Assembly: GCA_003635265.1 (NCBI GenBank)
Contig: PYIZ01000028.1
Span: 1 to 64,000, forward strand
Direction: 5' to 3'
Length of the DNA stretch: 64,000 bases
Origin: Candidatus Poribacteria bacterium
Lineage (GTDB): Bacteria; Poribacteria; WGA-4E; PCPOR2b
Part shown: in pieces, positions 1 through 64,000 of the stretch
Position numbering within the stretch: position 1 is the stretch's first letter
Layout of the letters: each line of letters begins with the position of its first letter
The notes under the pieces: generated by a model
Told to the model about the DNA's origin: nothing
The model's input: only the letters and a program-made list of their open reading frames with translations
The model's database searches: none
Position numbers and translations under genes: made by a program

Positions 1-1
1 A

Positions 2-884
2 GCCTGTTTTAAAAGTCATTTGATACGGTTTTGCATCAAGTAAATGGAAGCAATGTACACCATCGCTTCAGCGGTTTCGGCAGAGCGTTCATAGTCCAAA
101 GTCAATCGGCGAAACCGACCGAACCAAGAAAAGGTGCGTTCCACAATCCAACGTAATGGAACGACCACAAATCCCGATTGCCTAAGAGATGGGGCAATGT
201 CCAATTGACACTGATGCGCCATATATAACCAGTCGCCTAATTTTCCACGATAGCCAGCATCGGCGCAGACTAACTGAATCGTTATGTGCCACCTAAAGAT
301 TTCTGTTAATAACTCTATTGCGACTTGGTTATCACTGATATTTGCATCAGTGACCTTCACCCGCAATGGAATGCCAATTGTATCGGTGACTATGTGGCGT
401 TTACGACCTTTGACTTTCTTATGTGCATCAAAGCCGCGAGTATCTGCCAGTTCGGTCGTTTTAACGGATTGGCTGTCAATGATAGCTACTGTCGGTGAAG
501 GTGCTTTGCCAATATCACAACGGATTTGCTCGTGAAGTGCTTGATGAATCATAAGCCATGTGCCATCAGTTTTCCATTTTCTGAAATGGAAGTAGACCGT
601 TTGCCATGGCGGCATCTGATGCGGGAGCATTCGCCATTGACACCCTGATTTGACTATATAAAAGATAGCGTTGATAATTGCACGCATCTTCCACTTGAGA
701 GGTCTACCTACCGGCGAAGGTTTTGGCAGATAAGGTAACAGTCGGCACCATTGGGCATCCGTCAAATCCGTGGGATAGTTTGTTTGGGTCATGTTTATGC
801 CTTTCATTGGAGTTGGATTCACTGCTCCAATGATTGAACGTAAACATTAACTCTTGAGTAGAAGTTTTCTTTTTAAAACAGGTT
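2..884 (-). mobile_element. IS5-family insertion sequence
   Basis: A single transposase gene is framed by imperfect inverted ends. The left end (2-16) carries CCTGTTTTAAAAG and the right end (870-883) carries its near complement CTTTTTAAAACAGG. The left tip touches the window edge, so the outermost bases and any target-site duplication cannot be confirmed. A 29-bp relic of the same left end lies at 56589-56617, so the family has been active elsewhere in this genome. Confidence 0.85.
16..792 (-). CDS. IS5-family transposase (DDE)
   Basis: Catalyses cut-and-paste movement of the surrounding IS. The 258-aa product has the N-terminal IS5 helper domain (LTDAQWCRLLPYLP at the start, then GCQWRMLP) and an RNase-H-like DDE core. 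The likely triad is D106 (AIIDSQSVKT), D178 (VCADAGYRG) and E218 (WIVERTFSWFGRFRRL). The start MTQTNYPTD at 792 is chosen because AAAGG lies 7 nt upstream; an in-frame GTG at 822 gives a longer form without a good SD. Length is normal for single-ORF IS5 members and there are no internal stops, so it is probably functional. It stands alone with no passenger genes. Confidence 0.93.
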   Translation of the reverse strand: MTQTNYPTDLTDAQWCRLLPYLPKPSPVGRPLKWKMRAIINAIFYIVKSGCQWRMLPHQMPPWQTVYFHFRKWKTDGTWLMIHQALHEQIRCDIGKAPSPTVAIIDSQSVKTTELADTRGFDAHKKVKGRKRHIVTDTIGIPLRVKVTDANISDNQVAIELLTEIFRWHITIQLVCADAGYRGKLGDWLYMAHQCQLDIAPSLRQSGFVVVPLRWIVERTFSWFGRFRRLTLDYERSAETAEAMVYIASIYLMQNRIK

Positions 885-983
885 CTTAACGAATTTGTAT
901 GCCTACCGTTTCATCAATTTTTTAAGGGGTTTGTAATCGTAGTTTGAGATCTAAACAATAGTTGCTCAACTGTATTTTTGTCG

Positions 984-1012
984 TTGTCCTCGTTTTCAAG
1001 GTATGCTACAAT
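984..1012 (+). promoter_or_regulatory. Predicted sigma-70 promoter
   Basis: TTGTCC at 984-989, a 17-bp spacer and TACAAT at 1007-1012. It lies about 70 nt upstream of the small gene at 1080, in the same direction. Prediction by eye. Confidence 0.5.
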
Positions 1013-1079
1013 AAGATTACTGTGTTTTTAATACGTGTCAAAGCCTAGAATCATACAGCAACCTTAGAGAAAAATTGCT

Positions 1080-1433
1080 ATGCTGATCACACTAGACATC
1101 CCTAGCGAATTAGCCACAAGATTGGAGCCACTTACGAATCAACTTCCACGGATCCTAGAATTGGGATTGCGAGAGTTGAACGCCGATGCACAACTCGGCT
1201 TCGAGGGGACAGCTGAAGTACTGGAGATTTTGGCAGAGCTTCCCACTCCCCAAGAGATCTTAGCACTCCGTCCTTCCGAAGCATTGCAAGCTAGGCTGGA
1301 TGTCCTGTTAGAAAAAAATAAAACAGAGGGCTTGACTTCGGAAGAAGAACAGGAGTGGGAAAGATACCAATATCTGGAACATTTGATACGCATCGCTAAA
1401 GCAAAAGCCCACCTTTCCTCCAAAGCAGCCTAA
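1080..1433 (+). CDS. Conserved small protein of unknown function
   Basis: A 117-aa acidic, helical protein (MLITLDIPSELATRLEPL... LPTPQEILALRPSEALQARLDVLLEKN... SEEEQEWERYQYLEHLIRIAKAKAHL). The opening resembles ribbon-helix-helix or antitoxin-type N-termini. Similar small proteins are common in filamentous cyanobacteria and related genomes; I recall a nuclease gene often following, but none does here. There is a promoter-like sequence upstream and no strong SD (only AGAGA). No catalytic motif is visible. An orphaned antitoxin-like protein is a guess. The coding frame itself looks real: long, conserved-looking, with an oppositely oriented neighbour. Confidence 0.7.
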   Translation: MLITLDIPSELATRLEPLTNQLPRILELGLRELNADAQLGFEGTAEVLEILAELPTPQEILALRPSEALQARLDVLLEKNKTEGLTSEEEQEWERYQYLEHLIRIAKAKAHLSSKAA

Positions 1434-1490
1434 AGCGGTTATCTGTTATCAAATCGTATTGCAAAACGCAGGGCCGCAACGTCTCGGTGA

Positions 1491-2705
1491 CTAGTAGCTC
1501 GCTTGAAGTGTGAGTGACGCAACATTGTGTGTATAATTCAAAAACTCAAAGTTTTCATTGGTGTCATTGAGCGTGAGTTGGTAATCCGCGACAAGCGTCA
1601 GGGAATTGCGGAGCTGCCAATTAATCTGGAAAGTTACACCGAATTGATTATCTTTGCGCTTCTCTGCGTTCTCACCGACGAAGCCATCGTCACCTCGCAC
1701 CCGGCGACCATCGAAGGTAATGCCCAATCGTGACAACCGCAGACGCACCCAACTCTCAGCGTTAATCTTGTAAAACGCTCCAACCGCTGCTTCAATTGTA
1801 GAAAAGTCATAGAAACCGACATTTGAGTTACTCAGAAGTAGATTCAGCTCTTGCTGTAAGAGAAGTCGCCCCGCTGGAATTTGGATTAATTTCGCCGACA
1901 CAAGGTTCCGCAGATCTGTTCGCGAATCTTCCTTTTCAATCCCAGCAATGCCCAACAATAGGTCATTTAGGTTGCCTTTATAACTTTCCTGCTCCAGCGA
2001 ATACTCCAACTTCGCCAATACTGATTTGAGAATCCCCAACTGTATCCTCGCTCGCCCCTGGTGCATTGTCGAGCCAACGAGTAGGAAATCTGCACGCCGT
2101 GTCATTTCGTCGTCAAAACGGTTGATATAGAGATTATATTCCAGCAGTTTGCCAAAGCGGAAACCTATCTGGCGTTGGAGGTTGTCAAAGGCATCGTCTC
2201 TCCGATCCAATCGTCGCAGCTGATGCGATACACTCACAATAGGTAGCTGCGCTGTTGGGCGGAAACTGAGCTCGGTCAAAAAGAGATCAGTGAACGCATC
2301 AAATTCGTTAAGTTTGCCATTCTCGCCGATATAGTTTTCCAATTGCGGATAGTATTGCAATGTGAGTCCAAAACGTTTCCCAAGCGGCAATGTTCCCTGA
2401 AGGTTGACACCAGCACGATTTATCACACCTATGAGTTGTGGATCTTCACGTCTAGCAAGACTACTTGTATTTGGATCAATGCTCAGTCCAAATTCGACGT
2501 GGTTGTTGAAGACATTACTTACTTCATAGTCGATAGTGAGATCCGATTCAAAGGCTGCAGACGCTTCTGTCTCCTGTTCAAACAACTCCTGTCCGTACTC
2601 CCGCTGGAGTTGAGCGAACGCACGCGAAGCTTCGACCAGTAGTAGCACTATTACGAATATGTAGTAAGTTAGCTTGAATGAAAACCGATGAAATCGTCTA
2701 TGCAA
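1491..2705 (-). CDS. Secreted outer-membrane beta-barrel protein, unknown
   Basis: About 404 aa. An N-terminal signal peptide (KLTYYIFVIVLLLVEASRAFA, cleavage before QLQREY) is followed by a long run of alternating amphipathic strands that ends in an aromatic (LTLQASY), as in outer-membrane beta-barrels. The start is taken as TTG at 2705, because GGAGG lies about 8 nt upstream and the signal peptide then begins with basic HRRFHR. The frame is open up to 2777, but that part lies inside a palindromic repeat. It follows a small lipoprotein gene and a DUF362 gene on the same strand, probably one transcript. Function unknown; a porin-like or assembly role is inference. Confidence 0.7.
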   Translation of the reverse strand: MHRRFHRFSFKLTYYIFVIVLLLVEASRAFAQLQREYGQELFEQETEASAAFESDLTIDYEVSNVFNNHVEFGLSIDPNTSSLARREDPQLIGVINRAGVNLQGTLPLGKRFGLTLQYYPQLENYIGENGKLNEFDAFTDLFLTELSFRPTAQLPIVSVSHQLRRLDRRDDAFDNLQRQIGFRFGKLLEYNLYINRFDDEMTRRADFLLVGSTMHQGRARIQLGILKSVLAKLEYSLEQESYKGNLNDLLLGIAGIEKEDSRTDLRNLVSAKLIQIPAGRLLLQQELNLLLSNSNVGFYDFSTIEAAVGAFYKINAESWVRLRLSRLGITFDGRRVRGDDGFVGENAEKRKDNQFGVTFQINWQLRNSLTLVADYQLTLNDTNENFEFLNYTHNVASLTLQASY

Positions 2706-2726
2706 TTTCTGTTTCCTCCCGAAAAA

Positions 2727-2774
2727 ATAGGGGCACGGCTCCCAAAGTCGTTCCGTAGGATGGCGTGCCCCTAT
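2727..2774. repeat. Palindromic repeat of the GTAGGG family
   Basis: Perfect 10-bp arms ATAGGGGCAC (2727-2736) and GTGCCCCTAT (2765-2774) around a 28-nt loop, between two minus-strand genes. Similar in design to the repeats at 11456, 20386, 23216, 30721 and 48507. It may stabilise or attenuate the transcript. Confidence 0.6.
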
Positions 2775-2794
2775 CAATAAAGGTCAAACAATTC

Positions 2795-3034
2795 TTAATA
2801 GATGATGCAAGCTCCGCCCGCACAGATACTACCCGCTTTTTTCGTCACGTCACCGGCAACCGTACTTGCTTCGCTGGCTTCAAAATCCGCAAGGATGTCC
2901 GCCGGCTCGTTTGCCGATGCGGACAGCCCAACCTGTAATTGTCCGCTCGGTGTGAAAGTTGTGACACAGCCAGCGAAAACGATTAATCCGAAAAGTACAA
3001 CCAGAACCGTGCAACCTAACCAAAAACTTTTCAT
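2795..3034 (-). CDS. Small lipoprotein, unknown
   Basis: 79 aa. MKSFWLG, a hydrophobic stretch, then the lipobox LIVFAGC, which predicts lipid anchoring. The mature part is short, polar and Ala/Ser-rich, and ends in the unusual tail GSICAGGACIIY with two cysteines five residues apart. The start at 3034 is set by AGGAG 8 nt upstream; a longer frame reaches 3058. It sits between the DUF362 gene (upstream) and a beta-barrel gene (downstream), all minus strand. The paired C-terminal cysteines could form a disulphide or bind metal, which is speculation. I do not recognise the family. Confidence 0.65.
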   Translation of the reverse strand: MKSFWLGCTVLVVLFGLIVFAGCVTTFTPSGQLQVGLSASANEPADILADFEASEASTVAGDVTKKAGSICAGGACIIY

Positions 3035-3091
3035 GGCGTTTGTCTCCTGTTGTCTCAAATGTGAAACAGATTTTTCTCGTCCTTCAATCGA

Positions 3092-4270
3092 TTACACCTT
3101 TACCTCTTGGTAATCCACATCATCAAGGTCGTTAGTGCCCAACTCCATCCTTGAGGCTGAACGGATATATTTCGACAGTCGCGAGAGAGTCGGCAGCTCA
3201 AACTCCTTCCGTTTTTCCTCGATCGTTTGATAGATAATCTGGTCCAATGCAACCGGATCCTGACTCACAAGGATACTGCCATACTGCCATACCCCGTCGG
3301 GGTCATATGTTGGTCCCCCATCGAACGCAGCAAGTAACCCATCAACGATGTTCAAAACAACCTTGTCTTTGAGGACAGTATGTGCGAAGATATCGGCGAT
3401 AGCGGGGTTACAATTAATAGGATTTGAGTGAAAACGGGAGGTGTTATCGACACTTCCGAAGGCAAGATTTTTCAGACAACCACTCACACCAGTAATCCCG
3501 TGATGCTTCATCACCGGCACGTTAATAACTACCGTCAACTCTTCGGTCAGAAGCTTTGTATATCGGGAAAGAATACTTCCATTCTCGCGGCGAACCCCGA
3601 CATCCTTCTCAGTTTCATAGAAAACCTCATCGTCGTAACCGACACCGTCGCTGTCCGATGCGAAGCACCGAACCCCTCGATCGCTTTGGTTGATCTCATA
3701 CCCCGCCTTGATCAGATGGGACTCAAACCGATCCCAGATGATAATCTGATTGCTGAGGATACCCGCTCCGTGCAACCCTTCAATAATCTTATCAACGATA
3801 ATCCGATGGGTGCTCAGTCGCTCCCCGGCGAGCGGGTTGATCTTGATTCCAACGATGTCTGTCGGCAGGACAAAATCCTTCCACGCTTCCTTCGCTGAGT
3901 CAAGTCCGGTCAGTTTCATCATGGCACGATCAATCATCTCACTGACAATCCCCTCGTCAAGCACATCACCATTCCAAGCCTTTTCACTTCTGGCTTCGAC
4001 CAGCGGCGTAAGTTCTTCCTCGATTATCTCTCCTGGGGGGCCACCGGACTGACGCCCCAACTGAGCAAAAGCCTCTTTAGTCGCTGAAGCTACGCTTCCC
4101 AATCCGAGTCCTATCCCAACAACGCCTTTCGACGCTTGACGCAAAAATCGTCGGCGACTGACCGATTGTGGTATGGCAGCCTGTGTGCGTGAAATCTGGT
4201 CACAATCCGCTTGAATCTGTGCGGCAATAGGATCTGATGTGGATGGTATTTTATTCGTCATTGAATGCAT
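3092..4270 (-). CDS. DUF362-domain protein with Tat signal
   Basis: 392 aa. The N-terminus has a twin-arginine motif (SRRRFLRQASKG) and a hydrophobic stretch ending ...SATKEAFA, so export in folded form is expected. The rest matches the DUF362 pattern: VGIKINPLAGERLSTH, VINVPVMKHHGITGVSGCLKNLAFGSVDN, NIVDGLLAAFDGGPTYDPDGVWQ, ILVSQDPVALDQI. DUF362 proteins often accompany iron-sulphur proteins, but no Cys cluster is present here. No strong SD: GGTGA favours the ATG at 4261 (MTNKIP) as much as 4270. First gene of the likely DUF362 / lipoprotein / beta-barrel unit. Enzymatic role unknown. Confidence 0.85.
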   Translation of the reverse strand: MHSMTNKIPSTSDPIAAQIQADCDQISRTQAAIPQSVSRRRFLRQASKGVVGIGLGLGSVASATKEAFAQLGRQSGGPPGEIIEEELTPLVEARSEKAWNGDVLDEGIVSEMIDRAMMKLTGLDSAKEAWKDFVLPTDIVGIKINPLAGERLSTHRIIVDKIIEGLHGAGILSNQIIIWDRFESHLIKAGYEINQSDRGVRCFASDSDGVGYDDEVFYETEKDVGVRRENGSILSRYTKLLTEELTVVINVPVMKHHGITGVSGCLKNLAFGSVDNTSRFHSNPINCNPAIADIFAHTVLKDKVVLNIVDGLLAAFDGGPTYDPDGVWQYGSILVSQDPVALDQIIYQTIEEKRKEFELPTLSRLSKYIRSASRMELGTNDLDDVDYQEVKV

Positions 4271-4368
4271 TCACCAAGTTTACCAAACAGTATTTACAAC
4301 TCCACTTTGAGTGATGTTCTCATCTTTGGTAATCAAATGGGTATCGAAATAATTTGAACGTTGAGCGT

Positions 4369-5316
4369 CTACAAACTCTTCAACTCCGCCACAATCCTAT
4401 CGCCTTTTAGTCGATTTCCAACGCGCACATCAAGGAATTTCCAGCGGATAACCCCGTCTTCATCAATGATATAGGTCATAGGACGTGCGATCCGAGGATT
4501 GAGTGGATCTCTCGCGTTGTATGCATTGATTGTTTTTAGCTCTGGGTCTCCAAGCAGGGGGAATCCAATTTCAACGTTAACCCGCCTTTTGACCTTCTCA
4601 ATCGCATTCTTTGCCTGTGCTGCGTTATCCGTACTGATTGCAAGCAGTTCAGCACCCGCCGCCTGAATCGCTGCATAATCTTGTTGCAACTCTCCGAGTT
4701 GCTCAATGCAGGAAGGTCAGAATTCACCCCGATCAAAGACCAACACAACCTTTTGCTTGCCTGCATAATCTGCAAGGGCTATCATTTCCCCATCGCTGTC
4801 AGGCAGGTTGAAGTCCGGTGCTTTCAAGCCGACCGCCAGACCATCACCCTCTGGGAGCTGCTCTGGCTTGAGGGGGACAAGCTCCACCTCTAATTTCACT
4901 GTTTCACCAACCGAAGCGGGATCAACAGTGAACTCCTGTTCCTTATATTCATCGGAATCAATGGCGATCGTGAGTCGCTGATCTGCAGCAACATCTTTGA
5001 ACTCGAAAACGCCTGATGCAGCTGTTAGTGTGTCCACAACAACTCCTGCTTCATCGGTCAGTTGAACTTGCACATCAATAAGCGGCGTTTTTGTTATCTG
5101 ATCCAACACGAGTCCTCGAACAGTCACCGCCTCCTCCTCATTGTTTTCAACCTCTACCTCTGGACTGACGGTTGGGATAGCGGGATCTGGCTCCTTGGTT
5201 GATGTGTCAGGTTCAACGATAGATTCGTCATCGGTCCCGCAACCAAACGATAACATGAGGGCAGCAGCCACAACTATAAGTAATTGAATTCTATTTAGTC
5301 CATCTCTTATAACCAT
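4369..5316 (-). CDS. Peroxiredoxin-like lipoprotein, predicted selenoprotein (Sec at TGA)
   Basis: 315 aa if the in-frame TGA at 4717-4719 is read as selenocysteine. Order: signal with lipobox LSFGC (C26); acidic Pro-rich linker; a carboxypeptidase-regulatory-like beta-sandwich (about 68-145, VRGLVLDQITKTPLIDVQVQLTD); then a Redoxin/AhpC-TSA domain (about 158-315). The active site reads VVLVFDRGEF-U200-PSC203-IEQLGELQQ, where relatives have CPxC after VVLVFYRG. Downstream the frame continues as normal peroxiredoxin (ELLAISTD, GFPLLGDPELKTINAY, RPMTYIIDEDGVIRW). A perfect hairpin follows the TGA (4686-4702). The start overlaps the end of the TlpA-like gene by 10 nt, suggesting coupled translation. 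The alternative is a nonsense-mutated pseudogene; the exact position and hairpin argue against it. Confidence 0.82.
4686..4702 (-). promoter_or_regulatory. Candidate bacterial SECIS hairpin
   Basis: On the minus strand, GCAACTC - GGA - GAGTTGC: a perfect 7-bp stem with a 3-nt loop that begins with G. The stem begins 14 nt after the TGA at 4717-4719 and the loop lies about 21 nt after it, inside the spacing known for bacterial SECIS elements, which need a G at the start of the apical loop. It is also coding (EQLGELQ). Confidence 0.7.
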
Positions 5317-5858
5317 TTTTTTAACTCGCTTTCGTAGATTGCTTTACTCTCTTGCTCCCCCTCGAACACTTTTACAATCTCTCCGTCGCGATTGATGAGA
5401 TACGCCGAGGGAAGTCGTCTTACATCGTATCTGGTGATGAGATCGGGTTGCCCAAGAAGAATCGGGTAGTTAATGTCGGCCCCTTCTTCACTAAGTTCCT
5501 GAAAGAAAACTTCGATAGCTTTTAGACGCACTTCTACATCATCCGTTGAGATACCAACCATCTCAAATCCCTGCGCTCGATATTCGTTGTATAGTTCAAT
5601 GAAACGTGGAATTTCTTCCTTACAAGGTTTACACCATGTCGCCCAAAAATCGACCATGACAACCTTACCCTGATAATCAGAAAGGCTAACTTCCTCCAGT
5701 TCTGTGTTTAGCAGCGTGAAGTCAGGAGCAAGTCGAAATGATGGGGCTTTATCTGTATCGCTGGCATCTGTCACTTTATCGCTTGTATCGTCTGCACATC
5801 CCAAAAATGCTAGCAAACAGAGGATGAGACTGAACAAGCAAAACGATTTCCAATACAT
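5307..5858 (-). CDS. TlpA-like thiol:disulphide lipoprotein
   Basis: 183 aa. Signal with lipobox LAFLGC (C21), a short acidic linker, then a thioredoxin-fold TlpA/ResA-type domain (about 42-183): LAPDFTLLNTELEEVSLSDYQGKVVMVDFWATWCKPCKEE, active-site pair C76/C79, cis-Pro loop RRLPSAYLINRDG. Expected to act on the periplasmic face as a thiol-disulphide reductase. The start is supported by AGGAG 7 nt upstream. The stop overlaps the start of the Sec-peroxiredoxin gene by 10 nt. This suggests the two work together, the TlpA-like protein perhaps feeding electrons to the peroxiredoxin (inference). Confidence 0.92.
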   Translation of the reverse strand: MYWKSFCLFSLILCLLAFLGCADDTSDKVTDASDTDKAPSFRLAPDFTLLNTELEEVSLSDYQGKVVMVDFWATWCKPCKEEIPRFIELYNEYRAQGFEMVGISTDDVEVRLKAIEVFFQELSEEGADINYPILLGQPDLITRYDVRRLPSAYLINRDGEIVKVFEGEQESKAIYESELKKWL

Positions 5859-5963
5859 GTATGTCTCCTGAAATTCGAGGGAATAAGCAGCGCTATTGAA
5901 ATCACTTTCAGCCCGATTTGGTCAGATTTGAAATATGTAAATTGCACCGTATCGGGCAACACT

Positions 5964-6899
5964 TCAACTGAGACGTAAAATAGTGCCTTTTGCCCCAACA
6001 ATCCAAGCGTGTGCTTTATACAGATAGATGTCCAGAAGATGCTCTGGCGATCCACTCGCTTGAGGCGACCACGTCGCCCCGGCATCGGTGGTATGTAGGA
6101 TTAGTCCATCTTCACCGACCGCCCAACCCCGCTTGGAATCACGAAATCCAACACCACGCAAGGTTTTCGTCGTACCACTTTTTTGCGGGTTCCAGTTAGC
6201 ACCGCCATCGGTCGTGTGTAGAATCAATCCACCCGTTCCAACGACCCATCCGGTCTGCAAGTTGACAAAATAGACGCCAAGCAGCGGTTGTTCGGTCTTG
6301 CTCTGCTGTTCATACCAGAGTTCGCCGCCGTCATTTGTGTGGAGGATCTTCCCCTCCTTGCCAACGACCCAACCGTGCTTTGCATCGGCAAAATGCACAG
6401 CCCACAGGTGTGGTGTCGACGGTGAATTTTGGCGACTCCATGAACCGCCACCGTTATTCGTGTGAAGGATTATACCACCTCCACCAACCGCCCAACCTTC
6501 TGTTTCATCAACAAAGTAGATATCAAGCAATCCACTATCTGTATGGCTTTTTTGCGCTGTCCACGATTTACCGCCGCTTCCGGTATAGTGGATCTGGCCT
6601 CTGATGCTGACTGCCCAACCGTTGTTAGCGGTGGAAAAGTGCACCTTATTGAGTGCGTTAGGGGTAATCGCTTTTTGCGGCGAGCGAATCTGCCACTTCA
6701 AGCCACCATCTTCTGTGAATAGCACCAACCCGTCCGTCCCAACCGCCCAACCACGCTTGGCATCAACAAAATGGACACCGTACAGGTGCCCCTCTGTTCC
6801 CGACTCGATTTGTCTCCAGCCCGTCGGTGTTGGATCACCACAACTGACATAGCTGACCATGCAAACGAAAGTGATGAGTATATGAATATATCTCCGCAA
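5964..6899 (-). CDS. Ycf48-like BNR-repeat lipoprotein
   Basis: About 311 aa. Starts at TTG 6899, behind GAGGAGG about 9 nt upstream. This gives RRYIHILITFVCMVSYVSC, a signal with the lipobox Cys at residue 20; frames reaching 7004 invade the preceding gene. The mature protein is about seven copies of a 42-45-residue unit (LYGVHFVDAKRGWAVG...GLVLFTEDGGLKW) typical of the seven-bladed Ycf48/BNR propeller. In phototrophs Ycf48 aids photosystem II assembly; in non-phototrophs the role of such proteins is unknown. It lies 105 nt upstream of the TlpA-like gene, so the three lipoproteins probably share one transcript. The repeats are close enough at DNA level to recombine. Confidence 0.85.
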   Translation of the reverse strand: MRRYIHILITFVCMVSYVSCGDPTPTGWRQIESGTEGHLYGVHFVDAKRGWAVGTDGLVLFTEDGGLKWQIRSPQKAITPNALNKVHFSTANNGWAVSIRGQIHYTGSGGKSWTAQKSHTDSGLLDIYFVDETEGWAVGGGGIILHTNNGGGSWSRQNSPSTPHLWAVHFADAKHGWVVGKEGKILHTNDGGELWYEQQSKTEQPLLGVYFVNLQTGWVVGTGGLILHTTDGGANWNPQKSGTTKTLRGVGFRDSKRGWAVGEDGLILHTTDAGATWSPQASGSPEHLLDIYLYKAHAWIVGAKGTILRLS

Positions 6900-6976
6900 G
6901 ATCTCTTTCCTCCTCAATTTTATGGAATTGAGTCTATCTCCTTGCAAATTTCGTGACAACTTCGATCCCCTCCAGG

Positions 6977-7534
6977 CTATCCCGTGATTCGGCGCATGGC
7001 CCATTCTATCGGTCCTCGCTCAAATTGCTTTGTCCAGAAATGAGAGAATATGACCCCGCATATACAGAATATAGCCGCGCTTCCAATAGCAAACGGAAGC
7101 GTTTGATTTCCTAGAATTTCAAGTACTTCCAGCGCCCCTCTGCCGATAACTAGATGAGCGATGTAGAGCGTCAGGGCAAGTTGACCCGTTGCTACGAACG
7201 GTTTTGTCCACTGTGAATCCGCATACTTCTCGGTCAGCATAAAACTCCCTCCAATGATTACAGCAGTGATGCCACACGTAGCAAAGATGTTAAGTGGTGT
7301 GAACTGTAGCAAGACAGAACTCGCGCTAGGAAGGTCTGCTAGGGAAGGACGACTCGGTATCCAAGCATAGCGTATCAGCAGCCAGTAAGCACATGCCAAA
7401 ACCAGAGCAGCGATTCCACCGAAGAACACATTCCTTCGCACTCCACGGAAGTGCACATCCTGCCGTCCTAACCACATGCCAATCAGCAGAAAAGCAGCCC
7501 AAGAAAATACTACGTGAAAGCTATAGAGGTACAC
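6977..7534 (-). pseudogene. C-terminal half of a DUF418-type membrane protein
   Basis: 185 codons from a GTG at 7534, or fewer. About five hydrophobic segments, then the DUF418 tail: TGQLALTLYIAHLVIGRGALE...FSHFWTKQFERGPIEWAMRRITG, like GRMALTNYL...LRRFRFGPLEWLWR in intact members. Full-length DUF418 proteins are about 350-400 aa, so the N-terminal half is missing. The frame remains open upstream into the 3' end of the aminotransferase gene with no convincing start or SD. Most likely a deletion joined the aminotransferase gene to this remnant; expression as a truncated protein cannot be excluded. Confidence 0.6.
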
Positions 7535-7575
7535 ACGAAAGACTATCCCTTCGATTGATTCTTCCTGTTTGAACG

Positions 7576-8784
7576 CTAAATTTTCTCGCCAATTCGCATC
7601 AATCGATCAGCTGCCTCACGCAATGTCGCTTCGTCCTTGCTGAACATAAATCGCAGCTTCGTTCTACCGAGTTCTGGACGGCTATAGAAACTCGATCCCG
7701 GCACCCCACCGACACCGATCTCCTTTACAAGCCAGTGTGCAAATTCGGTATCATCAGAAAAACCAAAATTGCTGATGTCAGTCATGATGTAGTACGCGCC
7801 TTCGGGAATATAACACTGAAATCCTGCCTTCCGCAACAGTCCTGAAAACAGTTTGCGATTATCATCATACTTTTTGACCAGTTCCCGATAGTATTCCTGC
7901 CCCAATTGCAGGGCAACCACTCCTGCTTGCTGCAATGGGTGTGGGGCTCCAACCGTCAAGAAGTCGTGCATCTTGCGGATGGCGTTTGCCAGATATTCGG
8001 GTGCGATCACGTAGCCAAGCCGCCAGCCGGTCATTGAGTAGGTCTTGCTCAACCCTGAAACGGTAATTGTCCGATCTCGCATCTCTGGCAGAGAACCGAT
8101 GCTGATATGCGGACGCTCGTCGTAAATCATGTGTTCATAGATCTCGTCCGTCACGGCGAGGCTGTCAAACTCGCAGCAGAGCGCAGCGATCTCTTTCAAT
8201 TCCTCGTGCGTGAACACTTTGCCGATCGGATTGCTGGGCGTGTTCAAAACAATCGCCTTCGTGTTTTTGCTGAAAGCCTTACGCAGTTCATCGGGATCGT
8301 AGGTAAAGATATCACCTCTCTCCGGACAGCGTGTCTCCCGTAACGGCACGTAGATGGGCGTCGCACCAGAGATGATTGTGTCAGGACCGTAGTTCTCATA
8401 GAACGGCTCAAAGATTACGATTTCATCGCCGGGATTGATAATCGCTAGCAGCGACGACATCATGCCCTCTGTCGAGCCGCAGGTAACGGTGACGTTCCGA
8501 TCCGGATCCGTTGGAATGCCGTTAAACGCTGTCACCTTGCGAGCAATCGCTTCACGGAATAGTGGTGTCCCCCAAGTAATGCTGTATTGATTGTATCCCT
8601 CGCGGATGGCGTCAATCGCCGCTTCTTTGACCTCGTCGGGCGGCTCAAAGCCGGGCGTCCCTTGCGACAGGTTGATCGCATCGTAGCGGTTGCAGAGCTG
8701 CGTCATCCCCCGGATAACCGATTCAGTAAACAGGGTCGATTTGTGCGAAGTCATCGGTTTTGAAGTTGATGATCTGTTTTTCAT
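7576..8784 (-). CDS. PLP-dependent aminotransferase, class I/II
   Basis: 402 aa, standard length for fold-type I aspartate/kynurenine-type aminotransferases. Visible motifs: INLSQGTPGFEPPDEV near the N-terminus, TCGSTEGMMSSLLAI, NTPSNPIGKVFTHEEL, a conserved Asp/Tyr pair (AVTDEIYEHMIY), the PLP lysine in TVSGLSKTYSMTGWRLGY, and the C-terminal substrate Arg in TKLRFMFSKDE. Amino-acid substrate cannot be told. An internal ATG (MTSHKS) after ten residues is an alternative start. It lies 15 nt downstream of the Gfo/Idh/MocA gene on the same strand, so the two are likely co-transcribed. Confidence 0.93.
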   Translation of the reverse strand: MKNRSSTSKPMTSHKSTLFTESVIRGMTQLCNRYDAINLSQGTPGFEPPDEVKEAAIDAIREGYNQYSITWGTPLFREAIARKVTAFNGIPTDPDRNVTVTCGSTEGMMSSLLAIINPGDEIVIFEPFYENYGPDTIISGATPIYVPLRETRCPERGDIFTYDPDELRKAFSKNTKAIVLNTPSNPIGKVFTHEELKEIAALCCEFDSLAVTDEIYEHMIYDERPHISIGSLPEMRDRTITVSGLSKTYSMTGWRLGYVIAPEYLANAIRKMHDFLTVGAPHPLQQAGVVALQLGQEYYRELVKKYDDNRKLFSGLLRKAGFQCYIPEGAYYIMTDISNFGFSDDTEFAHWLVKEIGVGGVPGSSFYSRPELGRTKLRFMFSKDEATLREAADRLMRIGEKI

Positions 8785-8799
8785 GTCAATTGTACCGCC

Positions 8800-9858
8800 C
8801 TACGGCTGCATTGATTCTCCGCGAAGTAAGAACGCGCGGATGTCATACCGTCCCGGACGTTCAACCAGCAAGTCACCGCTCTCAATCATCACTTCAAGCG
8901 GTGAAGCGTGGGTGCGGACTGGCATCTGGACCACTTCGTGCAGACGTGCCGAGTCGTAAATTGCCATGATAATCTCCACGGCGGCACGTCCGTTTATCGC
9001 TTCGCCGCGATGCCCCGTTTTCCCTTCGATCCACGTGAGTAACTCTCGTACCTGCGCCACGGAAGGATCTTCCCCCTCCGCTCGACGATCTTGCCATTTT
9101 GCCCGCTTGCTGTTGAGCAGGAGGGCGCGCTGTTCGGTCAGATCTATGATACCATCGGAACCGTAGATGATTCCGCCTTGATAGTTGGGACCTGCGATCT
9201 CCTGAAGCAGCAGTCCGACACAGCCGCCTTGGAAGCCAATAATCCCCGCGCTCCGATCTTCAATCGGTATATCACGCTCGTAGCGCTCCGTCTTGCGCTC
9301 GACGTTACCAATGACCCACTCGGCGTCCGGATCACCAAGAACATAGCGCATCATGTCAAACAGGTGGGAGCAATCATTCAGAAGACCTTGACCGCCTCTG
9401 CACACAATTTGGCGTGGTTCCCCTATTGCGCCGTCAGCGATCAATTCACGGGCGTCTGTCCAAACCGGGTTGAACCGGCGTTGATGTGCGATCGCAACCT
9501 TGACATCGTTTCGCTGTGCTGCAATCAGCATTTCGTCACACTCGCCAAGATTGGTCCCCATCGGCTTCTCACAGAGCACCGCTTTCGGCTTCCGAGCGCA
9601 AGCGGCGATTGTCATGGGAGCGTGGAGTCTGTGCCATGTTGCAACGCTCACGATATCAAGATTCTCTTTGTCGAGCATCTCACGAGGATCAAGATAGCGC
9701 GTCTGAATGTTGTGGTTTTCCCCGAAAGCATTTAGTGCTTCCTCAACGGGGTCAGCGATGGCGACGATTTCGACCTCCTCGACACCTCGATAGCCATGTA
9801 CATGGAGCCCGGCAATGCCGCCACAACCGATAATTCCAACACGATATTTATCTGCCAT
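8800..9858 (-). CDS. Gfo/Idh/MocA-family NAD(P) oxidoreductase
   Basis: 352 aa. N-terminal Rossmann fold with VGIIGCGGIAGLHVHGY and the family's EKP motif (VLCEKPMGTNLGECDEM), followed by the mixed alpha/beta substrate domain with CSHLFDMMRYVLGDP, the region that positions the catalytic His/Asp. Such enzymes oxidise or reduce hydroxyl groups of sugars, inositols and related compounds; the substrate is not predictable here. The start is supported by AGAGAGGA about 9 nt upstream. Second gene of a likely oxidoreductase / Gfo-Idh-MocA / aminotransferase run on the minus strand. Confidence 0.93.
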   Translation of the reverse strand: MADKYRVGIIGCGGIAGLHVHGYRGVEEVEIVAIADPVEEALNAFGENHNIQTRYLDPREMLDKENLDIVSVATWHRLHAPMTIAACARKPKAVLCEKPMGTNLGECDEMLIAAQRNDVKVAIAHQRRFNPVWTDARELIADGAIGEPRQIVCRGGQGLLNDCSHLFDMMRYVLGDPDAEWVIGNVERKTERYERDIPIEDRSAGIIGFQGGCVGLLLQEIAGPNYQGGIIYGSDGIIDLTEQRALLLNSKRAKWQDRRAEGEDPSVAQVRELLTWIEGKTGHRGEAINGRAAVEIIMAIYDSARLHEVVQMPVRTHASPLEVMIESGDLLVERPGRYDIRAFLLRGESMQP

Positions 9859-9878
9859 ACTGTTGATTCCTCTCTAAA

Positions 9879-10886
9879 TTAGGTGACTTTGACCAACTGT
9901 TTGCCGATATTGCTTCCCTTCAGCATCCCGATGAATGCGGCGGGTGCGTTCTCAAACCCTTCTGTTATCTCCTCTCGGTATTTCAATTTTCCAGCCTGAA
10001 TCCACTCCGCCATCTGTCGAAGTCCATCATCGTGTTTATCCACAAACTCAAAGACGAGAAATCCCTCAATCTTCGCCCGTTTGACGATGAGGTGCCACAG
10101 AAAACGGGGACCTTGTTCCGGGTTTTCCAGATTATACTGGGAAATCTGACCGCAGATTGACACCCGCGCTTTCACGTTGATCAAGGGAAAAACGGCATCG
10201 GTAATCGCGCCGCCAACGTTATCGAAATAAACATCAATTCCGTCAGGACATTGCTCGGCTAGCTTCGCACCGTAATCCTCAGTGGTTTTGTAGTTGAATG
10301 CGGCATCAAAGCCGAGTTCGTCAACAACGTAATCTGCCTTTTCGTCGCTACCAGCACTGCCAACAGCGCGGCAACCCTTTATTTTGGCAATCTGTCCTAC
10401 TGCAGAACCGACCGCTCCCGCCGCTGCAGACACAAACACTGTTTCTCCCGGCTGTGGGTTGCAGATGTCCAACAAGCCGAAGTACGCCGTCAAGCCCGGC
10501 ATACCAAGAATCCCCAAGGCCGTCGATATGGGCGCGAGGGTTGGATCCACTTTCCGGAGATTGCCCCCATCAGAGACACCATACTCCTGCCAACCGAGCC
10601 CGCCTGTAGCGATATCTCCCACCTGAAAGTCTGGGTTTTTGGACTCAATGACTTCGCCAACAACGCTGCCCACCATCGCCTCACCGATCTGTACGTTTGG
10701 AGCGTAGGAGGCTCTGTCATTCATCCGTCCGCGCATATATGGATCTACAGATAGGTAATTGGTGCGGACAAGTACCTCCCCATCATCGGGGGCGGGAATC
10801 GGTTCGGTCACTAGGTCAAAATCTGATGGCTTTGGATAGCCAACGGGCCTTGCAGCTAAAGTAAATTTTCGATTAACGTTTGACAT
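9879..10886 (-). CDS. CurA-like NADP-dependent MDR reductase
   Basis: 335 aa, zinc-independent medium-chain dehydrogenase/reductase of the CurA / prostaglandin-reductase group. Motifs: LSVDPYMRGRMND, VGEAMVGSVVGEVIESKNPDFQVGD-type segment, MPGLTAYFGLLDI, nucleotide-binding VFVSAAAGAVGSAVGQIAKIKGCRAVG, DVYFDNVGG, and ISQYN near the C-terminus. Relatives reduce alpha,beta-unsaturated ketones or aldehydes with NADPH. The gene ends 20 nt before the Gfo/Idh/MocA start, so they probably share a transcript. No Zn-binding Cys/His set is present, as expected for this subgroup. Confidence 0.92.
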   Translation of the reverse strand: MSNVNRKFTLAARPVGYPKPSDFDLVTEPIPAPDDGEVLVRTNYLSVDPYMRGRMNDRASYAPNVQIGEAMVGSVVGEVIESKNPDFQVGDIATGGLGWQEYGVSDGGNLRKVDPTLAPISTALGILGMPGLTAYFGLLDICNPQPGETVFVSAAAGAVGSAVGQIAKIKGCRAVGSAGSDEKADYVVDELGFDAAFNYKTTEDYGAKLAEQCPDGIDVYFDNVGGAITDAVFPLINVKARVSICGQISQYNLENPEQGPRFLWHLIVKRAKIEGFLVFEFVDKHDDGLRQMAEWIQAGKLKYREEITEGFENAPAAFIGMLKGSNIGKQLVKVT

Positions 10887-10925
10887 TGTAATATTTCCTC
10901 CGAAAAAGGTATTTTGAGACGCCGA

Positions 10926-11387
10926 TTAGATCCCGTCTTTTTGGCACTCGACACAGTATCCCAAGATTTCATTTCTATATTTCACCGGCTTGAACCTGTG
11001 CGTTTCGCAAACCTCTTCTTGGAGTGCGTCGATCTCCGGACTTTCAAACTCGATGATACTACTACATCGCAGACAGATCAGGTGAGCATGTTCTTGGCGC
11101 GAATGGATGTGTTCATAGTGCGACTGTTTCTGCGCATCAATCACCTCCGTCAGCAGCCCACTTTTGACCAGAAGCGGTAACGTCCGATAGATCGTCGCAC
11201 GCGAAGCGGTATATCCGTTTTGGCGCATGCGCATCAACAGGTCATCCGCGCGGAAATGATCGTCGTAAGCGAAGACCTGTTCGAGGATGTTGCGCCGCTC
11301 CGATGTGAGTCGGAGTGCATTGCTTTCAAGATATTTGCTGAATTGTTGGATAACTTGTGGTTGAATCGGTTCTTTGTTCTGTTCCAT
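10926..11387 (-). CDS. Fur-family transcriptional regulator
   Basis: 153 aa. N-terminal winged helix (LRLTSERRNILEQVFAYDDHFRADDLLMRM... ASRATIYRTLPLLVKSGLL) and C-terminal dimerisation/metal domain with His-rich EHIHSRQEHAHLICLRCSSIIEF and a second CVEC, i.e. two CxxC pairs for structural zinc. Could be Fur, PerR or Zur; the motifs do not decide. GGAGATAT just before the ATG is the SD. The next gene downstream is the CurA-like reductase about 40 nt away, so regulator and oxidoreductases may be linked. A 28-bp palindrome lies 70 nt upstream at 11456-11483. Confidence 0.92.
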   Translation of the reverse strand: MEQNKEPIQPQVIQQFSKYLESNALRLTSERRNILEQVFAYDDHFRADDLLMRMRQNGYTASRATIYRTLPLLVKSGLLTEVIDAQKQSHYEHIHSRQEHAHLICLRCSSIIEFESPEIDALQEEVCETHRFKPVKYRNEILGYCVECQKDGI

Positions 11388-11455
11388 GATACATATCTCC
11401 CTGTTTATTGATTAGTGCGTATGTCAATGTTATATTTCTTTTTTCAGTTTCTGTC

Positions 11456-11483
11456 GTAGGGAATAATGATCGTTGTTCCCTAC
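11456..11483. repeat. 28-bp imperfect palindrome, GTAGGG family
   Basis: Arms GTAGGGAATAATGA and TCGTTGTTCCCTAC. Same length and ends as the perfect palindrome at 48507-48534. It overlaps the stop codon of the PIN-like gene by one base and sits between that gene and fur, where the transcript could form a hairpin. Confidence 0.7.
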
Positions 11484-11905
11484 TAAGGACAGGTATCTTT
11501 ACGTAGCAAGCGTGAATGGCTTTTTGTTTGGTACACTCTGCCACCGACCAAATTGCGATTTTTAAAGTCCTCGTGTAATCTTCTGTCATTGGAAATCAGT
11601 ACTTTCACATCTGCTATAATGGCTAATGCAATAATATGCGGGTCGTCTGATTCTATTTTACCTTCTAGTTCAGCCGCTTTCTCTTGCACATCTTGAGCGG
11701 ATATTTCCTTGAGCTTGCTTCTCCTCTGCAGCTCCCTTCTCAACTGGATACCTCCCCCTCTTTCCCACTCTTCTTCAAACTTTTTGGTACTAGCGTAAGC
11801 GATTTTGCCATTTTGTCGATCCAACCAATTCCACACTGGCTTCATATCCTCATCGGCTGGCTCATTAAATTTACCGATATTGTTGACATCCAAAATAACA
11901 CACAT
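11483..11905 (-). CDS. PIN-like nuclease, partner of the ATPase
   Basis: 140 aa. The PIN-type acidic pattern can be followed: ILDVNNI (D6) at the N-terminus, an acidic central stretch (FEEEWERGG), SDDPHIIALAIIADVKVLISNDRRLHEDF with the two later Asp positions and the usual 'LISND' strand. PIN proteins are metal-dependent RNases, often VapC-type toxins. It begins 3 nt after the stop of the upstream ATPase gene, so the two are surely co-translated. It lacks the classical VapB antitoxin; the ATPase may control it instead, as in other ATPase-nuclease pairs (inference). Confidence 0.75.
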   Translation of the reverse strand: MCVILDVNNIGKFNEPADEDMKPVWNWLDRQNGKIAYASTKKFEEEWERGGGIQLRRELQRRSKLKEISAQDVQEKAAELEGKIESDDPHIIALAIIADVKVLISNDRRLHEDFKNRNLVGGRVYQTKSHSRLLRKDTCP

Positions 11906-11908
11906 CGA

Positions 11909-13207
11909 TTAATCCTCAAAACCCATGAGTTCACGGTATTCTTTCATGAAAAATTCTCCATAATGCGGCGGCACCCCCTGCATATTAGCCATTTTATCAA
12001 AACTGATATTATGTACCTTGACAACATTCCCTTTTGGCTCAAAATATATCAACGACACATCTTCGGGATGGATGGTGCCCTTTCTGATTTCAACACGCGC
12101 CCGGTCAATCATATAATCGCTATGTGTTTCAACGATAAACGCCCGATTACCGTCGCTTGCCAGTGTTGCTAGTAAAGAGGAGAGTTCTGCCTGCACCCTC
12201 GGGTGGAGATGGATTTCAGGTTGTTGTAATAAGGAAATAGGCATCGGTCCTATACGCATAATCCCACTTAGACTTTGGCGAAAAATAGGATATTCCAAAA
12301 CACGTGCCAAGATTGGCAAAATTTGACTGACACCGTAACCAACATCGACAATATTAGAATTAGGCCCCTTCACCTTGACCTTCAGTTGGAATGGGCTGCC
12401 TCTTGAGCCACCAAGGTTAATAACTTCTATGTTCTGAAACAGCCCCGAACGCTGCCCAAAATCAATCAACTGCTCTTTCAAAGTTTCCCACTCCTCTTTT
12501 TCGGTCGCTTTTGTTTCCATAAACCACATCGGCACGTGGCTGCCTTCAGGATCATAATATTGCCTTGTCGGATTATAGACCCGCTCAGGTTGTGAGCGAA
12601 TCGGTGCGGCACTACATACGAATAGATTATCCCTAATATCATCCCATAGGTCTTCAATATTCCTTAAATGATTGAGTAAAGCCTTTTCGTCCTCAGATAC
12701 TCGTTCCCATCTATGAGTAAAATCCGCTGAAAGGTAGTGAAAAGAGTTGGCATCCAAAAACGCAGAGGTCACATCTACCTGATACTGATTCTGTTCTCTA
12801 TCAACGGACACTAAACGTGCACTCATTATATCGCTCGCTCTTAGGACGATCTCGCTATCAGTTAATTTCACATTTATTGAACTGACAACTGGCTCAACAC
12901 CTCCCCGTCTTTCGGCAAATTCAACGGCGTACTCAACATCTCCATGGAAAGTAAATCCTAGCTTAAATATCTTCTCTTTTTTTCTACTGTTTCTGACAAT
13001 CTCCTTAAAGATTCCCATTGAATAGGGCGGTGAATTAAAATCGATTCCTCCATCTATCAGATAATCTGCTAATGTTTGGAAACATGCCAACGCCGTGGTT
13101 TTGCCGGTGCTGTTTTCCCCGACCAAAAACGTCAGGGGGCGAATATTAAACTCTTGTCGTCCAGCAAAACAGCGTACTTCCTCCATTGTAAATTGAGTGA
13201 TGTTCAT
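11909..13207 (-). CDS. OLD-like AAA/ABC ATPase with DUF3696 tail
   Basis: 432 aa. Walker A LVGENSTGKTT (residues 30-37) in a RecF/SMC-type start (ITQFTMEEVRCFAGRQEF... RPLTFLVGEN). A central insert carries no recognised domain. The signature is VDVGYGVSQILPILARVL, Walker B LLQQPEIHLHPRVQAEL, H-loop FIVETHSDYMIDRARVEIRKG, and the C-terminal DUF3696-like piece ends EFFMKEYRELMGFED. QQPE instead of EEPE is usual in this family. Proteins of this class act as sensors in anti-phage pairs (Septu, PARIS, retron accessory genes). Here the pair is a PIN-like nuclease encoded 3 nt downstream, with a membrane protein gene 81 nt upstream. Confidence 0.88.
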   Translation of the reverse strand: MNITQFTMEEVRCFAGRQEFNIRPLTFLVGENSTGKTTALACFQTLADYLIDGGIDFNSPPYSMGIFKEIVRNSRKKEKIFKLGFTFHGDVEYAVEFAERRGGVEPVVSSINVKLTDSEIVLRASDIMSARLVSVDREQNQYQVDVTSAFLDANSFHYLSADFTHRWERVSEDEKALLNHLRNIEDLWDDIRDNLFVCSAAPIRSQPERVYNPTRQYYDPEGSHVPMWFMETKATEKEEWETLKEQLIDFGQRSGLFQNIEVINLGGSRGSPFQLKVKVKGPNSNIVDVGYGVSQILPILARVLEYPIFRQSLSGIMRIGPMPISLLQQPEIHLHPRVQAELSSLLATLASDGNRAFIVETHSDYMIDRARVEIRKGTIHPEDVSLIYFEPKGNVVKVHNISFDKMANMQGVPPHYGEFFMKEYRELMGFED

Positions 13208-13288
13208 CCGGTTACCCCCTGCGTCTCATCTTCCAGATAGCGCGTTCTATAAGTATTCAATAACTTTCTGCTGGATTTGGAGCTATTA

Positions 13289-13954
13289 TTATCTTGAATT
13301 ATCGGCATCAAGCACCGAGTTAATCTCCCTTATTACAACCAACAATTTATGCACAAACTGTTTAATCGGTTCCAAAAAACCCAAAAGATGCAATATCGTC
13401 AGGATTGCGGCTACAATTATGATTAGATAAAGAATTCCCTTAACTAGCCTGCCTACTACTGACGCTTTGATCTTTTGTCGGTTAAAGCCAAGTATTCCAA
13501 TGACAATAAATGGCAGATCCGAAATTGTATCAAGTACCCGCCCTAGGTAAAAGAACGGATTGATTGTTCTGACAAATGCTGATCTACGGTTGGATTCATA
13601 TTCTCCAATGGCTCTATCTATGAGACCCAGTACATTGTTGGGACCTATATCAAATTGATCGAGATTAAAAATATCCTCAATTAGATCAATTTCTGTTTCA
13701 TCGCCTCCAGCTGCTGTAGGTCGTGTCCAAGAGAATGATGGATTTATTTCTGAATTAAGAATGATGGAATGTATTTCGCCCCTGAGTCGATTGATTTCGC
13801 GCCTAGCCTCCTTTGCAGCACTTTCTTCGACTCTGCCACCTCCGAGACCTACCCGGCTATTATTGAAATATCGAATCATGAGGGAACGGAATTCCCTCAG
13901 TTTATTTAACCGTCTTTTGTTCTCCCAAATTAATATTCTGGCGTAATGTCTCAC
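13289..13954 (-). CDS. Two-TM membrane protein next to ATPase/PIN pair
   Basis: 221 aa, family not recognised. A basic helical N-terminal third (ENKRRLNKLREFRSLMIRYFNN), an acidic middle (ETEIDLIEDIFNLDQFD), then two hydrophobic segments (LPFIVIGILGF about 140-155; GILYLIIIVAAILTILHLLGFL about 172-193) and a short amphipathic tail. Starts at GTG 13954 with AAGGAG about 10 nt upstream. Same strand as, and 81 nt upstream of, the OLD-like ATPase, so it may be the first gene of a three-gene module. A membrane effector or sensor role is possible but only inferred from position. Confidence 0.65.
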   Translation of the reverse strand: MRHYARILIWENKRRLNKLREFRSLMIRYFNNSRVGLGGGRVEESAAKEARREINRLRGEIHSIILNSEINPSFSWTRPTAAGGDETEIDLIEDIFNLDQFDIGPNNVLGLIDRAIGEYESNRRSAFVRTINPFFYLGRVLDTISDLPFIVIGILGFNRQKIKASVVGRLVKGILYLIIIVAAILTILHLLGFLEPIKQFVHKLLVVIREINSVLDADNSR

Positions 13955-14071
13955 TAATGTGATCTCTCCTTACAATAACTGCAATACAAATCCCGGCGAT
14001 ACCCCTTGGGCATCGGCACACCTATTGTAACGCTTGCCCCTGTCCTTTCGGTTCTTAATGTTCTGGAGCAT

Positions 14072-14605
14072 TCAAACCACTTCAGTGTTCCGCTCCATGG
14101 CAAGCAATTTCCGTTTCCAATGCAGCCCACCCGTATAGCCACCGAGTCCCCCGTCACTACGGACGACCCGATGACACGGCACGATAATCGCCAGTGGATT
14201 CGCACCCATCGCACCGCCAACGGCTCGCATTGCGTTCGGATTACCAATCTCCCCCGCAATCCAACCGTAGCTTTGGACCACCCCGTAAGGAATCCGAAGG
14301 GCGGTCTCCCAAACGCGCTGCTGAAACGGCGTTCCGGTACTTAAATCGAGTTCAACATCAAAATCAACCGGCACGCCATTGAAATATTTCGTCAGTAACT
14401 CCGACACTTTCAGCAGCTCCGGATCAAGCGGGTTGCGGGTCAGCGGATATAGACCTCGTTTACCATGTGAACCGTTGCGCAAGCGATCTTTTATGGCAAC
14501 CGCCGTTGGTGCGCCAAAGGTGACACGAGTAATGCCTTGATCCGACTTTGCAACGCCGACCCAGCCAAACGCTGATTCAAAACAGGTGTAATTCGTTATG
14601 GTCAT
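14072..14605 (-). CDS. ogt: Methylated-DNA--protein-cysteine methyltransferase
   Basis: 177 aa. Suicide repair enzyme that removes methyl from O6-methylguanine onto its own Cys. C-terminal domain: GTPFQQRVWETALRIPYGVVQSYGWIAGEIG, NAMRAVGGAMGANPLAIIVPCHRVVRSDGGLGGYTGGLHWKRKLLAME. The PCHRV acceptor Cys, the Asn-Ala-x-Arg and the YTGG motifs are all intact. The N-terminal half is the usual divergent domain. There is no AraC-like DNA-binding part, so it is Ogt-type rather than Ada. Its ATG overlaps the stop of the 77-aa gene upstream (ATGA type), showing translational coupling. Confidence 0.95.
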   Translation of the reverse strand: MTITNYTCFESAFGWVGVAKSDQGITRVTFGAPTAVAIKDRLRNGSHGKRGLYPLTRNPLDPELLKVSELLTKYFNGVPVDFDVELDLSTGTPFQQRVWETALRIPYGVVQSYGWIAGEIGNPNAMRAVGGAMGANPLAIIVPCHRVVRSDGGLGGYTGGLHWKRKLLAMERNTEVV

Positions 14606-14835
14606 ACAGCAGCTCCAAGCTGGGTGTCTTCACCTGCTGGAATTGACTCTCCTTCAACTTCAACCCTCACCCATTCGCGGCTGAGAGTCTCAAATAGGGT
14701 CATCACCTCCTGCCGCTGTGTGAGACTATCGAGCGGCACCTCAAAGGTAAGTGTCGCAAACTCTTCCTTCTGCACATCACCATCCTTGTCGAATTTCACA
14801 GGGGTAATCTGAATCTTTTTTAACTTTGCATCCAC
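14602..14835 (-). CDS. Small protein of unknown function, coupled to ogt
   Basis: 77 aa, acidic, beta-strand-rich with one helix (KIQITPVKFDKDGDVQKEEFATLTFEVPLD, then SLTQRQEVMTLFETLSREWVRVEVEGE). Starts at GTG 14835 with GGAGG 10 nt upstream. Its stop overlaps the ogt start. No homologous family comes to mind. The good SD and four-base overlap make it a real gene. The shape could suit a small DNA- or protein-binding partner, but nothing in the sequence shows this. Confidence 0.65.
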   Translation of the reverse strand: MDAKLKKIQITPVKFDKDGDVQKEEFATLTFEVPLDSLTQRQEVMTLFETLSREWVRVEVEGESIPAGEDTQLGAAV

Positions 14836-14866
14836 AGGCTAATTGCCTCCTTAAAAATTTGGTTTG

Positions 14867-15415
14867 TCATTCAAAGAGCTCGGTAACGGGGCACTGAAAA
14901 CCCGGAATTACATCGTCACCAATCAAGGTATCCTCCCCGGAGAGGACTTCAACGGAAGAATCAGATTTATAAACGTAAACCTGACGAGATTTTGGATAGA
15001 CTACCCAGATACATTTCACACCGACTTCCAAGCACTCATTGACCTTTTCGAGGATTTCTCTCGGTCGATCGTATGGCGAGACCACTTCGGCTATCAGATC
15101 AGGGACAATTTCCAGATAACCGTCAGAAGGGCTCTCAGGCAGTCTATGTTTTGCAATGAAAGCTGCGTCGGCAGCGCGGACCGTATCCGGATTTCGCGCG
15201 GTGTAAAATCCTGTTTCTGCTGCATATACCTTACCAAGGTCATTCTGTTTAACATATATTTGCAGCAACGATCCAAGAATCATTGCTAACTCGCCATGAA
15301 TATCTCCTGCCGGGCCCATCTGTATAATTCCTCCCTTTACCAATTCGACATGTCCAATCAGCTTGGAGGACATCTCAAGCAGTTGTTCTCCTGTGATTCT
15401 TTCTTGCGATTGCAT
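14867..15415 (-). CDS. Uma2-family (DUF820) restriction-endonuclease-like protein
   Basis: 182 aa. PD-(D/E)XK-like Uma2 fold: a helical start (RITGEQLLEMSS), VELVKGGIIQMGPAGDIHGELAMILGSLL, TGFYTARNPDTVRAADAAFIAKHRL (the conserved D of the 'R..D..f' segment), then PDLIAEVVSPYDRPREILEKVNECLEVGVKCIWVVYP with the E-x-K-type core and V-x-V-Y strand. Uma2 proteins are widespread in cyanobacteria and related genomes and their role is unsettled. The ATG at 15415 is preferred because AAGGAG lies 9 nt upstream; a TTG at 15424 sits directly on the SD. Stands just upstream of the small ogt-linked genes on the same strand. Confidence 0.9.
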   Translation of the reverse strand: MQSQERITGEQLLEMSSKLIGHVELVKGGIIQMGPAGDIHGELAMILGSLLQIYVKQNDLGKVYAAETGFYTARNPDTVRAADAAFIAKHRLPESPSDGYLEIVPDLIAEVVSPYDRPREILEKVNECLEVGVKCIWVVYPKSRQVYVYKSDSSVEVLSGEDTLIGDDVIPGFQCPVTELFE

Positions 15416-15468
15416 CGTGATCAACTCCTTCCAACCAAGTTGAGATTCTCCCGCGCCCTTATGGTATT

Positions 15469-17787
15469 CTAAAACAGTCCAACTTTTAATAGGTGTGCCA
15501 ACTTCACAAAGACAATCTGTTCTGTGTTGCCATCTTTTTCACGATTATTATTGTAGACCAGAAAGAATGTGCTTTCGGGTAGATATTCGTAGGCAAATAG
15601 ACCGAAAATCCGTCGTTCGTCATCAATCGTGAACTCCGCACTGGATCGGAAGAACATCCGTTGTGCGAACTGATAGTTGATAGCGAAACGGCGCGTCCAC
15701 TGTTCCAGCACACCATCTTCGACTAAACGCTGCAGGGTCAGTTCCAAGTCTAGCTTCGCCGTCGGGCGGAATGTTATCTCTGGTCGAATGAAGAAAGTAT
15801 CTTTATCATCTCGGATGCCGACCGTTCCAAAATTCCGAATCCTCACCCACTTAGGTGGGAACCAACCGGTGAAGAAATTCAGCACTCTATCTGTGTAAGC
15901 TACACCGTCATCATCGACATGATAGTACCATTCCGGACCGGTGAAAAGGAAGATATTCTTAACCCCAATCAATCCACGAATCTGATAGCGTTCGTTGGTC
16001 AGTTCACCGGCATGGTTATAGAGGCGATCAACTACACCCTCGCCGCGCAAGCGTTGTACCAGCCCTGCGTACTGCTTATTGTACCGAGTTGTGAACTCAA
16101 GACCTCGCCGATCTGTTCTTGGAATAAAACCGGTCTCCACATCAAAATTTTCTCCGATGTCGATATATCGTGCCTCAAACGAAAATACATTTGCTCGACG
16201 CGAAAATTCGGCAAAGATAATATCGTCACTGATGGAGTCATCGTCCCCGATCCCGGATTTCCACTCTCTTGCATATTCCAGGTTGAAATTGACATCGGCG
16301 GGTAGTCTAATACGAGCATCAATTCCGCCCGCTCGGTCATATAGACTCTGCCCCTGCTTGTTCACCCCCAATAGTCCGACTGCCGAGTTCCTGCCAACTT
16401 CGCGTTGGACACGGAAAACCGAATAGTTGTATTCATCAGCGGGCAGCTGATCCATGTCAACGTCGTAGACGTTTAACCGATCCCCTTGCTCTATGATAGT
16501 GTACTGTTTCTCTTCCGTCGCATCCGTTATCAGCCATTTGCCCTTTTTATCCTTGACAGCAACGGAGGTCATATCAGAAAGCGAGATGTCATTTGTATCA
16601 AAGGCCGCGCGCAAATCCTGCGATAGTATTTCCCGATCGAGATCGCTACTGAACCGCGACTTTGTCTTAAATGCTGCGTTCTCCGGTCCTGCCTGTGCGT
16701 TCAGGAAAGCGAAATTGTAATCACTTACTTTTCCAATCACTTTCCCACCATACATGAGATCCTCGACACGACGACTATAAAACAACTCAACCGGCGTCTG
16801 GAAAAGTTCGTTCCCTTCCAAGAAGAATGGGCGTTTTTCTGGAAAACGGAGTGGGATATCGGATAGGTTGACGAGATCCGGATCTGCCTCAATCTGTGCG
16901 AAATCGGGATTGAGTGTGAAGTCAACCGTCACACTTGAGAAAGGATACCGAACATCGATGCCTGCAGCGGTATTCAGTTCGGGGTCTTGATCGCCTATTT
17001 TCTCCGGCTTTAGGGTGCCGTACGGTTTAACTTCCAACGGACGTTTTGTAACCAGTCGATCTAACGGCAGGTCAGTCAGATGCCCGAACTGTGAAACGGC
17101 ATACTGCCGTCCCCCAAGCTCTACCCACGACAGCTCCTCCTGCTGCGATTCATCATTCCGCCAAAAATTGATTCCCCAAACCACATGAGGGTTCTTCTTC
17201 GGAAAACGGAGCTCTGCAAACGGGATAGAAAACTCCGCAGTCCATCGGTCATCATACGTCGCCGAGTGCCCCGACCAATCGCAGTCCCAAGAGATAGCAG
17301 AACCGACATTAGAGCTATTCCGCCTGACGTTCCCACCTTCGTTTGTTATCCGTCGATCTGTCTGTGTACTAAGCGCGTTTAACGCAAAAGCGTAGCAGTT
17401 ACGTTGGTCAAGATAGGTATCAAGCAAGACTTCAACGTGATCATCGGCGAAGAAGAAAGAGTCTCGCTGGACAGAATTCGCAGCGAGGACGTTCATGTCA
17501 TTCTTGAAACACTCAAAACCGACGTACAACCGATTCTGATCATAGAGTAGGTAAACCTTTGTTTTATGGCTGGCAGGCTCCCCTGAATTTGGTTCAAACT
17601 GAATAAAATCGCCGGTCTGTGCCGCCGTTTGCCAACACGCATCATCTAGCTTTCCATCGATTTTCGGCGGTGAGTCGGTCTCAATGGCTGCGATTTTTCT
17701 GAGCATCGGATCTTCTGCAGGGTAGACCGTGCTCAGGGGCAACGCAACGAGGCCCACTACAACTAACGTCAATAAAAGTTTGATCAT
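15469..17787 (-). CDS. DUF5916 outer-membrane protein with CBM9-like domain
   Basis: 772 aa. Signal peptide (MIKLLLTLVVVGLVALPLSTVYPA). Residues about 35-220 form a CBM9-like sandwich (PKIDGKLDDACWQTAAQTGDFIQFEP... VYLLYDQNRLYVGFECF... DDHVEVLLDTYLDQRNCYAFALN... WTAEFSIPFAELRF). The long remainder matches DUF5916: DFTLNPDFAQIEADPDLVNLSDIPLRFPEKRPFFLEGNELFQTP, then many amphipathic strands. The start is ATG 17787, with GGAGGAG just upstream, rather than GTG 17820. DUF5916 proteins are predicted outer-membrane barrels, often near peptidases or carbohydrate genes; their substrate is unknown. It has its own promoter-like sequence at 17886-17914. Confidence 0.88.
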   Translation of the reverse strand: MIKLLLTLVVVGLVALPLSTVYPAEDPMLRKIAAIETDSPPKIDGKLDDACWQTAAQTGDFIQFEPNSGEPASHKTKVYLLYDQNRLYVGFECFKNDMNVLAANSVQRDSFFFADDHVEVLLDTYLDQRNCYAFALNALSTQTDRRITNEGGNVRRNSSNVGSAISWDCDWSGHSATYDDRWTAEFSIPFAELRFPKKNPHVVWGINFWRNDESQQEELSWVELGGRQYAVSQFGHLTDLPLDRLVTKRPLEVKPYGTLKPEKIGDQDPELNTAAGIDVRYPFSSVTVDFTLNPDFAQIEADPDLVNLSDIPLRFPEKRPFFLEGNELFQTPVELFYSRRVEDLMYGGKVIGKVSDYNFAFLNAQAGPENAAFKTKSRFSSDLDREILSQDLRAAFDTNDISLSDMTSVAVKDKKGKWLITDATEEKQYTIIEQGDRLNVYDVDMDQLPADEYNYSVFRVQREVGRNSAVGLLGVNKQGQSLYDRAGGIDARIRLPADVNFNLEYAREWKSGIGDDDSISDDIIFAEFSRRANVFSFEARYIDIGENFDVETGFIPRTDRRGLEFTTRYNKQYAGLVQRLRGEGVVDRLYNHAGELTNERYQIRGLIGVKNIFLFTGPEWYYHVDDDGVAYTDRVLNFFTGWFPPKWVRIRNFGTVGIRDDKDTFFIRPEITFRPTAKLDLELTLQRLVEDGVLEQWTRRFAINYQFAQRMFFRSSAEFTIDDERRIFGLFAYEYLPESTFFLVYNNNREKDGNTEQIVFVKLAHLLKVGLF

Positions 17788-17885
17788 CCACTCCTCCAAG
17801 TTTCCTGTAGGGTAATACACGCACGATTTCCACGAAAGGGAAACGACAAATACAATTTCTCCAATAACGGACGGCCATTGATACT

Positions 17886-17914
17886 ATTATAGTGCTTCTT
17901 GACAATCTGTTCAA
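17886..17914 (-). promoter_or_regulatory. Predicted sigma-70 promoter for the DUF5916 gene
   Basis: On the minus strand TTGAAC (17909-17914), a 17-bp spacer and TATAAT (17886-17891), about 100 nt upstream of the ATG at 17787. Confidence 0.6.
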
Positions 17915-18215
17915 TCTAAATCGTGCAGTTTCAGGAAATAATGCTTGACTCTACCGTCTGAGATACAGCTATCATTTTATCGTAGATTTTAACTCCGGGG
18001 TGGTGTATACTGAGCAATATATAGCCTTTATCGTATTATTATTAACCCATGTCAAAGTACGCAAAACGTGATCCGTGAAACGTAACGAGCAATGCGTAAT
18101 GTGCAAGAAAAAACAGCACAGGGATTTCCGCTAGATCGCAAAGTAGTCTTTGTTAGGTGGGAAGAGTCTACCCCTACGGTTTCTTTGCGCTATTGCTTAC
18201 ACCGAGGAAGAAAGA
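17915..18215. other. Divergent intergenic region with degenerate repeat
   Basis: Separates the DUF5916 and dehydrogenase genes. At 18062-18105 it holds a degenerate repeat built on AAACGTGATCCGTGAAACGT, related to those at 19215 and 30657. No coding frame with an SD before 18216. A TATACT at about 18006 could be a -10 for the dehydrogenase, without a good -35. Confidence 0.5.
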
Positions 18216-19211
18216 ATGAAAGGACAGAGAGTTGTTTGGCCCAGCCGGGCGACGGTTGAAATTGAGGAATTTGAATTCCCGTCCCTTGGCGATAACGAGA
18301 TTCTAGTGGCAACCGAATGTTCGCTTATCAGTCCGGGCACAGAACGTGCTTTCCTGCTCGGACTGCCCAATGCACAAGGACGCTACCCATCATATCCCGG
18401 CTACAGCAATATCGGAGTGGTTATAGATAGTGGTAAAGATGTAGATGGTTTCAAGATCGGCGATCGTGTCGTTTCATCCAAAGGGCATACGAGTCATTTT
18501 GTCGCCACACCGGATAGCCTTCTCAAGGTAACGGAGCCGATGTTATCCTCGGAAGAAGGAGTATTTTTCAACCTATGTACCATCGCGATGCAAGGGGTTC
18601 GGAAAGCCAAAATCGAGCTTGGGGAGCCGGTGCTTGTGTTGGGAGGCGGTTTGATCGGTCTATTTGCGATGCAACTTGCGAAACTTACCGGCGGTCTGCC
18701 GGCGATTACGGCGGATCTGTCTGATTACCGCTTACAACTCGCCAAACAGGTTGGCGCCGATTATACCGTAAATCCAGAAGCTAAAGATCTCATTGACCAA
18801 CTCGACAAAGTGACTAGTGGTAGAGGTCTCGCCGTTGTTATTGAAGCGACGGGACATCCACCGGTTGTGAATACTGCCTTTCAATTGGCGGATTGGCACG
18901 GACGGGTTGTTTTGCTTGCCAGCACACGGGGAGAGACAGAGCGTGTAAACTTTTACCGTGATATCCATGGAAAGGGCTTGACGGTGGTAGGTGCGCACAA
19001 TTCCGTGCGCCCGCGTCATGAATCCTCGCCGAATTTCTGGACACTTCGTGATGATTGGGAGCTATCACTGCAGCTTATCGCCCATCGCCGTGTCGTCGTC
19101 GCACCGTTGATTACGCATCGGCTAGCGGGAACTCAGGCTGCAGAGGCATATCAGTTGTTGATGGAGTGGGATCAAAATCTATTGGGAGTGGTATTGAATT
19201 GGGAAGATTAA
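18216..19211 (+). CDS. Zinc-type alcohol dehydrogenase-like MDR protein
   Basis: 331 aa, medium-chain dehydrogenase fold. GroES-like part: VEIEEFEFPSLGDNEILVATECSLISPGTERAFLLG... YPGYSNIGVVIDSGKDVDGFKIGDRV. Rossmann part: VLVLGGGLIGLFAMQLAKLTGG, VIEATGHPPVVNTAFQLADWHGRVVLL. The Cys/His residues of classical catalytic and structural zinc sites are not in place, as in the bacterial group that pairs with Gfo/Idh/MocA enzymes. The start MKGQRVVW at 18216 follows GAGGAA; the frame is open to 18150 but without an SD. The next gene (124 nt on) is such an oxidoreductase, so the two may act on one polyol or sugar derivative. Confidence 0.88.
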   Translation: MKGQRVVWPSRATVEIEEFEFPSLGDNEILVATECSLISPGTERAFLLGLPNAQGRYPSYPGYSNIGVVIDSGKDVDGFKIGDRVVSSKGHTSHFVATPDSLLKVTEPMLSSEEGVFFNLCTIAMQGVRKAKIELGEPVLVLGGGLIGLFAMQLAKLTGGLPAITADLSDYRLQLAKQVGADYTVNPEAKDLIDQLDKVTSGRGLAVVIEATGHPPVVNTAFQLADWHGRVVLLASTRGETERVNFYRDIHGKGLTVVGAHNSVRPRHESSPNFWTLRDDWELSLQLIAHRRVVVAPLITHRLAGTQAAEAYQLLMEWDQNLLGVVLNWED

Positions 19212-19214
19212 TAG

Positions 19215-19270
19215 GTGTGAAACGTGAAAACAGTTAGTTCATCAGTTCATTGGTTCATTAGTTCATTGGT
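19215..19270. repeat. Degenerate ACGTGAAA and GTTCATT short repeats
   Basis: GTGTGAAACGTGAAAA is followed at 19232-19270 by a tandem of AGTTCATT/GGTTCATT units (four to five copies). It lies between the dehydrogenase and oxidoreductase genes. The first part matches the repeat at 30657-30688. Confidence 0.6.
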
Positions 19271-19334
19271 GCCATCAAGTTAGGAAAGTCCACCTACAAA
19301 GAAAGCACAGAATGCTGACACTGAAGGAGATTCG

Positions 19335-20378
19335 ATGATCAACACAGCAGTTATCGGATACGGCTACGCCGGTCAATCGTTCCACGCCTATCTTGTTGGT
19401 CTGGCAGAGGAGCTTAATCTGTATGCGATTGCGACGCGGAGTCCGGAAAGACGACACGTCGCCGCGCAAGCCTACCCCGACGTGAAACTCTACGAGACCA
19501 TTGATCAGGTTATCGCAGACGATAACGTAGACTTGGTTATCCTCGCCACACCGCACGACACACACGCGGAACTTGCAATTCGGGCGATGGATGCCGGTAA
19601 GCACCTTGTTACCGATAAGATCATGTGTATGAACGTTGCTGAAGCCGATGCGATGATTGAGGCGAGTCAGCGAAACGGTGTCATGTTAAGCGTTTTTCAC
19701 AATCGCCGCTGGGATTGGGACTATCTGACTGTTAAAAAGGTGATTGCGGATGGCCTGCTCGGCACACCGTACCTGTTTCAGGTCGGTATCATGAGATACG
19801 GGGGACCGAGAGGGTGGCGGGGTGTTAAGCAACAGAGTGGTGGTATTCTCTTCGATTGGCCCGCACACTTTGTCGATCAAGCTCTGCAACTGGTCTCCGC
19901 ACCGGTTAAAACTGTTTTTTGCGATGTGCATTACGGGTCAGGGTGGGATATTGACATCGGCAACTATGCGAACCTGCTGATTAAATTCGAGAACGATGCC
20001 CGCTATCAGATTGAGGTGGGCAACTTAGCAAAGGTCCCAAAGCCGCGCTGGTATGTCCTCGGTGATCTCGGCGGGTTAATTAAGTACGGATTAGACCCAC
20101 AGGAGAGACCGATGGTGGCGGGAAATATCGACGCTGCAGAAGAAGATCCCGAAACGTACGCAAAGGTTTGGACGGAAGCGGATGGTGAGGAGCGCGAGCT
20201 TGTGGTTGAGAGTGTCAGAGGTTCGTGGAAGTCTTATTATCAGAATATCTCCAATGTTTTGAACAAGGGCGCGGAACTGATTGTCAAGCCGGAGGAGATC
20301 AGACGGGTGATGCAGGTTTATGACGCCGCGATGCGTTCCTCAGAAACGGGGGAGGCGGTGCAGCTCTCTAGTATATAA
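19335..20378 (+). CDS. Gfo/Idh/MocA-family oxidoreductase
   Basis: 347 aa. N-terminal NAD(P)-binding fold INTAVIGYGYAGQSFHAYL, LVILATPHDTHAELAIRAMDAGKHLVTDKIMCMNVAEADAMI (the TDKI takes the place of the usual EKP), and a C-terminal substrate domain with GGILFDWPAHFVDQALQLV, which carries the His expected in catalysis. Strong SD: GGAG 6 nt before ATG. It follows the MDR dehydrogenase in the same direction. The weakened EKP motif suggests a less common subfamily. Substrate unknown; sugars or inositols are typical. Confidence 0.92.
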   Translation: MINTAVIGYGYAGQSFHAYLVGLAEELNLYAIATRSPERRHVAAQAYPDVKLYETIDQVIADDNVDLVILATPHDTHAELAIRAMDAGKHLVTDKIMCMNVAEADAMIEASQRNGVMLSVFHNRRWDWDYLTVKKVIADGLLGTPYLFQVGIMRYGGPRGWRGVKQQSGGILFDWPAHFVDQALQLVSAPVKTVFCDVHYGSGWDIDIGNYANLLIKFENDARYQIEVGNLAKVPKPRWYVLGDLGGLIKYGLDPQERPMVAGNIDAAEEDPETYAKVWTEADGEERELVVESVRGSWKSYYQNISNVLNKGAELIVKPEEIRRVMQVYDAAMRSSETGEAVQLSSI

Positions 20379-20385
20379 AAAGTGC

Positions 20386-20410
20386 GTAGGGATAGGTTTG
20401 AAACCGATCC
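20386..20410. repeat. Palindromic repeat, GTAGGG family, between convergent genes
   Basis: GTAGGGATAGGTTTG followed by AAACCGATCC: the core GGTTT-G-AAACC makes a hairpin. It lies in the 38-nt gap between two genes that converge and may act as a terminator for one or both, although there is no T-run. Confidence 0.45.
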
Positions 20411-20416
20411 GTGTGT

Positions 20417-22867
20417 TTACTTGACGATTGCCATCCGGCGCACTTGTGAATAATCGCCCGCTCGGAGTTGATAGAAGTAGACCCCGCTTGCTACCGATTC
20501 CCCGCTTGCGTTGCGGCCATCCCAGTACGCCGCCTTTGACCGAGCGGTGTAATATCCCGCAGGTTGATGCCCCAAATCCAATTGACGCACCATCACACCC
20601 TTTATGTCATAAATCGTGATTTGGACATCAGCAGCATAAGCAAGGTGATACGGTATCCATGTCTCTGGATTGAAGGGGTTGGGGTAGTTTGCCAAAAGCA
20701 CCGTTTCTGTCGGATGCCATGCCGCTAGAAGCTGCTCTAGCACTCTAATACCTTTTTGGAAAGTTTTATCACCAAGGTTGTATTGTTTCGCTTCGTCAAT
20801 CCACCGCTCTAGGTTAGCTGCAAATGGTTGTGAATGTGCAACTGGTGCACTTGCCAAGCCCTCCAGCGCGGCGATAACAAGTAGGATGTCGTTTACGTCA
20901 ACGACGCCATCACTATTCACATCTGAAGTTAAAGTTGTACCGGGTGCCCTAGATTGACCGTAGAAAGACGCAACAAGTACTAGATCCGCAACATTGATTA
21001 TCCGATCGCCGTTGACATCTACCCGCACTACATCGCTCATCTCGATCGAATATGTTTCCTCTGTGAAGTTTCCGTGCACATCAATAACACGGAGCTTCAC
21101 TTCGCTACCGGAGACTACGTTCAAATCGGTCGTAAGGAACTCAATCCGGTTAATCTCGCCGTTTAAGGATTTACAACCATGCAGTTTTACACCTCCGGCT
21201 GGGTCGCCTGCAGCGGTTGGGACAATCAACTGGGCTTGATGGAGTCCGTCCGTATCGGTTATCTCAAAACGGACGCTAATGGCACTCGGTGGATATGCCA
21301 GCGGTGAAAGCATCTGAATTGTGGTTGGTTCGTTGAAGGCGGCTTGGAGGGAGTTGAAAAATCGACTCACCTCCAACCATTCGGCGGCGCATTGCGACAA
21401 TTGGTGTCTGGCTCCTCCGCCGTAAGACATGATATAGGCATCGTTACGGAAATCATGTTGCAATCCCAAGGCGTGCCCGAGCTCGTGGGCAGTATTATGA
21501 AGGCTAAAACAGTGTCCGGAGGCAGGAATGATTGCCTTTCCACCCCCGGACCAATCAAATCCACCTCGACCACACCATCGGGTGTCAATGATTTCGCTAC
21601 TGATATCTATAGCGATAAAATAGAGATTTTTTGACACGTCAAACTGTTCTTTGATTTCTTCCTCGACTTTGCCGAGCGTGTCAGAATGATAATATCTATC
21701 AGTGAACTTCCCATTCACATGATGCACCACAACCCTTCCAGTCACATCGGTTTCAAACGTGAAAGTTTTCCCCCCGAACCCGTGGTTTCTCATCTGTTCG
21801 GTGAAAAAGCCCTGTGTATCCTTTATCAACATATCCAGCTTTGTGTCTATGTCCTGCCGGTATAGGCGGCCCCGAGGGAGAAAGTAGATGAGGCGAACCA
21901 TCTCTCGTTGTTGCAGTGTCTGTAAATGGGTTTCAACATTCTGAATACGAACACTCCCATCCTCACCGCCGCTGGCGAGAATGGCTCCGTCGGGTGAAAA
22001 GGCGGCACCCCTGACCCAGCCGGTGTGCCCTGTCAGTGAAACAATTTTTTCCCCACTTTCGACAGACCACAAGCTGACCGTTTCGTGCCCTGTGCTCGCA
22101 AGGGCTTTCCCATCAGGGGAGAAATCAACTGTATAAGCGGTTCCCCAATTCTGGAGTGTGCCGAGAAGTTCCCAATTTGCTACAGCCCATAACTTGATTA
22201 AACCCTGATACCCGGCGGTGGCAAGGGTTCGATCGTCTGGTGAAAACGCAACAGAATAAACTCTAGTCGTATCGCCTTCTAGCTGTGCGATTGCTTGTCT
22301 CTTTTGAATATCCCAAATTTTCACGGTTCCTGCATCGTCTCCGGCGGCGAGGAGTTGTCCATCCGGTGAAAAGGCGACAGCCCAAACCCACTGGTCGTGT
22401 TGAAGCGTCGCTACCTCCTCCTGATTGAGAACATTCCACAACTTCGCCTGCCAGCCCGCAGTAGCGAGGAGTTGTCCATCGGACGAGAAGGCAACAGCTT
22501 TGATTTGTGAACGGTTCCGGCCGGTAATGTGTTCAAGGGTAGCAATAGTTTCTTGATTCTGGACATCCCATAATTTGCATTGGTGGTCATCGCCTCCGCT
22601 GGCAAGCAGCTCCCCATTGGGTGAAAATGCCACGGAATTGACAGCAGCGGTATGACCTCTGAGCGTTGTCACGGTGTCGTCCCGCAAATTCCACAGTTTT
22701 ATGGTGCGATTCCCACCGGCACTGGCAACAAGCGACGCATCCACCGGTGAGAACGTCACAGCGCGAACGGCTCCCCCATGTTCAGGGATGATCGGCTCCC
22801 GTGTAAAACTTGGACGCGAAAAATTTAACAAGACGGTTATCGTCAGAAATAAGTGTTTGAATCGCAT
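20417..22867 (-). CDS. Secreted mosaic protein: WD40, metzincin protease, dockerin, FlgD-like
   Basis: 816 aa. Signal peptide (MRFKHLFLTITVLLNFSRPSFT). Residues about 28-315: seven WD40 repeats (VRAVTFSPVDASLVASAGGNRTIKLWNLRDD and on), predicted propeller. About 325-520: a zinc protease with HELGHALGLQH (near 457-467) and a downstream Met-turn IMSYGGG, i.e. metzincin. Then an Ig-like stretch, two dockerin-like Ca-binding loops (VDVNGDRIINVADLVLVAS, SDVNSDGVVDVNDILLVIAAL; about 614-670), and a C-terminal FlgD-like/secretion-type domain (YPNPFNPETWIPYHL... GVYFYQLRAGDYSQVRRMAIVK). AAGGA precedes the ATG. Expected outside the cell or on its surface; target unknown. Confidence 0.9.
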   Translation of the reverse strand: MRFKHLFLTITVLLNFSRPSFTREPIIPEHGGAVRAVTFSPVDASLVASAGGNRTIKLWNLRDDTVTTLRGHTAAVNSVAFSPNGELLASGGDDHQCKLWDVQNQETIATLEHITGRNRSQIKAVAFSSDGQLLATAGWQAKLWNVLNQEEVATLQHDQWVWAVAFSPDGQLLAAGDDAGTVKIWDIQKRQAIAQLEGDTTRVYSVAFSPDDRTLATAGYQGLIKLWAVANWELLGTLQNWGTAYTVDFSPDGKALASTGHETVSLWSVESGEKIVSLTGHTGWVRGAAFSPDGAILASGGEDGSVRIQNVETHLQTLQQREMVRLIYFLPRGRLYRQDIDTKLDMLIKDTQGFFTEQMRNHGFGGKTFTFETDVTGRVVVHHVNGKFTDRYYHSDTLGKVEEEIKEQFDVSKNLYFIAIDISSEIIDTRWCGRGGFDWSGGGKAIIPASGHCFSLHNTAHELGHALGLQHDFRNDAYIMSYGGGARHQLSQCAAEWLEVSRFFNSLQAAFNEPTTIQMLSPLAYPPSAISVRFEITDTDGLHQAQLIVPTAAGDPAGGVKLHGCKSLNGEINRIEFLTTDLNVVSGSEVKLRVIDVHGNFTEETYSIEMSDVVRVDVNGDRIINVADLVLVASFYGQSRAPGTTLTSDVNSDGVVDVNDILLVIAALEGLASAPVAHSQPFAANLERWIDEAKQYNLGDKTFQKGIRVLEQLLAAWHPTETVLLANYPNPFNPETWIPYHLAYAADVQITIYDIKGVMVRQLDLGHQPAGYYTARSKAAYWDGRNASGESVASGVYFYQLRAGDYSQVRRMAIVK

Positions 22868-22878
22868 TCAATAATTCC

Positions 22879-23067
22879 TTATCTGATTGTCACGATTGTC
22901 GTCATCCCATTCACGAAGGTAGCTTCATATACAAACTCTTGACGATATTCAGACACAACCTTGACCTCATGGGTCCCAGGTTCAACGATAAAGTTTATCA
23001 TAGAAACCGGTAGTAGAACATCAAAAACGAGTTGGTCCGAGCCCCAAGCGTCATCTTCATTTGGTTC
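22879..23067 (-). pseudogene. Fragment of a secreted or PEGA-like domain protein
   Basis: A 62-codon open frame with no start or SD: EPNEDDAWGSDQLVFDVLLPVS, INFIVEPGTHEVKVVSEYRQ, FVYEATFVNGMTTIVTIR, stop. The composition and the EPGTHEVKV motif look like a C-terminal PEGA-type beta domain. It is cut at its 5' end by an amber codon (23068-23070), beyond which the same frame reads NYLAEIT for only a few residues. A decayed remnant, in the same orientation as the mosaic protease, which begins 12 nt downstream. Confidence 0.45.
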
Positions 23068-23215
23068 CTAAGTGATTTCAGCTAAGTAATTGAACATTGG
23101 ACAAATGTGCTTGTCCCTTTCGCATATAGCCTGTATTCTGAAAGTAAGATTGTCCAAAAACTTATTTTAAAGTGGCTCATGTAAAAATAGAGTGCAATCG
23201 CGGTGAAGGCGTTAA

Positions 23216-23243
23216 GGGCGGGGAAACCAGATGCCCCGCCTAC
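23216..23243. repeat. Palindromic repeat, GC-rich GTAGG type
   Basis: Arms GGCGGGG (23217-23223) and CCCCGCC (23234-23240) around a 10-nt loop, followed by TAC, so the minus strand starts GTAGGCGGGG. One of six such intergenic elements in the window. Confidence 0.6.
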
Positions 23244-23442
23244 AGTTTTTGAGGCAAGTCGGTGCTGTTGCACTAATTCTTTACATGAGCGAAAATAATA
23301 TACCGGTTATTTTGGATTTTATTTAAGGGCAGGCTTAGGAATTGACCATTTAATGAACATCCCTGTTCATTTATTGAACACCATGGTGAAGAATATCCCT
23401 GCAAAACCCACTAGATAGGGCGTTCGGCAACTGGCACAGGAT

Positions 23443-23471
23443 TTGCTCAAATTCAGGCACGCTGATACAAA
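23443..23471 (+). promoter_or_regulatory. Predicted sigma-70 promoter
   Basis: TTGCTC, a 17-bp spacer and TACAAA, ending 43 nt before the ATG at 23514. Confidence 0.45.
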
Positions 23472-23513
23472 GTTCGCTCGCCCATCACTCAAACATAACG
23501 GAGATCATACAAC

Positions 23514-24605
23514 ATGAAACTGACAAATATGCACAAATACACAGTCGTTTTGTTCACGCTCCTCCTCTTGAGTCCACCCCTTTATGCGGACAGCCACGGA
23601 GGCGCTGATTACCAAGACCTGAATCCGAGAGTGCTAGAAGCAATCAATCGAGGATTGGAATGGATGAAAACGCAGCAGGAGGACAGTGGACTGTTTAGGG
23701 ATCACCCCGGTATAACCGGACTGGCAGTCACAGCCTTTCTGCGCCATCCACACAACCAGTATGCGGAAGCCGATAACCCCTTCATCCAGAAAGCCCTCAA
23801 AGTGTTGCTGGCGACGCAGCAACCCGACGGTGGGATCTATAACGTCGAAATGCAACCCGCGCTGCCGAATTATAATACCTCTGTTTCGCTCATGGCACTT
23901 TCGTCCACAAAGAATCCGGAATATGATACGGCAATCGCCAAAGCACAGAACTTCATCAAAAGCCTTCAGGTGACAGATGAAAGTGAGGTCTACTTTGGGG
24001 GAATTGGCTACGGGAGCCGGGAAAGCGTTCACGACCTATCCAACATGAGTTTCGCCATACAGGCGCTCAAGGAGAGCGGATCCGATGACCCAGCCGTGTG
24101 GGATAAAGCGGTCAAATTCCTCGAAAGATGCCAGAATCGCAGCGAAACCAACGACCAAGATTGGGCAGGAGACGACGGTGGCTTTATCTATGCTCCCGAT
24201 GGCGAGAGCAAAGCAGGGGATCACCGATCCTATGCCAGCATGACCTATGCTGGACTGCTGAGTTTCATCTACGCCGATGTGGACAAAGATGATCCGCGTG
24301 TGCAAGGTGCTGTGGACTGGATCACGAAACACTTCACTGTCGAAGAAAACTACGGCATGGAAATGCAAGGGCTCTACTACAATTACCACACGATGGCAAA
24401 GGCGCTAAAGACTTACGGTGAATCCACCATTGTTGATGCCAAAGGAGTTTCCCACGATTGGTACAAAGAGCTCGCCGAAAAACTGATTGATGAACAAACT
24501 CCGGACGGTTTTTGGGTCAATGAGAGCAGTCGCTGGATGGAGCGCGATCCGGTGCTTGTCACTGCGTACGCAGTGATAGCCCTTGCAACAGCTTATCCTG
24601 AATAA
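23514..24605 (+). CDS. Secreted prenyltransferase/squalene-oxidase-repeat protein
   Basis: 363 aa. Signal peptide (KYTVVLFTLLLLSPPLYADS). The body is an alpha/alpha-barrel of terpene-cyclase type: INRGLEWMKTQQEDSGLFRDHPGITGLAVTAFL, KALKVLLATQQPDGGIYN, NYNTSVSLMALSS, WAGDDGGFIYAPDG, HRSYASMTYAGLLSFIYADV, EQTPDGFWVNESSRWMERDPVLVTAYAVIALATAYPE. Secreted members lack the DXDD or DCTAE motif of true cyclases, and none is seen here, so it is probably a binding or structural protein. SD GGAG about 10 nt upstream. Monocistronic: its own promoter-like sequence and a strong terminator at 24626. Confidence 0.88.
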   Translation: MKLTNMHKYTVVLFTLLLLSPPLYADSHGGADYQDLNPRVLEAINRGLEWMKTQQEDSGLFRDHPGITGLAVTAFLRHPHNQYAEADNPFIQKALKVLLATQQPDGGIYNVEMQPALPNYNTSVSLMALSSTKNPEYDTAIAKAQNFIKSLQVTDESEVYFGGIGYGSRESVHDLSNMSFAIQALKESGSDDPAVWDKAVKFLERCQNRSETNDQDWAGDDGGFIYAPDGESKAGDHRSYASMTYAGLLSFIYADVDKDDPRVQGAVDWITKHFTVEENYGMEMQGLYYNYHTMAKALKTYGESTIVDAKGVSHDWYKELAEKLIDEQTPDGFWVNESSRWMERDPVLVTAYAVIALATAYPE

Positions 24606-24625
24606 TCTGAATCAACCTTCATTAC

Positions 24626-24654
24626 AGCCCGAGTGATATGCTCGGGCTTTTTTT
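24626..24654 (+). terminator. Rho-independent terminator
   Basis: AGCCCGAG - TGATATG - CTCGGGCT, a perfect 8-bp stem followed by a run of seven T. It lies 21 nt after the stop of the terpene-cyclase-fold gene. Confidence 0.93.
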
Positions 24655-24711
24655 ATGCCCATTTCACGTTTCATTCCGAAAGATTCGCAGATCTATTGAA
24701 CCGGGATTTTT

Positions 24712-24742
24712 TTTACACATCGCAACCGAAAACTGGTATAAT
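24712..24742 (+). promoter_or_regulatory. Possible promoter for the NIPSNAP gene
   Basis: A perfect -10 TATAAT at 24737-24742 with TTTACA 19 bp upstream (longer than ideal). It lies 117 nt before the start of the next gene. Confidence 0.35.
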
Positions 24743-24858
24743 ATTGGTGGGAGTTGACGCTCGTTAGCGTTGACCGGTCATAATGACAAGCAAAGATAAT
24801 TTATCAGCGGCAGCACATGAGGGCACACACGTGACCCATAACATGCAAGGAGATAGTT

Positions 24859-25179
24859 ATGTTGTTTGAACTTCGGCAGTATCGAATGAGACCCGGACAG
24901 GAGGAGAACTGGGTTAATTATATGGAGGAGGTGATTATTCCCTTTCAGGTCTCGAAAGGGATGGTAATTTTGGGAAGCTTTGTCGGCGAGGAAGAAAAAG
25001 ATCTATACGTTTGGATTCGTCGATTTGAGAGTGAGGCGCAGCGGGAACAGTTGTATGACGCTGTCTACGAAAGCGACACTTGGAAAAATGAGATTGCTCC
25101 CAAAATTCCTGATATGATGGATCGTTCGCAGATCAAAGTCACACGCCTTGAAGCGACTCCTCGGTCGGTCATCCAGTAG
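24859..25179 (+). CDS. NIPSNAP-family protein
   Basis: 106 aa, one ferredoxin-like alpha/beta (dimeric alpha-beta barrel) domain: LFELRQYRMRPGQEENWVNYMEEVIIPFQVSKGMVILGSFVG, DLYVWIRRFESEAQREQLYDAVYESDTWKNEIAPKIPDMMDRSQI. This is the NIPSNAP pattern. Biochemical role in bacteria is unclear; members often accompany degradative enzymes. AAGGAG is about 7 nt before the ATG. About 150 nt separate it from the next membrane protein gene in the same direction. Confidence 0.88.
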   Translation: MLFELRQYRMRPGQEENWVNYMEEVIIPFQVSKGMVILGSFVGEEEKDLYVWIRRFESEAQREQLYDAVYESDTWKNEIAPKIPDMMDRSQIKVTRLEATPRSVIQ

Positions 25180-25330
25180 AAATAAACCGATTCAAGCCTC
25201 TTAAGAGAGCGGTTAAAATCGCTGTTGTCATAGGAGGTGATCCTATAAGGCGCGGACGAAACGAGATTCCCAAATTCGTTTTTTTGGGCAGGATTTAACT
25301 AACCCGATAAGGGCAAAGGAGATTTTTTTT

Positions 25331-25762
25331 ATGGAAGCCTTAAAGCGAGTTATAGGTGTTGTTCTGATCCTGATTGCGGCAATAGTTGCCATCCACACAG
25401 TCATCGAGCCGCTTTACCACACTTCCAGCGATGCTCAACCTTACAGCAGTGCTTGGAATTGGATTAACTGGCTCTCTGCTATCTCAATAATATTGGGATT
25501 GATATTCAGCTACATTCGCATGAGCCGTGCTGGTGAGAATGCTAGTGGGCCAGAGTTCATAGCTGCCAACACATTATTCTACGGATTCCTGTTCACAGCT
25601 ATACTCTTCTTCTGGAACTGGTTTGGCCTCCACAACACAGAAACGTTTACTGCTGCCAGTGCCGATGTCCGATCGCTGGTATGGATTCTCTTTGACGCTT
25701 TACACCCGTTATTGAGCGGTGCGTTAGGGGCTCACTTGCTGCGGTCCAGTGCCAGTGAATAG
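25331..25762 (+). CDS. Four-TM membrane protein, unknown
   Basis: 143 aa with four hydrophobic segments: VIGVVLILIAAIVAIHTVI (about 7-25), WINWLSAISIILGLIFSYI (about 45-63), NTLFYGFLFTAILFFWNWFGL (about 79-99), SLVWILFDALHPLLSGALGAHLL (about 114-136). No charged catalytic motif. GGAG is 9-10 nt upstream of the ATG. I do not recognise the family. Followed by a hairpin at 25801-25830 and then a STAS gene, so probably its own transcript. Confidence 0.7.
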   Translation: MEALKRVIGVVLILIAAIVAIHTVIEPLYHTSSDAQPYSSAWNWINWLSAISIILGLIFSYIRMSRAGENASGPEFIAANTLFYGFLFTAILFFWNWFGLHNTETFTAASADVRSLVWILFDALHPLLSGALGAHLLRSSASE

Positions 25763-25800
25763 CCTGTTTGTAACCCATCTTTAGCATGTCAGCGTTATAT

Positions 25801-25834
25801 CTTCTGCGTCCGGGTCACTGGGCGCAGAAGTCTT
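25801..25834 (+). terminator. Hairpin, possible terminator
   Basis: CTTCTGCG (25801-25808) pairs with CGCAGAAG (25823-25830), with extra CC/GG pairs in the 14-nt loop, followed by only TCTT. It lies 39 nt after the stop of the membrane-protein gene. The weak T-run keeps confidence low. Confidence 0.4.
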
Positions 25835-25899
25835 AAAAGGCAGCGATATCTACTAGCTATTCACAGCCAAGAAAACTTGCGCCATATTAGGAGAGCTTA

Positions 25900-26247
25900 A
25901 TGGCAGTTAATGTTCGTCATCGAGATAATGTTGTTATTTTGGAACTAAACGGTAAGATCTTTGGACCTGCCGCCCTTGAATTCAAAAGGGCATTTGAGGA
26001 ACAGATCGCCAGTTGCGCTGGAACCCCCAAGTTCTTGGTAGACTTTGCCGACGTTACGATCATGGGAAGTTCAGGACTCGGTGCCTTAACCGGGGCATAC
26101 GTATCCGTCGAACAAAAGGGTGGGTTAGTTGCAATCATCAACGTCGGTCCAAACATCCAAAATCTCATGATTCGGAGCAAGCTAGTCGAACAATTTGAAC
26201 CGTTTGATAGTGAAGAAGAAGCGATAGATGCTCTGAATGCAGAGTGA
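25900..26247 (+). CDS. STAS-domain anti-sigma factor antagonist
   Basis: 115 aa, a single STAS domain of SpoIIAA/RsbV type: NVVILELNGKIFGPAALEFKRAFEEQI, FLVDFADVTIMGSSGLGALTGAYVSVEQKGGLVAIINVGPNIQNLMIRSKL. The Ser pair in MGSSGLG contains the residue phosphorylated by anti-sigma kinases, so partner switching is expected, but no kinase or phosphatase gene lies nearby. TAGGAG precedes the ATG by about 6 nt. The following gene runs in the opposite direction, only 15 nt away. Confidence 0.93.
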   Translation: MAVNVRHRDNVVILELNGKIFGPAALEFKRAFEEQIASCAGTPKFLVDFADVTIMGSSGLGALTGAYVSVEQKGGLVAIINVGPNIQNLMIRSKLVEQFEPFDSEEEAIDALNAE

Positions 26248-26262
26248 AGGTGTCTCCCCCTG

Positions 26263-27078
26263 CTACCTTACCCAGTGCCGATAGAGCGGTTTGACCTCCT
26301 CTGGTAGTGCTCCGTAAATCGCCGGGGAAACCGCCGCAACCTCATTTTCATTTCCACCTGTTTCGTCCACTATGCGAGCCCGTTCATCCGAGCCGGGCAT
26401 CAATACATCAAGATTCAACCACCACGGCGCATAGCGCACTGCCATCCCAACGCGTGGTTTATCGGTTTTATTGGGTGCGGTGGCATGCCACGTCCGACTA
26501 TCAAGTATCAATACACTTCCCGCAACTCCTGTCGCCTGCATCTCGGTGGGATAAGGCTTAAGAGGGTCGACGCCATTGTCTCCTGATGGATTGTTCGGGG
26601 ACCGGTGACTGCCCGGCACAACCAATGTACCGCCGGTTTCATGTGTAAATGGCGAGAGCATCCACAATGTGGTCAGGTGTATGACCGCATCGGGATATGG
26701 GGCAGGTATATGTCCGGCATTGTTTTGATTGAAGGGCCAATCCGAATGTAGTGCACCACGCACATTGCCCGGGTAGTTGATATGCGCCGTTGTGAATGAA
26801 ATACGCACATGTGCTCCGAATAACGCTTCGGCAATCCCCAATACGCGCTCGTCAGCTAGGTAAGGTGCGAACGACTGGTTAAATGCCAGCAGACCTTTCC
26901 GAGTCCCTACGCCTCCAACACCGGTATAAGTCCCGTGTGCCTCGACTGTTTTCTCAACGCTTTGACTGATCGCCCCCACCTTATCTTTGGGAATGACATC
27001 TTCAACCACGCACCAGCCATTGATTTCTAGGTGTAACAGCGCTGATTTTACAGTCATGGCTGTTTTCTCATCGGTCAT
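26263..27078 (-). CDS. Phytanoyl-CoA dioxygenase (PhyH) family protein
   Basis: 271 aa. Fe(II)/2-oxoglutarate oxygenase fold: EINGWCVVEDVIPKDKV at the N-terminus; metal ligands in ALHSDWPFNQ (His-x-Asp) and the distal His in DSRTWHATAPN, with an Arg a few residues later (KPRVGMAVRYAPWW) for 2-oxoglutarate; GGTLVVPGSHRSPNN between. Hydroxylates an unknown small molecule. The start ATG 27078 fits GGAGG 7 nt upstream within the end of the methyltransferase gene; ATG 27084 sits on the SD. Third gene of a three-gene operon (membrane protein, methyltransferase, dioxygenase). PhyH genes are strikingly common in sponge-associated Poribacteria. Confidence 0.92.
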   Translation of the reverse strand: MTDEKTAMTVKSALLHLEINGWCVVEDVIPKDKVGAISQSVEKTVEAHGTYTGVGGVGTRKGLLAFNQSFAPYLADERVLGIAEALFGAHVRISFTTAHINYPGNVRGALHSDWPFNQNNAGHIPAPYPDAVIHLTTLWMLSPFTHETGGTLVVPGSHRSPNNPSGDNGVDPLKPYPTEMQATGVAGSVLILDSRTWHATAPNKTDKPRVGMAVRYAPWWLNLDVLMPGSDERARIVDETGGNENEVAAVSPAIYGALPEEVKPLYRHWVR

Positions 27079-27080
27079 CT

Positions 27081-27842
27081 TCATGCCTCCTCTTTACGGG
27101 CGGTAAAATTAATCCGATCGGAGTGTCGATTCCATCGGCTAAATGTGTACATGTCATACGCGCTGAGCATTTTGTATCCCGTCTGTTTCAATAGCCTTTT
27201 GACGGTGCCGACCTCAAAGATTTTCTGGATGTGAACCTCTTCATAACGACGAAACAGATCTCCTTCACGAATAAAAAAAGTGAGTGCCGTCCGGCAAATC
27301 TTATCGTGATAGGTGTACATATTTTTCCACGTATAGGAGTAGTCGGGATGGTTCTCCGAAAATGTCTGCCCATGGAAGTGCTGAACGATATTCCGCTCAG
27401 TAGTAACATCGAAGATAAACAACCCGGACGGGATCAAATGCTTTGAAACTGCTCGAAAAACCGCCTCCAGTTCGGCTTCATCAACCGCATAGTTGATACT
27501 ATCGTAGATGCAAAGCACCGCGTCAAACTGCTCCTGGAGGTCGAAATCGCGCATATCCCCACGCATAAATGGGATATCTAGCCAACGCTCCTCCGCCTTT
27601 TGGCGCGCAATGGTCAGCATTCCCTCGGCGCGGTCTAAGCCGCACATTTCGTAGCCTCGTTCTTCCATCAGTACTGTCAACGCACCAGTGCCGCAGGCAA
27701 CCTCTAAAATCTTTCGCGGCTCAGATTTATAGTGCTTGAAGAGGTCCTCAATATAGGTTGCCCAGCGGACATAGTTGACATTCGCCATCATGCGGTCATA
27801 GGGATACGCAAATTTTTCGTACGGATCTGTCAATTCTTTCAT
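27081..27842 (-). CDS. Class I SAM-dependent methyltransferase
   Basis: 253 aa. Rossmann-type motif I ILEVACGTGALTVLMEERGY, acidic ribose ligand MCGLDRAEGML, motif for adenine contact MRGDMRDFDL, and FDAVLCIYDSINYAV, followed by LIPSGLFIFDVTTERN. Substrate unknown. The start is 4 nt after the stop of the small membrane protein gene, and its stop overlaps the dioxygenase SD, so the three are translated together. The methyltransferase and dioxygenase may modify one metabolite in sequence (inference). Confidence 0.92.
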   Translation of the reverse strand: MKELTDPYEKFAYPYDRMMANVNYVRWATYIEDLFKHYKSEPRKILEVACGTGALTVLMEERGYEMCGLDRAEGMLTIARQKAEERWLDIPFMRGDMRDFDLQEQFDAVLCIYDSINYAVDEAELEAVFRAVSKHLIPSGLFIFDVTTERNIVQHFHGQTFSENHPDYSYTWKNMYTYHDKICRTALTFFIREGDLFRRYEEVHIQKIFEVGTVKRLLKQTGYKMLSAYDMYTFSRWNRHSDRINFTARKEEA

Positions 27843-27845
27843 CCG

Positions 27846-28259
27846 CTACTGTTCCTTTCCTTTGTATCCCACAGCCGCATCCGTCATTTTCAGCAGCGTA
27901 TTAATCTCTTCCGCACTCCACAGACCATCTTCGTTCGCCTTCGACGCATAACCGATCGCAATTCTGATTTTCGTCAAACGCACCTGTCCTCGCAGATAAC
28001 TCAACGGCATAGCCTGCATCGCTTGTTCAACCCGATCGAATGTAGCTTTGATTGCCTCTGCATCAACACCGTCGGGTGCTTGCTGTATCAGTTGACTCTT
28101 CATGAGATCTGCAGCAAAACTGAATAGCTCTGTTATTAAATACCATTGCAGGAAAAAGAAAATAAGCAAAACTATGAGGAGAACCGTGAGCACTTTGGTC
28201 ATAAGTGGTATTCGTTTGCGCGATTTTCCCTGAAGCAAATCGGTTGAATTTGTCGCCAT
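27846..28259 (-). CDS. Single-TM membrane protein, unknown
   Basis: 137 aa. A short basic cytoplasmic start (MATNSTDLLQGKSRKRIPLMTK), one TM helix (VLTVLLIVLLIFFFLQWYLI), then a helical soluble tail (VDAEAIKATFDRVEQAMQAMPLSYLRGQVRLTKIRIAIGYASKANEDGLWSAEEINTLLKMTDAAVGY). Start chosen at 28259, behind GAGAGGG; an in-frame start at 28328 lies upstream of the -10 element and is unlikely. First gene of the methyltransferase/PhyH operon. Family not recognised. Confidence 0.65.
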   Translation of the reverse strand: MATNSTDLLQGKSRKRIPLMTKVLTVLLIVLLIFFFLQWYLITELFSFAADLMKSQLIQQAPDGVDAEAIKATFDRVEQAMQAMPLSYLRGQVRLTKIRIAIGYASKANEDGLWSAEEINTLLKMTDAAVGYKGKEQ

Positions 28260-28318
28260 GTTTTCCCTCTCTACTGTTGATAATTCAGTGCTCGCAAAAG
28301 CAAGATTAGCTCTGCGAC

Positions 28319-28347
28319 ATAATAGCACCAGCGGTACGGCTTGTCAA
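28319..28347 (-). promoter_or_regulatory. Predicted sigma-70 promoter (membrane protein/MT/PhyH operon)
   Basis: Minus strand: TTGACA (28342-28347), a 17-bp spacer and TATTAT (28319-28324). It lies 60 nt before the ATG at 28259 and also shows that the longer start at 28328 is improbable. Confidence 0.65.
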
Positions 28348-28360
28348 CCGAAAATTTCCG

Positions 28361-28388
28361 TTGCCTTTTTTGTCATATATGCTACAAT
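28361..28388 (+). promoter_or_regulatory. Possible promoter for the amidohydrolase operon
   Basis: TTGCCT, a 16-bp spacer and TACAAT, preceded by TATGC. It lies about 265 nt upstream of the amidohydrolase ATG, leaving a long leader. Confidence 0.4.
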
Positions 28389-28653
28389 TTTATTGACTGA
28401 AGAAGGTGCATAATGGTTGCCTGAATCACGGATTTAGCAGATTACTCCGAGAACACGGATAATCAAACCAAGTACCCACCCCACTGCGTACCTTCAACAA
28501 CCCAAATCCACAAAATAGTGATATTTCTATAGAATTACGAAACCTACAAAGCCTGTGCTCCAGTTGCTCTGAATCCCAATCTTGTCGGGGCGGAGCGCAA
28601 TGTTTATAGCATAACCTAGGCTAAATCAAGACGACCAAATAAGGAGTCACATC

Positions 28654-29511
28654 ATGCCTGATTTTTCAATTGTCGATACGCATATCCATCTCTGGGACCC
28701 AAGCGTCCTGAGATATCCGTGGCTTGAAGATGTTCCATTTCTGAACAAACCCTATCTGCTAAAGGATTACCGAAACGCATGTGGGACGGTTGATGTCGGC
28801 ACGATGATCTTTGTGCAATGCGATCCGCACCCCGATGAAAACCTGAAAGAGGCAGAATGGATCACATCGTTATCGAAAGAAGACCCCAGAATCCGAGGGA
28901 TTGTGGCAGGAGCACCGCTTGAGAAAGGGGACGGTGCAAGGCCACTTCTTGAGCAACTAGCTGAAAATCCGATGGTCAAAGGGATCCGCCGTCTGATTCA
29001 ATCAGAAAGCCTCGAATTTTGTATCCAGCCCGATTTTATCAGAGGTGTCCAGTCGCTTGAGGAATTCGGCTTGAGCTTTGATATCTGTATTTACCATCCG
29101 CACCTCGCCAACACCATTCAGTTCGTCAAGCAGTGTCCGAACAACCAGTTTATACTAGACCATATCGGCAAACCGAACATCAAAGATCAACTCTTTGAAC
29201 CGTGGAAACGCGAGATTAAAGAGCTATCTGAATTCCCCAACGTCTCTTGTAAGGTCTCCGGCCTTGTAACCGAAGCCGATTTTGAAAACTGGACACGAGA
29301 GGACCTGAAGCCTTACATAGATCATGTGATCGAGTGCTTCGGATTTGATCGCGTGATTTACGGCAGCGATTGGCCCGTCGCAGCGCAGGCGACAAAATAT
29401 CCCAGATGGGTTGAAACCTTGGAGTGGGCGGTCAGCGGATGCTCAGAAGATGAGTTGAGAAAATTGTTCCGCAACAACGCGCTTCAATTTTACAGGGTTT
29501 CATCCGACTAA
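28654..29511 (+). CDS. Amidohydrolase-2 family TIM-barrel hydrolase
   Basis: 285 aa. Metal-binding start FSIVDTHIHLWDP (HxH), mid-barrel FDICIYHPHL, FILDHIGKPNI (metal His), CKVSGLVTEADF, and terminal YGSDWPVAAQATKY with the catalytic Asp. This is the pattern of fuconolactonase / 2-pyrone-4,6-dicarboxylate lactonase-like enzymes. AAGGAG lies about 9 nt upstream. The next gene, an LDH2-type dehydrogenase, follows 45 nt later. Together they suggest oxidation of a sugar or hydroxy-acid followed by lactone opening (inference from families). Confidence 0.92.
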   Translation: MPDFSIVDTHIHLWDPSVLRYPWLEDVPFLNKPYLLKDYRNACGTVDVGTMIFVQCDPHPDENLKEAEWITSLSKEDPRIRGIVAGAPLEKGDGARPLLEQLAENPMVKGIRRLIQSESLEFCIQPDFIRGVQSLEEFGLSFDICIYHPHLANTIQFVKQCPNNQFILDHIGKPNIKDQLFEPWKREIKELSEFPNVSCKVSGLVTEADFENWTREDLKPYIDHVIECFGFDRVIYGSDWPVAAQATKYPRWVETLEWAVSGCSEDELRKLFRNNALQFYRVSSD

Positions 29512-29556
29512 TCCGCAATATATGACGATAAGCAATATGAAAAAGGGGGTAGAATC

Positions 29557-30627
29557 ATGGGAACAACGCATTCCTTTCAGGCAAGTTATCTACACGCAAT
29601 GACGAGAGAAGTGTTTATGGCGGTGGATACGCCTCGTCATATCGCAGAAAATGTGGCAGAGATTTTGGTAAACGCAAATCTCGCCGGACACGACTCGCAC
29701 GGCGTAATCCGCATTCCGAGCTATTTGCAAAGTATCGCAGATGGTAGAACGCAACCCGCCGCCGAACCAGAGTTTGTCGCCGAAACTGCCAACACCTTCC
29801 GTGTTGACGGCGGAAACGGTTTCGGACACCACACTGCACGAAAAGCGATGGAACGGGCGATTGAGAAGGCAAAGGAGGCTGACAGCTGTAGTGTGAGTCT
29901 CGTCCACACAGGTCATATCGGGCGGCTCGGTGAATACGCGGAGCAGGCTGCACAGGCGGGGTGCATCGGCATCACCACCAATGGTAACGGTGTGAAGGAT
30001 GGCGGGAACATCGTCCCCTTTGGCGGAGCTAGTGGAGCACTCGGCACCAACCCGATTTCTGTCGGCGTCCCTACCGGTGACGACGCACCATTTGTCATCG
30101 ACTTTGCCACAAGCATGATCGCCGGCGGTAAGATTATGTTTGCCCAAAGCCGAGGGGTTGATTTACCTGAAGGCTGCATCGTGGACAAACACGGCAACCC
30201 CAGCCTCAAAACAGCAGATTTCTATGACGGTGGATTTCTGCTGCCATTTGGCAAGCACAAAGGTTACGCATTCTCATTGCTTATGTGCCTGCTTGGTGGA
30301 TTGAGTGGAAATTTCGATGTTGGACGTGGCGCGATGGGTGGACAGTTTATGCAGGTATTGAACGTCAGCACGTTTACCCCATTGGAACCGTATCAACAAG
30401 GCGTGCGCGCGTTTCTTGATGGTATTAAGTCGATACCAGCCGCACCCGGTTTTGACGAGGTGTTGGTTCCCGGCGATTATGAGCACCGTTCTCGCCTCCA
30501 GCGTCTGGCGCACGGGGTAGATGTGCCGGACACAACCTACCAGCAGATCCTGGAGTGGGGTGAGAGATTGGACGTTTCTTTGGGAGAGGAGATAATTGAA
30601 CCTGCCGATGTGGACAGATACCAATAA
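29557..30627 (+). CDS. LDH2/malate/ureidoglycolate dehydrogenase family
   Basis: 356 aa. Not Rossmann-type; the family's own NAD(P) fold. Signature stretches: ANLAGHDSHGVIRIPSYLQSI (catalytic His), VDGGNGFGHHTARKAMERAIEKA, VSLVHTGHIGRLGEYAEQAAQAGCIG, PFGGASGALGTNPISVGVPTG, PFVIDFATSMIAGGKI, PFGKHKGYAFSLLMCLLGG. Oxidises 2-hydroxy acids (malate, lactate, ureidoglycolate, sulpholactate); the exact substrate is not predictable. GGGGG precedes the ATG. Probably in one operon with the amidohydrolase. Confidence 0.93.
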   Translation: MGTTHSFQASYLHAMTREVFMAVDTPRHIAENVAEILVNANLAGHDSHGVIRIPSYLQSIADGRTQPAAEPEFVAETANTFRVDGGNGFGHHTARKAMERAIEKAKEADSCSVSLVHTGHIGRLGEYAEQAAQAGCIGITTNGNGVKDGGNIVPFGGASGALGTNPISVGVPTGDDAPFVIDFATSMIAGGKIMFAQSRGVDLPEGCIVDKHGNPSLKTADFYDGGFLLPFGKHKGYAFSLLMCLLGGLSGNFDVGRGAMGGQFMQVLNVSTFTPLEPYQQGVRAFLDGIKSIPAAPGFDEVLVPGDYEHRSRLQRLAHGVDVPDTTYQQILEWGERLDVSLGEEIIEPADVDRYQ

Positions 30628-30656
30628 AACATCAAAAGACAATCCAAACTCAAAGA

Positions 30657-30688
30657 GTGTGAAACGTGATGCGTGAAACGTGAAGACC
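30657..30688. repeat. ACGTGAAACG dispersed repeat
   Basis: Two imperfect units, GTGTGAAACGTGAT and GCGTGAAACGTGAA, in tandem. The same word recurs at 18062-18105 and 19215-19230, always intergenic. Confidence 0.6.
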
Positions 30689-30720
30689 ATTTCCTCATTA
30701 GCTGGAAATACCAGAAATCT

Positions 30721-30745
30721 GTAGGGGTAGGTCTTGTGCCTACCC
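30721..30745. repeat. Palindromic repeat, GTAGGG family
   Basis: Arms GGGTAGG (30725-30731) and CCTACCC (30739-30745) around TCTTGTG. Starts with GTAGGG like the other family members. Confidence 0.6.
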
Positions 30746-30789
30746 AACACTTGATCGTCGGTCGAATTGCGCGTTGGGTTTCACTACAT

Positions 30790-30948
30790 CTATATTATTA
30801 AGACTGTGTTCTTGTCAGACAGGATCTCTATTATCTTGATGCTGAGGTTATGCCTTCGACACAGTTCCGCTTGTGAACTTTGACCCATAAGGGCCTCTAT
30901 AACCACTTCCGCCTTAAATTGCGGGGTGAATCTTCTACGTTTTGCCAT
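30790..30948 (-). pseudogene. Truncated IS3-type transposase orfA
   Basis: Starts with a good SD (AAGGAG) and MAKRRRFTPQFKAEVVIEAL, then MGQSSQAELCRRHNLS: the helix-turn-helix of IS3/IS911-like OrfA proteins. After NLS the family would continue with a short linker and a leucine zipper, about 100 aa in all. Here the frame departs (IKIIEILSDKNTVLII) and stops after 52 codons. No orfB is present. A deleted, inactive IS fragment. Confidence 0.8.
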
Positions 30949-31036
30949 CGGAAAGCTCCTTTCAATCGGATTGGCATCGTATCACAATCTTGGTTTAGAT
31001 GGTGGCCCAAATTTCCGATGACAGTACACCTAATTA

Positions 31037-31798
31037 CTAGCGATAGTCCTCCGCTGCATCTTCAGGCTCGTAGCCCACCACCTCACGGGCATGTGAAATA
31101 TCGCGGTAAGCCCACTTGTTATCAGACACAACCTCGAAAATCTCGAACTTCACGCTGTCAGGTGCTTCAATGCACTTTTCGATCATCTGTGCAACGTCCC
31201 GCTGGCTGCACCAGACAGAGAAACCACGGATATCTGTCGGACGATTTTCACGAGTGACTGCGCCGATGCGCAGACTGATTATCGAGATGTCACAGGTGTC
31301 CGTAAAATGCCTCGCCAACGCCTCACCGAAAACTTTGGAGCAGCCGTAAAGTCCTCCGGGCCACGTCGGTGTTTCGTGGCCTACCTTCTTCCATGTCTCA
31401 GGGACTTCATCGTAACGCCCCGCAACGATCGCGTTGTAGGGAAATACCTGATCCCAATTTCTGACAGTTGCTCCGCTGCTAGCGAAAACGATTCGCTTCA
31501 CACCTGCCTGCCGTGACGCCTCAAAGACGTTGTAACACCCTATGATATTCGCGTTCAACAATTCTTCCCATGTCATGCCCGACGGTTGCGCCATCGCAGC
31601 CAGATGCACGACTACGTCCACCCCCTCGAAAGCCGGTCGAATGGCATCCAAGTCAGCGATATCCGCTTGATGGCATTCGATGCCCTCTATTGGGCGGCGA
31701 TTCAGTGCGCTCAAGGTATACTTACCCTCTACGCGTTCTCGCACCAAGCCCCCAATTAATCCACTCATCCCGGTAACGAGTACCTTCTTCTGTGCCAC
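31037..31798 (-). CDS. NAD-dependent epimerase/dehydratase (extended SDR)
   Basis: 253 aa. Glycine-rich KKVLVTGMSGLIGGLVRERV, DVVVHLAAMAQPSGMTWEELLNANIIGCYNVFEASRQAGVKRIVFASSG, catalytic YGCSKVFGEALA (Tyr-x3-Lys), and C-terminal GFSVWCSQRDVAQMIEKCIEAP. Similar in form to uronate dehydrogenases and small NAD-dependent epimerases. The GTG start at 31798 is fixed by GGAGG 6 nt upstream. The minus-strand promoter at 31884-31912 matches consensus exactly, so this should be well expressed. The divergent neighbour is a PhyH oxygenase. Confidence 0.92.
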   Translation of the reverse strand: MAQKKVLVTGMSGLIGGLVRERVEGKYTLSALNRRPIEGIECHQADIADLDAIRPAFEGVDVVVHLAAMAQPSGMTWEELLNANIIGCYNVFEASRQAGVKRIVFASSGATVRNWDQVFPYNAIVAGRYDEVPETWKKVGHETPTWPGGLYGCSKVFGEALARHFTDTCDISIISLRIGAVTRENRPTDIRGFSVWCSQRDVAQMIEKCIEAPDSVKFEIFEVVSDNKWAYRDISHAREVVGYEPEDAAEDYR

Positions 31799-31883
31799 GG
31801 TTTTCCTCCGTTTTCATGTTATATTTTTGATAAAAATAAATACCTTCCCAATCAACCCCGGTTTATCTCCGCCGGTTCGTCCG

Positions 31884-31912
31884 ATTATACGTTACCTTCA
31901 GCACATTGTCAA
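31884..31912 (-). promoter_or_regulatory. Consensus sigma-70 promoter for the epimerase gene
   Basis: Minus strand TTGACA (31907-31912), a 17-bp spacer and TATAAT (31884-31889): both hexamers perfect. The leader to the GTG is about 80 nt. Confidence 0.8.
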
Positions 31913-31949
31913 AATAATTTACATACCTTGCTCACCCAAGCATTCGATA

Positions 31950-31978
31950 TTTACAGCCGATGAAAGCTGTGATACAAT
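31950..31978 (+). promoter_or_regulatory. Predicted sigma-70 promoter for the PhyH gene
   Basis: TTTACA, a 17-bp spacer and TACAAT, 78 nt before the ATG at 32057. Its -35 lies only 38 bp from that of the divergent epimerase promoter. Confidence 0.6.
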
Positions 31979-32056
31979 CAACCCGTCCCGACAAAAGCAG
32001 TGTTGATCCCACTAGCACATCAGAGACATGAGAAAACAGAGACAGCGGAGGAAAAG

Positions 32057-32887
32057 ATGGTTACCGAAGAACAAGCAAAATTTTTTGATGAGAACGGTTA
32101 TCTCAAATACGGAAAGGTTCTGGAACAGAGCGAGGTCAAAGCACTTATTGACGGGTTGGATCGGATTGTTGATATCGAATTAGCAGGAGGGGACGATTCA
32201 TCCGTCGAGTTCAGTGTAGGGCACCGCCGTAAAATCAGAGATGCTGAGGATGAGCCACGAGTCCTCACTCAATATGTGAATATGTGGAAACGAGATAAAG
32301 ACTACGAAAAAACAGTACGACATCCGTTGATAACTGGAGTTGCTAAGACACTTTTGAAGACGCCAGAGCTCCGTCTGTGGCATGATCACATCATCTCTAA
32401 GCCGCCACAAGACAACGGTCATTTCCGGTTTCACCAAGATTTCTACGGTTGGCCCCTCTCCGCCCCGCGAATCCTCAGCTGCTGGATTGCTCTCGATGAT
32501 GCCACTGTGGAAAATGGTTGTATGCACGTGGTTCCCGGCAGTCACCAAGACCGCCGCTTCTCCCCCGAAGCGAAAAAGAAAGAGGACGAGGCGTTGGCAA
32601 AAGACCCAACCTTCAAGACCGAGCGAGCAAAAATGGAGGAACAGCACGCTAGTTTCGGCGTGCCTGTCGAACTTTCGACTGGTGAGTGTATGTTCCATCA
32701 CTGTCTGAACTTCCACGCAACCCCGCAGAACACGACCAATCGGCAACGTCGTGCCTTTGTGATAATTTACTACGCCCAAGGCGTCTGTTTTAACAACGAA
32801 CAAGCATCGCACCACTGCCTGATCCCAACGGTCGAAGTCAACCATGGTGAACCCCTCGTTGGCAGTGGGTTTCCAGCCGTGGGCTAG
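32057..32887 (+). CDS. Phytanoyl-CoA dioxygenase (PhyH) family protein
   Basis: 276 aa. FFDENGYLKYGKVLEQSEVKALIDGLDRI at the N-terminus; Fe ligands in FRFHQDFYGWPLS (His-x-Asp) and the distal His in HHCLNFHATPQNTTNRQRRAFVIIYY with the 2-oxoglutarate Arg; VENGCMHVVPGSHQDRR between. The start at 32057 has GGAGG 5 nt upstream; the frame runs up to 32000 without an SD. Only distantly similar to the PhyH at 26263, so not a recent duplicate. The highly charged insert after the PGSH motif (EAKKKEDEALAKDPTFKTERAKMEEQH) is a likely helical lid. Substrate unknown. Confidence 0.92.
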   Translation: MVTEEQAKFFDENGYLKYGKVLEQSEVKALIDGLDRIVDIELAGGDDSSVEFSVGHRRKIRDAEDEPRVLTQYVNMWKRDKDYEKTVRHPLITGVAKTLLKTPELRLWHDHIISKPPQDNGHFRFHQDFYGWPLSAPRILSCWIALDDATVENGCMHVVPGSHQDRRFSPEAKKKEDEALAKDPTFKTERAKMEEQHASFGVPVELSTGECMFHHCLNFHATPQNTTNRQRRAFVIIYYAQGVCFNNEQASHHCLIPTVEVNHGEPLVGSGFPAVG

Positions 32888-32971
32888 TATTTGCGATCCG
32901 CAAGCCCCGGCGAGGCGGTATACGTGTAGAGTCAAAACACCCCACCAATGAACTCGTGCAGATCAGAGAAC

Positions 32972-33059
32972 ATACTAAAAAAAACGCCCTGATTCAACCG
33001 TCAAGACTCGGATTGCTCCAAGGTCAGGTGAGTTGAAATATCAGGGCGTTTTTTAGTAT
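32972..33059. terminator. Bidirectional terminator with long loop
   Basis: Arms ACGCCCTGAT (32984-32993) and ATCAGGGCGT (33040-33049) lie in longer complementary flanks (ATACTAAAAAA / TTTTTTAGTAT), with a second inner pair TTCAAC / GTTGAA. A-tracts and T-tracts give a terminator for each strand. It lies between the convergent PhyH and TonB-receptor genes. Confidence 0.8.
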
Positions 33060-33062
33060 TTC

Positions 33063-33082
33063 GTCGAGATATGAATCTCGAC
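33063..33082. repeat. GTCGAGAT hairpin repeat
   Basis: Perfect arms GTCGAGAT and ATCTCGAC with loop ATGA, 20 nt after the stop of the TonB-receptor gene. An imperfect copy with the same loop is at 57209-57228. Confidence 0.65.
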
Positions 33083-33102
33083 CTACTACACAACTTGATT
33101 GA

Positions 33103-36100
33103 TTAGAATGTTTGGGTCAAGCGCACCAGAGACAAGCGACCAATGTTTGGCGCACCAATAAATGGTTGGTACTCAGTGCCCAGCAGATTTTGGACTGTCA
33201 ACGATAGGCGGGGTCTCGTCGCGAACGGTATGTCATAACCCACGTTTATGTCAATCGTAGAATACGGCTCAACTTCACCGATGTAAACCCCCGAATTCAC
33301 AGGGAAACCAGCCACATAATTCATACGCGCCCCTGCGCCCAACCCGAGATTGGTGTTGATGTATTGGACATTTACCCCGAACTTATTCGCAGGTGCGTTC
33401 AGGGCGATGTTCCTGTCGGTGACCTCGGTCTCAAATAAGTCTTTGCTGACAAACGAGTAGGTTCCACCGATACTCAAACTCGGATTGAGGTAGTAGGTTA
33501 AGCTGCAATCAAATCCATTGAGCGAAATATCACCGTAGTTACGATAGGTCAACAGGACCGCGTTGGGATCTGATGCCTCTTCAGGTGTCACCGTCCCAAA
33601 AGGAATGAAAGCGGGACCATTGTTCTCGGTGCCAGCCACAAATAATTTTGTCAACTCATCAACAGCGGAACCGTTGCCGTTACCACCTTGAGCAGGTGCA
33701 TCAAACGCAAGCAATGCCTGATTCAGCGTAGCATTTTTGGGATCACTTAACGCCGCCGTGAAGTGCTGTCCGAGGAAGGCACTTAACGTCTCTGCATCCA
33801 AGAATACGTTCGGAGTTTCAACGACCAAGGGACCGATGAAGTCCTTAATTCTTGTGTGATAGACATCGGCGGAAAAAGCCAACTTGTTCATAAGGATCCC
33901 TTTGTAGCCGAATTCATACGTCTGTGTTATCGTCGGCTTAAGCGGGTCAACGTCATTGACATCTTCGACATCGGTAAATTCGCCTGTTTCTGGATTAATG
34001 CTACGTAGGACATTTTTCACCCCATCTACCTGCTCAGGGACGAGATTAGCGAACCCAGTAAGAATTTCTTGCTCGGTGGATGCTGCAAGTGAAGCTGCAA
34101 GACCTTGTACGACCTGCGGTGGCAGCGCTTGAAGTACTTGCGGCACTATCTGCTTAAGCTGTTCGGGTGGCAGCGCAGCAATCGCGCCCGGTTGTAGCAA
34201 CGGGGCGAATTCTGGCGGTAGTCCTTGAAGCACTTGTGGTGGAAGTGTTGCAAGCGCTTGTGTTGTCACTCCTTGAAGCGTCTCTGGAGGCAGCGTTGCA
34301 ATAACCTGAGGCAATGCCTGCGGGGTGAAGGTTTGCTGTATGGTTTGCTTCACTGCGGCTTCAAAAACCGGCTGCACGCCAGCCATGACCGCTCCTCGCC
34401 CGATGCCCCACATGAGATTGGTAGCAATCGGGTCATCAAGGGGAAGGTGTGTCTCTGCTGGCAGCTCTGCTACCGGTGAGAAGGGTGAGCGAAACAGTGG
34501 ACGTCCCGCATCTTTTTTGAAGGTGAATCCTGTGTCACTGCCGGGTCCTTGTGCCCGTATATCAATATTGGGACTGAATCCTAAGATTGGCTGAAAATTG
34601 CTGCCTAACCCGTACGCGTCCGGAACTGCTAGCCGATCGAGGAACAGGTTGGAGGTCCCGGGCGTACTGAAAGCACGGTTATAGGTAAGCCTCAAGTTAT
34701 GGTCATCGTTCGGTTGGAATGCAAGCGCGGCACGCGGTGAAAGGACTATATCGTTGAGGTGGTTGTGTTTGTCAGCCCGTCCGGCGAGGATGAGCTTTAA
34801 CTGCGAAGTAAGTTTGGTCTCCGACTGCAGATACCCACCGATCTCAGTGATGTTGTCATTGTCCTCATTACGCCCATTGATGGTGCCCTCGGTATCAGGG
34901 CGGGTCAGCAACAGGTCGAGACCGTAGGTGAAGCGTTGACGCTCTCCGAGACTGTAACCGTGTTGAATCTGCCCAACATACAGGTCGGATTTATCCACGA
35001 CCTCTATGCCATCCCGCAGGGTATAGGTATCCGCCGCATCGCTACTATTCACAAAGAATTGCGCGAAAAGGTCTTTGTAAATGAACCGCGTTTGGCCGTA
35101 CATGTAACGCCAGTTTTTACCTTGACCGGCGCCGAGTCCCGTCAGTTCTATGCCGGTGGTTTGCGTGCCGCCGAAGGCAAAAATCGCCGTCAGATCATCG
35201 TTAGGCTTATAATCCACACGAGCTTCGCCTCCCGCTCTGTATGTATCAAAGATCGGTTCACCTGGACCTTCAAGGTCCTCTTTTGACCGTCCCTCTTCCC
35301 AATCATCCCCTCGGAAACCATTGACTGAAAGTTTATAGCCGAGGGTTTCATTGACAACGCCGGCATGTCGAAACGAGCCGAGCATCACACCCCGCTCACC
35401 GCCGCCAATGCTTATGCTTGTCCCTTGCGAATTGAACGGCGAACGGGTGAGGATGTGCATAACGCCGTTGGCACTATTTGGACCGTAGAGTGCTGAACCG
35501 GGGCCTGAAACTACCTCAACCTGCTCAATATCCTCGGTTGAGGTCGGGATAAGGGTGTAGGCGTTGACACGCAGAGAGGGAATACGAGCGATCCGATTAT
35601 CAACAAGTGCCAGCAATGATCCTGAAAAAACGTTGTTGAAGCCACGAACGACAACATGTGATGCACCTAGTCCAGTATTCACAACATCCACTCCACGCAC
35701 CGATTTTAAGTGCTCGGTAACACTTGGTGCAACACGATCTTTGATTTGCGAAGCACTAACAACGGCGACCGATGCCGGGGCTTCAAGCACCTTTTCCCGG
35801 CGACGCGATGCCGAAACGGAAACTTGATCTAGTTCAATAACCTCTGAAGAGAGAGCAATCTCTACCGATGTAGTTCCGTCAGCGACAATCTCAACGTTCG
35901 CCATCATTTTATCGGCATAACCGGTGGCAGATGCCGCTATTGTGTATACACCCGCAGCCAAATCCGCAATTTCAAGCATCCCAGCTGCATCGCTAACGCC
36001 TTCGGTTGATGTACCGGCTTGGGATACAACGGTGATGGAAATCCCGTCCAACTTTTCGCCGGTTTGGGCATCTGTCACGGTGACATTCAAGGTAGCGGCT

Positions 36101-36180
36101 TGTACTGACACTGCAGCGATACCCAAAGCGGTAACTAGGACCAATAACAACACGCTGTGTTGCTTCAACTGTTTCATCAT
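33103..36180 (-). CDS. TonB-dependent outer-membrane receptor with LPP-repeat insert
   Basis: 1025 aa, longer than the usual 700-900. Signal peptide (MMKQLKQHSVLLLVLVTALGIAAVSVQA), a carboxypeptidase-regulatory-like N-domain (LNVTVTDAQTGEKLDGISITVVSQ... about 30-115), plug (SASRRREKVLEAPASVAVVSASQIKDR... VRGVDVVNTGLGASHVVVRGFNN... IEQVEVVSGPGSALYGPNSANGVMHILTR) and a 22-strand-type barrel ending LSLVRLTQTF. Residues about 617-698 hold at least five LPP units (ATLPPETLQGV, ATLPPQVLQGL, AALPPEQLKQIV), probably an extracellular loop. GGAGG before tandem ATGs (36180/36177) sets the start; a frame to 36291 is ignored. Ligand unknown; no TonB or transporter gene nearby. Confidence 0.93.
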   Translation of the reverse strand: MMKQLKQHSVLLLVLVTALGIAAVSVQAATLNVTVTDAQTGEKLDGISITVVSQAGTSTEGVSDAAGMLEIADLAAGVYTIAASATGYADKMMANVEIVADGTTSVEIALSSEVIELDQVSVSASRRREKVLEAPASVAVVSASQIKDRVAPSVTEHLKSVRGVDVVNTGLGASHVVVRGFNNVFSGSLLALVDNRIARIPSLRVNAYTLIPTSTEDIEQVEVVSGPGSALYGPNSANGVMHILTRSPFNSQGTSISIGGGERGVMLGSFRHAGVVNETLGYKLSVNGFRGDDWEEGRSKEDLEGPGEPIFDTYRAGGEARVDYKPNDDLTAIFAFGGTQTTGIELTGLGAGQGKNWRYMYGQTRFIYKDLFAQFFVNSSDAADTYTLRDGIEVVDKSDLYVGQIQHGYSLGERQRFTYGLDLLLTRPDTEGTINGRNEDNDNITEIGGYLQSETKLTSQLKLILAGRADKHNHLNDIVLSPRAALAFQPNDDHNLRLTYNRAFSTPGTSNLFLDRLAVPDAYGLGSNFQPILGFSPNIDIRAQGPGSDTGFTFKKDAGRPLFRSPFSPVAELPAETHLPLDDPIATNLMWGIGRGAVMAGVQPVFEAAVKQTIQQTFTPQALPQVIATLPPETLQGVTTQALATLPPQVLQGLPPEFAPLLQPGAIAALPPEQLKQIVPQVLQALPPQVVQGLAASLAASTEQEILTGFANLVPEQVDGVKNVLRSINPETGEFTDVEDVNDVDPLKPTITQTYEFGYKGILMNKLAFSADVYHTRIKDFIGPLVVETPNVFLDAETLSAFLGQHFTAALSDPKNATLNQALLAFDAPAQGGNGNGSAVDELTKLFVAGTENNGPAFIPFGTVTPEEASDPNAVLLTYRNYGDISLNGFDCSLTYYLNPSLSIGGTYSFVSKDLFETEVTDRNIALNAPANKFGVNVQYINTNLGLGAGARMNYVAGFPVNSGVYIGEVEPYSTIDINVGYDIPFATRPRLSLTVQNLLGTEYQPFIGAPNIGRLSLVRLTQTF

Positions 36181-36585
36181 ATTACCTCCCTGATTCGGGT
36201 AATGGTTGGTGGCTGCCTCCATAAGCGGGCAGATCGTAAACCAATGGATTAACGTCATAAATAGATAAGGACCTAATTCTCCCGTTCCCACTTACATGGC
36301 AAATCGGGTTATACACCCATACTATACACAACATACAGGTATATTGTTTATATTATACACAATATATTCGTTGTTTGCCAACATTTAGGGATATTCCTCA
36401 AGTGGAAATTCATATTTTTTTTGGAAAAACGATGTTCCTCAACTTTTCTTCATCAGTTTCGACAAAAAAAGTGCCCGATTTCAAGGCAAAAACGGTTTCT
36501 ATCGCACGCCCTCCTGATTGCTTGTCGATAGCCTACTAGCACGCAAATTGGTTATAATTCATGATACTTTCACAATCCGCGCTGT
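36181..36585. other. Leader and upstream region of the TonB receptor
   Basis: Contains a minus-strand promoter (36352-36381), a small AT-rich inverted repeat ATATTGT...ACAATAT (36341-36365) around the -10, and a transcribed leader of about 165 nt. No B12-box or other riboswitch consensus was recognised in the leader. The part 36390-36585 shows no gene. Confidence 0.5.
36352..36381 (-). promoter_or_regulatory. Predicted sigma-70 promoter for the TonB receptor
   Basis: Minus strand TTGGCA (36376-36381), an 18-bp spacer and TATAAT (36352-36357). The inverted repeat ATATTGT/ACAATAT overlaps the -10 and could be an operator. Confidence 0.55.
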
Positions 36586-37458
36586 TCAGGTGATAGTAAG
36601 CACCTCCGCCGCGACTAACGCCTCCAATCGCCAGTCGCTCAATATCTCCTCTGCGATTACCGTTGTCATAATCGCTCCCGTCTGTTTCGCAGCGAGATGC
36701 CAGCTTTCCTGATGACGGGCAAACGCATCGCGATACCGTTTTTCAGCGGCGGGGTCCAAGAAGATCTCCCGCACCGCTTCCGTCTCTGAGTCAATGAGTC
36801 GGATGTTCCCACGTTCGGTGGGATTCACGTCAGCCTCCGCCAAGATCTGCACCACAACGACCGCTGTCGCTCGCTCGGCAAATTGAGCCAACACTGTTAA
36901 TGGATCTCCGGGCAAGAGCAGATCACTGATCAGTACGCGCAATCCGAATGGCCGCCACGATGGGGGCAGTTTGACAAATGATGTTAAAAGGTCCCCATGG
37001 TACGCAAAATCGATTTCGTCCCAAATTGACGGTCGGTCTGTGCCATTGTCCACCTGCCGACAACCATCTCCCGCGACCCAAGCGTTGTGAGAATATCCGA
37101 CATTTGATGCCGCTGTAGCAAGGACTGCCGCTAATCCGAGCGTAGCTTGCGCCTTGGGGCTATCTTCGAGTGCCATGGAGCATGAACCATCAATGACGAC
37201 ATCCAGATGCGGACTGACTTCGTCCCGGTATAATTTGACGGTCAATTTATCGCTCCGTGCGAAGCCACTCCAGTCGATTCGGCGCAGGTCATCACCCGGT
37301 TGGTATTCACGGTGGTCGATAAATTCCAATGAACTTCCGGAACGTTTTCCCATTTGACTGCCGGTGATCCCGAAGGGGACATTGCGCGGTGCTGTCAAGG
37401 CGTATTGCACCCCTGCACGTTCACCATCTATGAGATATTGTCGATAAGTTTCATTCAT
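36586..37458 (-). CDS. DUF58 (vWA-like) protein of the MoxR cluster
   Basis: About 290 aa. DUF58 core: GKRSGSSLEFIDHREYQPGDDLRRIDWSGFARSDKLTVKLYRDEVSPHLDVVIDGSCSMALED, in which DGSCSM is a degenerate MIDAS (DxSxS). A vWA-like domain continues with LRVLISDLLLPGD. These proteins work with MoxR AAA ATPases in assembling or folding envelope proteins. The start MNETYRQY at 37458 is favoured; ATG 37479 is possible. It is last in the minus-strand run, 54 nt after the vWA/GATase gene, and about 13 kb from its moxR, an unusually large distance. Confidence 0.88.
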   Translation of the reverse strand: MNETYRQYLIDGERAGVQYALTAPRNVPFGITGSQMGKRSGSSLEFIDHREYQPGDDLRRIDWSGFARSDKLTVKLYRDEVSPHLDVVIDGSCSMALEDSPKAQATLGLAAVLATAASNVGYSHNAWVAGDGCRQVDNGTDRPSIWDEIDFAYHGDLLTSFVKLPPSWRPFGLRVLISDLLLPGDPLTVLAQFAERATAVVVVQILAEADVNPTERGNIRLIDSETEAVREIFLDPAAEKRYRDAFARHQESWHLAAKQTGAIMTTVIAEEILSDWRLEALVAAEVLTIT

Positions 37459-37511
37459 ACACTTTTGATGTCCTCGCATTTGCCATGAATAGCAGAAGAT
37501 CCTGATGCACT

Positions 37512-40286
37512 CTATCTTTCGCGTCTCGTCCGTCCGCTAGCGCGTTTTCGTGCCCGACTTAAAGCGTCAAGCATTCCACCTCGGTCGGAAGGCACCTCGG
37601 GTTTTTCCGGTTCCTCTGGTGTAGACAGTACTGTTTCCACCTCAGAAGGTGGCACCGTAACTTGAACCGCTGTGCGCTTCTTCCGTGGTATGCGCTGCGA
37701 CACCGCCTCTACAAATCGCCATCCATGTCTCAAGGATAGCAAGCCCGTGCGACGTTCCAAGATTTCGAGAAGGAGGAGGAGGAGTGCAACAATCAATAGC
37801 CACGGTTGGAGAGATATCAACCGAGGCTGTCGTGGCAGGTCATCCCAAATCTCCCCCAGATTAATCCGTTGTTTCCCGTCCGTCGCTTTTGCAAGTCGTT
37901 CCAGCGTCGCAGGTCCCGATTCTGTGTGAGCAGGCTTGAATTCCGGCGAATACGGTAGACAGACCGGGGGCAGCGATATATTTCCACTGCCCGGTATCTC
38001 TACTGTTGTCAGTGCCGTTTCACTACCGCGGATTGGTATATCGACAGCGAGTGTATCGGCAGATGTCCAAGACAATTTGGTTTCATCGACGGACGGCGTT
38101 TCTCCAATAACGCCACGGAGTACCTTTACAGTAGGCAGTTCTCGGAAAACCTCTCCCTCCCGTTCTGGATCAAGATGAAGTTGCACCATATTGATCCCAT
38201 CTCTGACTTTTTGCGTCAGTAACATCCCGCCGGGTAGCTTAACAGAATCACCCGCCGTCCAGCGCACAAGGCTCGTGAGAAAATTGCCAACGTCCTTCCA
38301 ACCTGCAATGGGACCTGTATGTGCTCCATCCGCTTCACCTGTATAACAGAGTACCCGCCCAATCCCTGCTTGCCACGCCGCCACAACCGGTGCTTTGTAC
38401 TCATCCACCGTTACAGCCGCAAGGTTCGCATCGGGACGGAGATAACAGAGATTGTAGCCACCGATCGGAGATGGGATCTGATAACCCCTGCCAGCCAGCG
38501 AAACCATTCCACCTGTCGTTCGCACGATGGTTGGCTCCTCAATAAATGTGCTACGCGCTACAACAAAGGTATCTTGGGCAAACAAACGTGGCAACTCTTG
38601 AGCATTTTCGGTAAAAAATATGCGTCCATTGCCGCGATAGGCGATGTCTTGCAGTAATGTGGCGTCAACATCACTAGCTGTCCCTAACCCGACGACACTG
38701 ATGGTGATGTTGGCTTTTCGGCATTGCTCAAGTAGTTCGCGGTATCGCCCGGGCTGCTCCGAATCAGCGGCGTCTGCAAAGAGAATAATATGCCGGGTAC
38801 CGGCTTGAGCTTTCGTGAGCATCCTAGCAGCGGCAGATAGTGCCTCGTAGATGAAAATCCCACCCCCCCGGGAACCGATGCGTATGATATCATTGCGGAC
38901 GTGGGATCGATTTTCGATCGGTCCGAAGTCTACAATGATGTGAGGTGAACTATCGACCGCAACGACACCAAATTCATCCATCGGCGAGAGCATATCAAAG
39001 ACCTCTGCCGTGGCGAGGTTTGCGAGGTCCATCTTCGTCCTGCCGCCGCCCACGCCCATCGACATGCTACCGGATCTGTCCATCGCCACCACGATAGCCA
39101 GTGATAACTTTCGGTGCTCTCGCCGCAGCTCCATTGAAACCGGCATAATCGGCTCAAGCGGAGAACGGAAATAGCCGCCCGGTCCGTAAGCGTGTTTGCC
39201 ACCCGTCATCATGAACCCTGCCCCGGTCTCTTTCACCCAAACAGCGATGTTCTCCATACCGTGGAGCCCAACCTTATCTGCTAGCACATTCTCGATTAGT
39301 ACCGCAGAGTATCCCGACAATTCATCAAGCGACCAACGGTATGCCGATGGGGGAGCGGTCTTTACATCTAACCCTCCCGCTTGCAACAGATGCGCTAGCC
39401 CGGAATCGGAAGCATCAGTAACGTGCAGAATCGGACGAAATCCCTCAATACCCACCAGAATCTTTGCACTGTTATTCTCTGGCACCGGATCGGTTTCAGG
39501 GCCTGCAATCCGCACGGTATATTGATGCGTTCCCGGCTGTATCGCCTTGTCCCGAAAGATGAGACGGCTCAATCCGGATGGCACTGCTCGCTTACCAGCT
39601 GCCAAGCGTTGGTTTCCACGGAACAGTTCAAATGATATTTCGCTCGGAATGGGCGCGTGTATCCACGTAGCTAGCATGAAGGATTCGCCGGGGTTGACCG
39701 TCTCTGGCGCGTCTATGTGGGAAATGGCGACATCATTGGTAGAGGTCCGCTGCATGAATCGGTAATCGAGAGGGATGCCCTGCGCTGTAGCTTGAACCGC
39801 TGCCCTCAATGGGTTTTTGCCCGTCCATCTTCCATCCGAGAGTAAAAGCACCCTACCGGGCGCATCTTGTGGGATGAGTGCCATCGCTTTCTCAATGGCA
39901 CCATTCAGGTCGGAAGCATCACCATGAACTTCGTTGACAAATCCAGTGAATTTGCCACCTTGGGGCGATTGTTCAACAGCAGTATTTCGACCAAAGGAGA
40001 CGACCGCAAGATTAGAATTGTTCCCCATGGCACCTTGGATTAAATCAATCGCCTCTTTCTGCCTCGCTTCGCTGTCAGGAGGCATTGATTGGCTTCTGTC
40101 CGCCACGACAACAATTGTGCCTGCCCGGCTCGGCAATTTGATGGCAAGCCCGCACATCGCTAGCAGGATCAGGAGCAGTATCGTTATACGCAGCCCGCCC
40201 AAGAGACGGGACGGCATTTTCCACACGCACAAGGATATAATCAAGGGAATGAGTAGGAGCAGCCAGATTGGCTGGAGGAGTGTCAT
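37512..40286 (-). CDS. Double-vWA membrane protein with GATase1-like domain
   Basis: 924 aa. Two N-terminal TM helices (residues 5-20 and 32-50), first vWA with MIDAS VADRSQSMPPDS (D63) and LLLSDGRWTG. A beta-sandwich follows (about 185-280), then a GATase1-like segment (HVTDASDSGLAHLLQAGGLDVKTAPP... YSAVLIENV... FMMTGGKHAYGPGGYFRSPL), and a second vWA VVAMDRSGSMSMG (D403) with HIILFADAADSEQ. Near the C-terminus is a last TM (LISLQPWLLIVALLLLLLEIL) before a basic cytoplasmic tail (GRTRRER). This build is known from MoxR-DUF58 clusters of Planctomycetes and relatives. It should act as a membrane-anchored scaffold bound through metal-dependent vWA contacts. Confidence 0.9.
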   Translation of the reverse strand: MTLLQPIWLLLLIPLIISLCVWKMPSRLLGGLRITILLLILLAMCGLAIKLPSRAGTIVVVADRSQSMPPDSEARQKEAIDLIQGAMGNNSNLAVVSFGRNTAVEQSPQGGKFTGFVNEVHGDASDLNGAIEKAMALIPQDAPGRVLLLSDGRWTGKNPLRAAVQATAQGIPLDYRFMQRTSTNDVAISHIDAPETVNPGESFMLATWIHAPIPSEISFELFRGNQRLAAGKRAVPSGLSRLIFRDKAIQPGTHQYTVRIAGPETDPVPENNSAKILVGIEGFRPILHVTDASDSGLAHLLQAGGLDVKTAPPSAYRWSLDELSGYSAVLIENVLADKVGLHGMENIAVWVKETGAGFMMTGGKHAYGPGGYFRSPLEPIMPVSMELRREHRKLSLAIVVAMDRSGSMSMGVGGGRTKMDLANLATAEVFDMLSPMDEFGVVAVDSSPHIIVDFGPIENRSHVRNDIIRIGSRGGGIFIYEALSAAARMLTKAQAGTRHIILFADAADSEQPGRYRELLEQCRKANITISVVGLGTASDVDATLLQDIAYRGNGRIFFTENAQELPRLFAQDTFVVARSTFIEEPTIVRTTGGMVSLAGRGYQIPSPIGGYNLCYLRPDANLAAVTVDEYKAPVVAAWQAGIGRVLCYTGEADGAHTGPIAGWKDVGNFLTSLVRWTAGDSVKLPGGMLLTQKVRDGINMVQLHLDPEREGEVFRELPTVKVLRGVIGETPSVDETKLSWTSADTLAVDIPIRGSETALTTVEIPGSGNISLPPVCLPYSPEFKPAHTESGPATLERLAKATDGKQRINLGEIWDDLPRQPRLISLQPWLLIVALLLLLLEILERRTGLLSLRHGWRFVEAVSQRIPRKKRTAVQVTVPPSEVETVLSTPEEPEKPEVPSDRGGMLDALSRARKRASGRTRRER

Positions 40287-40432
40287 TGTGGCTGAATATG
40301 GGTTGAGGTTAAGAAATAAAAAAAACCGAGTTTTTCCGGAAAAAAATCGGTTTCTCTCTGATATAAGCAGCTATAAAGCAGAAGATCACTCAGACAGTAT
40401 TTAAGAGGGGACATCAAACTAGAAACAAAGAA

Positions 40433-41419
40433 TTATGCCTCCGGTGGTGTCAGCATCGCGGCGATGTCTTCTGGTAACTGAATACCTGTTGTTCTTTCAA
40501 AATCTGCAACGCTCTTATAACTATTGCAGAAATTTGCAATGATATCTACACCCATGCTTCGCGCAGCACTCAAATCTGCTTTGGCATTATCCCAATTTCC
40601 TAAGAACAACCAAACAATACCACGACTGTTATATGCAGACACCAACCTTGTATCCAATTGTATTGCTTTGGTAAAGTCTTCGATAGCTTGGTCAGGAGAC
40701 ATTTTTTTACAGTAGGCAAGTCCTCGGTTATGATATGCAGCACCTAACTCCGGAACCAGTTGTATTGCCTTAGTAAAGTCTTCAATGGCCTCATCAATCC
40801 TATTCACACCGAAGTAAGCTACGCCTCGGTTGAGGTACACGTCGGCATCATCCGTTTTTACTAAAGCACGGGAATAATGATTAATGGCTTGCTCAAAATT
40901 TCTCTGTATTTCTTCGGGAGAGAGTGCTATACCCTGTAGGCTTTTCTCATTAATTATACGCTTAAAACCTCTAGAAAACTCATCGCGAGCGGTATTACGT
41001 ATGACTCCAAAGATACGCTGGATACTAGCGGACCAGTCCTCGTAGAGATTAACATACTGAAGATCGTGCAAGGTTTCTCCACCACCAAGGTCACGATCAG
41101 GAATATTACAGATGTTCAACTTGACGGGAATAAACCATACTCGATCAGTGGGTCGCTGACGTAGTTCCTCAATTGCGATAGTCAGTTCTTCGTTCATGTA
41201 TGTCTCATCACGCGCTGTATATTCCTTTGAAAAGCAGGCAATGAAAAAAGCTCCTTGGCGAATTGCCCGCCGAATTGCTTGCTTCCAACGAGATCCAGGA
41301 TCAATATCATCGCGGTCTCGCCAGACTCGGATGCTGTGTGATTTGAATTCTTGGCAGAGCCGGTCAATTATTTCTGTATTTTCACTAACATAGGAGATAA
41401 AAACTCCATTCACTTTCAT
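40433..41419 (-). CDS. TIR-domain protein with TPR repeats
   Basis: 328 aa. N-terminal TIR-like domain (about 1-135): VFISYVSENTEIIDRLCQEFKSHSIRVWRDRDDIDPGSRWKQAIRRAIRQGAFFIACFSKEY, then YMNEELTIAIEEL, whose Glu (E77/E78) is the position of the NADase catalytic acid. Residues about 175-285 carry three TPR units (ADVYLNRGVAYFGVNRIDEAIEDFTKAIQL, GAAYHNRGLAYCKKMSPDQAIEDFTKAIQLD, SAYNSRGIVWLFLGNWDNAKADLSAA). AAGGAGG precedes; the GTG at 41413 has better spacing than ATG 41419. Own promoter overlaps the end of mazF. TIR-TPR proteins may be immune NADases or simple scaffolds; no partner gene is adjacent. Confidence 0.88.
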   Translation of the reverse strand: MKVNGVFISYVSENTEIIDRLCQEFKSHSIRVWRDRDDIDPGSRWKQAIRRAIRQGAFFIACFSKEYTARDETYMNEELTIAIEELRQRPTDRVWFIPVKLNICNIPDRDLGGGETLHDLQYVNLYEDWSASIQRIFGVIRNTARDEFSRGFKRIINEKSLQGIALSPEEIQRNFEQAINHYSRALVKTDDADVYLNRGVAYFGVNRIDEAIEDFTKAIQLVPELGAAYHNRGLAYCKKMSPDQAIEDFTKAIQLDTRLVSAYNSRGIVWLFLGNWDNAKADLSAARSMGVDIIANFCNSYKSVADFERTTGIQLPEDIAAMLTPPEA

Positions 41420-41439
41420 CGCCTCCTTAATTCTATGTT

Positions 41440-41467
41440 ATTATCAAGTTCCATTTTCCTTTGTCAA
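41440..41467 (-). promoter_or_regulatory. Promoter for the TIR-TPR gene inside mazF end
   Basis: Minus strand TTGACA (41462-41467), a 16-bp spacer and GATAAT (41440-41445). The -35 lies in the last codons of mazF, so the TIR gene can be expressed apart from the toxin. Confidence 0.55.
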
Positions 41468-41803
41468 AAGTGTTTCGACTCGCTGTAAGATCGCGGTTAC
41501 CGTTTCTTGGGGCAAAGGACATATCAAATCTGCATTTCTCGCTCGCCAATCCATACTTTTGACCTGATCTGCCAGAATAACGCCTGTTACATCTAGCCCT
41601 GCAGGAACAGTAACTTCAAAGGGATATCCCTTGACTTGATTGGTGACTGGACAGAGAATCGCCAAACCGGTTTTGCCGTTATAAGCACCCGGCGAGAGCA
41701 CAACGGCCGGTCGATGTCCGGCTTGCTCATGTCCCGCTTGCGGATTAAAATTAATCCATATCGCATCACCACGCTGTGGAACATACTCAATCGAGTTCAT
41801 CAT
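41444..41803 (-). CDS. mazF: MazF/PemK-type endoribonuclease toxin
   Basis: 119 aa. PemK/MazF beta-barrel: YVPQRGDAIWINFNPQAGHEQAGHRPAVVLSPGAYNGKTGLAILCPVTNQVKGYPFEVTVP, VTGVILADQVKSMDWRARNA. The R in GHRPAVVLS and the T in CPVTNQ occupy the catalytic positions. It cleaves single-stranded mRNA at short motifs when released from its antitoxin. The start overlaps the mazE stop by 4 nt (ATGA). Complete and apparently functional. Confidence 0.95.
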   Translation of the reverse strand: MMNSIEYVPQRGDAIWINFNPQAGHEQAGHRPAVVLSPGAYNGKTGLAILCPVTNQVKGYPFEVTVPAGLDVTGVILADQVKSMDWRARNADLICPLPQETVTAILQRVETLLTKENGT

Positions 41804-42039
41804 ACTTCACCACCGACTGCAGGTCCAGTATCCACTTCATCATGTAAGTTGTGCTCAGTGACCTGGGCTAAAAGGTCATCTAATTTCAAACCGGACGATT
41901 TCACAGGTGTAATGATCAACTCCGTACCGCGGAGCGATAATTCGACTGGTGAATTGGGTTCAAGTCCAATCTGGTTAGCAAACGGCTTGGGAATACGCAG
42001 GGCTAAACTATTGCCCCATTTTTGCACACGGGTTTCCAT
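41800..42039 (-). CDS. mazE: MazE-type antitoxin (AbrB fold)
   Basis: 79 aa. Swapped-hairpin AbrB DNA-binding N-terminus (METRVQKWGNSLALRIPKPFANQIGLEPNSPVELSLRGTELIITP) and an acidic flexible C-terminal tail (LDDLLAQVTEHNLHDEVDTGP) that would fill the MazF active groove. Start at 42039, with AGGAGG 7 nt upstream. Preceded by a consensus promoter with repeated ATTGTAT words that could be its own operator. Confidence 0.95.
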   Translation of the reverse strand: METRVQKWGNSLALRIPKPFANQIGLEPNSPVELSLRGTELIITPVKSSGLKLDDLLAQVTEHNLHDEVDTGPAVGGEV

Positions 42040-42071
42040 ATTTTTCCTCCTATCAAATTGTAGATACAATG

Positions 42072-42100
42072 AGTATACATTGAAAATAAAAATCTGTCAA
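42072..42100 (-). promoter_or_regulatory. mazEF promoter with operator-like repeats
   Basis: Minus strand TTGACA (42095-42100), a 17-bp spacer and TATACT (42072-42077). The words CAATGTATAC, CATTGTATC and CTACAATT surround the -10, fitting autorepression by MazE/MazEF. Confidence 0.75.
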
Positions 42101-42148
42101 GGCGAAATTTAAGGGCAATACTCTGTTCTTATGCTCGGCTTGGATTGG

Positions 42149-43441
42149 TTAAGTCTCTACAATTGCTGCGTAGACCAGCGATTTAACGGTATGGCTCAAC
42201 GCGGAAAAGGGAATGTGCTGCGCCAAGGTGATCGCTACCAACTCATCCCGTGGTGAAATCCAAAATTCAGTGCTAGTGCCACCGATCCATCCGTACTCAC
42301 CGATCTGGGAGGCAGGCACCCAATCGGTCTGTTGAACACGAACTGAAACACCTAGTCCGAACCCAAGCCCGCCATAGCGATCTTCAGGCTTTTTGTCGAG
42401 TGGTATCAAGTTTTCGGGTAAATGGTTACGGGTCATCAATTCGACGGACTCTGGTTTCAACAACCGTTTCCCAGACAAGACTCCCTTGCCTGAGAGCATC
42501 AGGCAGAACCGAGCGAAATCGGATCCCGTCGAAACCAATCCCCCGCCGGCGGATAGGAATCTTGGCTTCTCTATAAAGCTGGTCTTGGATATGTGTCCAG
42601 TGCCTCCCTCCGGTGCGTCTATGGTCTGTAAGCCTCCCGTCGGCACTGGACCGTACATGCCCGCCAACCGATCAATTTTCTCCGCAGGCACATAGAACCC
42701 GGTATCAACCATGCCCAACGGCTGGAAAATTCGCTCGGTTAGAAACTGGTCGAAGGATTGGTCCGAAGCAACCTCAATGAGTCGTCCTAAGACATCGGCG
42801 GCGATGCTATAGTGCCATTTCGTCCCCGGCTGATACAACAGTGGGATTTTGCCAAGACGTTGGACAAGTTCCTGTAGGTTGCACTCATGCAAGCGGTCTA
42901 AACCTGCCGTTCGGTAGAGTTTATCAACCGCGGTAACCCCATTCATGTATCGGGCGGCGCCGGGCAATCCGGCGGTATGCTGCATCAGATCTTGAACGGT
43001 CATTTCCCGGTCTGCTTCCACCGGCGTAAACACATCGGTATCAGGGTCCTGTGCTACCTTCAATCCACTTAATTCAGGCAGATATACTGAAGCCGGTGCG
43101 TCGAGCTTCAGGTTACCCTCCTCGCAAAGCATCATTACCCCTACAGCAGCAACCGGCTTGGTCATCGAGTAGATTCGGAAAATGGTATCCTTTTGCATCG
43201 GCTTATCTGCTTCGATGTCCATCATGCCGTATGCCTCAAAGTGCGCAACCCTGCCGCGTCGGGCGACAAGCGTGACGGCACCCGCGACTTGTCCTTCGTC
43301 AACGAACTTTTGTGTTGTCGAGGAAATACCCTCAAGCCGTTCTTCCGAAAGCCCCACCTCGTGTGGGGGAGCGATCAAGCCACGGAGGTTACTATCACAA
43401 TCAATACATACCTGTGGTTCAAAGATCGATTGCTCGGTCAC
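42149..43441 (-). CDS. Serine beta-lactamase-fold hydrolase (class C/EstB-like)
   Basis: 430 aa. Ser-x-x-Lys in IFRIYSMTKPVAAVGVMML, the Tyr motif in WHYSIAADVLGRLIEVAS (YSI rather than YAN/YSN), and C-terminal GWIGGTSTEFWISPRDELVAI in place of KTG. This is the esterase or D-aminopeptidase-like branch (PF00144) rather than a drug-resistance enzyme. No signal peptide, so probably cytoplasmic. The GTG at 43441 lies 5 nt after GGAGG; the TTG at 43453 lies before it. It belongs to the group of unrelated genes that splits the MoxR/vWA cluster. Confidence 0.9.
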   Translation of the reverse strand: MTEQSIFEPQVCIDCDSNLRGLIAPPHEVGLSEERLEGISSTTQKFVDEGQVAGAVTLVARRGRVAHFEAYGMMDIEADKPMQKDTIFRIYSMTKPVAAVGVMMLCEEGNLKLDAPASVYLPELSGLKVAQDPDTDVFTPVEADREMTVQDLMQHTAGLPGAARYMNGVTAVDKLYRTAGLDRLHECNLQELVQRLGKIPLLYQPGTKWHYSIAADVLGRLIEVASDQSFDQFLTERIFQPLGMVDTGFYVPAEKIDRLAGMYGPVPTGGLQTIDAPEGGTGHISKTSFIEKPRFLSAGGGLVSTGSDFARFCLMLSGKGVLSGKRLLKPESVELMTRNHLPENLIPLDKKPEDRYGGLGFGLGVSVRVQQTDWVPASQIGEYGWIGGTSTEFWISPRDELVAITLAQHIPFSALSHTVKSLVYAAIVET

Positions 43442-43547
43442 AAATTCCTCCAAATCCTGCTGGATTGGTCAATCCAGCCGTAGCCGGTTGAGAGCAGTTA
43501 CACTCCTATCCGATCGGCTTGGATAGACATATCCAAGCTTAAGAAGG

Positions 43548-43991
43548 TTACGCGAGGAGTTCTTTTAACTTTGTGGTACGATAGGCAAAAATTTTCTCTA
43601 TGTCTGGGGCGACGAAAAGTTTCTGCACAAGCCCCCCGCCGAGGACAGCGTAGTCCACCTCATCTCTTACCAGTGTGCCGTCAGGAACGGGAACAAAGGT
43701 GTGTCTATGGATCCAGCAACGGTAGGGTCCACGACGCTGTTCATCAACGAAGGAGTGAGGCGGATCCCAAGTTGTTATTTCGCTCTGCCAACGGATGGGA
43801 ATACCACGCAATTTCAGACGATAGTCAATCAACGTCCCGACTTTCATATCAATGGGCGCAGGTGTAAGCATCTGGAAATGGAGCCAAGGCGGTGTTATCT
43901 CCGCTAGATTGTATGCGTCCGAAAAGAAGCTGAATAGCTCATCTTGTGATTTCTCAATTTTCTGTTCGGTTTTCAATTGAAAGACTTTCAT
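43548..43991 (-). CDS. SRPBCC-family ligand-binding protein
   Basis: 147 aa, one START/Bet v1-like helix-grip domain: VFQLKTEQKIEKSQDELFSFFSDAYNLAEITPPWLHFQMLTPAPIDMKVGTLIDYRLKLRGIPIRWQSEITTWDPPHSFVDEQRRGPYRCWIHRHTFVPVPDGTLVRDEVDYAVL, then a C-terminal helix. This is the cell-division-inhibitor (SulA-like)/cyclase subtype that binds hydrophobic ligands. The start at 43991 follows GGAGG by 7 nt; upstream in-frame codons (to 44084) have no SD. It lies about 100 nt downstream of the BatA-like gene. Confidence 0.88.
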   Translation of the reverse strand: MKVFQLKTEQKIEKSQDELFSFFSDAYNLAEITPPWLHFQMLTPAPIDMKVGTLIDYRLKLRGIPIRWQSEITTWDPPHSFVDEQRRGPYRCWIHRHTFVPVPDGTLVRDEVDYAVLGGGLVQKLFVAPDIEKIFAYRTTKLKELLA

Positions 43992-44092
43992 TTTGTTTCC
44001 TCCGTAGGTTAGGCTTCCTAGCCCAACTGCGTCAATGATAGCGATATAGATTTTACGTCCCGATATATTGAGGATCCTCGCCACGCGGGATT

Positions 44093-45880
44093 TTACGCCT
44101 CACGTTTAACGAGAATCAGGTGTAGCGTCAAAGTGCCGATGGCGAGCAGCAGGAAGAACCACGCAAAACTTTGATAGCCCCACCACCGCAATGTCTCCTC
44201 TCCCCAATCGCCCCAACGTCCCGTCACCCTATCCGTGAGGTCTGATTCGGCTTGGTAAAGTGCGTTTGAGGAAAATGCGTATTTATCAAGACCTGCACGC
44301 ATCTCATAGATACCAACTGCTTCAGCTTTACGATTTATCGTTCTATCAACTACAGGCTGCGTAAACGTCCCACCATCGGGTGAAACCACTTCCACAGATG
44401 TTGTGCCCAACTTAGTCTTCAGCGCGGCGACCTCGCCCAACCGAAGGTTGGTTCGTTGTAAGCCGGGTATCTGTGAGGCACGCCACTGAAGGAGGTTCCA
44501 CATCAAAATAGGCCAGTTCGGTGAGTTTTGGAGCGTTGACAGGTCAGGCCGTAGGCGCAGTCGGATTTCATGAACTCCGGCGAACCGCTCGGTGTCGGTT
44601 AACAGAGGAACATTTCCAGCGGTGATAATCGGTGTACCCGGAAACTGCTCCTTCGTGCCGGCACCCCATACCACGCCGCCGAGTGAAAGTCCCTCGGTCA
44701 ATGGATGCGTCAGATTAATAACGAAGGGACCGAGATAAGCGGATGACTCCGGTTCGCTGATAACGCGCACAGACCACGCCTCGGTGGAATCATCGGCAAC
44801 CGCTGTCTCATCAAGAAAGACTAATTCAGGTTCCGTGTTTACCGACAAAACTCTATCGGTTGATGCCAGCGCGTTCTCAATGAGAGAGCGGAGTCTTGGT
44901 TCTTGAATCCGGACATCTACAAGCACCGGTTTTGGGTGTTGTGGAAGGAGAACAACCTCGTTATCAACCACAAGGACATCATCGCCAATCCTTGCTCGCA
45001 ACGTTGGCGTTTTTGGCGGGAGGTTCAGAAAGATCCGGCGTGTTACCCGTGGCTCAACTTCAAGGGTCGATCGGTGCAGCGGTGGTATCGATTTTTGGGC
45101 AGCAGCACCCTCTACCTCTACAACCAACTCCGTGCGGCTCGTGTGCGGTGAGAGATTGGTGATCTCCAATAAACACCGCTCACCCGAATCGGTAGTGGTT
45201 CGCGCGGCATTGACAAACGCCATGTTGGAGTGGGGGATACCAAACGCCCACCACCGCATTCGGTCTTCCCCCAGTATTTGAGGCGGGGGTTCATCTGCCA
45301 GAACAAGAATGAGAGTTTTCTGTCCTCCCAGTTCAGCGGCGAGGCTTATCGCTGCTTCCAAATCCGCAGACGGCGAGAGACATTTCCAAGCCTCCAGTCG
45401 GTCTATCGCCTCATCCACAGTTCGTGCCTCTTCGTTCAGCACTTGTGGCTCTGTGCCCGCGAGCACGTAGCGCACCGCATAGCTGCGCCGGGCGAATGGA
45501 TTAAATCCGGGGGGCGCAAGTTCCTCCTTCAGTGCTGCAATCGCTCGGCTTTTGGGTGTCTCATCAACACCTGCTAACATTGAGAAGGAATCATCGAGCA
45601 CCACCATCAGTGGTATTGTACCCTGCGTCGTCCGAACGATTGGAGCTGCCACTGCAAGGGCGAGTAGTATAATAGCAAGCAATTCCAAAAAGAATAGTAG
45701 AGGTGTTTGCAACCGCTCTACGCGCAAGCCACCTTGACGCGCCTGCTGCTGGTTCACCCAAAGCATCAGACTAGACACAGGGTAACGGCGCGATCGAGTG
45801 CGCAACAGATAAATAGCAGCAAGACCCGTAATCGCGAAAAGTGAGAGGAATCCGAGTGGAAATGTAAAGGTGGGAATCAT
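44093..45880 (-). CDS. BatA-type vWA membrane protein
   Basis: 595 aa. N-terminal BatA/aerotolerance region: two TM helices (FLSLFAITGLAAIYLL; LLFFLELLAIILLALAVAAPIV) flanking RRYPVSSLMLWV. Then a vWA with MIDAS VVLDDSFSMLAG and ILVLADEPPP; beta-rich middle (CLLEITNLSPHTSRTELVVEVEG); C-terminal TM (SFAWFFLLLAIGTLTLHLILVKREA). Works with MoxR and DUF58 proteins. Starts 120 nt after the ABC permease stop. The next cluster member (the vWA/GATase gene) is 3.8 kb away, beyond five inserted genes. Confidence 0.9.
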   Translation of the reverse strand: MIPTFTFPLGFLSLFAITGLAAIYLLRTRSRRYPVSSLMLWVNQQQARQGGLRVERLQTPLLFFLELLAIILLALAVAAPIVRTTQGTIPLMVVLDDSFSMLAGVDETPKSRAIAALKEELAPPGFNPFARRSYAVRYVLAGTEPQVLNEEARTVDEAIDRLEAWKCLSPSADLEAAISLAAELGGQKTLILVLADEPPPQILGEDRMRWWAFGIPHSNMAFVNAARTTTDSGERCLLEITNLSPHTSRTELVVEVEGAAAQKSIPPLHRSTLEVEPRVTRRIFLNLPPKTPTLRARIGDDVLVVDNEVVLLPQHPKPVLVDVRIQEPRLRSLIENALASTDRVLSVNTEPELVFLDETAVADDSTEAWSVRVISEPESSAYLGPFVINLTHPLTEGLSLGGVVWGAGTKEQFPGTPIITAGNVPLLTDTERFAGVHEIRLRLRPDLSTLQNSPNWPILMWNLLQWRASQIPGLQRTNLRLGEVAALKTKLGTTSVEVVSPDGGTFTQPVVDRTINRKAEAVGIYEMRAGLDKYAFSSNALYQAESDLTDRVTGRWGDWGEETLRWWGYQSFAWFFLLLAIGTLTLHLILVKREA

Positions 45881-46000
45881 GGTTCACCATCAATGGTCTG
45901 AGCTTATTGAGTCTATGACCGTATTTCCAATAATCACCAGATTACCAATCAGGCAGCGATCGAGAAAACGGAGGCGATTCTCACATCCCACCAACTCGCT

Positions 46001-47515
46001 CTAAACGCCTAATACGTTACCGGATTTATCTGTCTGGGAACCGCTTGCCACTTTTTCTCTAGGGGGACGGAAGGCGTTAAATTGTCTGAAAAACCACGGT
46101 AGGCTGAGCGCACCGATGAATACTGCACAAAAAATCGAGATGATTAGACTAAAAGGCACAACCTCACTGTCATGAAACAGAAATGGCCCAAGGGGACTAG
46201 CGACCAGCCAATTTTCATCCCACTTTCCGTAAATAAAAAAGAGGATGAGCGGTATGATCGTCGTTGTAATACCTAATAAAACGAGGGCAATTACCCACGT
46301 ATAATTGCTAGTAACTCGGTCCATCAAGAAATTTCTTCTTATCAGTGACGCAGCCAACACATAACTGAAGGTGTACAACCCCAGAACAGCTAGTGGTGCG
46401 ATGCGTAGCATCTCATCATTAGTTACCATATGCGGAAAAACAATTAACCATCCCACCGCAGACAGTACAGTCAAAGCTATAATTGAAGCAGACCACATTA
46501 CGCCGCCAGCGGCACCACTATAAAAAAGAAATGCCATTGAACGGGCAAACCATCTGCGTGGAACGGCTTGGCGAACCCGCCAACCCAAATGCTCCCTCTC
46601 ACTGACAGCAACAAACAGACCGATGGAATGTAGAAGAATATGTAAAATTGCCCACACCCAGATCGGATCAAAGTCGTCGATCACTATACTCCAAATTGCC
46701 GCGCCAATCCCTGTCAAGAACCACACTACAGTGACGAGAATACGCACAGGCAATGCTCGATTGGCAGATAAAGGGCTTATAAGTGCGATCGATAGCAGAG
46801 CAAAAATGCCGATGAGTGCTAACCCACTCACTAGCACGCCCAAGGCACCTAGCCAAAACTCCGCAGCGTCGAGTTGGCTGCCGATGCCAAACTCCATAAG
46901 CAACAAAGAAAAAACAGTTATGATGTTAACAGCAATAAGAACAATAACGAACCAACCCACGCCAAGAATCACCCTAAAGACCCGGTTTGCAGGAATACAT
47001 GCGACGAAAATAGCAGATTGGATGCCTACAGCTACCACGAGGAAATCGAATGTGAGTAGGACGAAAATTGATGGTAAGTCAATGCCACGCAAAAGGTAGG
47101 TGAAGGTCATAAATGGCATACAGGCACTATAAAGCAGGACAGTAATTACGAGCCCCGCGAGGAATTTGCCCCAGATGATTGACTGTGGTCGAAGGGTTGT
47201 GATGAACAAAAGGTCAACATTGGCATCCGCTCGCTCGTTCGCCAACCGGATGCCGGTATAGGCGGGGATACACAACAAGCACGTCATCAGCAAATTCGAC
47301 ACCAAAACTCGAAAGATTTTTAGCCCGCCATCGAAAGATTCGGCAACAGACTTATCTATTACCAAGAATAACCCCATGGTCAGCAATTGGACACAGAGAA
47401 AACAGATTATCACCACAACTAGGAATTTTCCCTGAACCGCTTGGCGCAACTCTTTGACAACAATAGGGTTGAGCCGATCGTTAATTTTTTCAAGGCTATC
47501 ACCGATCCACTTCAT
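46001..47515 (-). CDS. ABC-2-type transporter permease
   Basis: 504 aa with about 12 hydrophobic segments. Starts INDRLNPIVVKELRQAVQGKFLVVVIICFLCVQLLTMGLFL, with the IxxKELRQ motif of ABC-2 permeases, then TGIRLANERADANVDLLFITTLRPQSIIWGKFLAGLVI (the coupling-helix region). The C-terminal tail is polar (FRPPREKVASGSQTDKSG). Its ATG overlaps the end of the ABC ATPase gene (ATGA), so both form one exporter. Similar ATPase/permease pairs stand next to MoxR/vWA genes in several phyla. Substrate unknown. Confidence 0.92.
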   Translation of the reverse strand: MKWIGDSLEKINDRLNPIVVKELRQAVQGKFLVVVIICFLCVQLLTMGLFLVIDKSVAESFDGGLKIFRVLVSNLLMTCLLCIPAYTGIRLANERADANVDLLFITTLRPQSIIWGKFLAGLVITVLLYSACMPFMTFTYLLRGIDLPSIFVLLTFDFLVVAVGIQSAIFVACIPANRVFRVILGVGWFVIVLIAVNIITVFSLLLMEFGIGSQLDAAEFWLGALGVLVSGLALIGIFALLSIALISPLSANRALPVRILVTVVWFLTGIGAAIWSIVIDDFDPIWVWAILHILLHSIGLFVAVSEREHLGWRVRQAVPRRWFARSMAFLFYSGAAGGVMWSASIIALTVLSAVGWLIVFPHMVTNDEMLRIAPLAVLGLYTFSYVLAASLIRRNFLMDRVTSNYTWVIALVLLGITTTIIPLILFFIYGKWDENWLVASPLGPFLFHDSEVVPFSLIISIFCAVFIGALSLPWFFRQFNAFRPPREKVASGSQTDKSGNVLGV

Positions 47516-48441
47516 TGTGTCTCTCCCTTTGTCACGTCCATGAACACCGATTCCAGATCGCTACCCTGCTGCTTAAACTCGACAATACGGTATCCATCTC
47601 GAATTAGGGTTGCAAGAAGGTCACTGCACATCTCCTCAGAGCCGGCGATCCGCGCCTCTATCGCGTTTCCCAGTTGGTTGGCTGCCGCAACATTCGGCAT
47701 CAACAGCAACGACTTATACAGGTCATCCTGTTTGTCAAGTGGTCGGATCAAAACAGTATGTTGTTCGTCCTCCGGCTTGATAATCTCTTCCAACGTCCCC
47801 GCGGTAATGATTTTCCCCTGTTCTATAATCACGGCACCATCGCAGATTTCCGACAGTTCGGTCAGGATGTGCGAGCTAATCAAGATGGCTTTCCCTTGGC
47901 TCGACAAGACTCTCAGAAGTTCCCGCAGTTCGACTCGCGCGCGCGGGTCCAGACCGGATGCAGGTTCATCCATCACCAACACCGGAGGGTCATGGATCAG
48001 GGCTCGTGCAAGGCTGACCCGCTGTTTCATCCCCTTCGAGAGCGCGTACAAACTTTTTTCCCGAATACTCGCGAGGTTGGTAAATTCTTCGATATTTTCA
48101 ACCACTTGCCGGCGTTGTGTTCCCGCCAACCCATAAGCACGAGCGAAGAAGTCGAGGTATTCGTGCACAGATATATCCCGGTGCATCGGAAGGGCGTCGG
48201 GCACATATCCAATCATCCGGCGTGCCTGCTCCGGCACCTCGACAATCGAAACATCGTCAATTTGGGCATCGCCGCTTGTCGGTTCATCAAGCGTCGCCAA
48301 GATCCTCATGGTCGTCGTCTTGCCAGCACCGTTGGGACCCACAAAGCCGATGATTTCTCCCGATGAAAAGCTAAAGGAAATATCGTCAACCGCTCGCGTT
48401 GCGCCAAAGTCTTTTCTGAGATTAGTGATAGTGACTTGCAT
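47512..48441 (-). CDS. ABC transporter ATP-binding protein
   Basis: 309 aa. Walker A GFVGPNGAGKTTTMRILATL, Q-loop GYVPDALPMHRDISVHEYL, signature LSKGMKQRVSLARALIHDPPVLVMDEPASGLDP (LSKGM in place of LSGGQ, as in CcmA/NatA-type exporters), Walker B VLVMDEP and H-loop ISSHILTELSEIC. The C-terminal 80 residues form the extra domain of multidrug or gliding-type exporters (LESVFMDVTKGE). Four-base overlap with the permease. A perfect 28-bp palindrome lies between it and the upstream 725-codon gene. Confidence 0.95.
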   Translation of the reverse strand: MQVTITNLRKDFGATRAVDDISFSFSSGEIIGFVGPNGAGKTTTMRILATLDEPTSGDAQIDDVSIVEVPEQARRMIGYVPDALPMHRDISVHEYLDFFARAYGLAGTQRRQVVENIEEFTNLASIREKSLYALSKGMKQRVSLARALIHDPPVLVMDEPASGLDPRARVELRELLRVLSSQGKAILISSHILTELSEICDGAVIIEQGKIITAGTLEEIIKPEDEQHTVLIRPLDKQDDLYKSLLLMPNVAAANQLGNAIEARIAGSEEMCSDLLATLIRDGYRIVEFKQQGSDLESVFMDVTKGETQ

Positions 48442-48506
48442 ACGTGTGATGTATCGGGTTTAGGTTGGTGTATGAGCTGTCACCAAGGAAAATGCCGATC
48501 GAGTTA

Positions 48507-48534
48507 GTAGGGAACGCAGATCTGCGTTCCCTAC
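48507..48534. repeat. Perfect 28-bp palindrome, GTAGGG family
   Basis: GTAGGGAACGCAGA followed at once by its exact reverse complement. Same length as the copy at 11456-11483. It lies just after the 3' end of the large membrane protein gene, between two genes of one apparent operon, so it could act as a processing or attenuation site. Confidence 0.8.
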
Positions 48535-48550
48535 GTTTGCCAAATACCCC

Positions 48551-50722
48551 TTATTCCGATGCCAAGATACCATAAACGGCAGCACTATATTGCTTTTCCG
48601 TTACGTTCTGCAGCCCCTCTTCAATAAATGGAGAGGCTTTCAAGGAAGCTATATAGCAGCCGGGACGCAGATATTTCTCAGGGTTGATTTTGAGACGTTC
48701 AATATTTTCTACCCAATTGCCGGAGGCGAATATGGCACGTAAGTCAGTTGTCCTCTCGGCGTGGATTTTAAGTATGCCGCCGGGCCTGCTAGTTTTTATG
48801 TTGTAAGAACGCTTCAAAAGCTGATCTGTTACCTCCCACTGCAGATCGGAATCTTGAACAGAAACAGTCACATTATCAGAGAGTGATAGACCATACCATC
48901 TCATTTCATCTCTTAATACCGGCGAGATTTCCTCCCTATTCAGGTCCTGATTGATAGAAGGATCCCATAATTCAAACTGGAGCACCTCAGCAGATTTATT
49001 TGAACTATCAACACGCAAATCCGGTCGCAATTTCAATTCTACTTCCTCTCCCGCAGGAATATCTATTGCAGAATAGATCGCGCCATCTCTGTCTTCCAAC
49101 CAGAATTGGCTGATGTCAGCCCCCAGACTATTGACAATTCTCAAACCGGCGTTTGCGCCCCTTCTGACTGTTACACGCTCGCGCCTCGTTTCACTTTTGC
49201 GGACCATAAAATGTATTGGAACACGGGCGGTTACCCAACCACTTCCCAAGTGCTGATCGTGTGTCCAATCAACTGTAAGCACTTTATTTGTATCCCTAGC
49301 GGAGATTTGGGGCGTTAATTCCGTTTCATAACCGAAATGTAATCCCTCACCTAGGGTCAGTGCCGAGTAGAAAGCGGTCCAGCCAATGGTTGTAGCGCGG
49401 TGCACCCTTTCGTCAAGAATCGTCAGTCCCTCTGTACGGACCACTTGCTTCCACCCTTCAGCAAAAGTTGCATAGGCGAACACACCAAGACAGGTGATCA
49501 ACGAGATAACTGGCGTTGTCCAGAGCAGCCAGATGCGTCGTTTTCGGCGAGACAGCATAATGAGATTCACTGGTCCGATGACTATAGCAAAAAGCAGCAT
49601 CAGCAAAAATAGTCCCCGCACAGGAATCCCCAGTCTGCTTACCACCGGAAAAATGCGATTCGCTTCTTCAACCGAGTTATTCCATTGCCAAGGGATCCCG
49701 GTCTTCGTCCATGACTCTATAACAAATCTCCACTGTTTCTGATTTAGATTTTTTGCGTCGGTCGCAGGACTCACGATATACTGACCGAAGCCGACATTAT
49801 AGACGGCAATCCCCTCAGAGTCAGTGGGAAGTTCAGGTTTCAGCAACCCTTTCAAGCCCCAGCTTTCAGGCAGTTCATGTTCCCCCAAGACGAACAGGGC
49901 ACCACCGCACTCTACGTAATGCCATAACGCTGACTGAACATCAGGTGGCATCTGTCGGATATCCTCGGCCGTGACGATGATGCCATCGTAGCGTGAGAAA
50001 CCGAGCCAGGTTGTGTTCCACGCCGACACAGGAAGCCCGAGATCAATTGTTTCGTATGAAGGAGTAGAACCTCTGCCTCTCGAACCCGGAGAGCTGCTAC
50101 TTGACCCCGAGGGACCGCCTGAAGGCGGAGGACTAAGTAACTTGTCAGCGTATGCGTGCAAAGCTGTCGGATCCACATTTCGACTAATCAAGATCCGGAG
50201 TGATAGAGGAAAACCTTTGCTCGCTACTGGTGCCCCCGGCGATGTGCCGACACCGATAGAGACATGCGTCGTGCTCGACCTTCCCCGAGCATGTTGACCG
50301 CCAGATAACAGCACTTCATCCCGTTGCAGCTCACCGTCAATAGCAACTCCCAACTCACTGCCGGATGCTAGCGGTACAGATGGCTGAAGCAAAGAGACAT
50401 AGACCGTGGCGGACGGACCAACGATGACCGAGCGGGTAAGTTCTCGAATTTCATTCCTAGGAGTGCCGAAAACCTTTTTTGGCAAAATCAGTGTCACTTG
50501 ATGGACGGTGTCAAGTGAGCGATTCGATACAGCAATTCTATATTCCGCATATCCGTGGAAGGTGTTGCCAGTTGGTTGGAGTTCAGGTGTGATTGTTATG
50601 TCGCCAAACTCCGTGCCTGCGAGCGCATCGGACACGGTGCCGCACAACCATGCAACAATCAGCAAAGAGATGGCACCCAAGGCAAAATATCTCGCTATCG
50701 ATTCTTGGGAGAATGAACGCAT
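48551..50722 (-). CDS. Membrane protein with GATase-like domain, ABC-linked
   Basis: About 723 aa. N-terminal signal/TM (IARYFALGAISLLIVAWLCGTVSDALA), beta-sandwich (GDITITPELQPTGNTFHGYAEYRIAVSN... about 40-140), a Ser/Pro/Gly linker (about residues 205-225), a GATase/DUF4350-like segment (YDGIIVTAEDIRQMPPDVQSALWHYVECGGALFVLGEHELPESWG), two TM helices (GLFLLMLLFAIVIGPVNLIML; LLWTTPVISLITCLGVFAYATFA), then a C-terminal beta-rich exoplasmic part. The start at 50722 follows AAGGAG by 7 nt. Position next to the ABC genes recalls the GldG-like auxiliary proteins of such exporters (inference). Confidence 0.85.
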   Translation of the reverse strand: MRSFSQESIARYFALGAISLLIVAWLCGTVSDALAGTEFGDITITPELQPTGNTFHGYAEYRIAVSNRSLDTVHQVTLILPKKVFGTPRNEIRELTRSVIVGPSATVYVSLLQPSVPLASGSELGVAIDGELQRDEVLLSGGQHARGRSSTTHVSIGVGTSPGAPVASKGFPLSLRILISRNVDPTALHAYADKLLSPPPSGGPSGSSSSSPGSRGRGSTPSYETIDLGLPVSAWNTTWLGFSRYDGIIVTAEDIRQMPPDVQSALWHYVECGGALFVLGEHELPESWGLKGLLKPELPTDSEGIAVYNVGFGQYIVSPATDAKNLNQKQWRFVIESWTKTGIPWQWNNSVEEANRIFPVVSRLGIPVRGLFLLMLLFAIVIGPVNLIMLSRRKRRIWLLWTTPVISLITCLGVFAYATFAEGWKQVVRTEGLTILDERVHRATTIGWTAFYSALTLGEGLHFGYETELTPQISARDTNKVLTVDWTHDQHLGSGWVTARVPIHFMVRKSETRRERVTVRRGANAGLRIVNSLGADISQFWLEDRDGAIYSAIDIPAGEEVELKLRPDLRVDSSNKSAEVLQFELWDPSINQDLNREEISPVLRDEMRWYGLSLSDNVTVSVQDSDLQWEVTDQLLKRSYNIKTSRPGGILKIHAERTTDLRAIFASGNWVENIERLKINPEKYLRPGCYIASLKASPFIEEGLQNVTEKQYSAAVYGILASE

Positions 50723-50754
50723 TTTCAAACTCCTTTATTCGAGATCAAAAGAAC

Positions 50755-51804
50755 TTATGCTGAACGAATTTCAAGGTCATCGGGCAGATTGAGGTCGGTT
50801 TCGTCGAGGGTAGCGAGGAGACTATCCACGATTGTGAAGGTATCCACGCTGTCAAAGCGGGCTTGATAGTTCAGAATCACACGATGGTTCAACACAGCTG
50901 AAGCGACTGCTTTTACATCTTCAAATCCGACGGTCGGACGGCCCGCGAGCAGTGCGGATGCCCGTGACGCTTCCGCCATTGCAATTGCTGCCCGTGGTGA
51001 GGCGGCGTATGTGACATATTTTTTGACATCTTCCGTGGTTTCAGACGCGTTCGGATGGGTGGCAGCCGTGAGACGTGAAATGTAACGTGAAACCGGCTTG
51101 GGTAGGAAAATCCTATCCATTACGTCGAATAACTGGTTCAGTTGCCCAGCACTCATTGACCATGTAGGGACAGGCGGTTCACCACGGCGACGGGTTGAGA
51201 TGATGTCGTCGAGTACGTCCACATCGGCGTGAGGAACGATTAGTTTGAACAGGAACCGATCTAACTGCGCCTCTGGAAGCGGATACGTTCCCTCTAATTC
51301 AATAGGGTTCTGGGAAGCAAGGACAAAAAAGGGACTGGGCAGGGCGCGCGTATTGCCAAGCAGGGTGACGGAACGCTCCTGCATCGCCTCAAGCAGGGCG
51401 GATTGTGTTTTGGGGGAAGCGCGGTTTATCTCATCAGCGAGTAGGATGTTTGTAAACACCGGACCTGCTTGAAAACTCATCTCGCGGTGCCCGTCCGGGG
51501 TCTGCTGCAAGATATGCGTGCCAACGATATCACCGGGCATCAGGTCGGGGGTAAACTGTACCCGATTAAAATCGAGGTTGAGCAATTGCCCCAGCGCTTT
51601 GACGAGTGCGGTTTTGCCAACACCCGGCACCCCTTCCAGCAGGATGTGCCCCTGACTCAGGATGCCAATGAGCACCATGCGATGGAGTGCGGACCGACCC
51701 AGCAGAACACGATCCAGTTCTGCAAGCACCTTTTCTGTGAGTTCAACGGCAGGACTGAGTTCTTCAGGCTGAAGGAGATTCTCGGATTGCTTATTCTCTG
51801 ACAT
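50755..51804 (-). CDS. MoxR-family AAA+ ATPase
   Basis: 349 aa. Walker A HILLEGVPGVGKTALVKAL, Walker B ILLADEINRASPKTQSALLEAM, sensor 1 FFVLASQNPIELEGTYPLPEAQLDRFLFKL (also the Arg-finger region), sensor 2 SPRAAIAMAEASRA. This is the RavA/MoxR AAA_3 architecture. It remodels substrates in concert with DUF58 and vWA proteins, both encoded further down on the same strand. The next gene starts 33 nt downstream. SD weak (AAACAACC before ATG). Confidence 0.96.
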   Translation of the reverse strand: MSENKQSENLLQPEELSPAVELTEKVLAELDRVLLGRSALHRMVLIGILSQGHILLEGVPGVGKTALVKALGQLLNLDFNRVQFTPDLMPGDIVGTHILQQTPDGHREMSFQAGPVFTNILLADEINRASPKTQSALLEAMQERSVTLLGNTRALPSPFFVLASQNPIELEGTYPLPEAQLDRFLFKLIVPHADVDVLDDIISTRRRGEPPVPTWSMSAGQLNQLFDVMDRIFLPKPVSRYISRLTAATHPNASETTEDVKKYVTYAASPRAAIAMAEASRASALLAGRPTVGFEDVKAVASAVLNHRVILNYQARFDSVDTFTIVDSLLATLDETDLNLPDDLEIRSA

Positions 51805-51906
51805 GGTTGTTTATTGCTGGTGCATCAATCCAATGCAACATATTTCGCCCCGTTGGGGCTTGAGAGCTGGTTTTGCCATTGCTCGATTTTTTGCGTCTGC
51901 CTAAAT

Positions 51907-52125
51907 TTAGTTTGCTGCTACTAGTACTTCCTCTGCTTGACGAGGTAGATCAACAAGAATGAAATAGGATTCCGGATACAAATAGTCCTCTCCGGATTCG
52001 TCTATGACTCTCATATAGCCTTCTTGAGTTGCTGTTTCATCAGGCAGGATCTGGTAAACTTTCCGCTTTTCAAGGTCTTCACAATCACTGTTTTCGATGC
52101 AAAGTGCGAATCGAACTGATTTCAT
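51907..52125 (-). CDS. Small conserved protein, unknown
   Basis: 72 aa, acidic: MKSVRFALCIENSDCEDLEKRKVYQILPDETA, then GYMRVIDESGEDYLYPESYFILVDLP and a helical tail. It resembles small SH3-like proteins of about 70-75 aa seen in cyanobacteria and relatives. Its ATG overlaps the stop of a short frame (ending CWEADFRPNQFFDGQL) that comes out of the preceding gene's 3' end in another frame, perhaps a remnant of a former partner. SD weak. Function unknown. Confidence 0.6.
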   Translation of the reverse strand: MKSVRFALCIENSDCEDLEKRKVYQILPDETATQEGYMRVIDESGEDYLYPESYFILVDLPRQAEEVLVAAN

Positions 52126-52176
52126 AACTGTCCATCAAAAAATTGGTTTGGACGAAAATCTGCTTCCCAACACACG

Positions 52177-53550
52177 TTAGGGTCTTTCAAAGTAGCGTTT
52201 AACCGCCCTTTTATGCCGCGGTAGAACGGTTTGGTTAAAGGACGAACCACCACCAGTGGTCGCACCGCTGAGTCCACCCAATTGTGATGGCTCGCTAGAA
52301 GTATTGACCGATGGTGTCCCAATGCTAAGGCCCACAATTTCGCTGTCTTCAAGAGAAGCAATGTCTGATAACGGAAGGGCTTCCGCTTTGAACTTCGCGC
52401 CCTCTTCTGTGGTGTCCTCGCTCCAAGTCATGGGTGCATGACCGGGACCCCGACCGATGCCGCGACACCATCCGCTGATACACTCAACTACCGACTTACT
52501 ATCTGCGTTCTCAGCGAGAAACGCAGCAAGTCCATCACTATTGCACTGCCCAAGTTTCTCACATGCCTTGAGCGTTTCCAAATCAATCAGATTGACCTCA
52601 CGAAGTTTCACCAGTCGGTCATAGATGTCGCTTTTGGTCAAGCGCAACGCTGCGGAAATCTCTTTGAGTTGATCAAGCGTGAGTGAGTCCCCATCACCCG
52701 CCAGATCGGGAAGCTGTGCTGCGAACAACTCATTCTCCTGTGCTGCCTCCTGAACCAACCCAGATAAGGCTGCCATCGACTCCATCAAAAGTTTGGCATC
52801 CATCTCTGATCCCTCGTTTATCAACCCTTCCGACAAAGTTTCCGCCTCGGTTAGACGTTCTGTTTCACTCAAAGCGTCCTGCGCGGCGTCCGCCGCCTCT
52901 TGGGAGAGGGTATCCGCTAGATGGTCGAGCGATTCCCACGTCTTGACCGGATCTTCACCCGACGCCTCCGCTTGGAGTTGAGCTAGTTTATCTTCAAGTA
53001 TCTTAGCTTCGGCTAACTCGATAATCTCCTCCTCCTTGAGAACATCAATCCCGTCTGCCAATTCGTTTACCTCTTCACGAATATCAAGAGGTTGTGCTTT
53101 AGAGATCTCTACAAAACGTTGTGGTATCAACAGACTGATACACACAAACAGTACGGCACCTAAAAAACGTCCCCAATAGGCACCGCCGCGCCAACGCAAA
53201 CGGGGTGGCTTAATCAGCGGCATCTGTCTTCGCCAGTTGCCCAGTTCTACTGTTTCCGCTGCCATCATCAGCCCGCCGGCACCGCTGTGCTTGTCGAGAC
53301 TTGCTCGAAGAGCGGTTCGTGTCGGAATGTGACGCAACGCTAACGCAACTGCACAACCGATACCAACTATCAAACCGATAGCACCGGTCAACAGGGCCAA
53401 GGGTGGCATCCCAATCGTCGCACGGAGTACAATGACGACCGTCCCCCAAAGGAGGCCCCAAACAGTTGCAAAAGCAAGTATGTTCTTGAGAATTAGGAGT
53501 GCTGCCATTTTGATTCTGAACCTACGGATTGTTTTATTGTCAGTATTCAT
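52177..53550 (-). CDS. Membrane protein with long coiled-coil, MoxR cluster
   Basis: 457 aa. Three hydrophobic segments near the N-terminus (ALLILKNILAFATVWGLLWGTVVIVL; LALLTGAIGLIVGIGCAVALAL; GRFLGAVLFVCISLLIP), then a mostly helical acidic region (about 175-330) rich in Glu/Ala/Leu heptads, a Cys-containing stretch (CEKLGQCNSDGLAAF... ECISGWCRGIGRGPGHAP) and a low-complexity Ser/Gly tail ending in basic RHKRAVKRYFERP. AAGGAGG 7 nt before ATG 53550. First gene of the MoxR/ABC/vWA run. I know similar TM + coiled-coil proteins next to moxR in Planctomycetes; function unknown. Confidence 0.8.
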   Translation of the reverse strand: MNTDNKTIRRFRIKMAALLILKNILAFATVWGLLWGTVVIVLRATIGMPPLALLTGAIGLIVGIGCAVALALRHIPTRTALRASLDKHSGAGGLMMAAETVELGNWRRQMPLIKPPRLRWRGGAYWGRFLGAVLFVCISLLIPQRFVEISKAQPLDIREEVNELADGIDVLKEEEIIELAEAKILEDKLAQLQAEASGEDPVKTWESLDHLADTLSQEAADAAQDALSETERLTEAETLSEGLINEGSEMDAKLLMESMAALSGLVQEAAQENELFAAQLPDLAGDGDSLTLDQLKEISAALRLTKSDIYDRLVKLREVNLIDLETLKACEKLGQCNSDGLAAFLAENADSKSVVECISGWCRGIGRGPGHAPMTWSEDTTEEGAKFKAEALPLSDIASLEDSEIVGLSIGTPSVNTSSEPSQLGGLSGATTGGGSSFNQTVLPRHKRAVKRYFERP

Positions 53551-53813
53551 GCAAACCCTCCTTTTAGGCATACACTAGAGTGAGAAATTGAGAAGTTACT
53601 GTTTTGCAACCCAGTTGAAAAGGGACTTTTAGCCTCGCACCGATTTCCAACGTCCTTCATTTGTCATACGATGACAATCTATCCACTTTTTTGTAGGTTA
53701 GTTGAAACCCAAGCTTTGCAAAGATCTGACTAAGTGTAGAAATTAGTCTCTAATGAAATTGCCATTGTGATTGTAAGTTGATGGCGGTGAACAACAGATA
53801 CATACACAAGGTT

Positions 53814-54215
53814 TTAGTGATCATGAGATTCATTGTCTTTGGGTCCGGATCCGATTCGTATAACGTGACCATCGAGATCTTCTACGCGGAATTCGTATGC
53901 CCACGGATAGTTTACTGGATGCTCATGAATCCTTGCACCGCTTGCCTTATATTCCTCATAATACCGATCGCCGTCCTCAACACCCATCCAGAGCCACGTG
54001 CCGGCATGTCCCTGTTCACCCTCAACTAGCATGATGGAGTAGCCATCGCGTTCTACACTTCCGACATCTGGCGGATCGCCCCAATCCCATTCCACCCTGA
54101 ATCCCAGCACGTTCACATAATAATCCATGCTCGCGGCAAGGCTCTTAACGTTCAAAATAGGTATGATGCACTCTACCTTGGCATCTATTCCCTTCACTGT
54201 GGTTGTACTAGACAT
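53814..54215 (-). CDS. VOC-superfamily (glyoxalase/bleomycin-resistance-like) protein
   Basis: 133 aa, two beta-alpha-beta-beta-beta modules: ECIIPILNVKSLAASMDYYVNVLGFRVEWDWGDPPDVGSVERDGYSIMLVEGEQGHAGTWLWMGVED, then YYEEYKASGARIHEHPVNYPWAYEFRVEDLDGHVIRIGSG. The terminal DLDGHVIRIG holds the usual C-terminal metal or ligand position. Could be a dioxygenase, isomerase or binding protein. GGGAG lies about 10 nt before the ATG. Stands alone. Confidence 0.9.
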   Translation of the reverse strand: MSSTTTVKGIDAKVECIIPILNVKSLAASMDYYVNVLGFRVEWDWGDPPDVGSVERDGYSIMLVEGEQGHAGTWLWMGVEDGDRYYEEYKASGARIHEHPVNYPWAYEFRVEDLDGHVIRIGSGPKDNESHDH

Positions 54216-54632
54216 CTGAGGAATCTCCCTTCATTACAAAATGGATAACGTCGGTTCAATGTAAGAATAATGTGACAGAGGGCAGGCCAAAAACGCAAAA
54301 TATATCATCTTAAAATTAACACAAGACCCTGAATTAACGCTACGATACATCATGTAGAGACAAATGTCAACAGGAATACAGGACAGAGCGACGAATAGCT
54401 CGTTACCTACTATGACGAAGACAAATCAGAAATTACCAGACAATTCGCCATGGAAAATTAACGAAGCCAATTAATTTTGTTCACTGTCCCCATAAAAAAG
54501 ATTGAAAAGCGCGGAATTGGCAGGTTTCTTGCAACTTTCCAGCCTGAAGATAACGCAATCAATAATAAGTCGGTTAATTAACTAGAACGAAATCTGTCAA
54601 AACAGGTTGAAAATTGTAAAGGAGCAGGATAA
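54216..54632. other. AT-rich intergenic region
   Basis: 417 nt with no gene, hairpin or repeat I can support, apart from the candidate -35/-10 (TTGAAC-17-TAATGA) reading towards the VOC gene. It is richer in A/T than the flanks. Confidence 0.4.
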
Positions 54633-54905
54633 ATGTCTAAACGAAAACAGGAAACGGTCAATTTGGATCTGGGGAGTAAGGAATCACTAGCACTCCCTTT
54701 AGCCGCTGCTGGGAGAAGCAAACCGGAAAGAGCAGATGAAATCGAGGATTCACGGCATAACGACCTATGTTACCGAAACTGTGATGAGCGCTATATCGAA
54801 GAGCGAAAAGAAGCGAGAGCAAGTTCTAGACGAGTTCAGCTTACTGCCTTATCAAAAGTTGTCAATACAGCTTTCACAGGTTGGACAATCAAGACGCAAA
54901 GCTAG
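54633..54905 (+). CDS. Doubtful small ORF, possibly frameshifted gene
   Basis: A clear SD (AAGGAG, 8 nt) precedes ATG, giving MSKRKQETVNLDLGSKES and 90 aa of strongly charged, unrecognised sequence. From about 54720 the +1 frame looks more protein-like (YVTETVMSAISKSEKKREQV, LDEFSLLPYQKLSIQLSQ) and stays open to 54933. Together this suggests one small protein broken by a frameshift, or chance. No homologue comes to mind. Confidence 0.3.
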   Translation: MSKRKQETVNLDLGSKESLALPLAAAGRSKPERADEIEDSRHNDLCYRNCDERYIEERKEARASSRRVQLTALSKVVNTAFTGWTIKTQS

Positions 54906-55541
54906 GTCACCCCTGCGGTGCTCAAAGGAGTGAGCTAAAAACCGCCTGAACGAAACTGGGTGCAACCGAGGGAGACGTAGATCAATCTGAAAATCGCTCA
55001 ATCTCGGTTCATCCCAATGGTTGATCCGATAAAAAAAGGGATTGAAAGTAACAACGGAAGTGGGGAAAATGGGAGGAATTGCAGATATTATCCAGATGGA
55101 AAGAGGAATAAAAAAATTAACGCAGCTGTGATTTTCCGCAACATTGCTGTGGGCTTCAACGGTTGTCCTGAAGAAAAAGAATCCGAGATACGGATAGCCT
55201 GCGCCAGATGTAAGACGAGTCGAGATGTTTCAACAATTGTTCCGATGATAAAGGGAATAGGAAATAAAGTCATTATTGCCTCACGTTATATCTTGTTTTC
55301 TTGCAGTTGCCCCGACACAAAAGGGACAGAAAGTTTGTCCGTAGACCAATAACGATAACATCATCCATCCGGTTTCAACTGTCATCTAATAAAAATAGAA
55401 GTAAGGCTTGGAACAACCTCTAGACTTCACCTATTCCTCTGCGTCTAATATCTTTAATTTCCGCTTCATTAGAGTATCAGTTGAAAGCAACGGTGGAATA
55501 TTAGGACAAAGATGACATGTAATTCTCAGAAAGGTTATCAG
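54906..55541. other. Region without a supported gene
   Basis: Open frames on both strands (55017-55352 plus; 55088-55273 minus) overlap each other, lack SDs and have biased composition. At 54984-55011 a possible hairpin has arms CCGAG / CTCGG. It may be decayed coding sequence or a structured non-coding stretch; nothing decides. Confidence 0.35.
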
Positions 55542-56570
55542 ATGCCTGTAAAATGTGTAATTTTTGTATTCATACTGTTCGTAACAGTAGGTGGGGTTGC
55601 GTCAGCGCAGGGCGAAGTGGGGAATTTGGTCTTTGCCGTGCGCAAACCGATGGAAAATCGGGATGGTTTCCGAGCATCAACGAGGACGCTGGAAAAAGGG
55701 CGAGGAACGACCAAATGGTGGGAGTTCTATCAGTATAACATTTGCACGATGAGTCCGAACGGAACAAATTTCCGCCAACTCACGGACGATGGGCTTTCCC
55801 GCAGCCCGCGATGGTCACCAAACAGGGAGTATATCGCTTACATCTCCGGGGTTGAAGGATCAGAATCGCTTTATGTGATACGGAAAGATGGCACTGAGAA
55901 CGAGAGGCTTATCAAGAAACAGCACCGCATTCACGATTTCTGGTGGTCTCCACTAAGTCACGCAATTCTGGTTGTGGTTGAGATTGACCGTGCAAAGGAT
56001 CGACTCGAAAACTGGGTCGTAACGATTGATGGTGAATCAACCCAGAAATGGAGAACTCGCCGGTGGGCGGAAGGATGGCTCCACTGGGCTGCAAACGGCA
56101 AAAAGGTCAAAGAACCGAGAAACAGATTAATTGAAGCGTTGCCGGAAGGGATTAGATGGCCCAAGTGGTCGCCGGATCGCAAATGGATCGCCTTTAAGAC
56201 GGACGGGTTCCTCGCGTTGGCAGAACCCGATGTTGTCGGGTTAACTGGATCATGGTTTCTGCAAAAAGACGAGCCGCCTTGCCAAAGGATAGAGGAGTGG
56301 TCCCCGGATGGCAAGCAAATCCTGTTTTATACATCGGGCGAAATTTGTATCGCTACGGTAGAGAAAGGACGGTTTAGGCACTATCTGAATCTAAGTCTTT
56401 ACAAAGGACGGGATGCAACGTGGAGCCCAAACGGGAATCAGGTGGCATTTATCGGAGGCGATACGGGTGGACGCCGAACCAGTGAAATCTTCACATTAGA
56501 CGTTAAAACGGGCAAGATGCAGCAGATCACCTCGACCAGTTACGATTATTTCGACCTCCATTGGCGATAG
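55542..56570 (+). CDS. Secreted TolB/PD40-type beta-propeller protein
   Basis: 342 aa. Signal peptide MPVKCVIFVFILFVTVGGVASA. Repeated WD40-like (PD40) units: NICTMSPNGTNFRQLTDDGLSRSPRWSPNREYIAYISG, SLYVIRKDGTENERLIKK, RWPKWSPDRKWIAFKTDG, EWSPDGKQILFYTSG, ATWSPNGNQVAFIGGD, EIFTLDVKTGKMQQITSTSYDYFDLHWR. A six- or seven-blade propeller as in TolB, but without TolB's N-terminal domain. The start at 55542 gives the signal peptide at once; ATG 55512 adds ten residues. Followed by an IS relic. Binding partner unknown. Confidence 0.85.
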   Translation: MPVKCVIFVFILFVTVGGVASAQGEVGNLVFAVRKPMENRDGFRASTRTLEKGRGTTKWWEFYQYNICTMSPNGTNFRQLTDDGLSRSPRWSPNREYIAYISGVEGSESLYVIRKDGTENERLIKKQHRIHDFWWSPLSHAILVVVEIDRAKDRLENWVVTIDGESTQKWRTRRWAEGWLHWAANGKKVKEPRNRLIEALPEGIRWPKWSPDRKWIAFKTDGFLALAEPDVVGLTGSWFLQKDEPPCQRIEEWSPDGKQILFYTSGEICIATVEKGRFRHYLNLSLYKGRDATWSPNGNQVAFIGGDTGGRRTSEIFTLDVKTGKMQQITSTSYDYFDLHWR

Positions 56571-56588
56571 ACTGGGGGAATCTTTAGA

Positions 56589-56617
56589 ACCTGTTTGAAA
56601 AGTCATTTGATACGGTT
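56589..56617 (-). mobile_element. Relic of the IS5-element left end
   Basis: CCTGTTTGAAAAGTCATTTG and the following ATACGGTT match the left end of the IS at 1-30 with one substitution. Read on the minus strand it still encodes the last codons of the transposase (N-R-I-K-stop). The rest of the element is absent. Confidence 0.8.
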
Positions 56618-56643
56618 AGGACTGACGTAGTTGGTTCATAAGT

Positions 56644-56670
56644 CCCCCTGATAAGGGGGATTTAGGGGGT
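56644..56670. repeat. CCCCCT-GATA-AGGGGG hairpin repeat
   Basis: A perfect 6-bp stem with loop GATA, followed by TTTAGGGGG. A word of this kind is a common dispersed repeat in cyanobacteria and related genomes. About 75 nt after the propeller gene; may also act in transcript ending. Confidence 0.6.
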
Positions 56671-56741
56671 TGGCTGTGGATTGAGAGTGTTCAAGTAATT
56701 CTAAAATCTACCATAGTCATAGGCAAGGAGTAGGTCTAGGA

Positions 56742-57185
56742 ATGTCGACACGGTATAAACATACTCAGATTGGTTATTTTTTAGCCACCGTGTATAGCAT
56801 AGTAGTGTTGTTTTTGGGCTACTTGAATATCATGGCGAATTTTCATCCGCTAACCTTGATCGGTCTGATTATTGTCTTGATAGTGCTTGGGACATTTTCT
56901 CGTTTGACGGTTACCGTTGATGATCAGGTGATTAGGATTCATTTTGGGTTGAAAATCATCCGCAAAACTTTTCCGCTAAAAGAGATTGAGACATTTCGTG
57001 TGGTCAAGAATCCTTGGTACTACGGCTGGGGGATAAGATTCACACCTCGGGGCTGGCTTTTCAACGTCTCTGGTTTCTCGGCGATTGAACTTCGGATGAA
57101 AAACGGAAAGCTATATCGAATAGGAACAGATGAGCCCGATAATTTTGCAGCAGCACTTGATGAAACCCTAAACAAGGAATCCTAA
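56742..57185 (+). CDS. Membrane protein with PH-like domain, unknown
   Basis: 147 aa. Two TM helices (YFLATVYSIVVLFLGYLNIM; LTLIGLIIVLIVLGTF) with a short loop, then a beta-rich bacterial-PH-like part: RLTVTVDDQVIRIHFGLKIIRKTFPLKEIETFRVVKNPWYYGWGIRFTPRGWLFNVSGFSAIELRMKNGKLYRIGTDEPDNFAAAL. Like the many small 'two TM + PH' proteins of unknown role. AAGGAG about 12 nt upstream of the ATG. Converges with the flippase-like gene. Confidence 0.75.
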   Translation: MSTRYKHTQIGYFLATVYSIVVLFLGYLNIMANFHPLTLIGLIIVLIVLGTFSRLTVTVDDQVIRIHFGLKIIRKTFPLKEIETFRVVKNPWYYGWGIRFTPRGWLFNVSGFSAIELRMKNGKLYRIGTDEPDNFAAALDETLNKES

Positions 57186-57208
57186 CAAGTCTCAATCGTA
57201 TTGAGGTG

Positions 57209-57228
57209 TCAAGATATGAATCTCGGCT
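57209..57228. repeat. Imperfect copy of the GTCGAGAT hairpin
   Basis: GTCAAGAT - ATGA - ATCTCGGC: two mismatches to the perfect copy at 33063-33082, same loop. Lies between two convergent genes. Confidence 0.55.
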
Positions 57229-57260
57229 ACGGAAAATCAGTAGCAATCAACATATCCTAC

Positions 57261-58337
57261 TCAGATTGGCTCAGTTTTAGATCTCCTAAAGTTCAGCAAG
57301 ATGTAAAGCAAGATCGCATAAATAATCATAACCCAGTAGAATGTCAAGAATCGCCAGCCGCCCACGGTAACGGCGAGAATTTCATTCGGTAGTAAGGGTT
57401 TGAAGATCAGATAGAACAACGCTTCACTTCCGCCCGTAGCGCCGGGGGTCGGTATGAATAGCGTAAGGATAAAAATGAGCCACTGTAGCACCAGAAATTG
57501 GATAAATTCAACTTCTACCCCTAAGCTCGTCACAAGCATCGCAGCGACAGCGTTCCGGCATGTCCATTGGATCCCCGCAATGATAACGCTTAATAAGAGG
57601 CGAGATTTCCCCGTCCCTCCAATCGTTCGACAGACATTCAAGAAATCTACCCCGGTTGTCTTCAATTGCTCTTGAAGTCTCTCCCACCTCCGAATTCTAA
57701 ATCCTGATTTTCGACAAAGCAGTGCCAACCCACCACCCCCAATCACCCCCCCAATCAGGCAAGGCAAAGCCCAATGTAGATCAATCCCCTCTGAAATCAG
57801 ATTGAATACCGGGTGATGCCATGACGATGAAATAGTCATCGCAACTGGCACCGCCACAATAAAAAAAAGGAGATCTTCAAGCGTTGGTAATGTCGCCACA
57901 CATGCTGCTGCCCCGGTCCTAACACGGGTTTGAATCAGCATGGCAATCTTCAACGGTCCACCGCCAATGGCTGTCGGCGTGATAGATGCCGCCAACTCGG
58001 TGGCGAGAACAATTCTAAAAAGTTTGGCTAGACCGAGGCGGTATCCGAGGAACCGCGTCCACATGATGGTGCGAACTGTGTGGCCCAACAAAGGAACTAG
58101 CGTCAACAGCATCGCCAATAAGAGGTAACGTCCATCGAAATGGAGGAGTTCAGCGAGTTTCTGACGGTCCGTCGTCCAGAGACAGAAAGCCAGATTACCG
58201 ACGACACCAACGATGACGAGAATGAGCAGAGGTCTAACAATCTTGTCGAGACTTAGGAGAGATATTCTGGGCTGCTGCTGTTCTGGCATGTGATTGGGCT
58301 TAGTCAATTGTTCGATATCCTTTTCTATTGACCTCAA
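57261..58337 (-). CDS. Flippase-like membrane protein (UPF0104/AglD-MprF N-terminal type)
   Basis: 358 aa or about 342 from the ATG at 58289 (MPEQQQPRISLL). Seven to eight TM helices and the family's signature: HTVRTIMWTRFLGYRLGLAKLFRIVLATELAASITPTAIGGGPLKIAMLIQTRVRTGAAACVATLPTLEDLLFF, later IPTPGATGGSEALFYLIF. These are the 'P-GG-x-E' motifs of lysylphosphatidylglycerol synthase TM-region/YbhN proteins, thought to flip or handle lipid-linked substrates. No synthase domain is attached. The start is unsure: TTG 58337 lacks an SD; TTG 58304 has AAGGAT about 9 nt upstream. Confidence 0.85.
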   Translation of the reverse strand: MRSIEKDIEQLTKPNHMPEQQQPRISLLSLDKIVRPLLILVIVGVVGNLAFCLWTTDRQKLAELLHFDGRYLLLAMLLTLVPLLGHTVRTIMWTRFLGYRLGLAKLFRIVLATELAASITPTAIGGGPLKIAMLIQTRVRTGAAACVATLPTLEDLLFFIVAVPVAMTISSSWHHPVFNLISEGIDLHWALPCLIGGVIGGGGLALLCRKSGFRIRRWERLQEQLKTTGVDFLNVCRTIGGTGKSRLLLSVIIAGIQWTCRNAVAAMLVTSLGVEVEFIQFLVLQWLIFILTLFIPTPGATGGSEALFYLIFKPLLPNEILAVTVGGWRFLTFYWVMIIYAILLYILLNFRRSKTEPI

Positions 58338-58728
58338 TGGTGTGGCGAAATTATATGCAAGAGATGTTACACGTTTATGGCGAAATTATCACAAATTCAT
58401 AACGTTACTTTTTTGCGATTTTGTCAAAGTTCTGTGAAAATTTCGTAACATCACCTTGCTATAATATGACAAACTGCTAGGGGTGGATTTATACAACGTC
58501 AAAATCAGAAACTTGGTTTCTATTACACCATTTCTTAACATGAACCACACACCGATCTGTCAGCTGCCCGTGAACCGTCACACCAGTGTTCATGACCCCT
58601 TGAATATTTTTCCACTTGATCTAAATCGGAGGGCGTTGTATAATCATTTCAGTAGATACAGCGTGTTATCGTTGCACGCTTCAAGTTGAAAAATTCTTTA
58701 ATCTTTGCAAGCAGAACAGGAAATGGAA
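58338..58728. other. Divergent control region upstream of the GNAT-TGT operon
   Basis: Contains a 12-bp direct repeat TGGCGAAATTAT (58343-58354 and 58378-58389, 35 bp apart), an extended -10-like TTGCTATAAT (about 58459-58468), and the better promoter at 58616-58644. No gene is supported. Confidence 0.5.
58616..58644 (+). promoter_or_regulatory. Predicted sigma-70 promoter of the GNAT-TGT operon
   Basis: TTGATC (58616-58621), a 17-bp spacer and a perfect TATAAT (58639-58644), 85 nt before the ATG at 58729. It reads into three tightly spaced genes. Confidence 0.7.
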
Positions 58729-60204
58729 ATGTCTTCGATTATCATTTCCAATGTTACAGATTTCTCCATCATTGATGCTGTTAAACGCATTGCTGACCAA
58801 CACCGGACTGAACTCGGTTTTCACACCCGTCAGGCTTATATGGATAGCCTCAACAAAGGAGAACTACTGATAGCGAAAAGAGCTGCTGAAGTTGTCGGAT
58901 TCGTACGCTATCATCATAGGCGAGATAACCGAACAACGCTCTACGAAATTGCCGTCACCCCTGATACTCGAGGTAAAGGAGCTGGACGTCGACTGATAGA
59001 GGCTTTGATTACTGACTGTCAGCGTGTGTCTTCACGATGTATCCGGCTATTATGTCCAGTGGAATTGCCTGCGAACCGTTTCTATGAAGCGGTTGGATTT
59101 ATCCGTTCAACTCGTCGCAGTTTGCTCGGGAGAAGTCGTCCACTATATGAGTGGGAACTGCCGGTCCTACCGGATCGAAAAATCACGTTTGTGGCATCAT
59201 TAACATCAGCAGCCTCCGATTTGAATCAATTGATCCAATTGTGGGAAAGAGAAGGACCTAGTGAAAAACCGTTCGATAAGTGCATTATCACGCCGCTATT
59301 TATTGGACCCAAATCTCTTGATTATGTCCGGGACATACATGAACGTTGGGGTATCGATGTCATTTTCGACTCTGGAGGCTTCTTCGTCCAGCAGGGCAGA
59401 ATTTCATACGACGAGTTATTCTCCAAACTCCTTGATTTTTACCTTAAACATGACTGGGCAGAAACATATGTACTTCCCGATTTCGTGCCAACATCAAGGC
59501 AGTCATCTGATGAGGTGACCGAAAGGGTACACGTCACAGCAGCTGAGAGTGTTAGATTCTTGGATAGGCTTCCTACCGACTGGCGTCACCGGGCCCTCGG
59601 TGTTTTACAGGGACATACCCCCGAACATCTTAAATACTGTTTTGACATATACATGGACAATAGTCTACAACGCATCGGCTTTGGGAGTTTCGATACAACG
59701 GGTGTCAATGCAGAAATTAATCTGCTAACTGCTCAAACCGAAAATCGCCTCGTTTTTGTGCGCGATTTGATTCGGCGTGATTTTCTTGATGGGAAAATTA
59801 CGTCTCTGCCGGACTTACATTTGTTCGGCGTTAGTTCTCCAAATATTATAAACCAATTCAAAGGTTACTTAGCAACTAGTTTTGATAGCTCTGGATGGCA
59901 GCGTACCGCGGGATTCGGGAATGTTTATTTACCATTTATGGGACGGAGGAATGTCAGCCATAAGTCAACTGCTTTGACGATTAACAAGGGCATGACCGCA
60001 AAGGAATTTTACGCAGAATGCGAACGTACAGAGCATTCGTGCCCGTTCTGTCAAGACTTTCCAAGACTTCAAAAAGATCGGTTTGTACGAATGTGGCACA
60101 ACGCAATCGTTTTTTGTGATATGATAAAAAAAATAAATCAGGTTGAACAAAGCAAAATTCCAATTCAACTCAGAGAACCTAACGTCCCAATAGATTCCGC
60201 ATAA
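58729..60204 (+). CDS. GNAT acetyltransferase fused to TGT/DpdA-like transglycosylase
   Basis: 491 aa. Residues about 5-140: GNAT fold (acceptor-side RTELGFHTRQAYMDSL; acetyl-CoA loop VTPDTRGKGAGRRLIEAL; NRFYEAVGF). Residues about 150-475: tRNA-guanine-transglycosylase-like barrel with the expected active site: FDSGGF (D214), LPDF (D251), GVLQG (Q294), GFGSFD, LHLFGVSSP, and SFDSSGWQR (D386, nucleophile position). The zinc-site remnant is C431, C438, C441 and H457 (SCPFCQDF... MWHNAIVFCDMI), like C-x-C-x2-C...H in TGT. This suggests base exchange of guanine in DNA or tRNA; genomic DpdA inserts preQ0 into DNA. ATG 58729 has AGGA upstream; TTG 58705 is less likely. The next gene starts within 25 nt. 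Confidence 0.85.
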   Translation: MSSIIISNVTDFSIIDAVKRIADQHRTELGFHTRQAYMDSLNKGELLIAKRAAEVVGFVRYHHRRDNRTTLYEIAVTPDTRGKGAGRRLIEALITDCQRVSSRCIRLLCPVELPANRFYEAVGFIRSTRRSLLGRSRPLYEWELPVLPDRKITFVASLTSAASDLNQLIQLWEREGPSEKPFDKCIITPLFIGPKSLDYVRDIHERWGIDVIFDSGGFFVQQGRISYDELFSKLLDFYLKHDWAETYVLPDFVPTSRQSSDEVTERVHVTAAESVRFLDRLPTDWRHRALGVLQGHTPEHLKYCFDIYMDNSLQRIGFGSFDTTGVNAEINLLTAQTENRLVFVRDLIRRDFLDGKITSLPDLHLFGVSSPNIINQFKGYLATSFDSSGWQRTAGFGNVYLPFMGRRNVSHKSTALTINKGMTAKEFYAECERTEHSCPFCQDFPRLQKDRFVRMWHNAIVFCDMIKKINQVEQSKIPIQLREPNVPIDSA

Positions 60205-60227
60205 CATATGTTGATAGAAAATTGACG

Positions 60228-61070
60228 ATGAAATCACATGTCCATGTTTTCCATACAAAGCATGACTTCAATCCCAAATTAGCCTGGGCAGCGTTTCAAC
60301 TATTAGCCGAGGTTGATTCTGATGGCATTTCGGCCACCAACTTGCACAACGTCGCAAAAGCAGTAGGATCGCCCTTAACTCAACGTTCTAATTTAAGTAA
60401 GCTGCTTGGCTCTATGCAGGACGTTGGATTAATTGAAAAAACGCAAGATGGGGTTGTGCTTTCCGAGGGAGGACGCGCCCTCGTAAAAGGAATTGGAGGC
60501 TATGAGATAAGCTTTCGGGCAGCGGTTCATTGCCTTTACGCTTGGAAATGGATTTGGGAACAAAATCCTCGGGTTGCTTCACCATCATGGAGCTACCGTC
60601 AGGTGTTAAGACAAATATTAGATTCCGGATCTGCAGGTATTGACCCGGATGAAATTGTGTTGCAGCTAGTTTTCGCCGCTGAAGAACAATTCAAAGCTGT
60701 GAAAGTTTCCTTTAGCAGATCAAGCGTGAGTGGTGTGACAATGTGGCTTGAATCTCAGGCGTTGCCTCTTGTTCAAAAAGAGGGACATCGCATCCGGTGT
60801 CAGAATGCTTCAACTCCTATGGTCGACTCTATGCGCCTTCATTTAGCTGCACTTTGCGGTCTTAATAGTGGTGAGGTCGTGTTGGATGATAAGAATATGC
60901 AGTTGCTGGCGGAGTCCGTTCTAATCCGGTCAGACGAACTAGTGAGTTCAATAGAAGATTTTATGCACGATAGTGAGGAATTTTTGTTGATATCAACGAC
61001 ACCAAATCGCGTAATCTTCAAAGACACGAAAGATCCATTCATTGAATGGATAGTCAAATCTGCTGTATGA
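60228..61070 (+). CDS. Winged-helix protein, DpdG-like by position
   Basis: About 280 aa. An N-terminal winged-helix domain (LAWAAFQLLAEVDSDGISATNLHNVAKAVG, NLSKLLGSMQDVGLIEKTQDGVVLSEGGRAL), a helical middle with SFRAAVHCLYAWKWIWEQNP and WSYRQVLRQILDSGSAGIDPDEIVLQL, and a C-terminal part ending DPFIEWIVKSAV. It may bind DNA or regulate the ATPase. The order TGT-like / winged helix / large ATPase recalls the dpdG-dpdH pair of 7-deazaguanine DNA systems, but identity is inferred from memory and order, not from a strong motif. The start is taken as ATG 60228 (TTG 60222 possible); no clear SD, so translation may be coupled to the gene 23 nt upstream. Confidence 0.8.
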   Translation: MKSHVHVFHTKHDFNPKLAWAAFQLLAEVDSDGISATNLHNVAKAVGSPLTQRSNLSKLLGSMQDVGLIEKTQDGVVLSEGGRALVKGIGGYEISFRAAVHCLYAWKWIWEQNPRVASPSWSYRQVLRQILDSGSAGIDPDEIVLQLVFAAEEQFKAVKVSFSRSSVSGVTMWLESQALPLVQKEGHRIRCQNASTPMVDSMRLHLAALCGLNSGEVVLDDKNMQLLAESVLIRSDELVSSIEDFMHDSEEFLLISTTPNRVIFKDTKDPFIEWIVKSAV

Positions 61071-61105
61071 GCACCGAATGCAGAAGATAGTCATAGAGAG
61101 AACTT

Positions 61106-64000
61106 ATGGACGATAGCCACAAAGAACGCTTGCAACTGTTACCTATAGCAGATACTATTGGTGGTACGGCTGCACGGGAAAATCCAAGAAGGACACTTGA
61201 CCATTATAACCATCTTGCCAACCAACTTTGGCTGTCATCAAAAGTTAGTGATGTCGCAGATGGTGTATTTTTAAGAGTGCAGCAAGGATACACCGCGTGG
61301 GGAAGTCTAAGTGGGCCGTATGGATTCGGCAAAACAGCATCTGCAATTGCTTTATGGGCACATGCGAAAGATAGTGAGTTTTTAGCAATCCCCCCTTTAT
61401 CGTGTACCAGTTTTGATGAATTAGCTTCTGGAATTGCCGCGCTTGCTGGCGAGCAAAATCCAAAAATTAAAAAACAGATTAATAAACTATTTGAGGATGT
61501 TTTCACAAAAGGGCTAAATCCGATGGTGCAGGAAGATGCCAAACGTTACTCTGTGCCTTCCCGTAGAGTTCGTCAAATCTATCAAGATAAGTTTTCTGCC
61601 GGCCAGTTCACATTAGACAGTCAGTCCCGCCGAACCGTTGAGTTTCTATCAAAACTTGGAGCACTTGCAGCGAAAGATTCAAAGGGGTTAGTGATTATCC
61701 TTGATGAACTTCAGCAGTTGCTCGGCCCGCTTGATGCCCGTACTATTGTCCAATTCCGTGAATTTGTCTGGGGAATGCGTACGGAGCGTTCGCCCTGTGG
61801 TATTATTCTTGCCTTGGACTCACTTCTCGAGGCAAAGCTAGCGCGTTGGGCGGCTGACATCCTTCACAGAATTCGTGAAAATGGTCCCTCGCTACAACTG
61901 ACTGATATCTATACCCGCGAATTCCCGGCGTGGCTATGGGATCAGTTAGTCAATGATAGTAGGAAAAGTGGACTAATCTATCAATCGGAGGCATTGTCGG
62001 AGAATGTCCTTCTATCTCTCGGTCAACTTGTCGAAAGGCCAGACCTTGCTAATGGTCCAAGGACCGTTGTAGATGTCTTCACTCGAGCAGTAACTTATCA
62101 TCAAGAAACAGGTTCAAGTTATGATATACCTAATCTCGTTAGCGATGTTCATCAAGGTCAATTTCGTTACTTTGGGGAAGGTGCAACAATACAAAGTGTC
62201 CTAACCCACATTCTCTCAGACGAGTGGATTTCTCAGGATGAGGAGCGCAAAACATTAGTAACAACACTTGCAGCTTTCCCACAGGGCTGTTCCCAAGAAA
62301 TGCTTCAATGCTACCTCCCTGATAAAAAGCAACTGAAAAAAACAAGATCAGAGTTGTTTGCTCCATTACTTGTTGAACTTTCTGAAGGTTTAGCCTTAGA
62401 ACGATTGCAGCAGGTTCGTCGAATTAATACCAATTGGGAGCAGATTCTGTCGCGCTGTTGGGAAACGTTGCCGGCTCTTGACGCTTTAGCTGCACAGGCC
62501 CCAAGTATGATTCTTCGGACCCTTATCCCAAAACTCTTTCCCAAAGGAACTCCTGCTAAACCTGACTGGGAGCGGCTTTCTGATGATTCAAATGCTATAT
62601 TGACAGGTTGGTATATACTCCGCGGAACTTTTGATGATAACTACCCCCAAAGAGAAATTGCTCTATGCGTATCGGACAAAGAACCGGAGTCGTGGCCATG
62701 GGACGTAGATGCTTGCATTGCGCTCGTGTGTGATAGTAGTGTAGATCCTGATGTCACCCCCAGAGCAGAATTACTAGACAAAGATGACGGCTGCTTCATT
62801 TTGATGCGGTTACCTATATTAAGGCCATTGGAAGATCGAATTCCCGCCGAGTTACAGCGCCATGGGAAACATATCCAGCCGGAGCCATTCCGGCCAGCAA
62901 CTATTTTGGCTGCTTTGCATGACCTTGAAGCATTTTTAGGGGACCAGATTGACAATTCTGACGATGCCGATGTGCTGACCTATCCGGAGGAACAAGCTGA
63001 AGTAAAACAGGTAACGGCGTTCGTTAACATTACGGTAGATTTTGTTCTCCGAGAACTTCTGGCAGGAACGGTAGATGTAGGAATAAGCACGCCAATCTCC
63101 CTTCGGGGACCGGAATTATTACGTGCCTTATTTACACAAGCATGTCGGCGTCGCTTTCCAGAATACCAGACACTAACAAGAACAGAAAAATGGCAGGAAA
63201 TTCTATCAAACTACCGAGAAGGGGTGAGTTCAGATTGGTTGAATCCTGCACAACGCCAAGGTCTTGAAGATATCATCACGCCCAAGGTAGAGATGTACGA
63301 AACTTTGTTCGGTCAAAAGAGTACCGCAGCAGGTGATAGCTTCATCAAAAAACTAGGGACATTTGTCGAAATAAAAAAAGATTCTGAATCATTTGCACTT
63401 CGTTTGGCAATGCATCCGGCAGAAAATACTCTCATTGATTATCTTAAGAAATTTGCTGCCAATCAATTTATACCTCTTAATGCCACTGTAGAGTTCTTAC
63501 GACATCACGGGTATATACATACAGAAACGGAAGAAATTGTAAAAATCCTTGTTGCACGAGAATGTCTTACAAAGGATCCTAACGGAAATATTCGATTCAT
63601 TCCAAGTCCTGAAATTGAACGTGGTCGTTTGCTACAACAAATTGCTGAAATGGATGATCAGCTCTGCCGCCTTGGGATAACCGATGATACTAATTTGATA
63701 AGTCAAAACACCTCCACAACCAACTTACAAAAACACCTCCAGCAGCAGCAAGCGCGTTTAGAATCTTTTGCTAAGGAAGAAATTTCAAATTTGGAGAGTA
63801 GTATTACCTCCCTTCAAGAATTAATAGGGACCGTCAGTGTTCCCGCTATCTCCACTGAGTGGCTAGATTCAGATTTAAGTAGGCACTTAACAGGTATAGC
63901 AATTAAACTCAAGGATACACAAAAGAATCTGTTGAGAACCCTGCGCCGTGAGTTGAAAGGCTTTGAAGAGGAGCTTGATACCGCTTCTAGTCTTTCAGGA
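61106..64000 (+). CDS. Large P-loop ATPase, DpdH/PglY-like, truncated by window edge
   Basis: 965 codons open from ATG 61106 (GAGAGAA upstream) to the end of the window without a stop. Walker A SLSGPYGFGKTASAIALW (residues 70-77), Walker B GLVIILDELQQLLGPL (about 195-208), then IVQFREFVWGMRTERSPCGIILALDSLL as a sensor-like segment. The middle is long and mixed; near the visible end is a coiled-coil (LQKHLQQQQARLESFAKEEISNLESSI... LKDTQKNLLRTLRRELKGFEEELD). The architecture fits the very large ATPases of phage-defence systems (DpdH; BrxC/PglY). Adjacent to the winged-helix gene (35 nt) and probably in the same operon. It likely powers restriction or modification by partners beyond the window. 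Confidence 0.85.
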   Translation, partial: MDDSHKERLQLLPIADTIGGTAARENPRRTLDHYNHLANQLWLSSKVSDVADGVFLRVQQGYTAWGSLSGPYGFGKTASAIALWAHAKDSEFLAIPPLSCTSFDELASGIAALAGEQNPKIKKQINKLFEDVFTKGLNPMVQEDAKRYSVPSRRVRQIYQDKFSAGQFTLDSQSRRTVEFLSKLGALAAKDSKGLVIILDELQQLLGPLDARTIVQFREFVWGMRTERSPCGIILALDSLLEAKLARWAADILHRIRENGPSLQLTDIYTREFPAWLWDQLVNDSRKSGLIYQSEALSENVLLSLGQLVERPDLANGPRTVVDVFTRAVTYHQETGSSYDIPNLVSDVHQGQFRYFGEGATIQSVLTHILSDEWISQDEERKTLVTTLAAFPQGCSQEMLQCYLPDKKQLKKTRSELFAPLLVELSEGLALERLQQVRRINTNWEQILSRCWETLPALDALAAQAPSMILRTLIPKLFPKGTPAKPDWERLSDDSNAILTGWYILRGTFDDNYPQREIALCVSDKEPESWPWDVDACIALVCDSSVDPDVTPRAELLDKDDGCFILMRLPILRPLEDRIPAELQRHGKHIQPEPFRPATILAALHDLEAFLGDQIDNSDDADVLTYPEEQAEVKQVTAFVNITVDFVLRELLAGTVDVGISTPISLRGPELLRALFTQACRRRFPEYQTLTRTEKWQEILSNYREGVSSDWLNPAQRQGLEDIITPKVEMYETLFGQKSTAAGDSFIKKLGTFVEIKKDSESFALRLAMHPAENTLIDYLKKFAANQFIPLNATVEFLRHHGYIHTETEEIVKILVARECLTKDPNGNIRFIPSPEIERGRLLQQIAEMDDQLCRLGITDDTNLISQNTSTTNLQKHLQQQQARLESFAKEEISNLESSITSLQELIGTVSVPAISTEWLDSDLSRHLTGIAIKLKDTQKNLLRTLRRELKGFEEELDTASSLSG

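Follow-up and report, generated by a model that had tools for sequence, protein, structure and literature searches.

The stretch of DNA analysed here (the window) comprises the first 64,000 bases of an 80,586-base contig of a Candidatus Poribacteria bacterium; the rest of the contig was also analysed. Near its end, a forward-strand gene (58729–60204, +) encodes a 491-aa protein in which a GNAT acetyltransferase domain is fused to a transglycosylase of the TGT/DpdA type. The frame is uninterrupted from either of two possible starts, ATG 58729 or an alternative TTG at 58705, through the stop at 60204. Of these, ATG 58729 is the likely start because a Shine–Dalgarno-like AGGAA (58718–58722, +), found by sequence inspection, lies 6 nt upstream of it. 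The GNAT domain covers approximately residues 1–148 (58729–59172, +; the boundary was our choice) and matches PF00583 with E = 2.3e-14 and 54.1 bits against a cut-off of 20.7, at residues 43–132 of the 499-aa reading (Pfam). This match over the cut-off and the acetyl-CoA loop RGKGAG in the window protein place the domain in the GNAT superfamily. The TGT/DpdA-like domain covers approximately residues 149–491 (59173–60201, +) and was assigned by the NF041059 DpdA model, hhalign and a PDB profile search. The NF041059 match (E = 5e-6) scored 25.6 bits, below the equivalog cut-off of 200 bits, and the same half matched the PADLOC DpdA model (5.7e-5) and the PHROG profile for queuine tRNA-ribosyltransferase (8e-5). 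PF01702, the Pfam TGT family, gave no match in the fusion protein at E ≤ 1. The initial annotation, which had described one open frame with a GNAT and a TGT/DpdA-like domain, was right about the frame and the domain pair; profile searches of each half returned PF00583 clearly and the DpdA models weakly, but not PF01702.

An AlphaFold model of the fusion, built from a 3-row alignment, reached a mean pLDDT of 49, and Foldseek searches with this weak model returned GNATs and, in second rank, the Thermotoga tRNA TGT 2ash (E 6.7e-5). In the four closely related loci described below, both halves are under purifying selection (dN 0.05–0.14, dS 0.48–1.76), with dN/dS values that are well below 1 and similarly low in the GNAT and TGT halves.

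Residue conservation was followed in a 13-row alignment that contains the window's protein, with numbering from ATG 58729; it omits one copy in two fragments on two contigs (G049) and four weak matches (G027, G001, G006 and G008). The motifs FDSGGF, PDF, LQG and FDSSGW are all present in the window protein as annotated, contributing D214, D251, Q294 and D386, and the three Asp residues are invariant in 13/13 rows, as are H436, C438, C441, H457 and N458. D214 (codon 59368–59370, +), equivalent to the general-base Asp of the TGT motif DSGGF, aligned to CDSGGF of a DpdA-like protein, and D386 (codon 59884–59886, +), equivalent to the TGT nucleophile, aligned to FDC of the host's tRNA TGT; from TGT biochemistry, we take the two to act as general base and nucleophile, respectively. 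Two annotated details fared less well. The Gln of LQG exists in the window, but Q294 is replaced by His in 8/13 rows, and the proposed Cys3–His zinc site did not hold: C431 is Lys in 9 of the 13 rows. Because C431 is not conserved while H436, C438, C441 and H457 are invariant, the zinc site is better described as HxCxxC...H (60034–60099, +). The fusion thus contains the catalytic Asp pair and the zinc ligands of the TGT superfamily, one ligand being His where the DpdA-like protein and the host TGT have Cys. In the GNAT half, R81 and G86 are kept in all 11 rows that cover them, Y119 in 12/12 and N116 in every row covering that position; the annotated loop RGKGAGRR is present in the window, but its middle Gly, G84, is kept in just 4/11 rows. 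A fusion gene with an intact-looking TGT-type active site is therefore confirmed.

Several comparisons bear on the substrate. By hhalign, the transglycosylase half aligned with the DpdA-like protein at a probability of 98.8 (E 1.1e-16), D214 and D386 falling on CDSGGF and SFDYVGW, compared with a probability of 48.5 for the host's own tRNA TGT. The DpdA-like protein was so named from its PADLOC DpdA match (2e-5) and an adjoining DruE3/DpdJ-like helicase, and it also matches Pfam TGT (6.1e-29). The best solved-structure match in the PDB profile search was the DNA-guanine transglycosylase 7ui4 (E 0.0015, 53 columns), with tRNA TGTs following at E 0.32–0.99. By profile, these results support a placement of the transglycosylase nearer to the DpdA-like protein than to the host's tRNA TGT. 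The host genome holds a separate TGT (PF01702 on contig C26, 5.4e-168; a second PF01702 place on C10, 2.0e-16), so the fusion is not the cell's queuosine enzyme. The host also has QueC (1.5e-76), and 7-deazaguanine precursors are therefore probably at hand. However, QueC was found in 81/84 Poribacteria genomes at a best E ≤ 1e-40, which makes its presence permissive rather than specific and its co-occurrence with the fusion uninformative. No que genes were seen among the neighbouring ORFs and features at the window's locus or on the Oscillatoria plasmid described below.

The fusion gene is the first of six genes in an operon that runs past the window end: GNAT–TGT, a 282-aa protein, an ATPase, DruF, DruL and DruE, separated by 17, 35, 26, 1 and −8 nt (start codons were our choice). 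Gene 2 (60222–61070, +) encodes the 282-aa protein, which has a winged-HTH-like N-terminus by eye and matches no Pfam family over cut-off. Its AlphaFold model, again from a 3-row alignment, reached a mean pLDDT of 38, and a profile of 12 second-gene proteins found no solved relative (best E 0.24). The protein aligned with a profile of the second genes of six BRC-type Poribacteria loci, Haloplanus and Oscillatoria at an hhalign probability of 93.7 (E 1.9e-7, 118 columns). An identity with DUF4007/SspB, suggested by the position of the gene in BRC, was rejected at the sequence level: PF13182 misses the 282-aa gene, although it finds a DUF4007 elsewhere in the host genome (G000), and profile comparison gave a probability of 0.6. 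Gene 3 (61106–64813, +; the window ends at 64000) encodes a 1,235-aa AAA-type ATPase whose C-terminal half matches coiled-coil proteins; in the PDB, the ATPase profile matched proteins with coiled coils or helical bundles. PF10923 (BrxC_BrxD) is over cut-off in the homologous ATPase of a Haloplanus plasmid (27.3 bits), below it in that of Oscillatoria and absent in the window's. BLAST homology between the three ATPases (2e-51 and 1.4e-38) connects them, and the link to BrxC rests on the Haloplanus homologue. A match to SspC (PADLOC, 6.1e-5), obtained with the protein cut at the window end, was discarded, as SspC was not listed for the full-length protein at E ≤ 1; comparison of the ATPase profile with ATPases encoded next to DUF4007, whose position suggests that they are SspC-like, gave a probability of 67 over only 78 columns.

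The last three genes lie beyond the window. DruF (contig positions 64840–66582) matched the PADLOC models DruF2/F4, with a best E of 5.1e-24 and the best stretch at residues 8–202, DruL (66584–67915) matched DruL4 (4.4e-15), and DruE (67908–73664) matched DruE4 over nearly its full length (E = 0). DruE also matched DpdJ (6.6e-16, PADLOC). As background for this last gene, DruE of Druantia III is described as a helicase–nuclease in the accessible text of PMC13192584, and, for Druantia types I and II, a preprint (PMC12458937) predicts that DruE ends in a nuclease that has been inactivated.

A three-row profile of the fusion matched proteins in 16/84 Poribacteria genomes at E ≤ 1e-5. Clear fusion copies occur in 12 of the 84, the window's own genome included; the remaining four matches (G027, G001, G006 and G008) are weak or are other TGT-like or GNAT proteins. 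Four close copies form group A, the other three being 78–81% identical to the window's, and eight distant copies form group B, of which seven could be aligned (32–35% identical), one is split over two contigs (G049) and one lacks a start at a contig end. Outside Poribacteria, where counts rest on plasmid records (2/72,556), a plasmid of the cyanobacterium Oscillatoria nigro-viridis PCC 7112 carries a fusion that is 30% identical to the window's. A Haloplanus plasmid carries the two parts unfused: its TGT is encoded alone, and 8 kb further downstream the cluster includes a GNAT gene. The presence of the fusion in 12/84 Poribacteria genomes and on a cyanobacterial plasmid argues that it is no sequencing error, the concern that the initial annotation had raised together with the question of how many genomes hold the fusion. 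Among 50,697 phage records, one phage, entered as two records, had a weak local match to the fusion; a phage origin was rejected, with no relative found in viral contigs.

All six genes stand in the same order and on the same strand in each of the four group-A loci (4/84 genomes), and BLAST found relatives of DruF, DruL and DruE in the other three group-A loci and on the Oscillatoria plasmid. Gaps in group A are 156–241 nt after gene 1 in the other three loci and −29 to 35 nt after gene 2 and later in all four (starts were our choice). The Oscillatoria plasmid has relatives of all six genes, that of gene 2 weakly (BLAST 5.7e-4), laid out as two convergent blocks, one per strand, that flank two further genes. 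Two trees were built, one of the TGT (L032 omitted, two outgroups added) and one of the ATPase (L032, L033 and G049 omitted), and further alignments were made as A4, without L032, and A9, without L029, L032, L033 (whose frame is split by a stop) and G049. In the trees, the Oscillatoria and Haloplanus proteins sit on long branches with no firm placement, and a single origin of the Druantia pairing cannot be read from them.

The first three genes recur in a second setting. In the group-B and Haloplanus loci, relatives of the trio are followed by a small AAA-like protein and by one PglZ-like and one HerA-like protein. All six group-B loci of sufficient length have partners related to the PglZ- and HerA-like proteins of Haloplanus. 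The Haloplanus HerA matched PF01935 (Pfam, 4.2e-12); a PADLOC scan for PglZ, which covered one of the six group-B loci (L028) and Haloplanus, gave 0.0016 and 3.6e-6, respectively. The Haloplanus plasmid further carries queC (PF06508), queE (radical SAM, annotated QueE) and queD (PF01242) on the strand opposite the TGT and separated from it by one small gene, so the supply of preQ0 seems to be part of the system there. Together with the separate GNAT gene in the cluster, this arrangement supports a 7-deazaguanine substrate and a joint action of TGT and GNAT.

A profile of the ATPase matched 14/84 Poribacteria genomes, the 12 with the fusion and two others without a TGT match (G015 and G002), in which the ATPase is cut at a contig end or lies on a 3.6-kb contig and which were not counted as exceptions. 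In all 12 genomes with an ATPase uninterrupted by a contig end, the TGT is present too, and the same holds for both plasmid records with the ATPase. At the cut locus in G015, the next genes (273 aa and 260 aa) are neither Druantia nor HerA by Pfam, so a third setting of the ATPase is possible. Across the 12 judgeable loci (four group-A, six group-B, Oscillatoria and Haloplanus), the trio is intact and its partner is always either PglZ/HerA or DruF/DruL/DruE. Synonymous divergence between two group-A loci, L003 and L004 (contigs also present in G080 and G064 and counted once), is 0.41–0.65 in the first three genes and 1.29–1.83 in DruF and DruL. Other pairs show this contrast less clearly or not at all, and the pairs involving the window are all high; the contrast can be read as fitting a module or two neighbours alike.

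Druantia type IV-like loci also occur without the trio. The operon's form of DruF was found at full length in exactly 4/84 genomes, those with a group-A fusion. Another DruF, matched over approximately its first 200 residues, was found at eight places in eight Poribacteria genomes, one of which (G052) has both forms. Seven of these places also have genes resembling DruL and DruE, and there DruF is separated from DruL by one or two genes (DruC-like by PADLOC in both of the two loci scanned, L059 and L064, of the eight); the eighth contig ends too early to show them. In the TGT-linked loci no gene stands between DruF and DruL. The TGT is absent from all eight of the other loci among ORFs of at least 120 aa; seven of the eight genomes have no TGT profile match, and the eighth has a TGT on another contig. 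Clusters of DruF and helicase without the TGT were also found on Calothrix and Deinococcus plasmids. As such loci exist, Druantia needs no mark of this kind as a rule. The idea that a methylase takes the place of the TGT in them was not strong enough to keep. A methylase motif appeared in 4/8 loci, and a Pfam scan of 10 selected genes from six of the eight (L059, L064, L065, L066, L068 and L069) identified an Eco57I-type enzyme in L059, with a near twin, L063, outside the scan, and, in L066, an N6_N4_Mtase at a distance of 8 kb from DruF; in L064, the SPPY motif belongs to a GNAT-like protein. Separately, GNAT-like genes of 326–329 aa precede DruF by 127–393 nt in three of the eight loci (L064, L068 and L069), and L064 and L069 have the same neighbours by size and order; we read these genes as bystanders.

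The domain make-up, the conserved catalytic residues, the operon and its conserved linkage described above allow us to propose a role for the locus. We suggest that GNAT–TGT, the 282-aa protein and the BrxC-related ATPase would form a nucleic-acid-modification module, with GNAT–TGT as its catalytic part, and that the operon couples it to a restriction module of Druantia type IV (DruF, DruL and DruE). In the manner of DpdA, the TGT domain, guided to its target by the 282-aa protein and the ATPase, would replace guanine, most likely in DNA, with a 7-deazaguanine supplied by the queuosine pathway of the host. Acylation by the GNAT domain could follow, on the newly placed base or on a partner of that base, and the resulting mark may protect host DNA from the Druantia proteins, leaving phage DNA that lacks it open to attack. 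The parts of this proposal differ in strength. By the sequence signature, the step from TGT to base exchange is well founded, and DNA is a likely target; 7-deazaguanine is presumably the substrate, and self-marking by the Druantia-linked module is our inference. Acylation of the base is a guess suggested by the conserved GNAT residues. The modified nucleoside dPreQ1, which has been measured in viral DNA (PMC6884629), has a primary amine and would thereby offer a GNAT a possible site of acylation. The best reading of the locus is a transferable module for 7-deazaguanine base modification coupled to a Druantia restriction module, and we regard the whole proposal, self mark included, as somewhat more probable than otherwise. 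A more specific version, in which an acylated 7-deazaguanine made by GNAT–TGT and its two helpers is the self mark of Druantia and the same writer serves at least two restriction modules that are unrelated to each other (PglZ/HerA and DruF/DruL/DruE), is put forward tentatively and is rather doubtful as a whole.

The TGT part might instead modify tRNA, or phage RNA, with the GNAT acylating the modified tRNA base in a translation-linked defence operon. Most TGT-fold enzymes act on tRNA, the PHROG match is to a queuine tRNA-ribosyltransferase, and tRNA TGTs appeared both in second rank for the weak structural model (2ash) and, at E 0.32–0.99, in the PDB profile search. PF01702, however, is unmatched at E ≤ 1, the host's own tRNA TGT aligned far less well than the DpdA-like protein (48.5 against 98.8), and the linked DruE helicase and BrxC-related ATPase belong to DNA-directed systems, which together make a tRNA or RNA target improbable. 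The GNAT domain raises a question of its own, as it may leave the base alone and acetylate a partner or phage protein, or be a non-catalytic binding domain. GNATs act on many substrates (PMC12839542, accessible text), and the acetyl-CoA loop is imperfect, with G84 replaced in 7/11 rows. Against this stand the conservation of R81, G86, N116 and Y119 in all covering rows, a dN/dS about as low as that of the TGT half and the separate GNAT in the same Haloplanus cluster; we nevertheless consider such a role a serious, if lesser, possibility.

The operon could also hold two functionally uncoupled defence systems side by side, one a TGT module of the BRC kind and the other Druantia type IV. Each occurs without the other, the two blocks are convergent in Oscillatoria, and L003 and L004 differ in synonymous divergence between the first three genes and DruF and DruL (0.41–0.65 against 1.29–1.83), a contrast that other pairs show less clearly or not at all. 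Mere neighbours would fit less well with the common strand and order and the spacing downstream of gene 2 (−29 to 35 nt) in 4/4 close loci, with a trio that is always accompanied by one of two partner sets in 12 judgeable loci, with a pairing seen in two phyla, or with TGT-linked loci that have their own form of DruF and no gene between DruF and DruL. An uncoupled pair is thus unlikely, and a modification module coupled to Druantia type IV restriction remains our preferred reading. If it is right, Dpd, BRC and Druantia would have 7-deazaguanine marks in common as a movable module, and the operon would point to an acylated 7-deazaguanine, a base that we did not find reported in the portions of the literature examined. 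In the accessible parts of the Druantia type IV literature, we found no account of how phage DNA is discriminated from host DNA; a base-modification module within a Druantia IV operon would make this question testable.

Among known systems, the BREX-Related Capture system (BRC; PMC12839542, Nucleic Acids Res., January 2026) resembles the window operon in clustering a TGT and a GNAT with an ATPase, of the BrxC type (DUF6079) in BRC and putatively so in the window, and with a DNA-binding protein, and its authors likewise propose marking of host DNA. The same text reports TGT and GNAT in a subset of BRC, 'occasionally fused', which overturns the earlier remark that no described fusion of this kind was known. 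The initial annotation therefore stands in part: the fusion is real, has a TGT-type site, is DpdA-like by profile and lies in a conserved operon, but the Cys3–His site and the novelty of the fusion fell away. Composition likens the group-B Poribacteria and Haloplanus loci to BRC (PMC12839542, as available), which is described there with HerA/FtsK in all taxa and with PglZ, whereas the window operon has DruF, DruL and DruE instead, with no HerA or PglZ among the PADLOC and Pfam matches listed for its proteins. The words Druantia, DruE and Poribacteria do not occur in the main text of PMC12839542. The fusion itself is therefore already published as a domain pair, and the composite TGT–Druantia operon was not found described, no report of this pairing having been found in the open-licence literature searched.

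The operon resembles Druantia type IV in having homologues of DruE, DruF and DruL in one locus. Druantia type IV is described as DruE and DruF with DruL (PMC8565338, part available), to which the window adds GNAT–TGT, the 282-aa protein and the ATPase upstream; its DruF and DruL match the Druantia models in part and, unlike those of the other Poribacteria loci, adjoin each other. With Dpd, it shares the TGT signature, the catalytic Asp residues and a YprA-family helicase (DruE), but the fusion scores far below the DpdA equivalog cut-off and carries a GNAT, and the locus showed no preQ0 genes and no DpdB or DpdC among the PADLOC matches listed for the six operon proteins (for DruE, the best 25 of 31). 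BRIGADE similarly combines 7-deazaguanine genes of the Dpd type with a YprA helicase from the Druantia/ARMADA side (PMC12458937, preprint). In addition to a nuclease (PLD or PD-(D/E)xK), it typically includes two YprA helicases, and it is reported there in halophilic archaea only; the window operon has one YprA helicase (DruE), and no que genes were seen in it. GNAT, TGT and DruF do not occur as words in the main text of that preprint. Last, SspABCD with SspE or SspFGH offers a parallel in logic, one DNA-modification module with interchangeable restriction modules (PMC8092258, accessible text). Ssp places sulfur in the DNA backbone, whereas the window operon has a TGT and a 282-aa protein that is not detectably SspB/DUF4007.

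The two halves of the six-gene operon differ in how far they have diverged between the close loci L003 and L004. Synonymous divergence between these two loci is 0.41–0.65 across the first three genes (GNAT–TGT, the 282-aa protein and the ATPase) and 1.29–1.83 for DruF and DruL, as if the two halves were recombining separately; the contrast between the halves is less clear in the other pairs. Druantia IV-like genes also occur in eight further Poribacteria loci (L059, L063, L064, L065, L066, L067, L068 and L069), in which DruF measures 655–669 aa. Genes resembling DruL and DruE are present in seven of these, the contig of the eighth coming to an end, and no TGT was found among the ORFs of at least 120 aa in any of the eight.

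Within the fusion protein, the glutamine of the LQG motif is Q294 (codon at 59608–59610). A residue check of the 13-row alignment showed that this glutamine is retained in the window group and in Haloplanus and is histidine in eight rows, namely the seven BRC-type Poribacteria loci and Oscillatoria. Judged from this split, base recognition could possibly differ between the groups.

DUF4007 (SspB-type) genes above the Pfam cut-off were detected in 46 of the 84 Poribacteria genomes, including the source genome (G000:C47:43437-44321). In some of the six cases inspected by eye, large ATPase-like genes adjoin them, and phosphorothioate-type systems may be common in the phylum. At the start of the window's contig, an ORF resembling, by eye, an IS5-type transposase occupies 16–822 on the minus strand.

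The source genome encodes a second TGT-matching protein (G000:C10:307660-308508; Pfam TGT, 2.0e-16) within a 645-aa frame, and similar frames of about 615–680 aa match Pfam TGT in several other Poribacteria genomes. In genome G027, a 382-aa TGT-like gene (12266–13414, minus strand, within L036, G027:C1:72001-92000) adjoins a DNA polymerase III alpha gene and lies 14 kb from a second QueC (G027:C1:99042-99683); the region looks like a prophage or element carrying its own 7-deazaguanine DNA modification. Finally, a Dpd-like locus (L037, G001:C5:5001-20977) encodes a 393-aa DpdA-like protein, a 1,356-aa helicase with matches to both DpdJ and DruE3, a DrmC-matching protein of the PLD type and, as read by eye, a putative DNA methylase. 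The locus combines features of Dpd with those of Druantia III.
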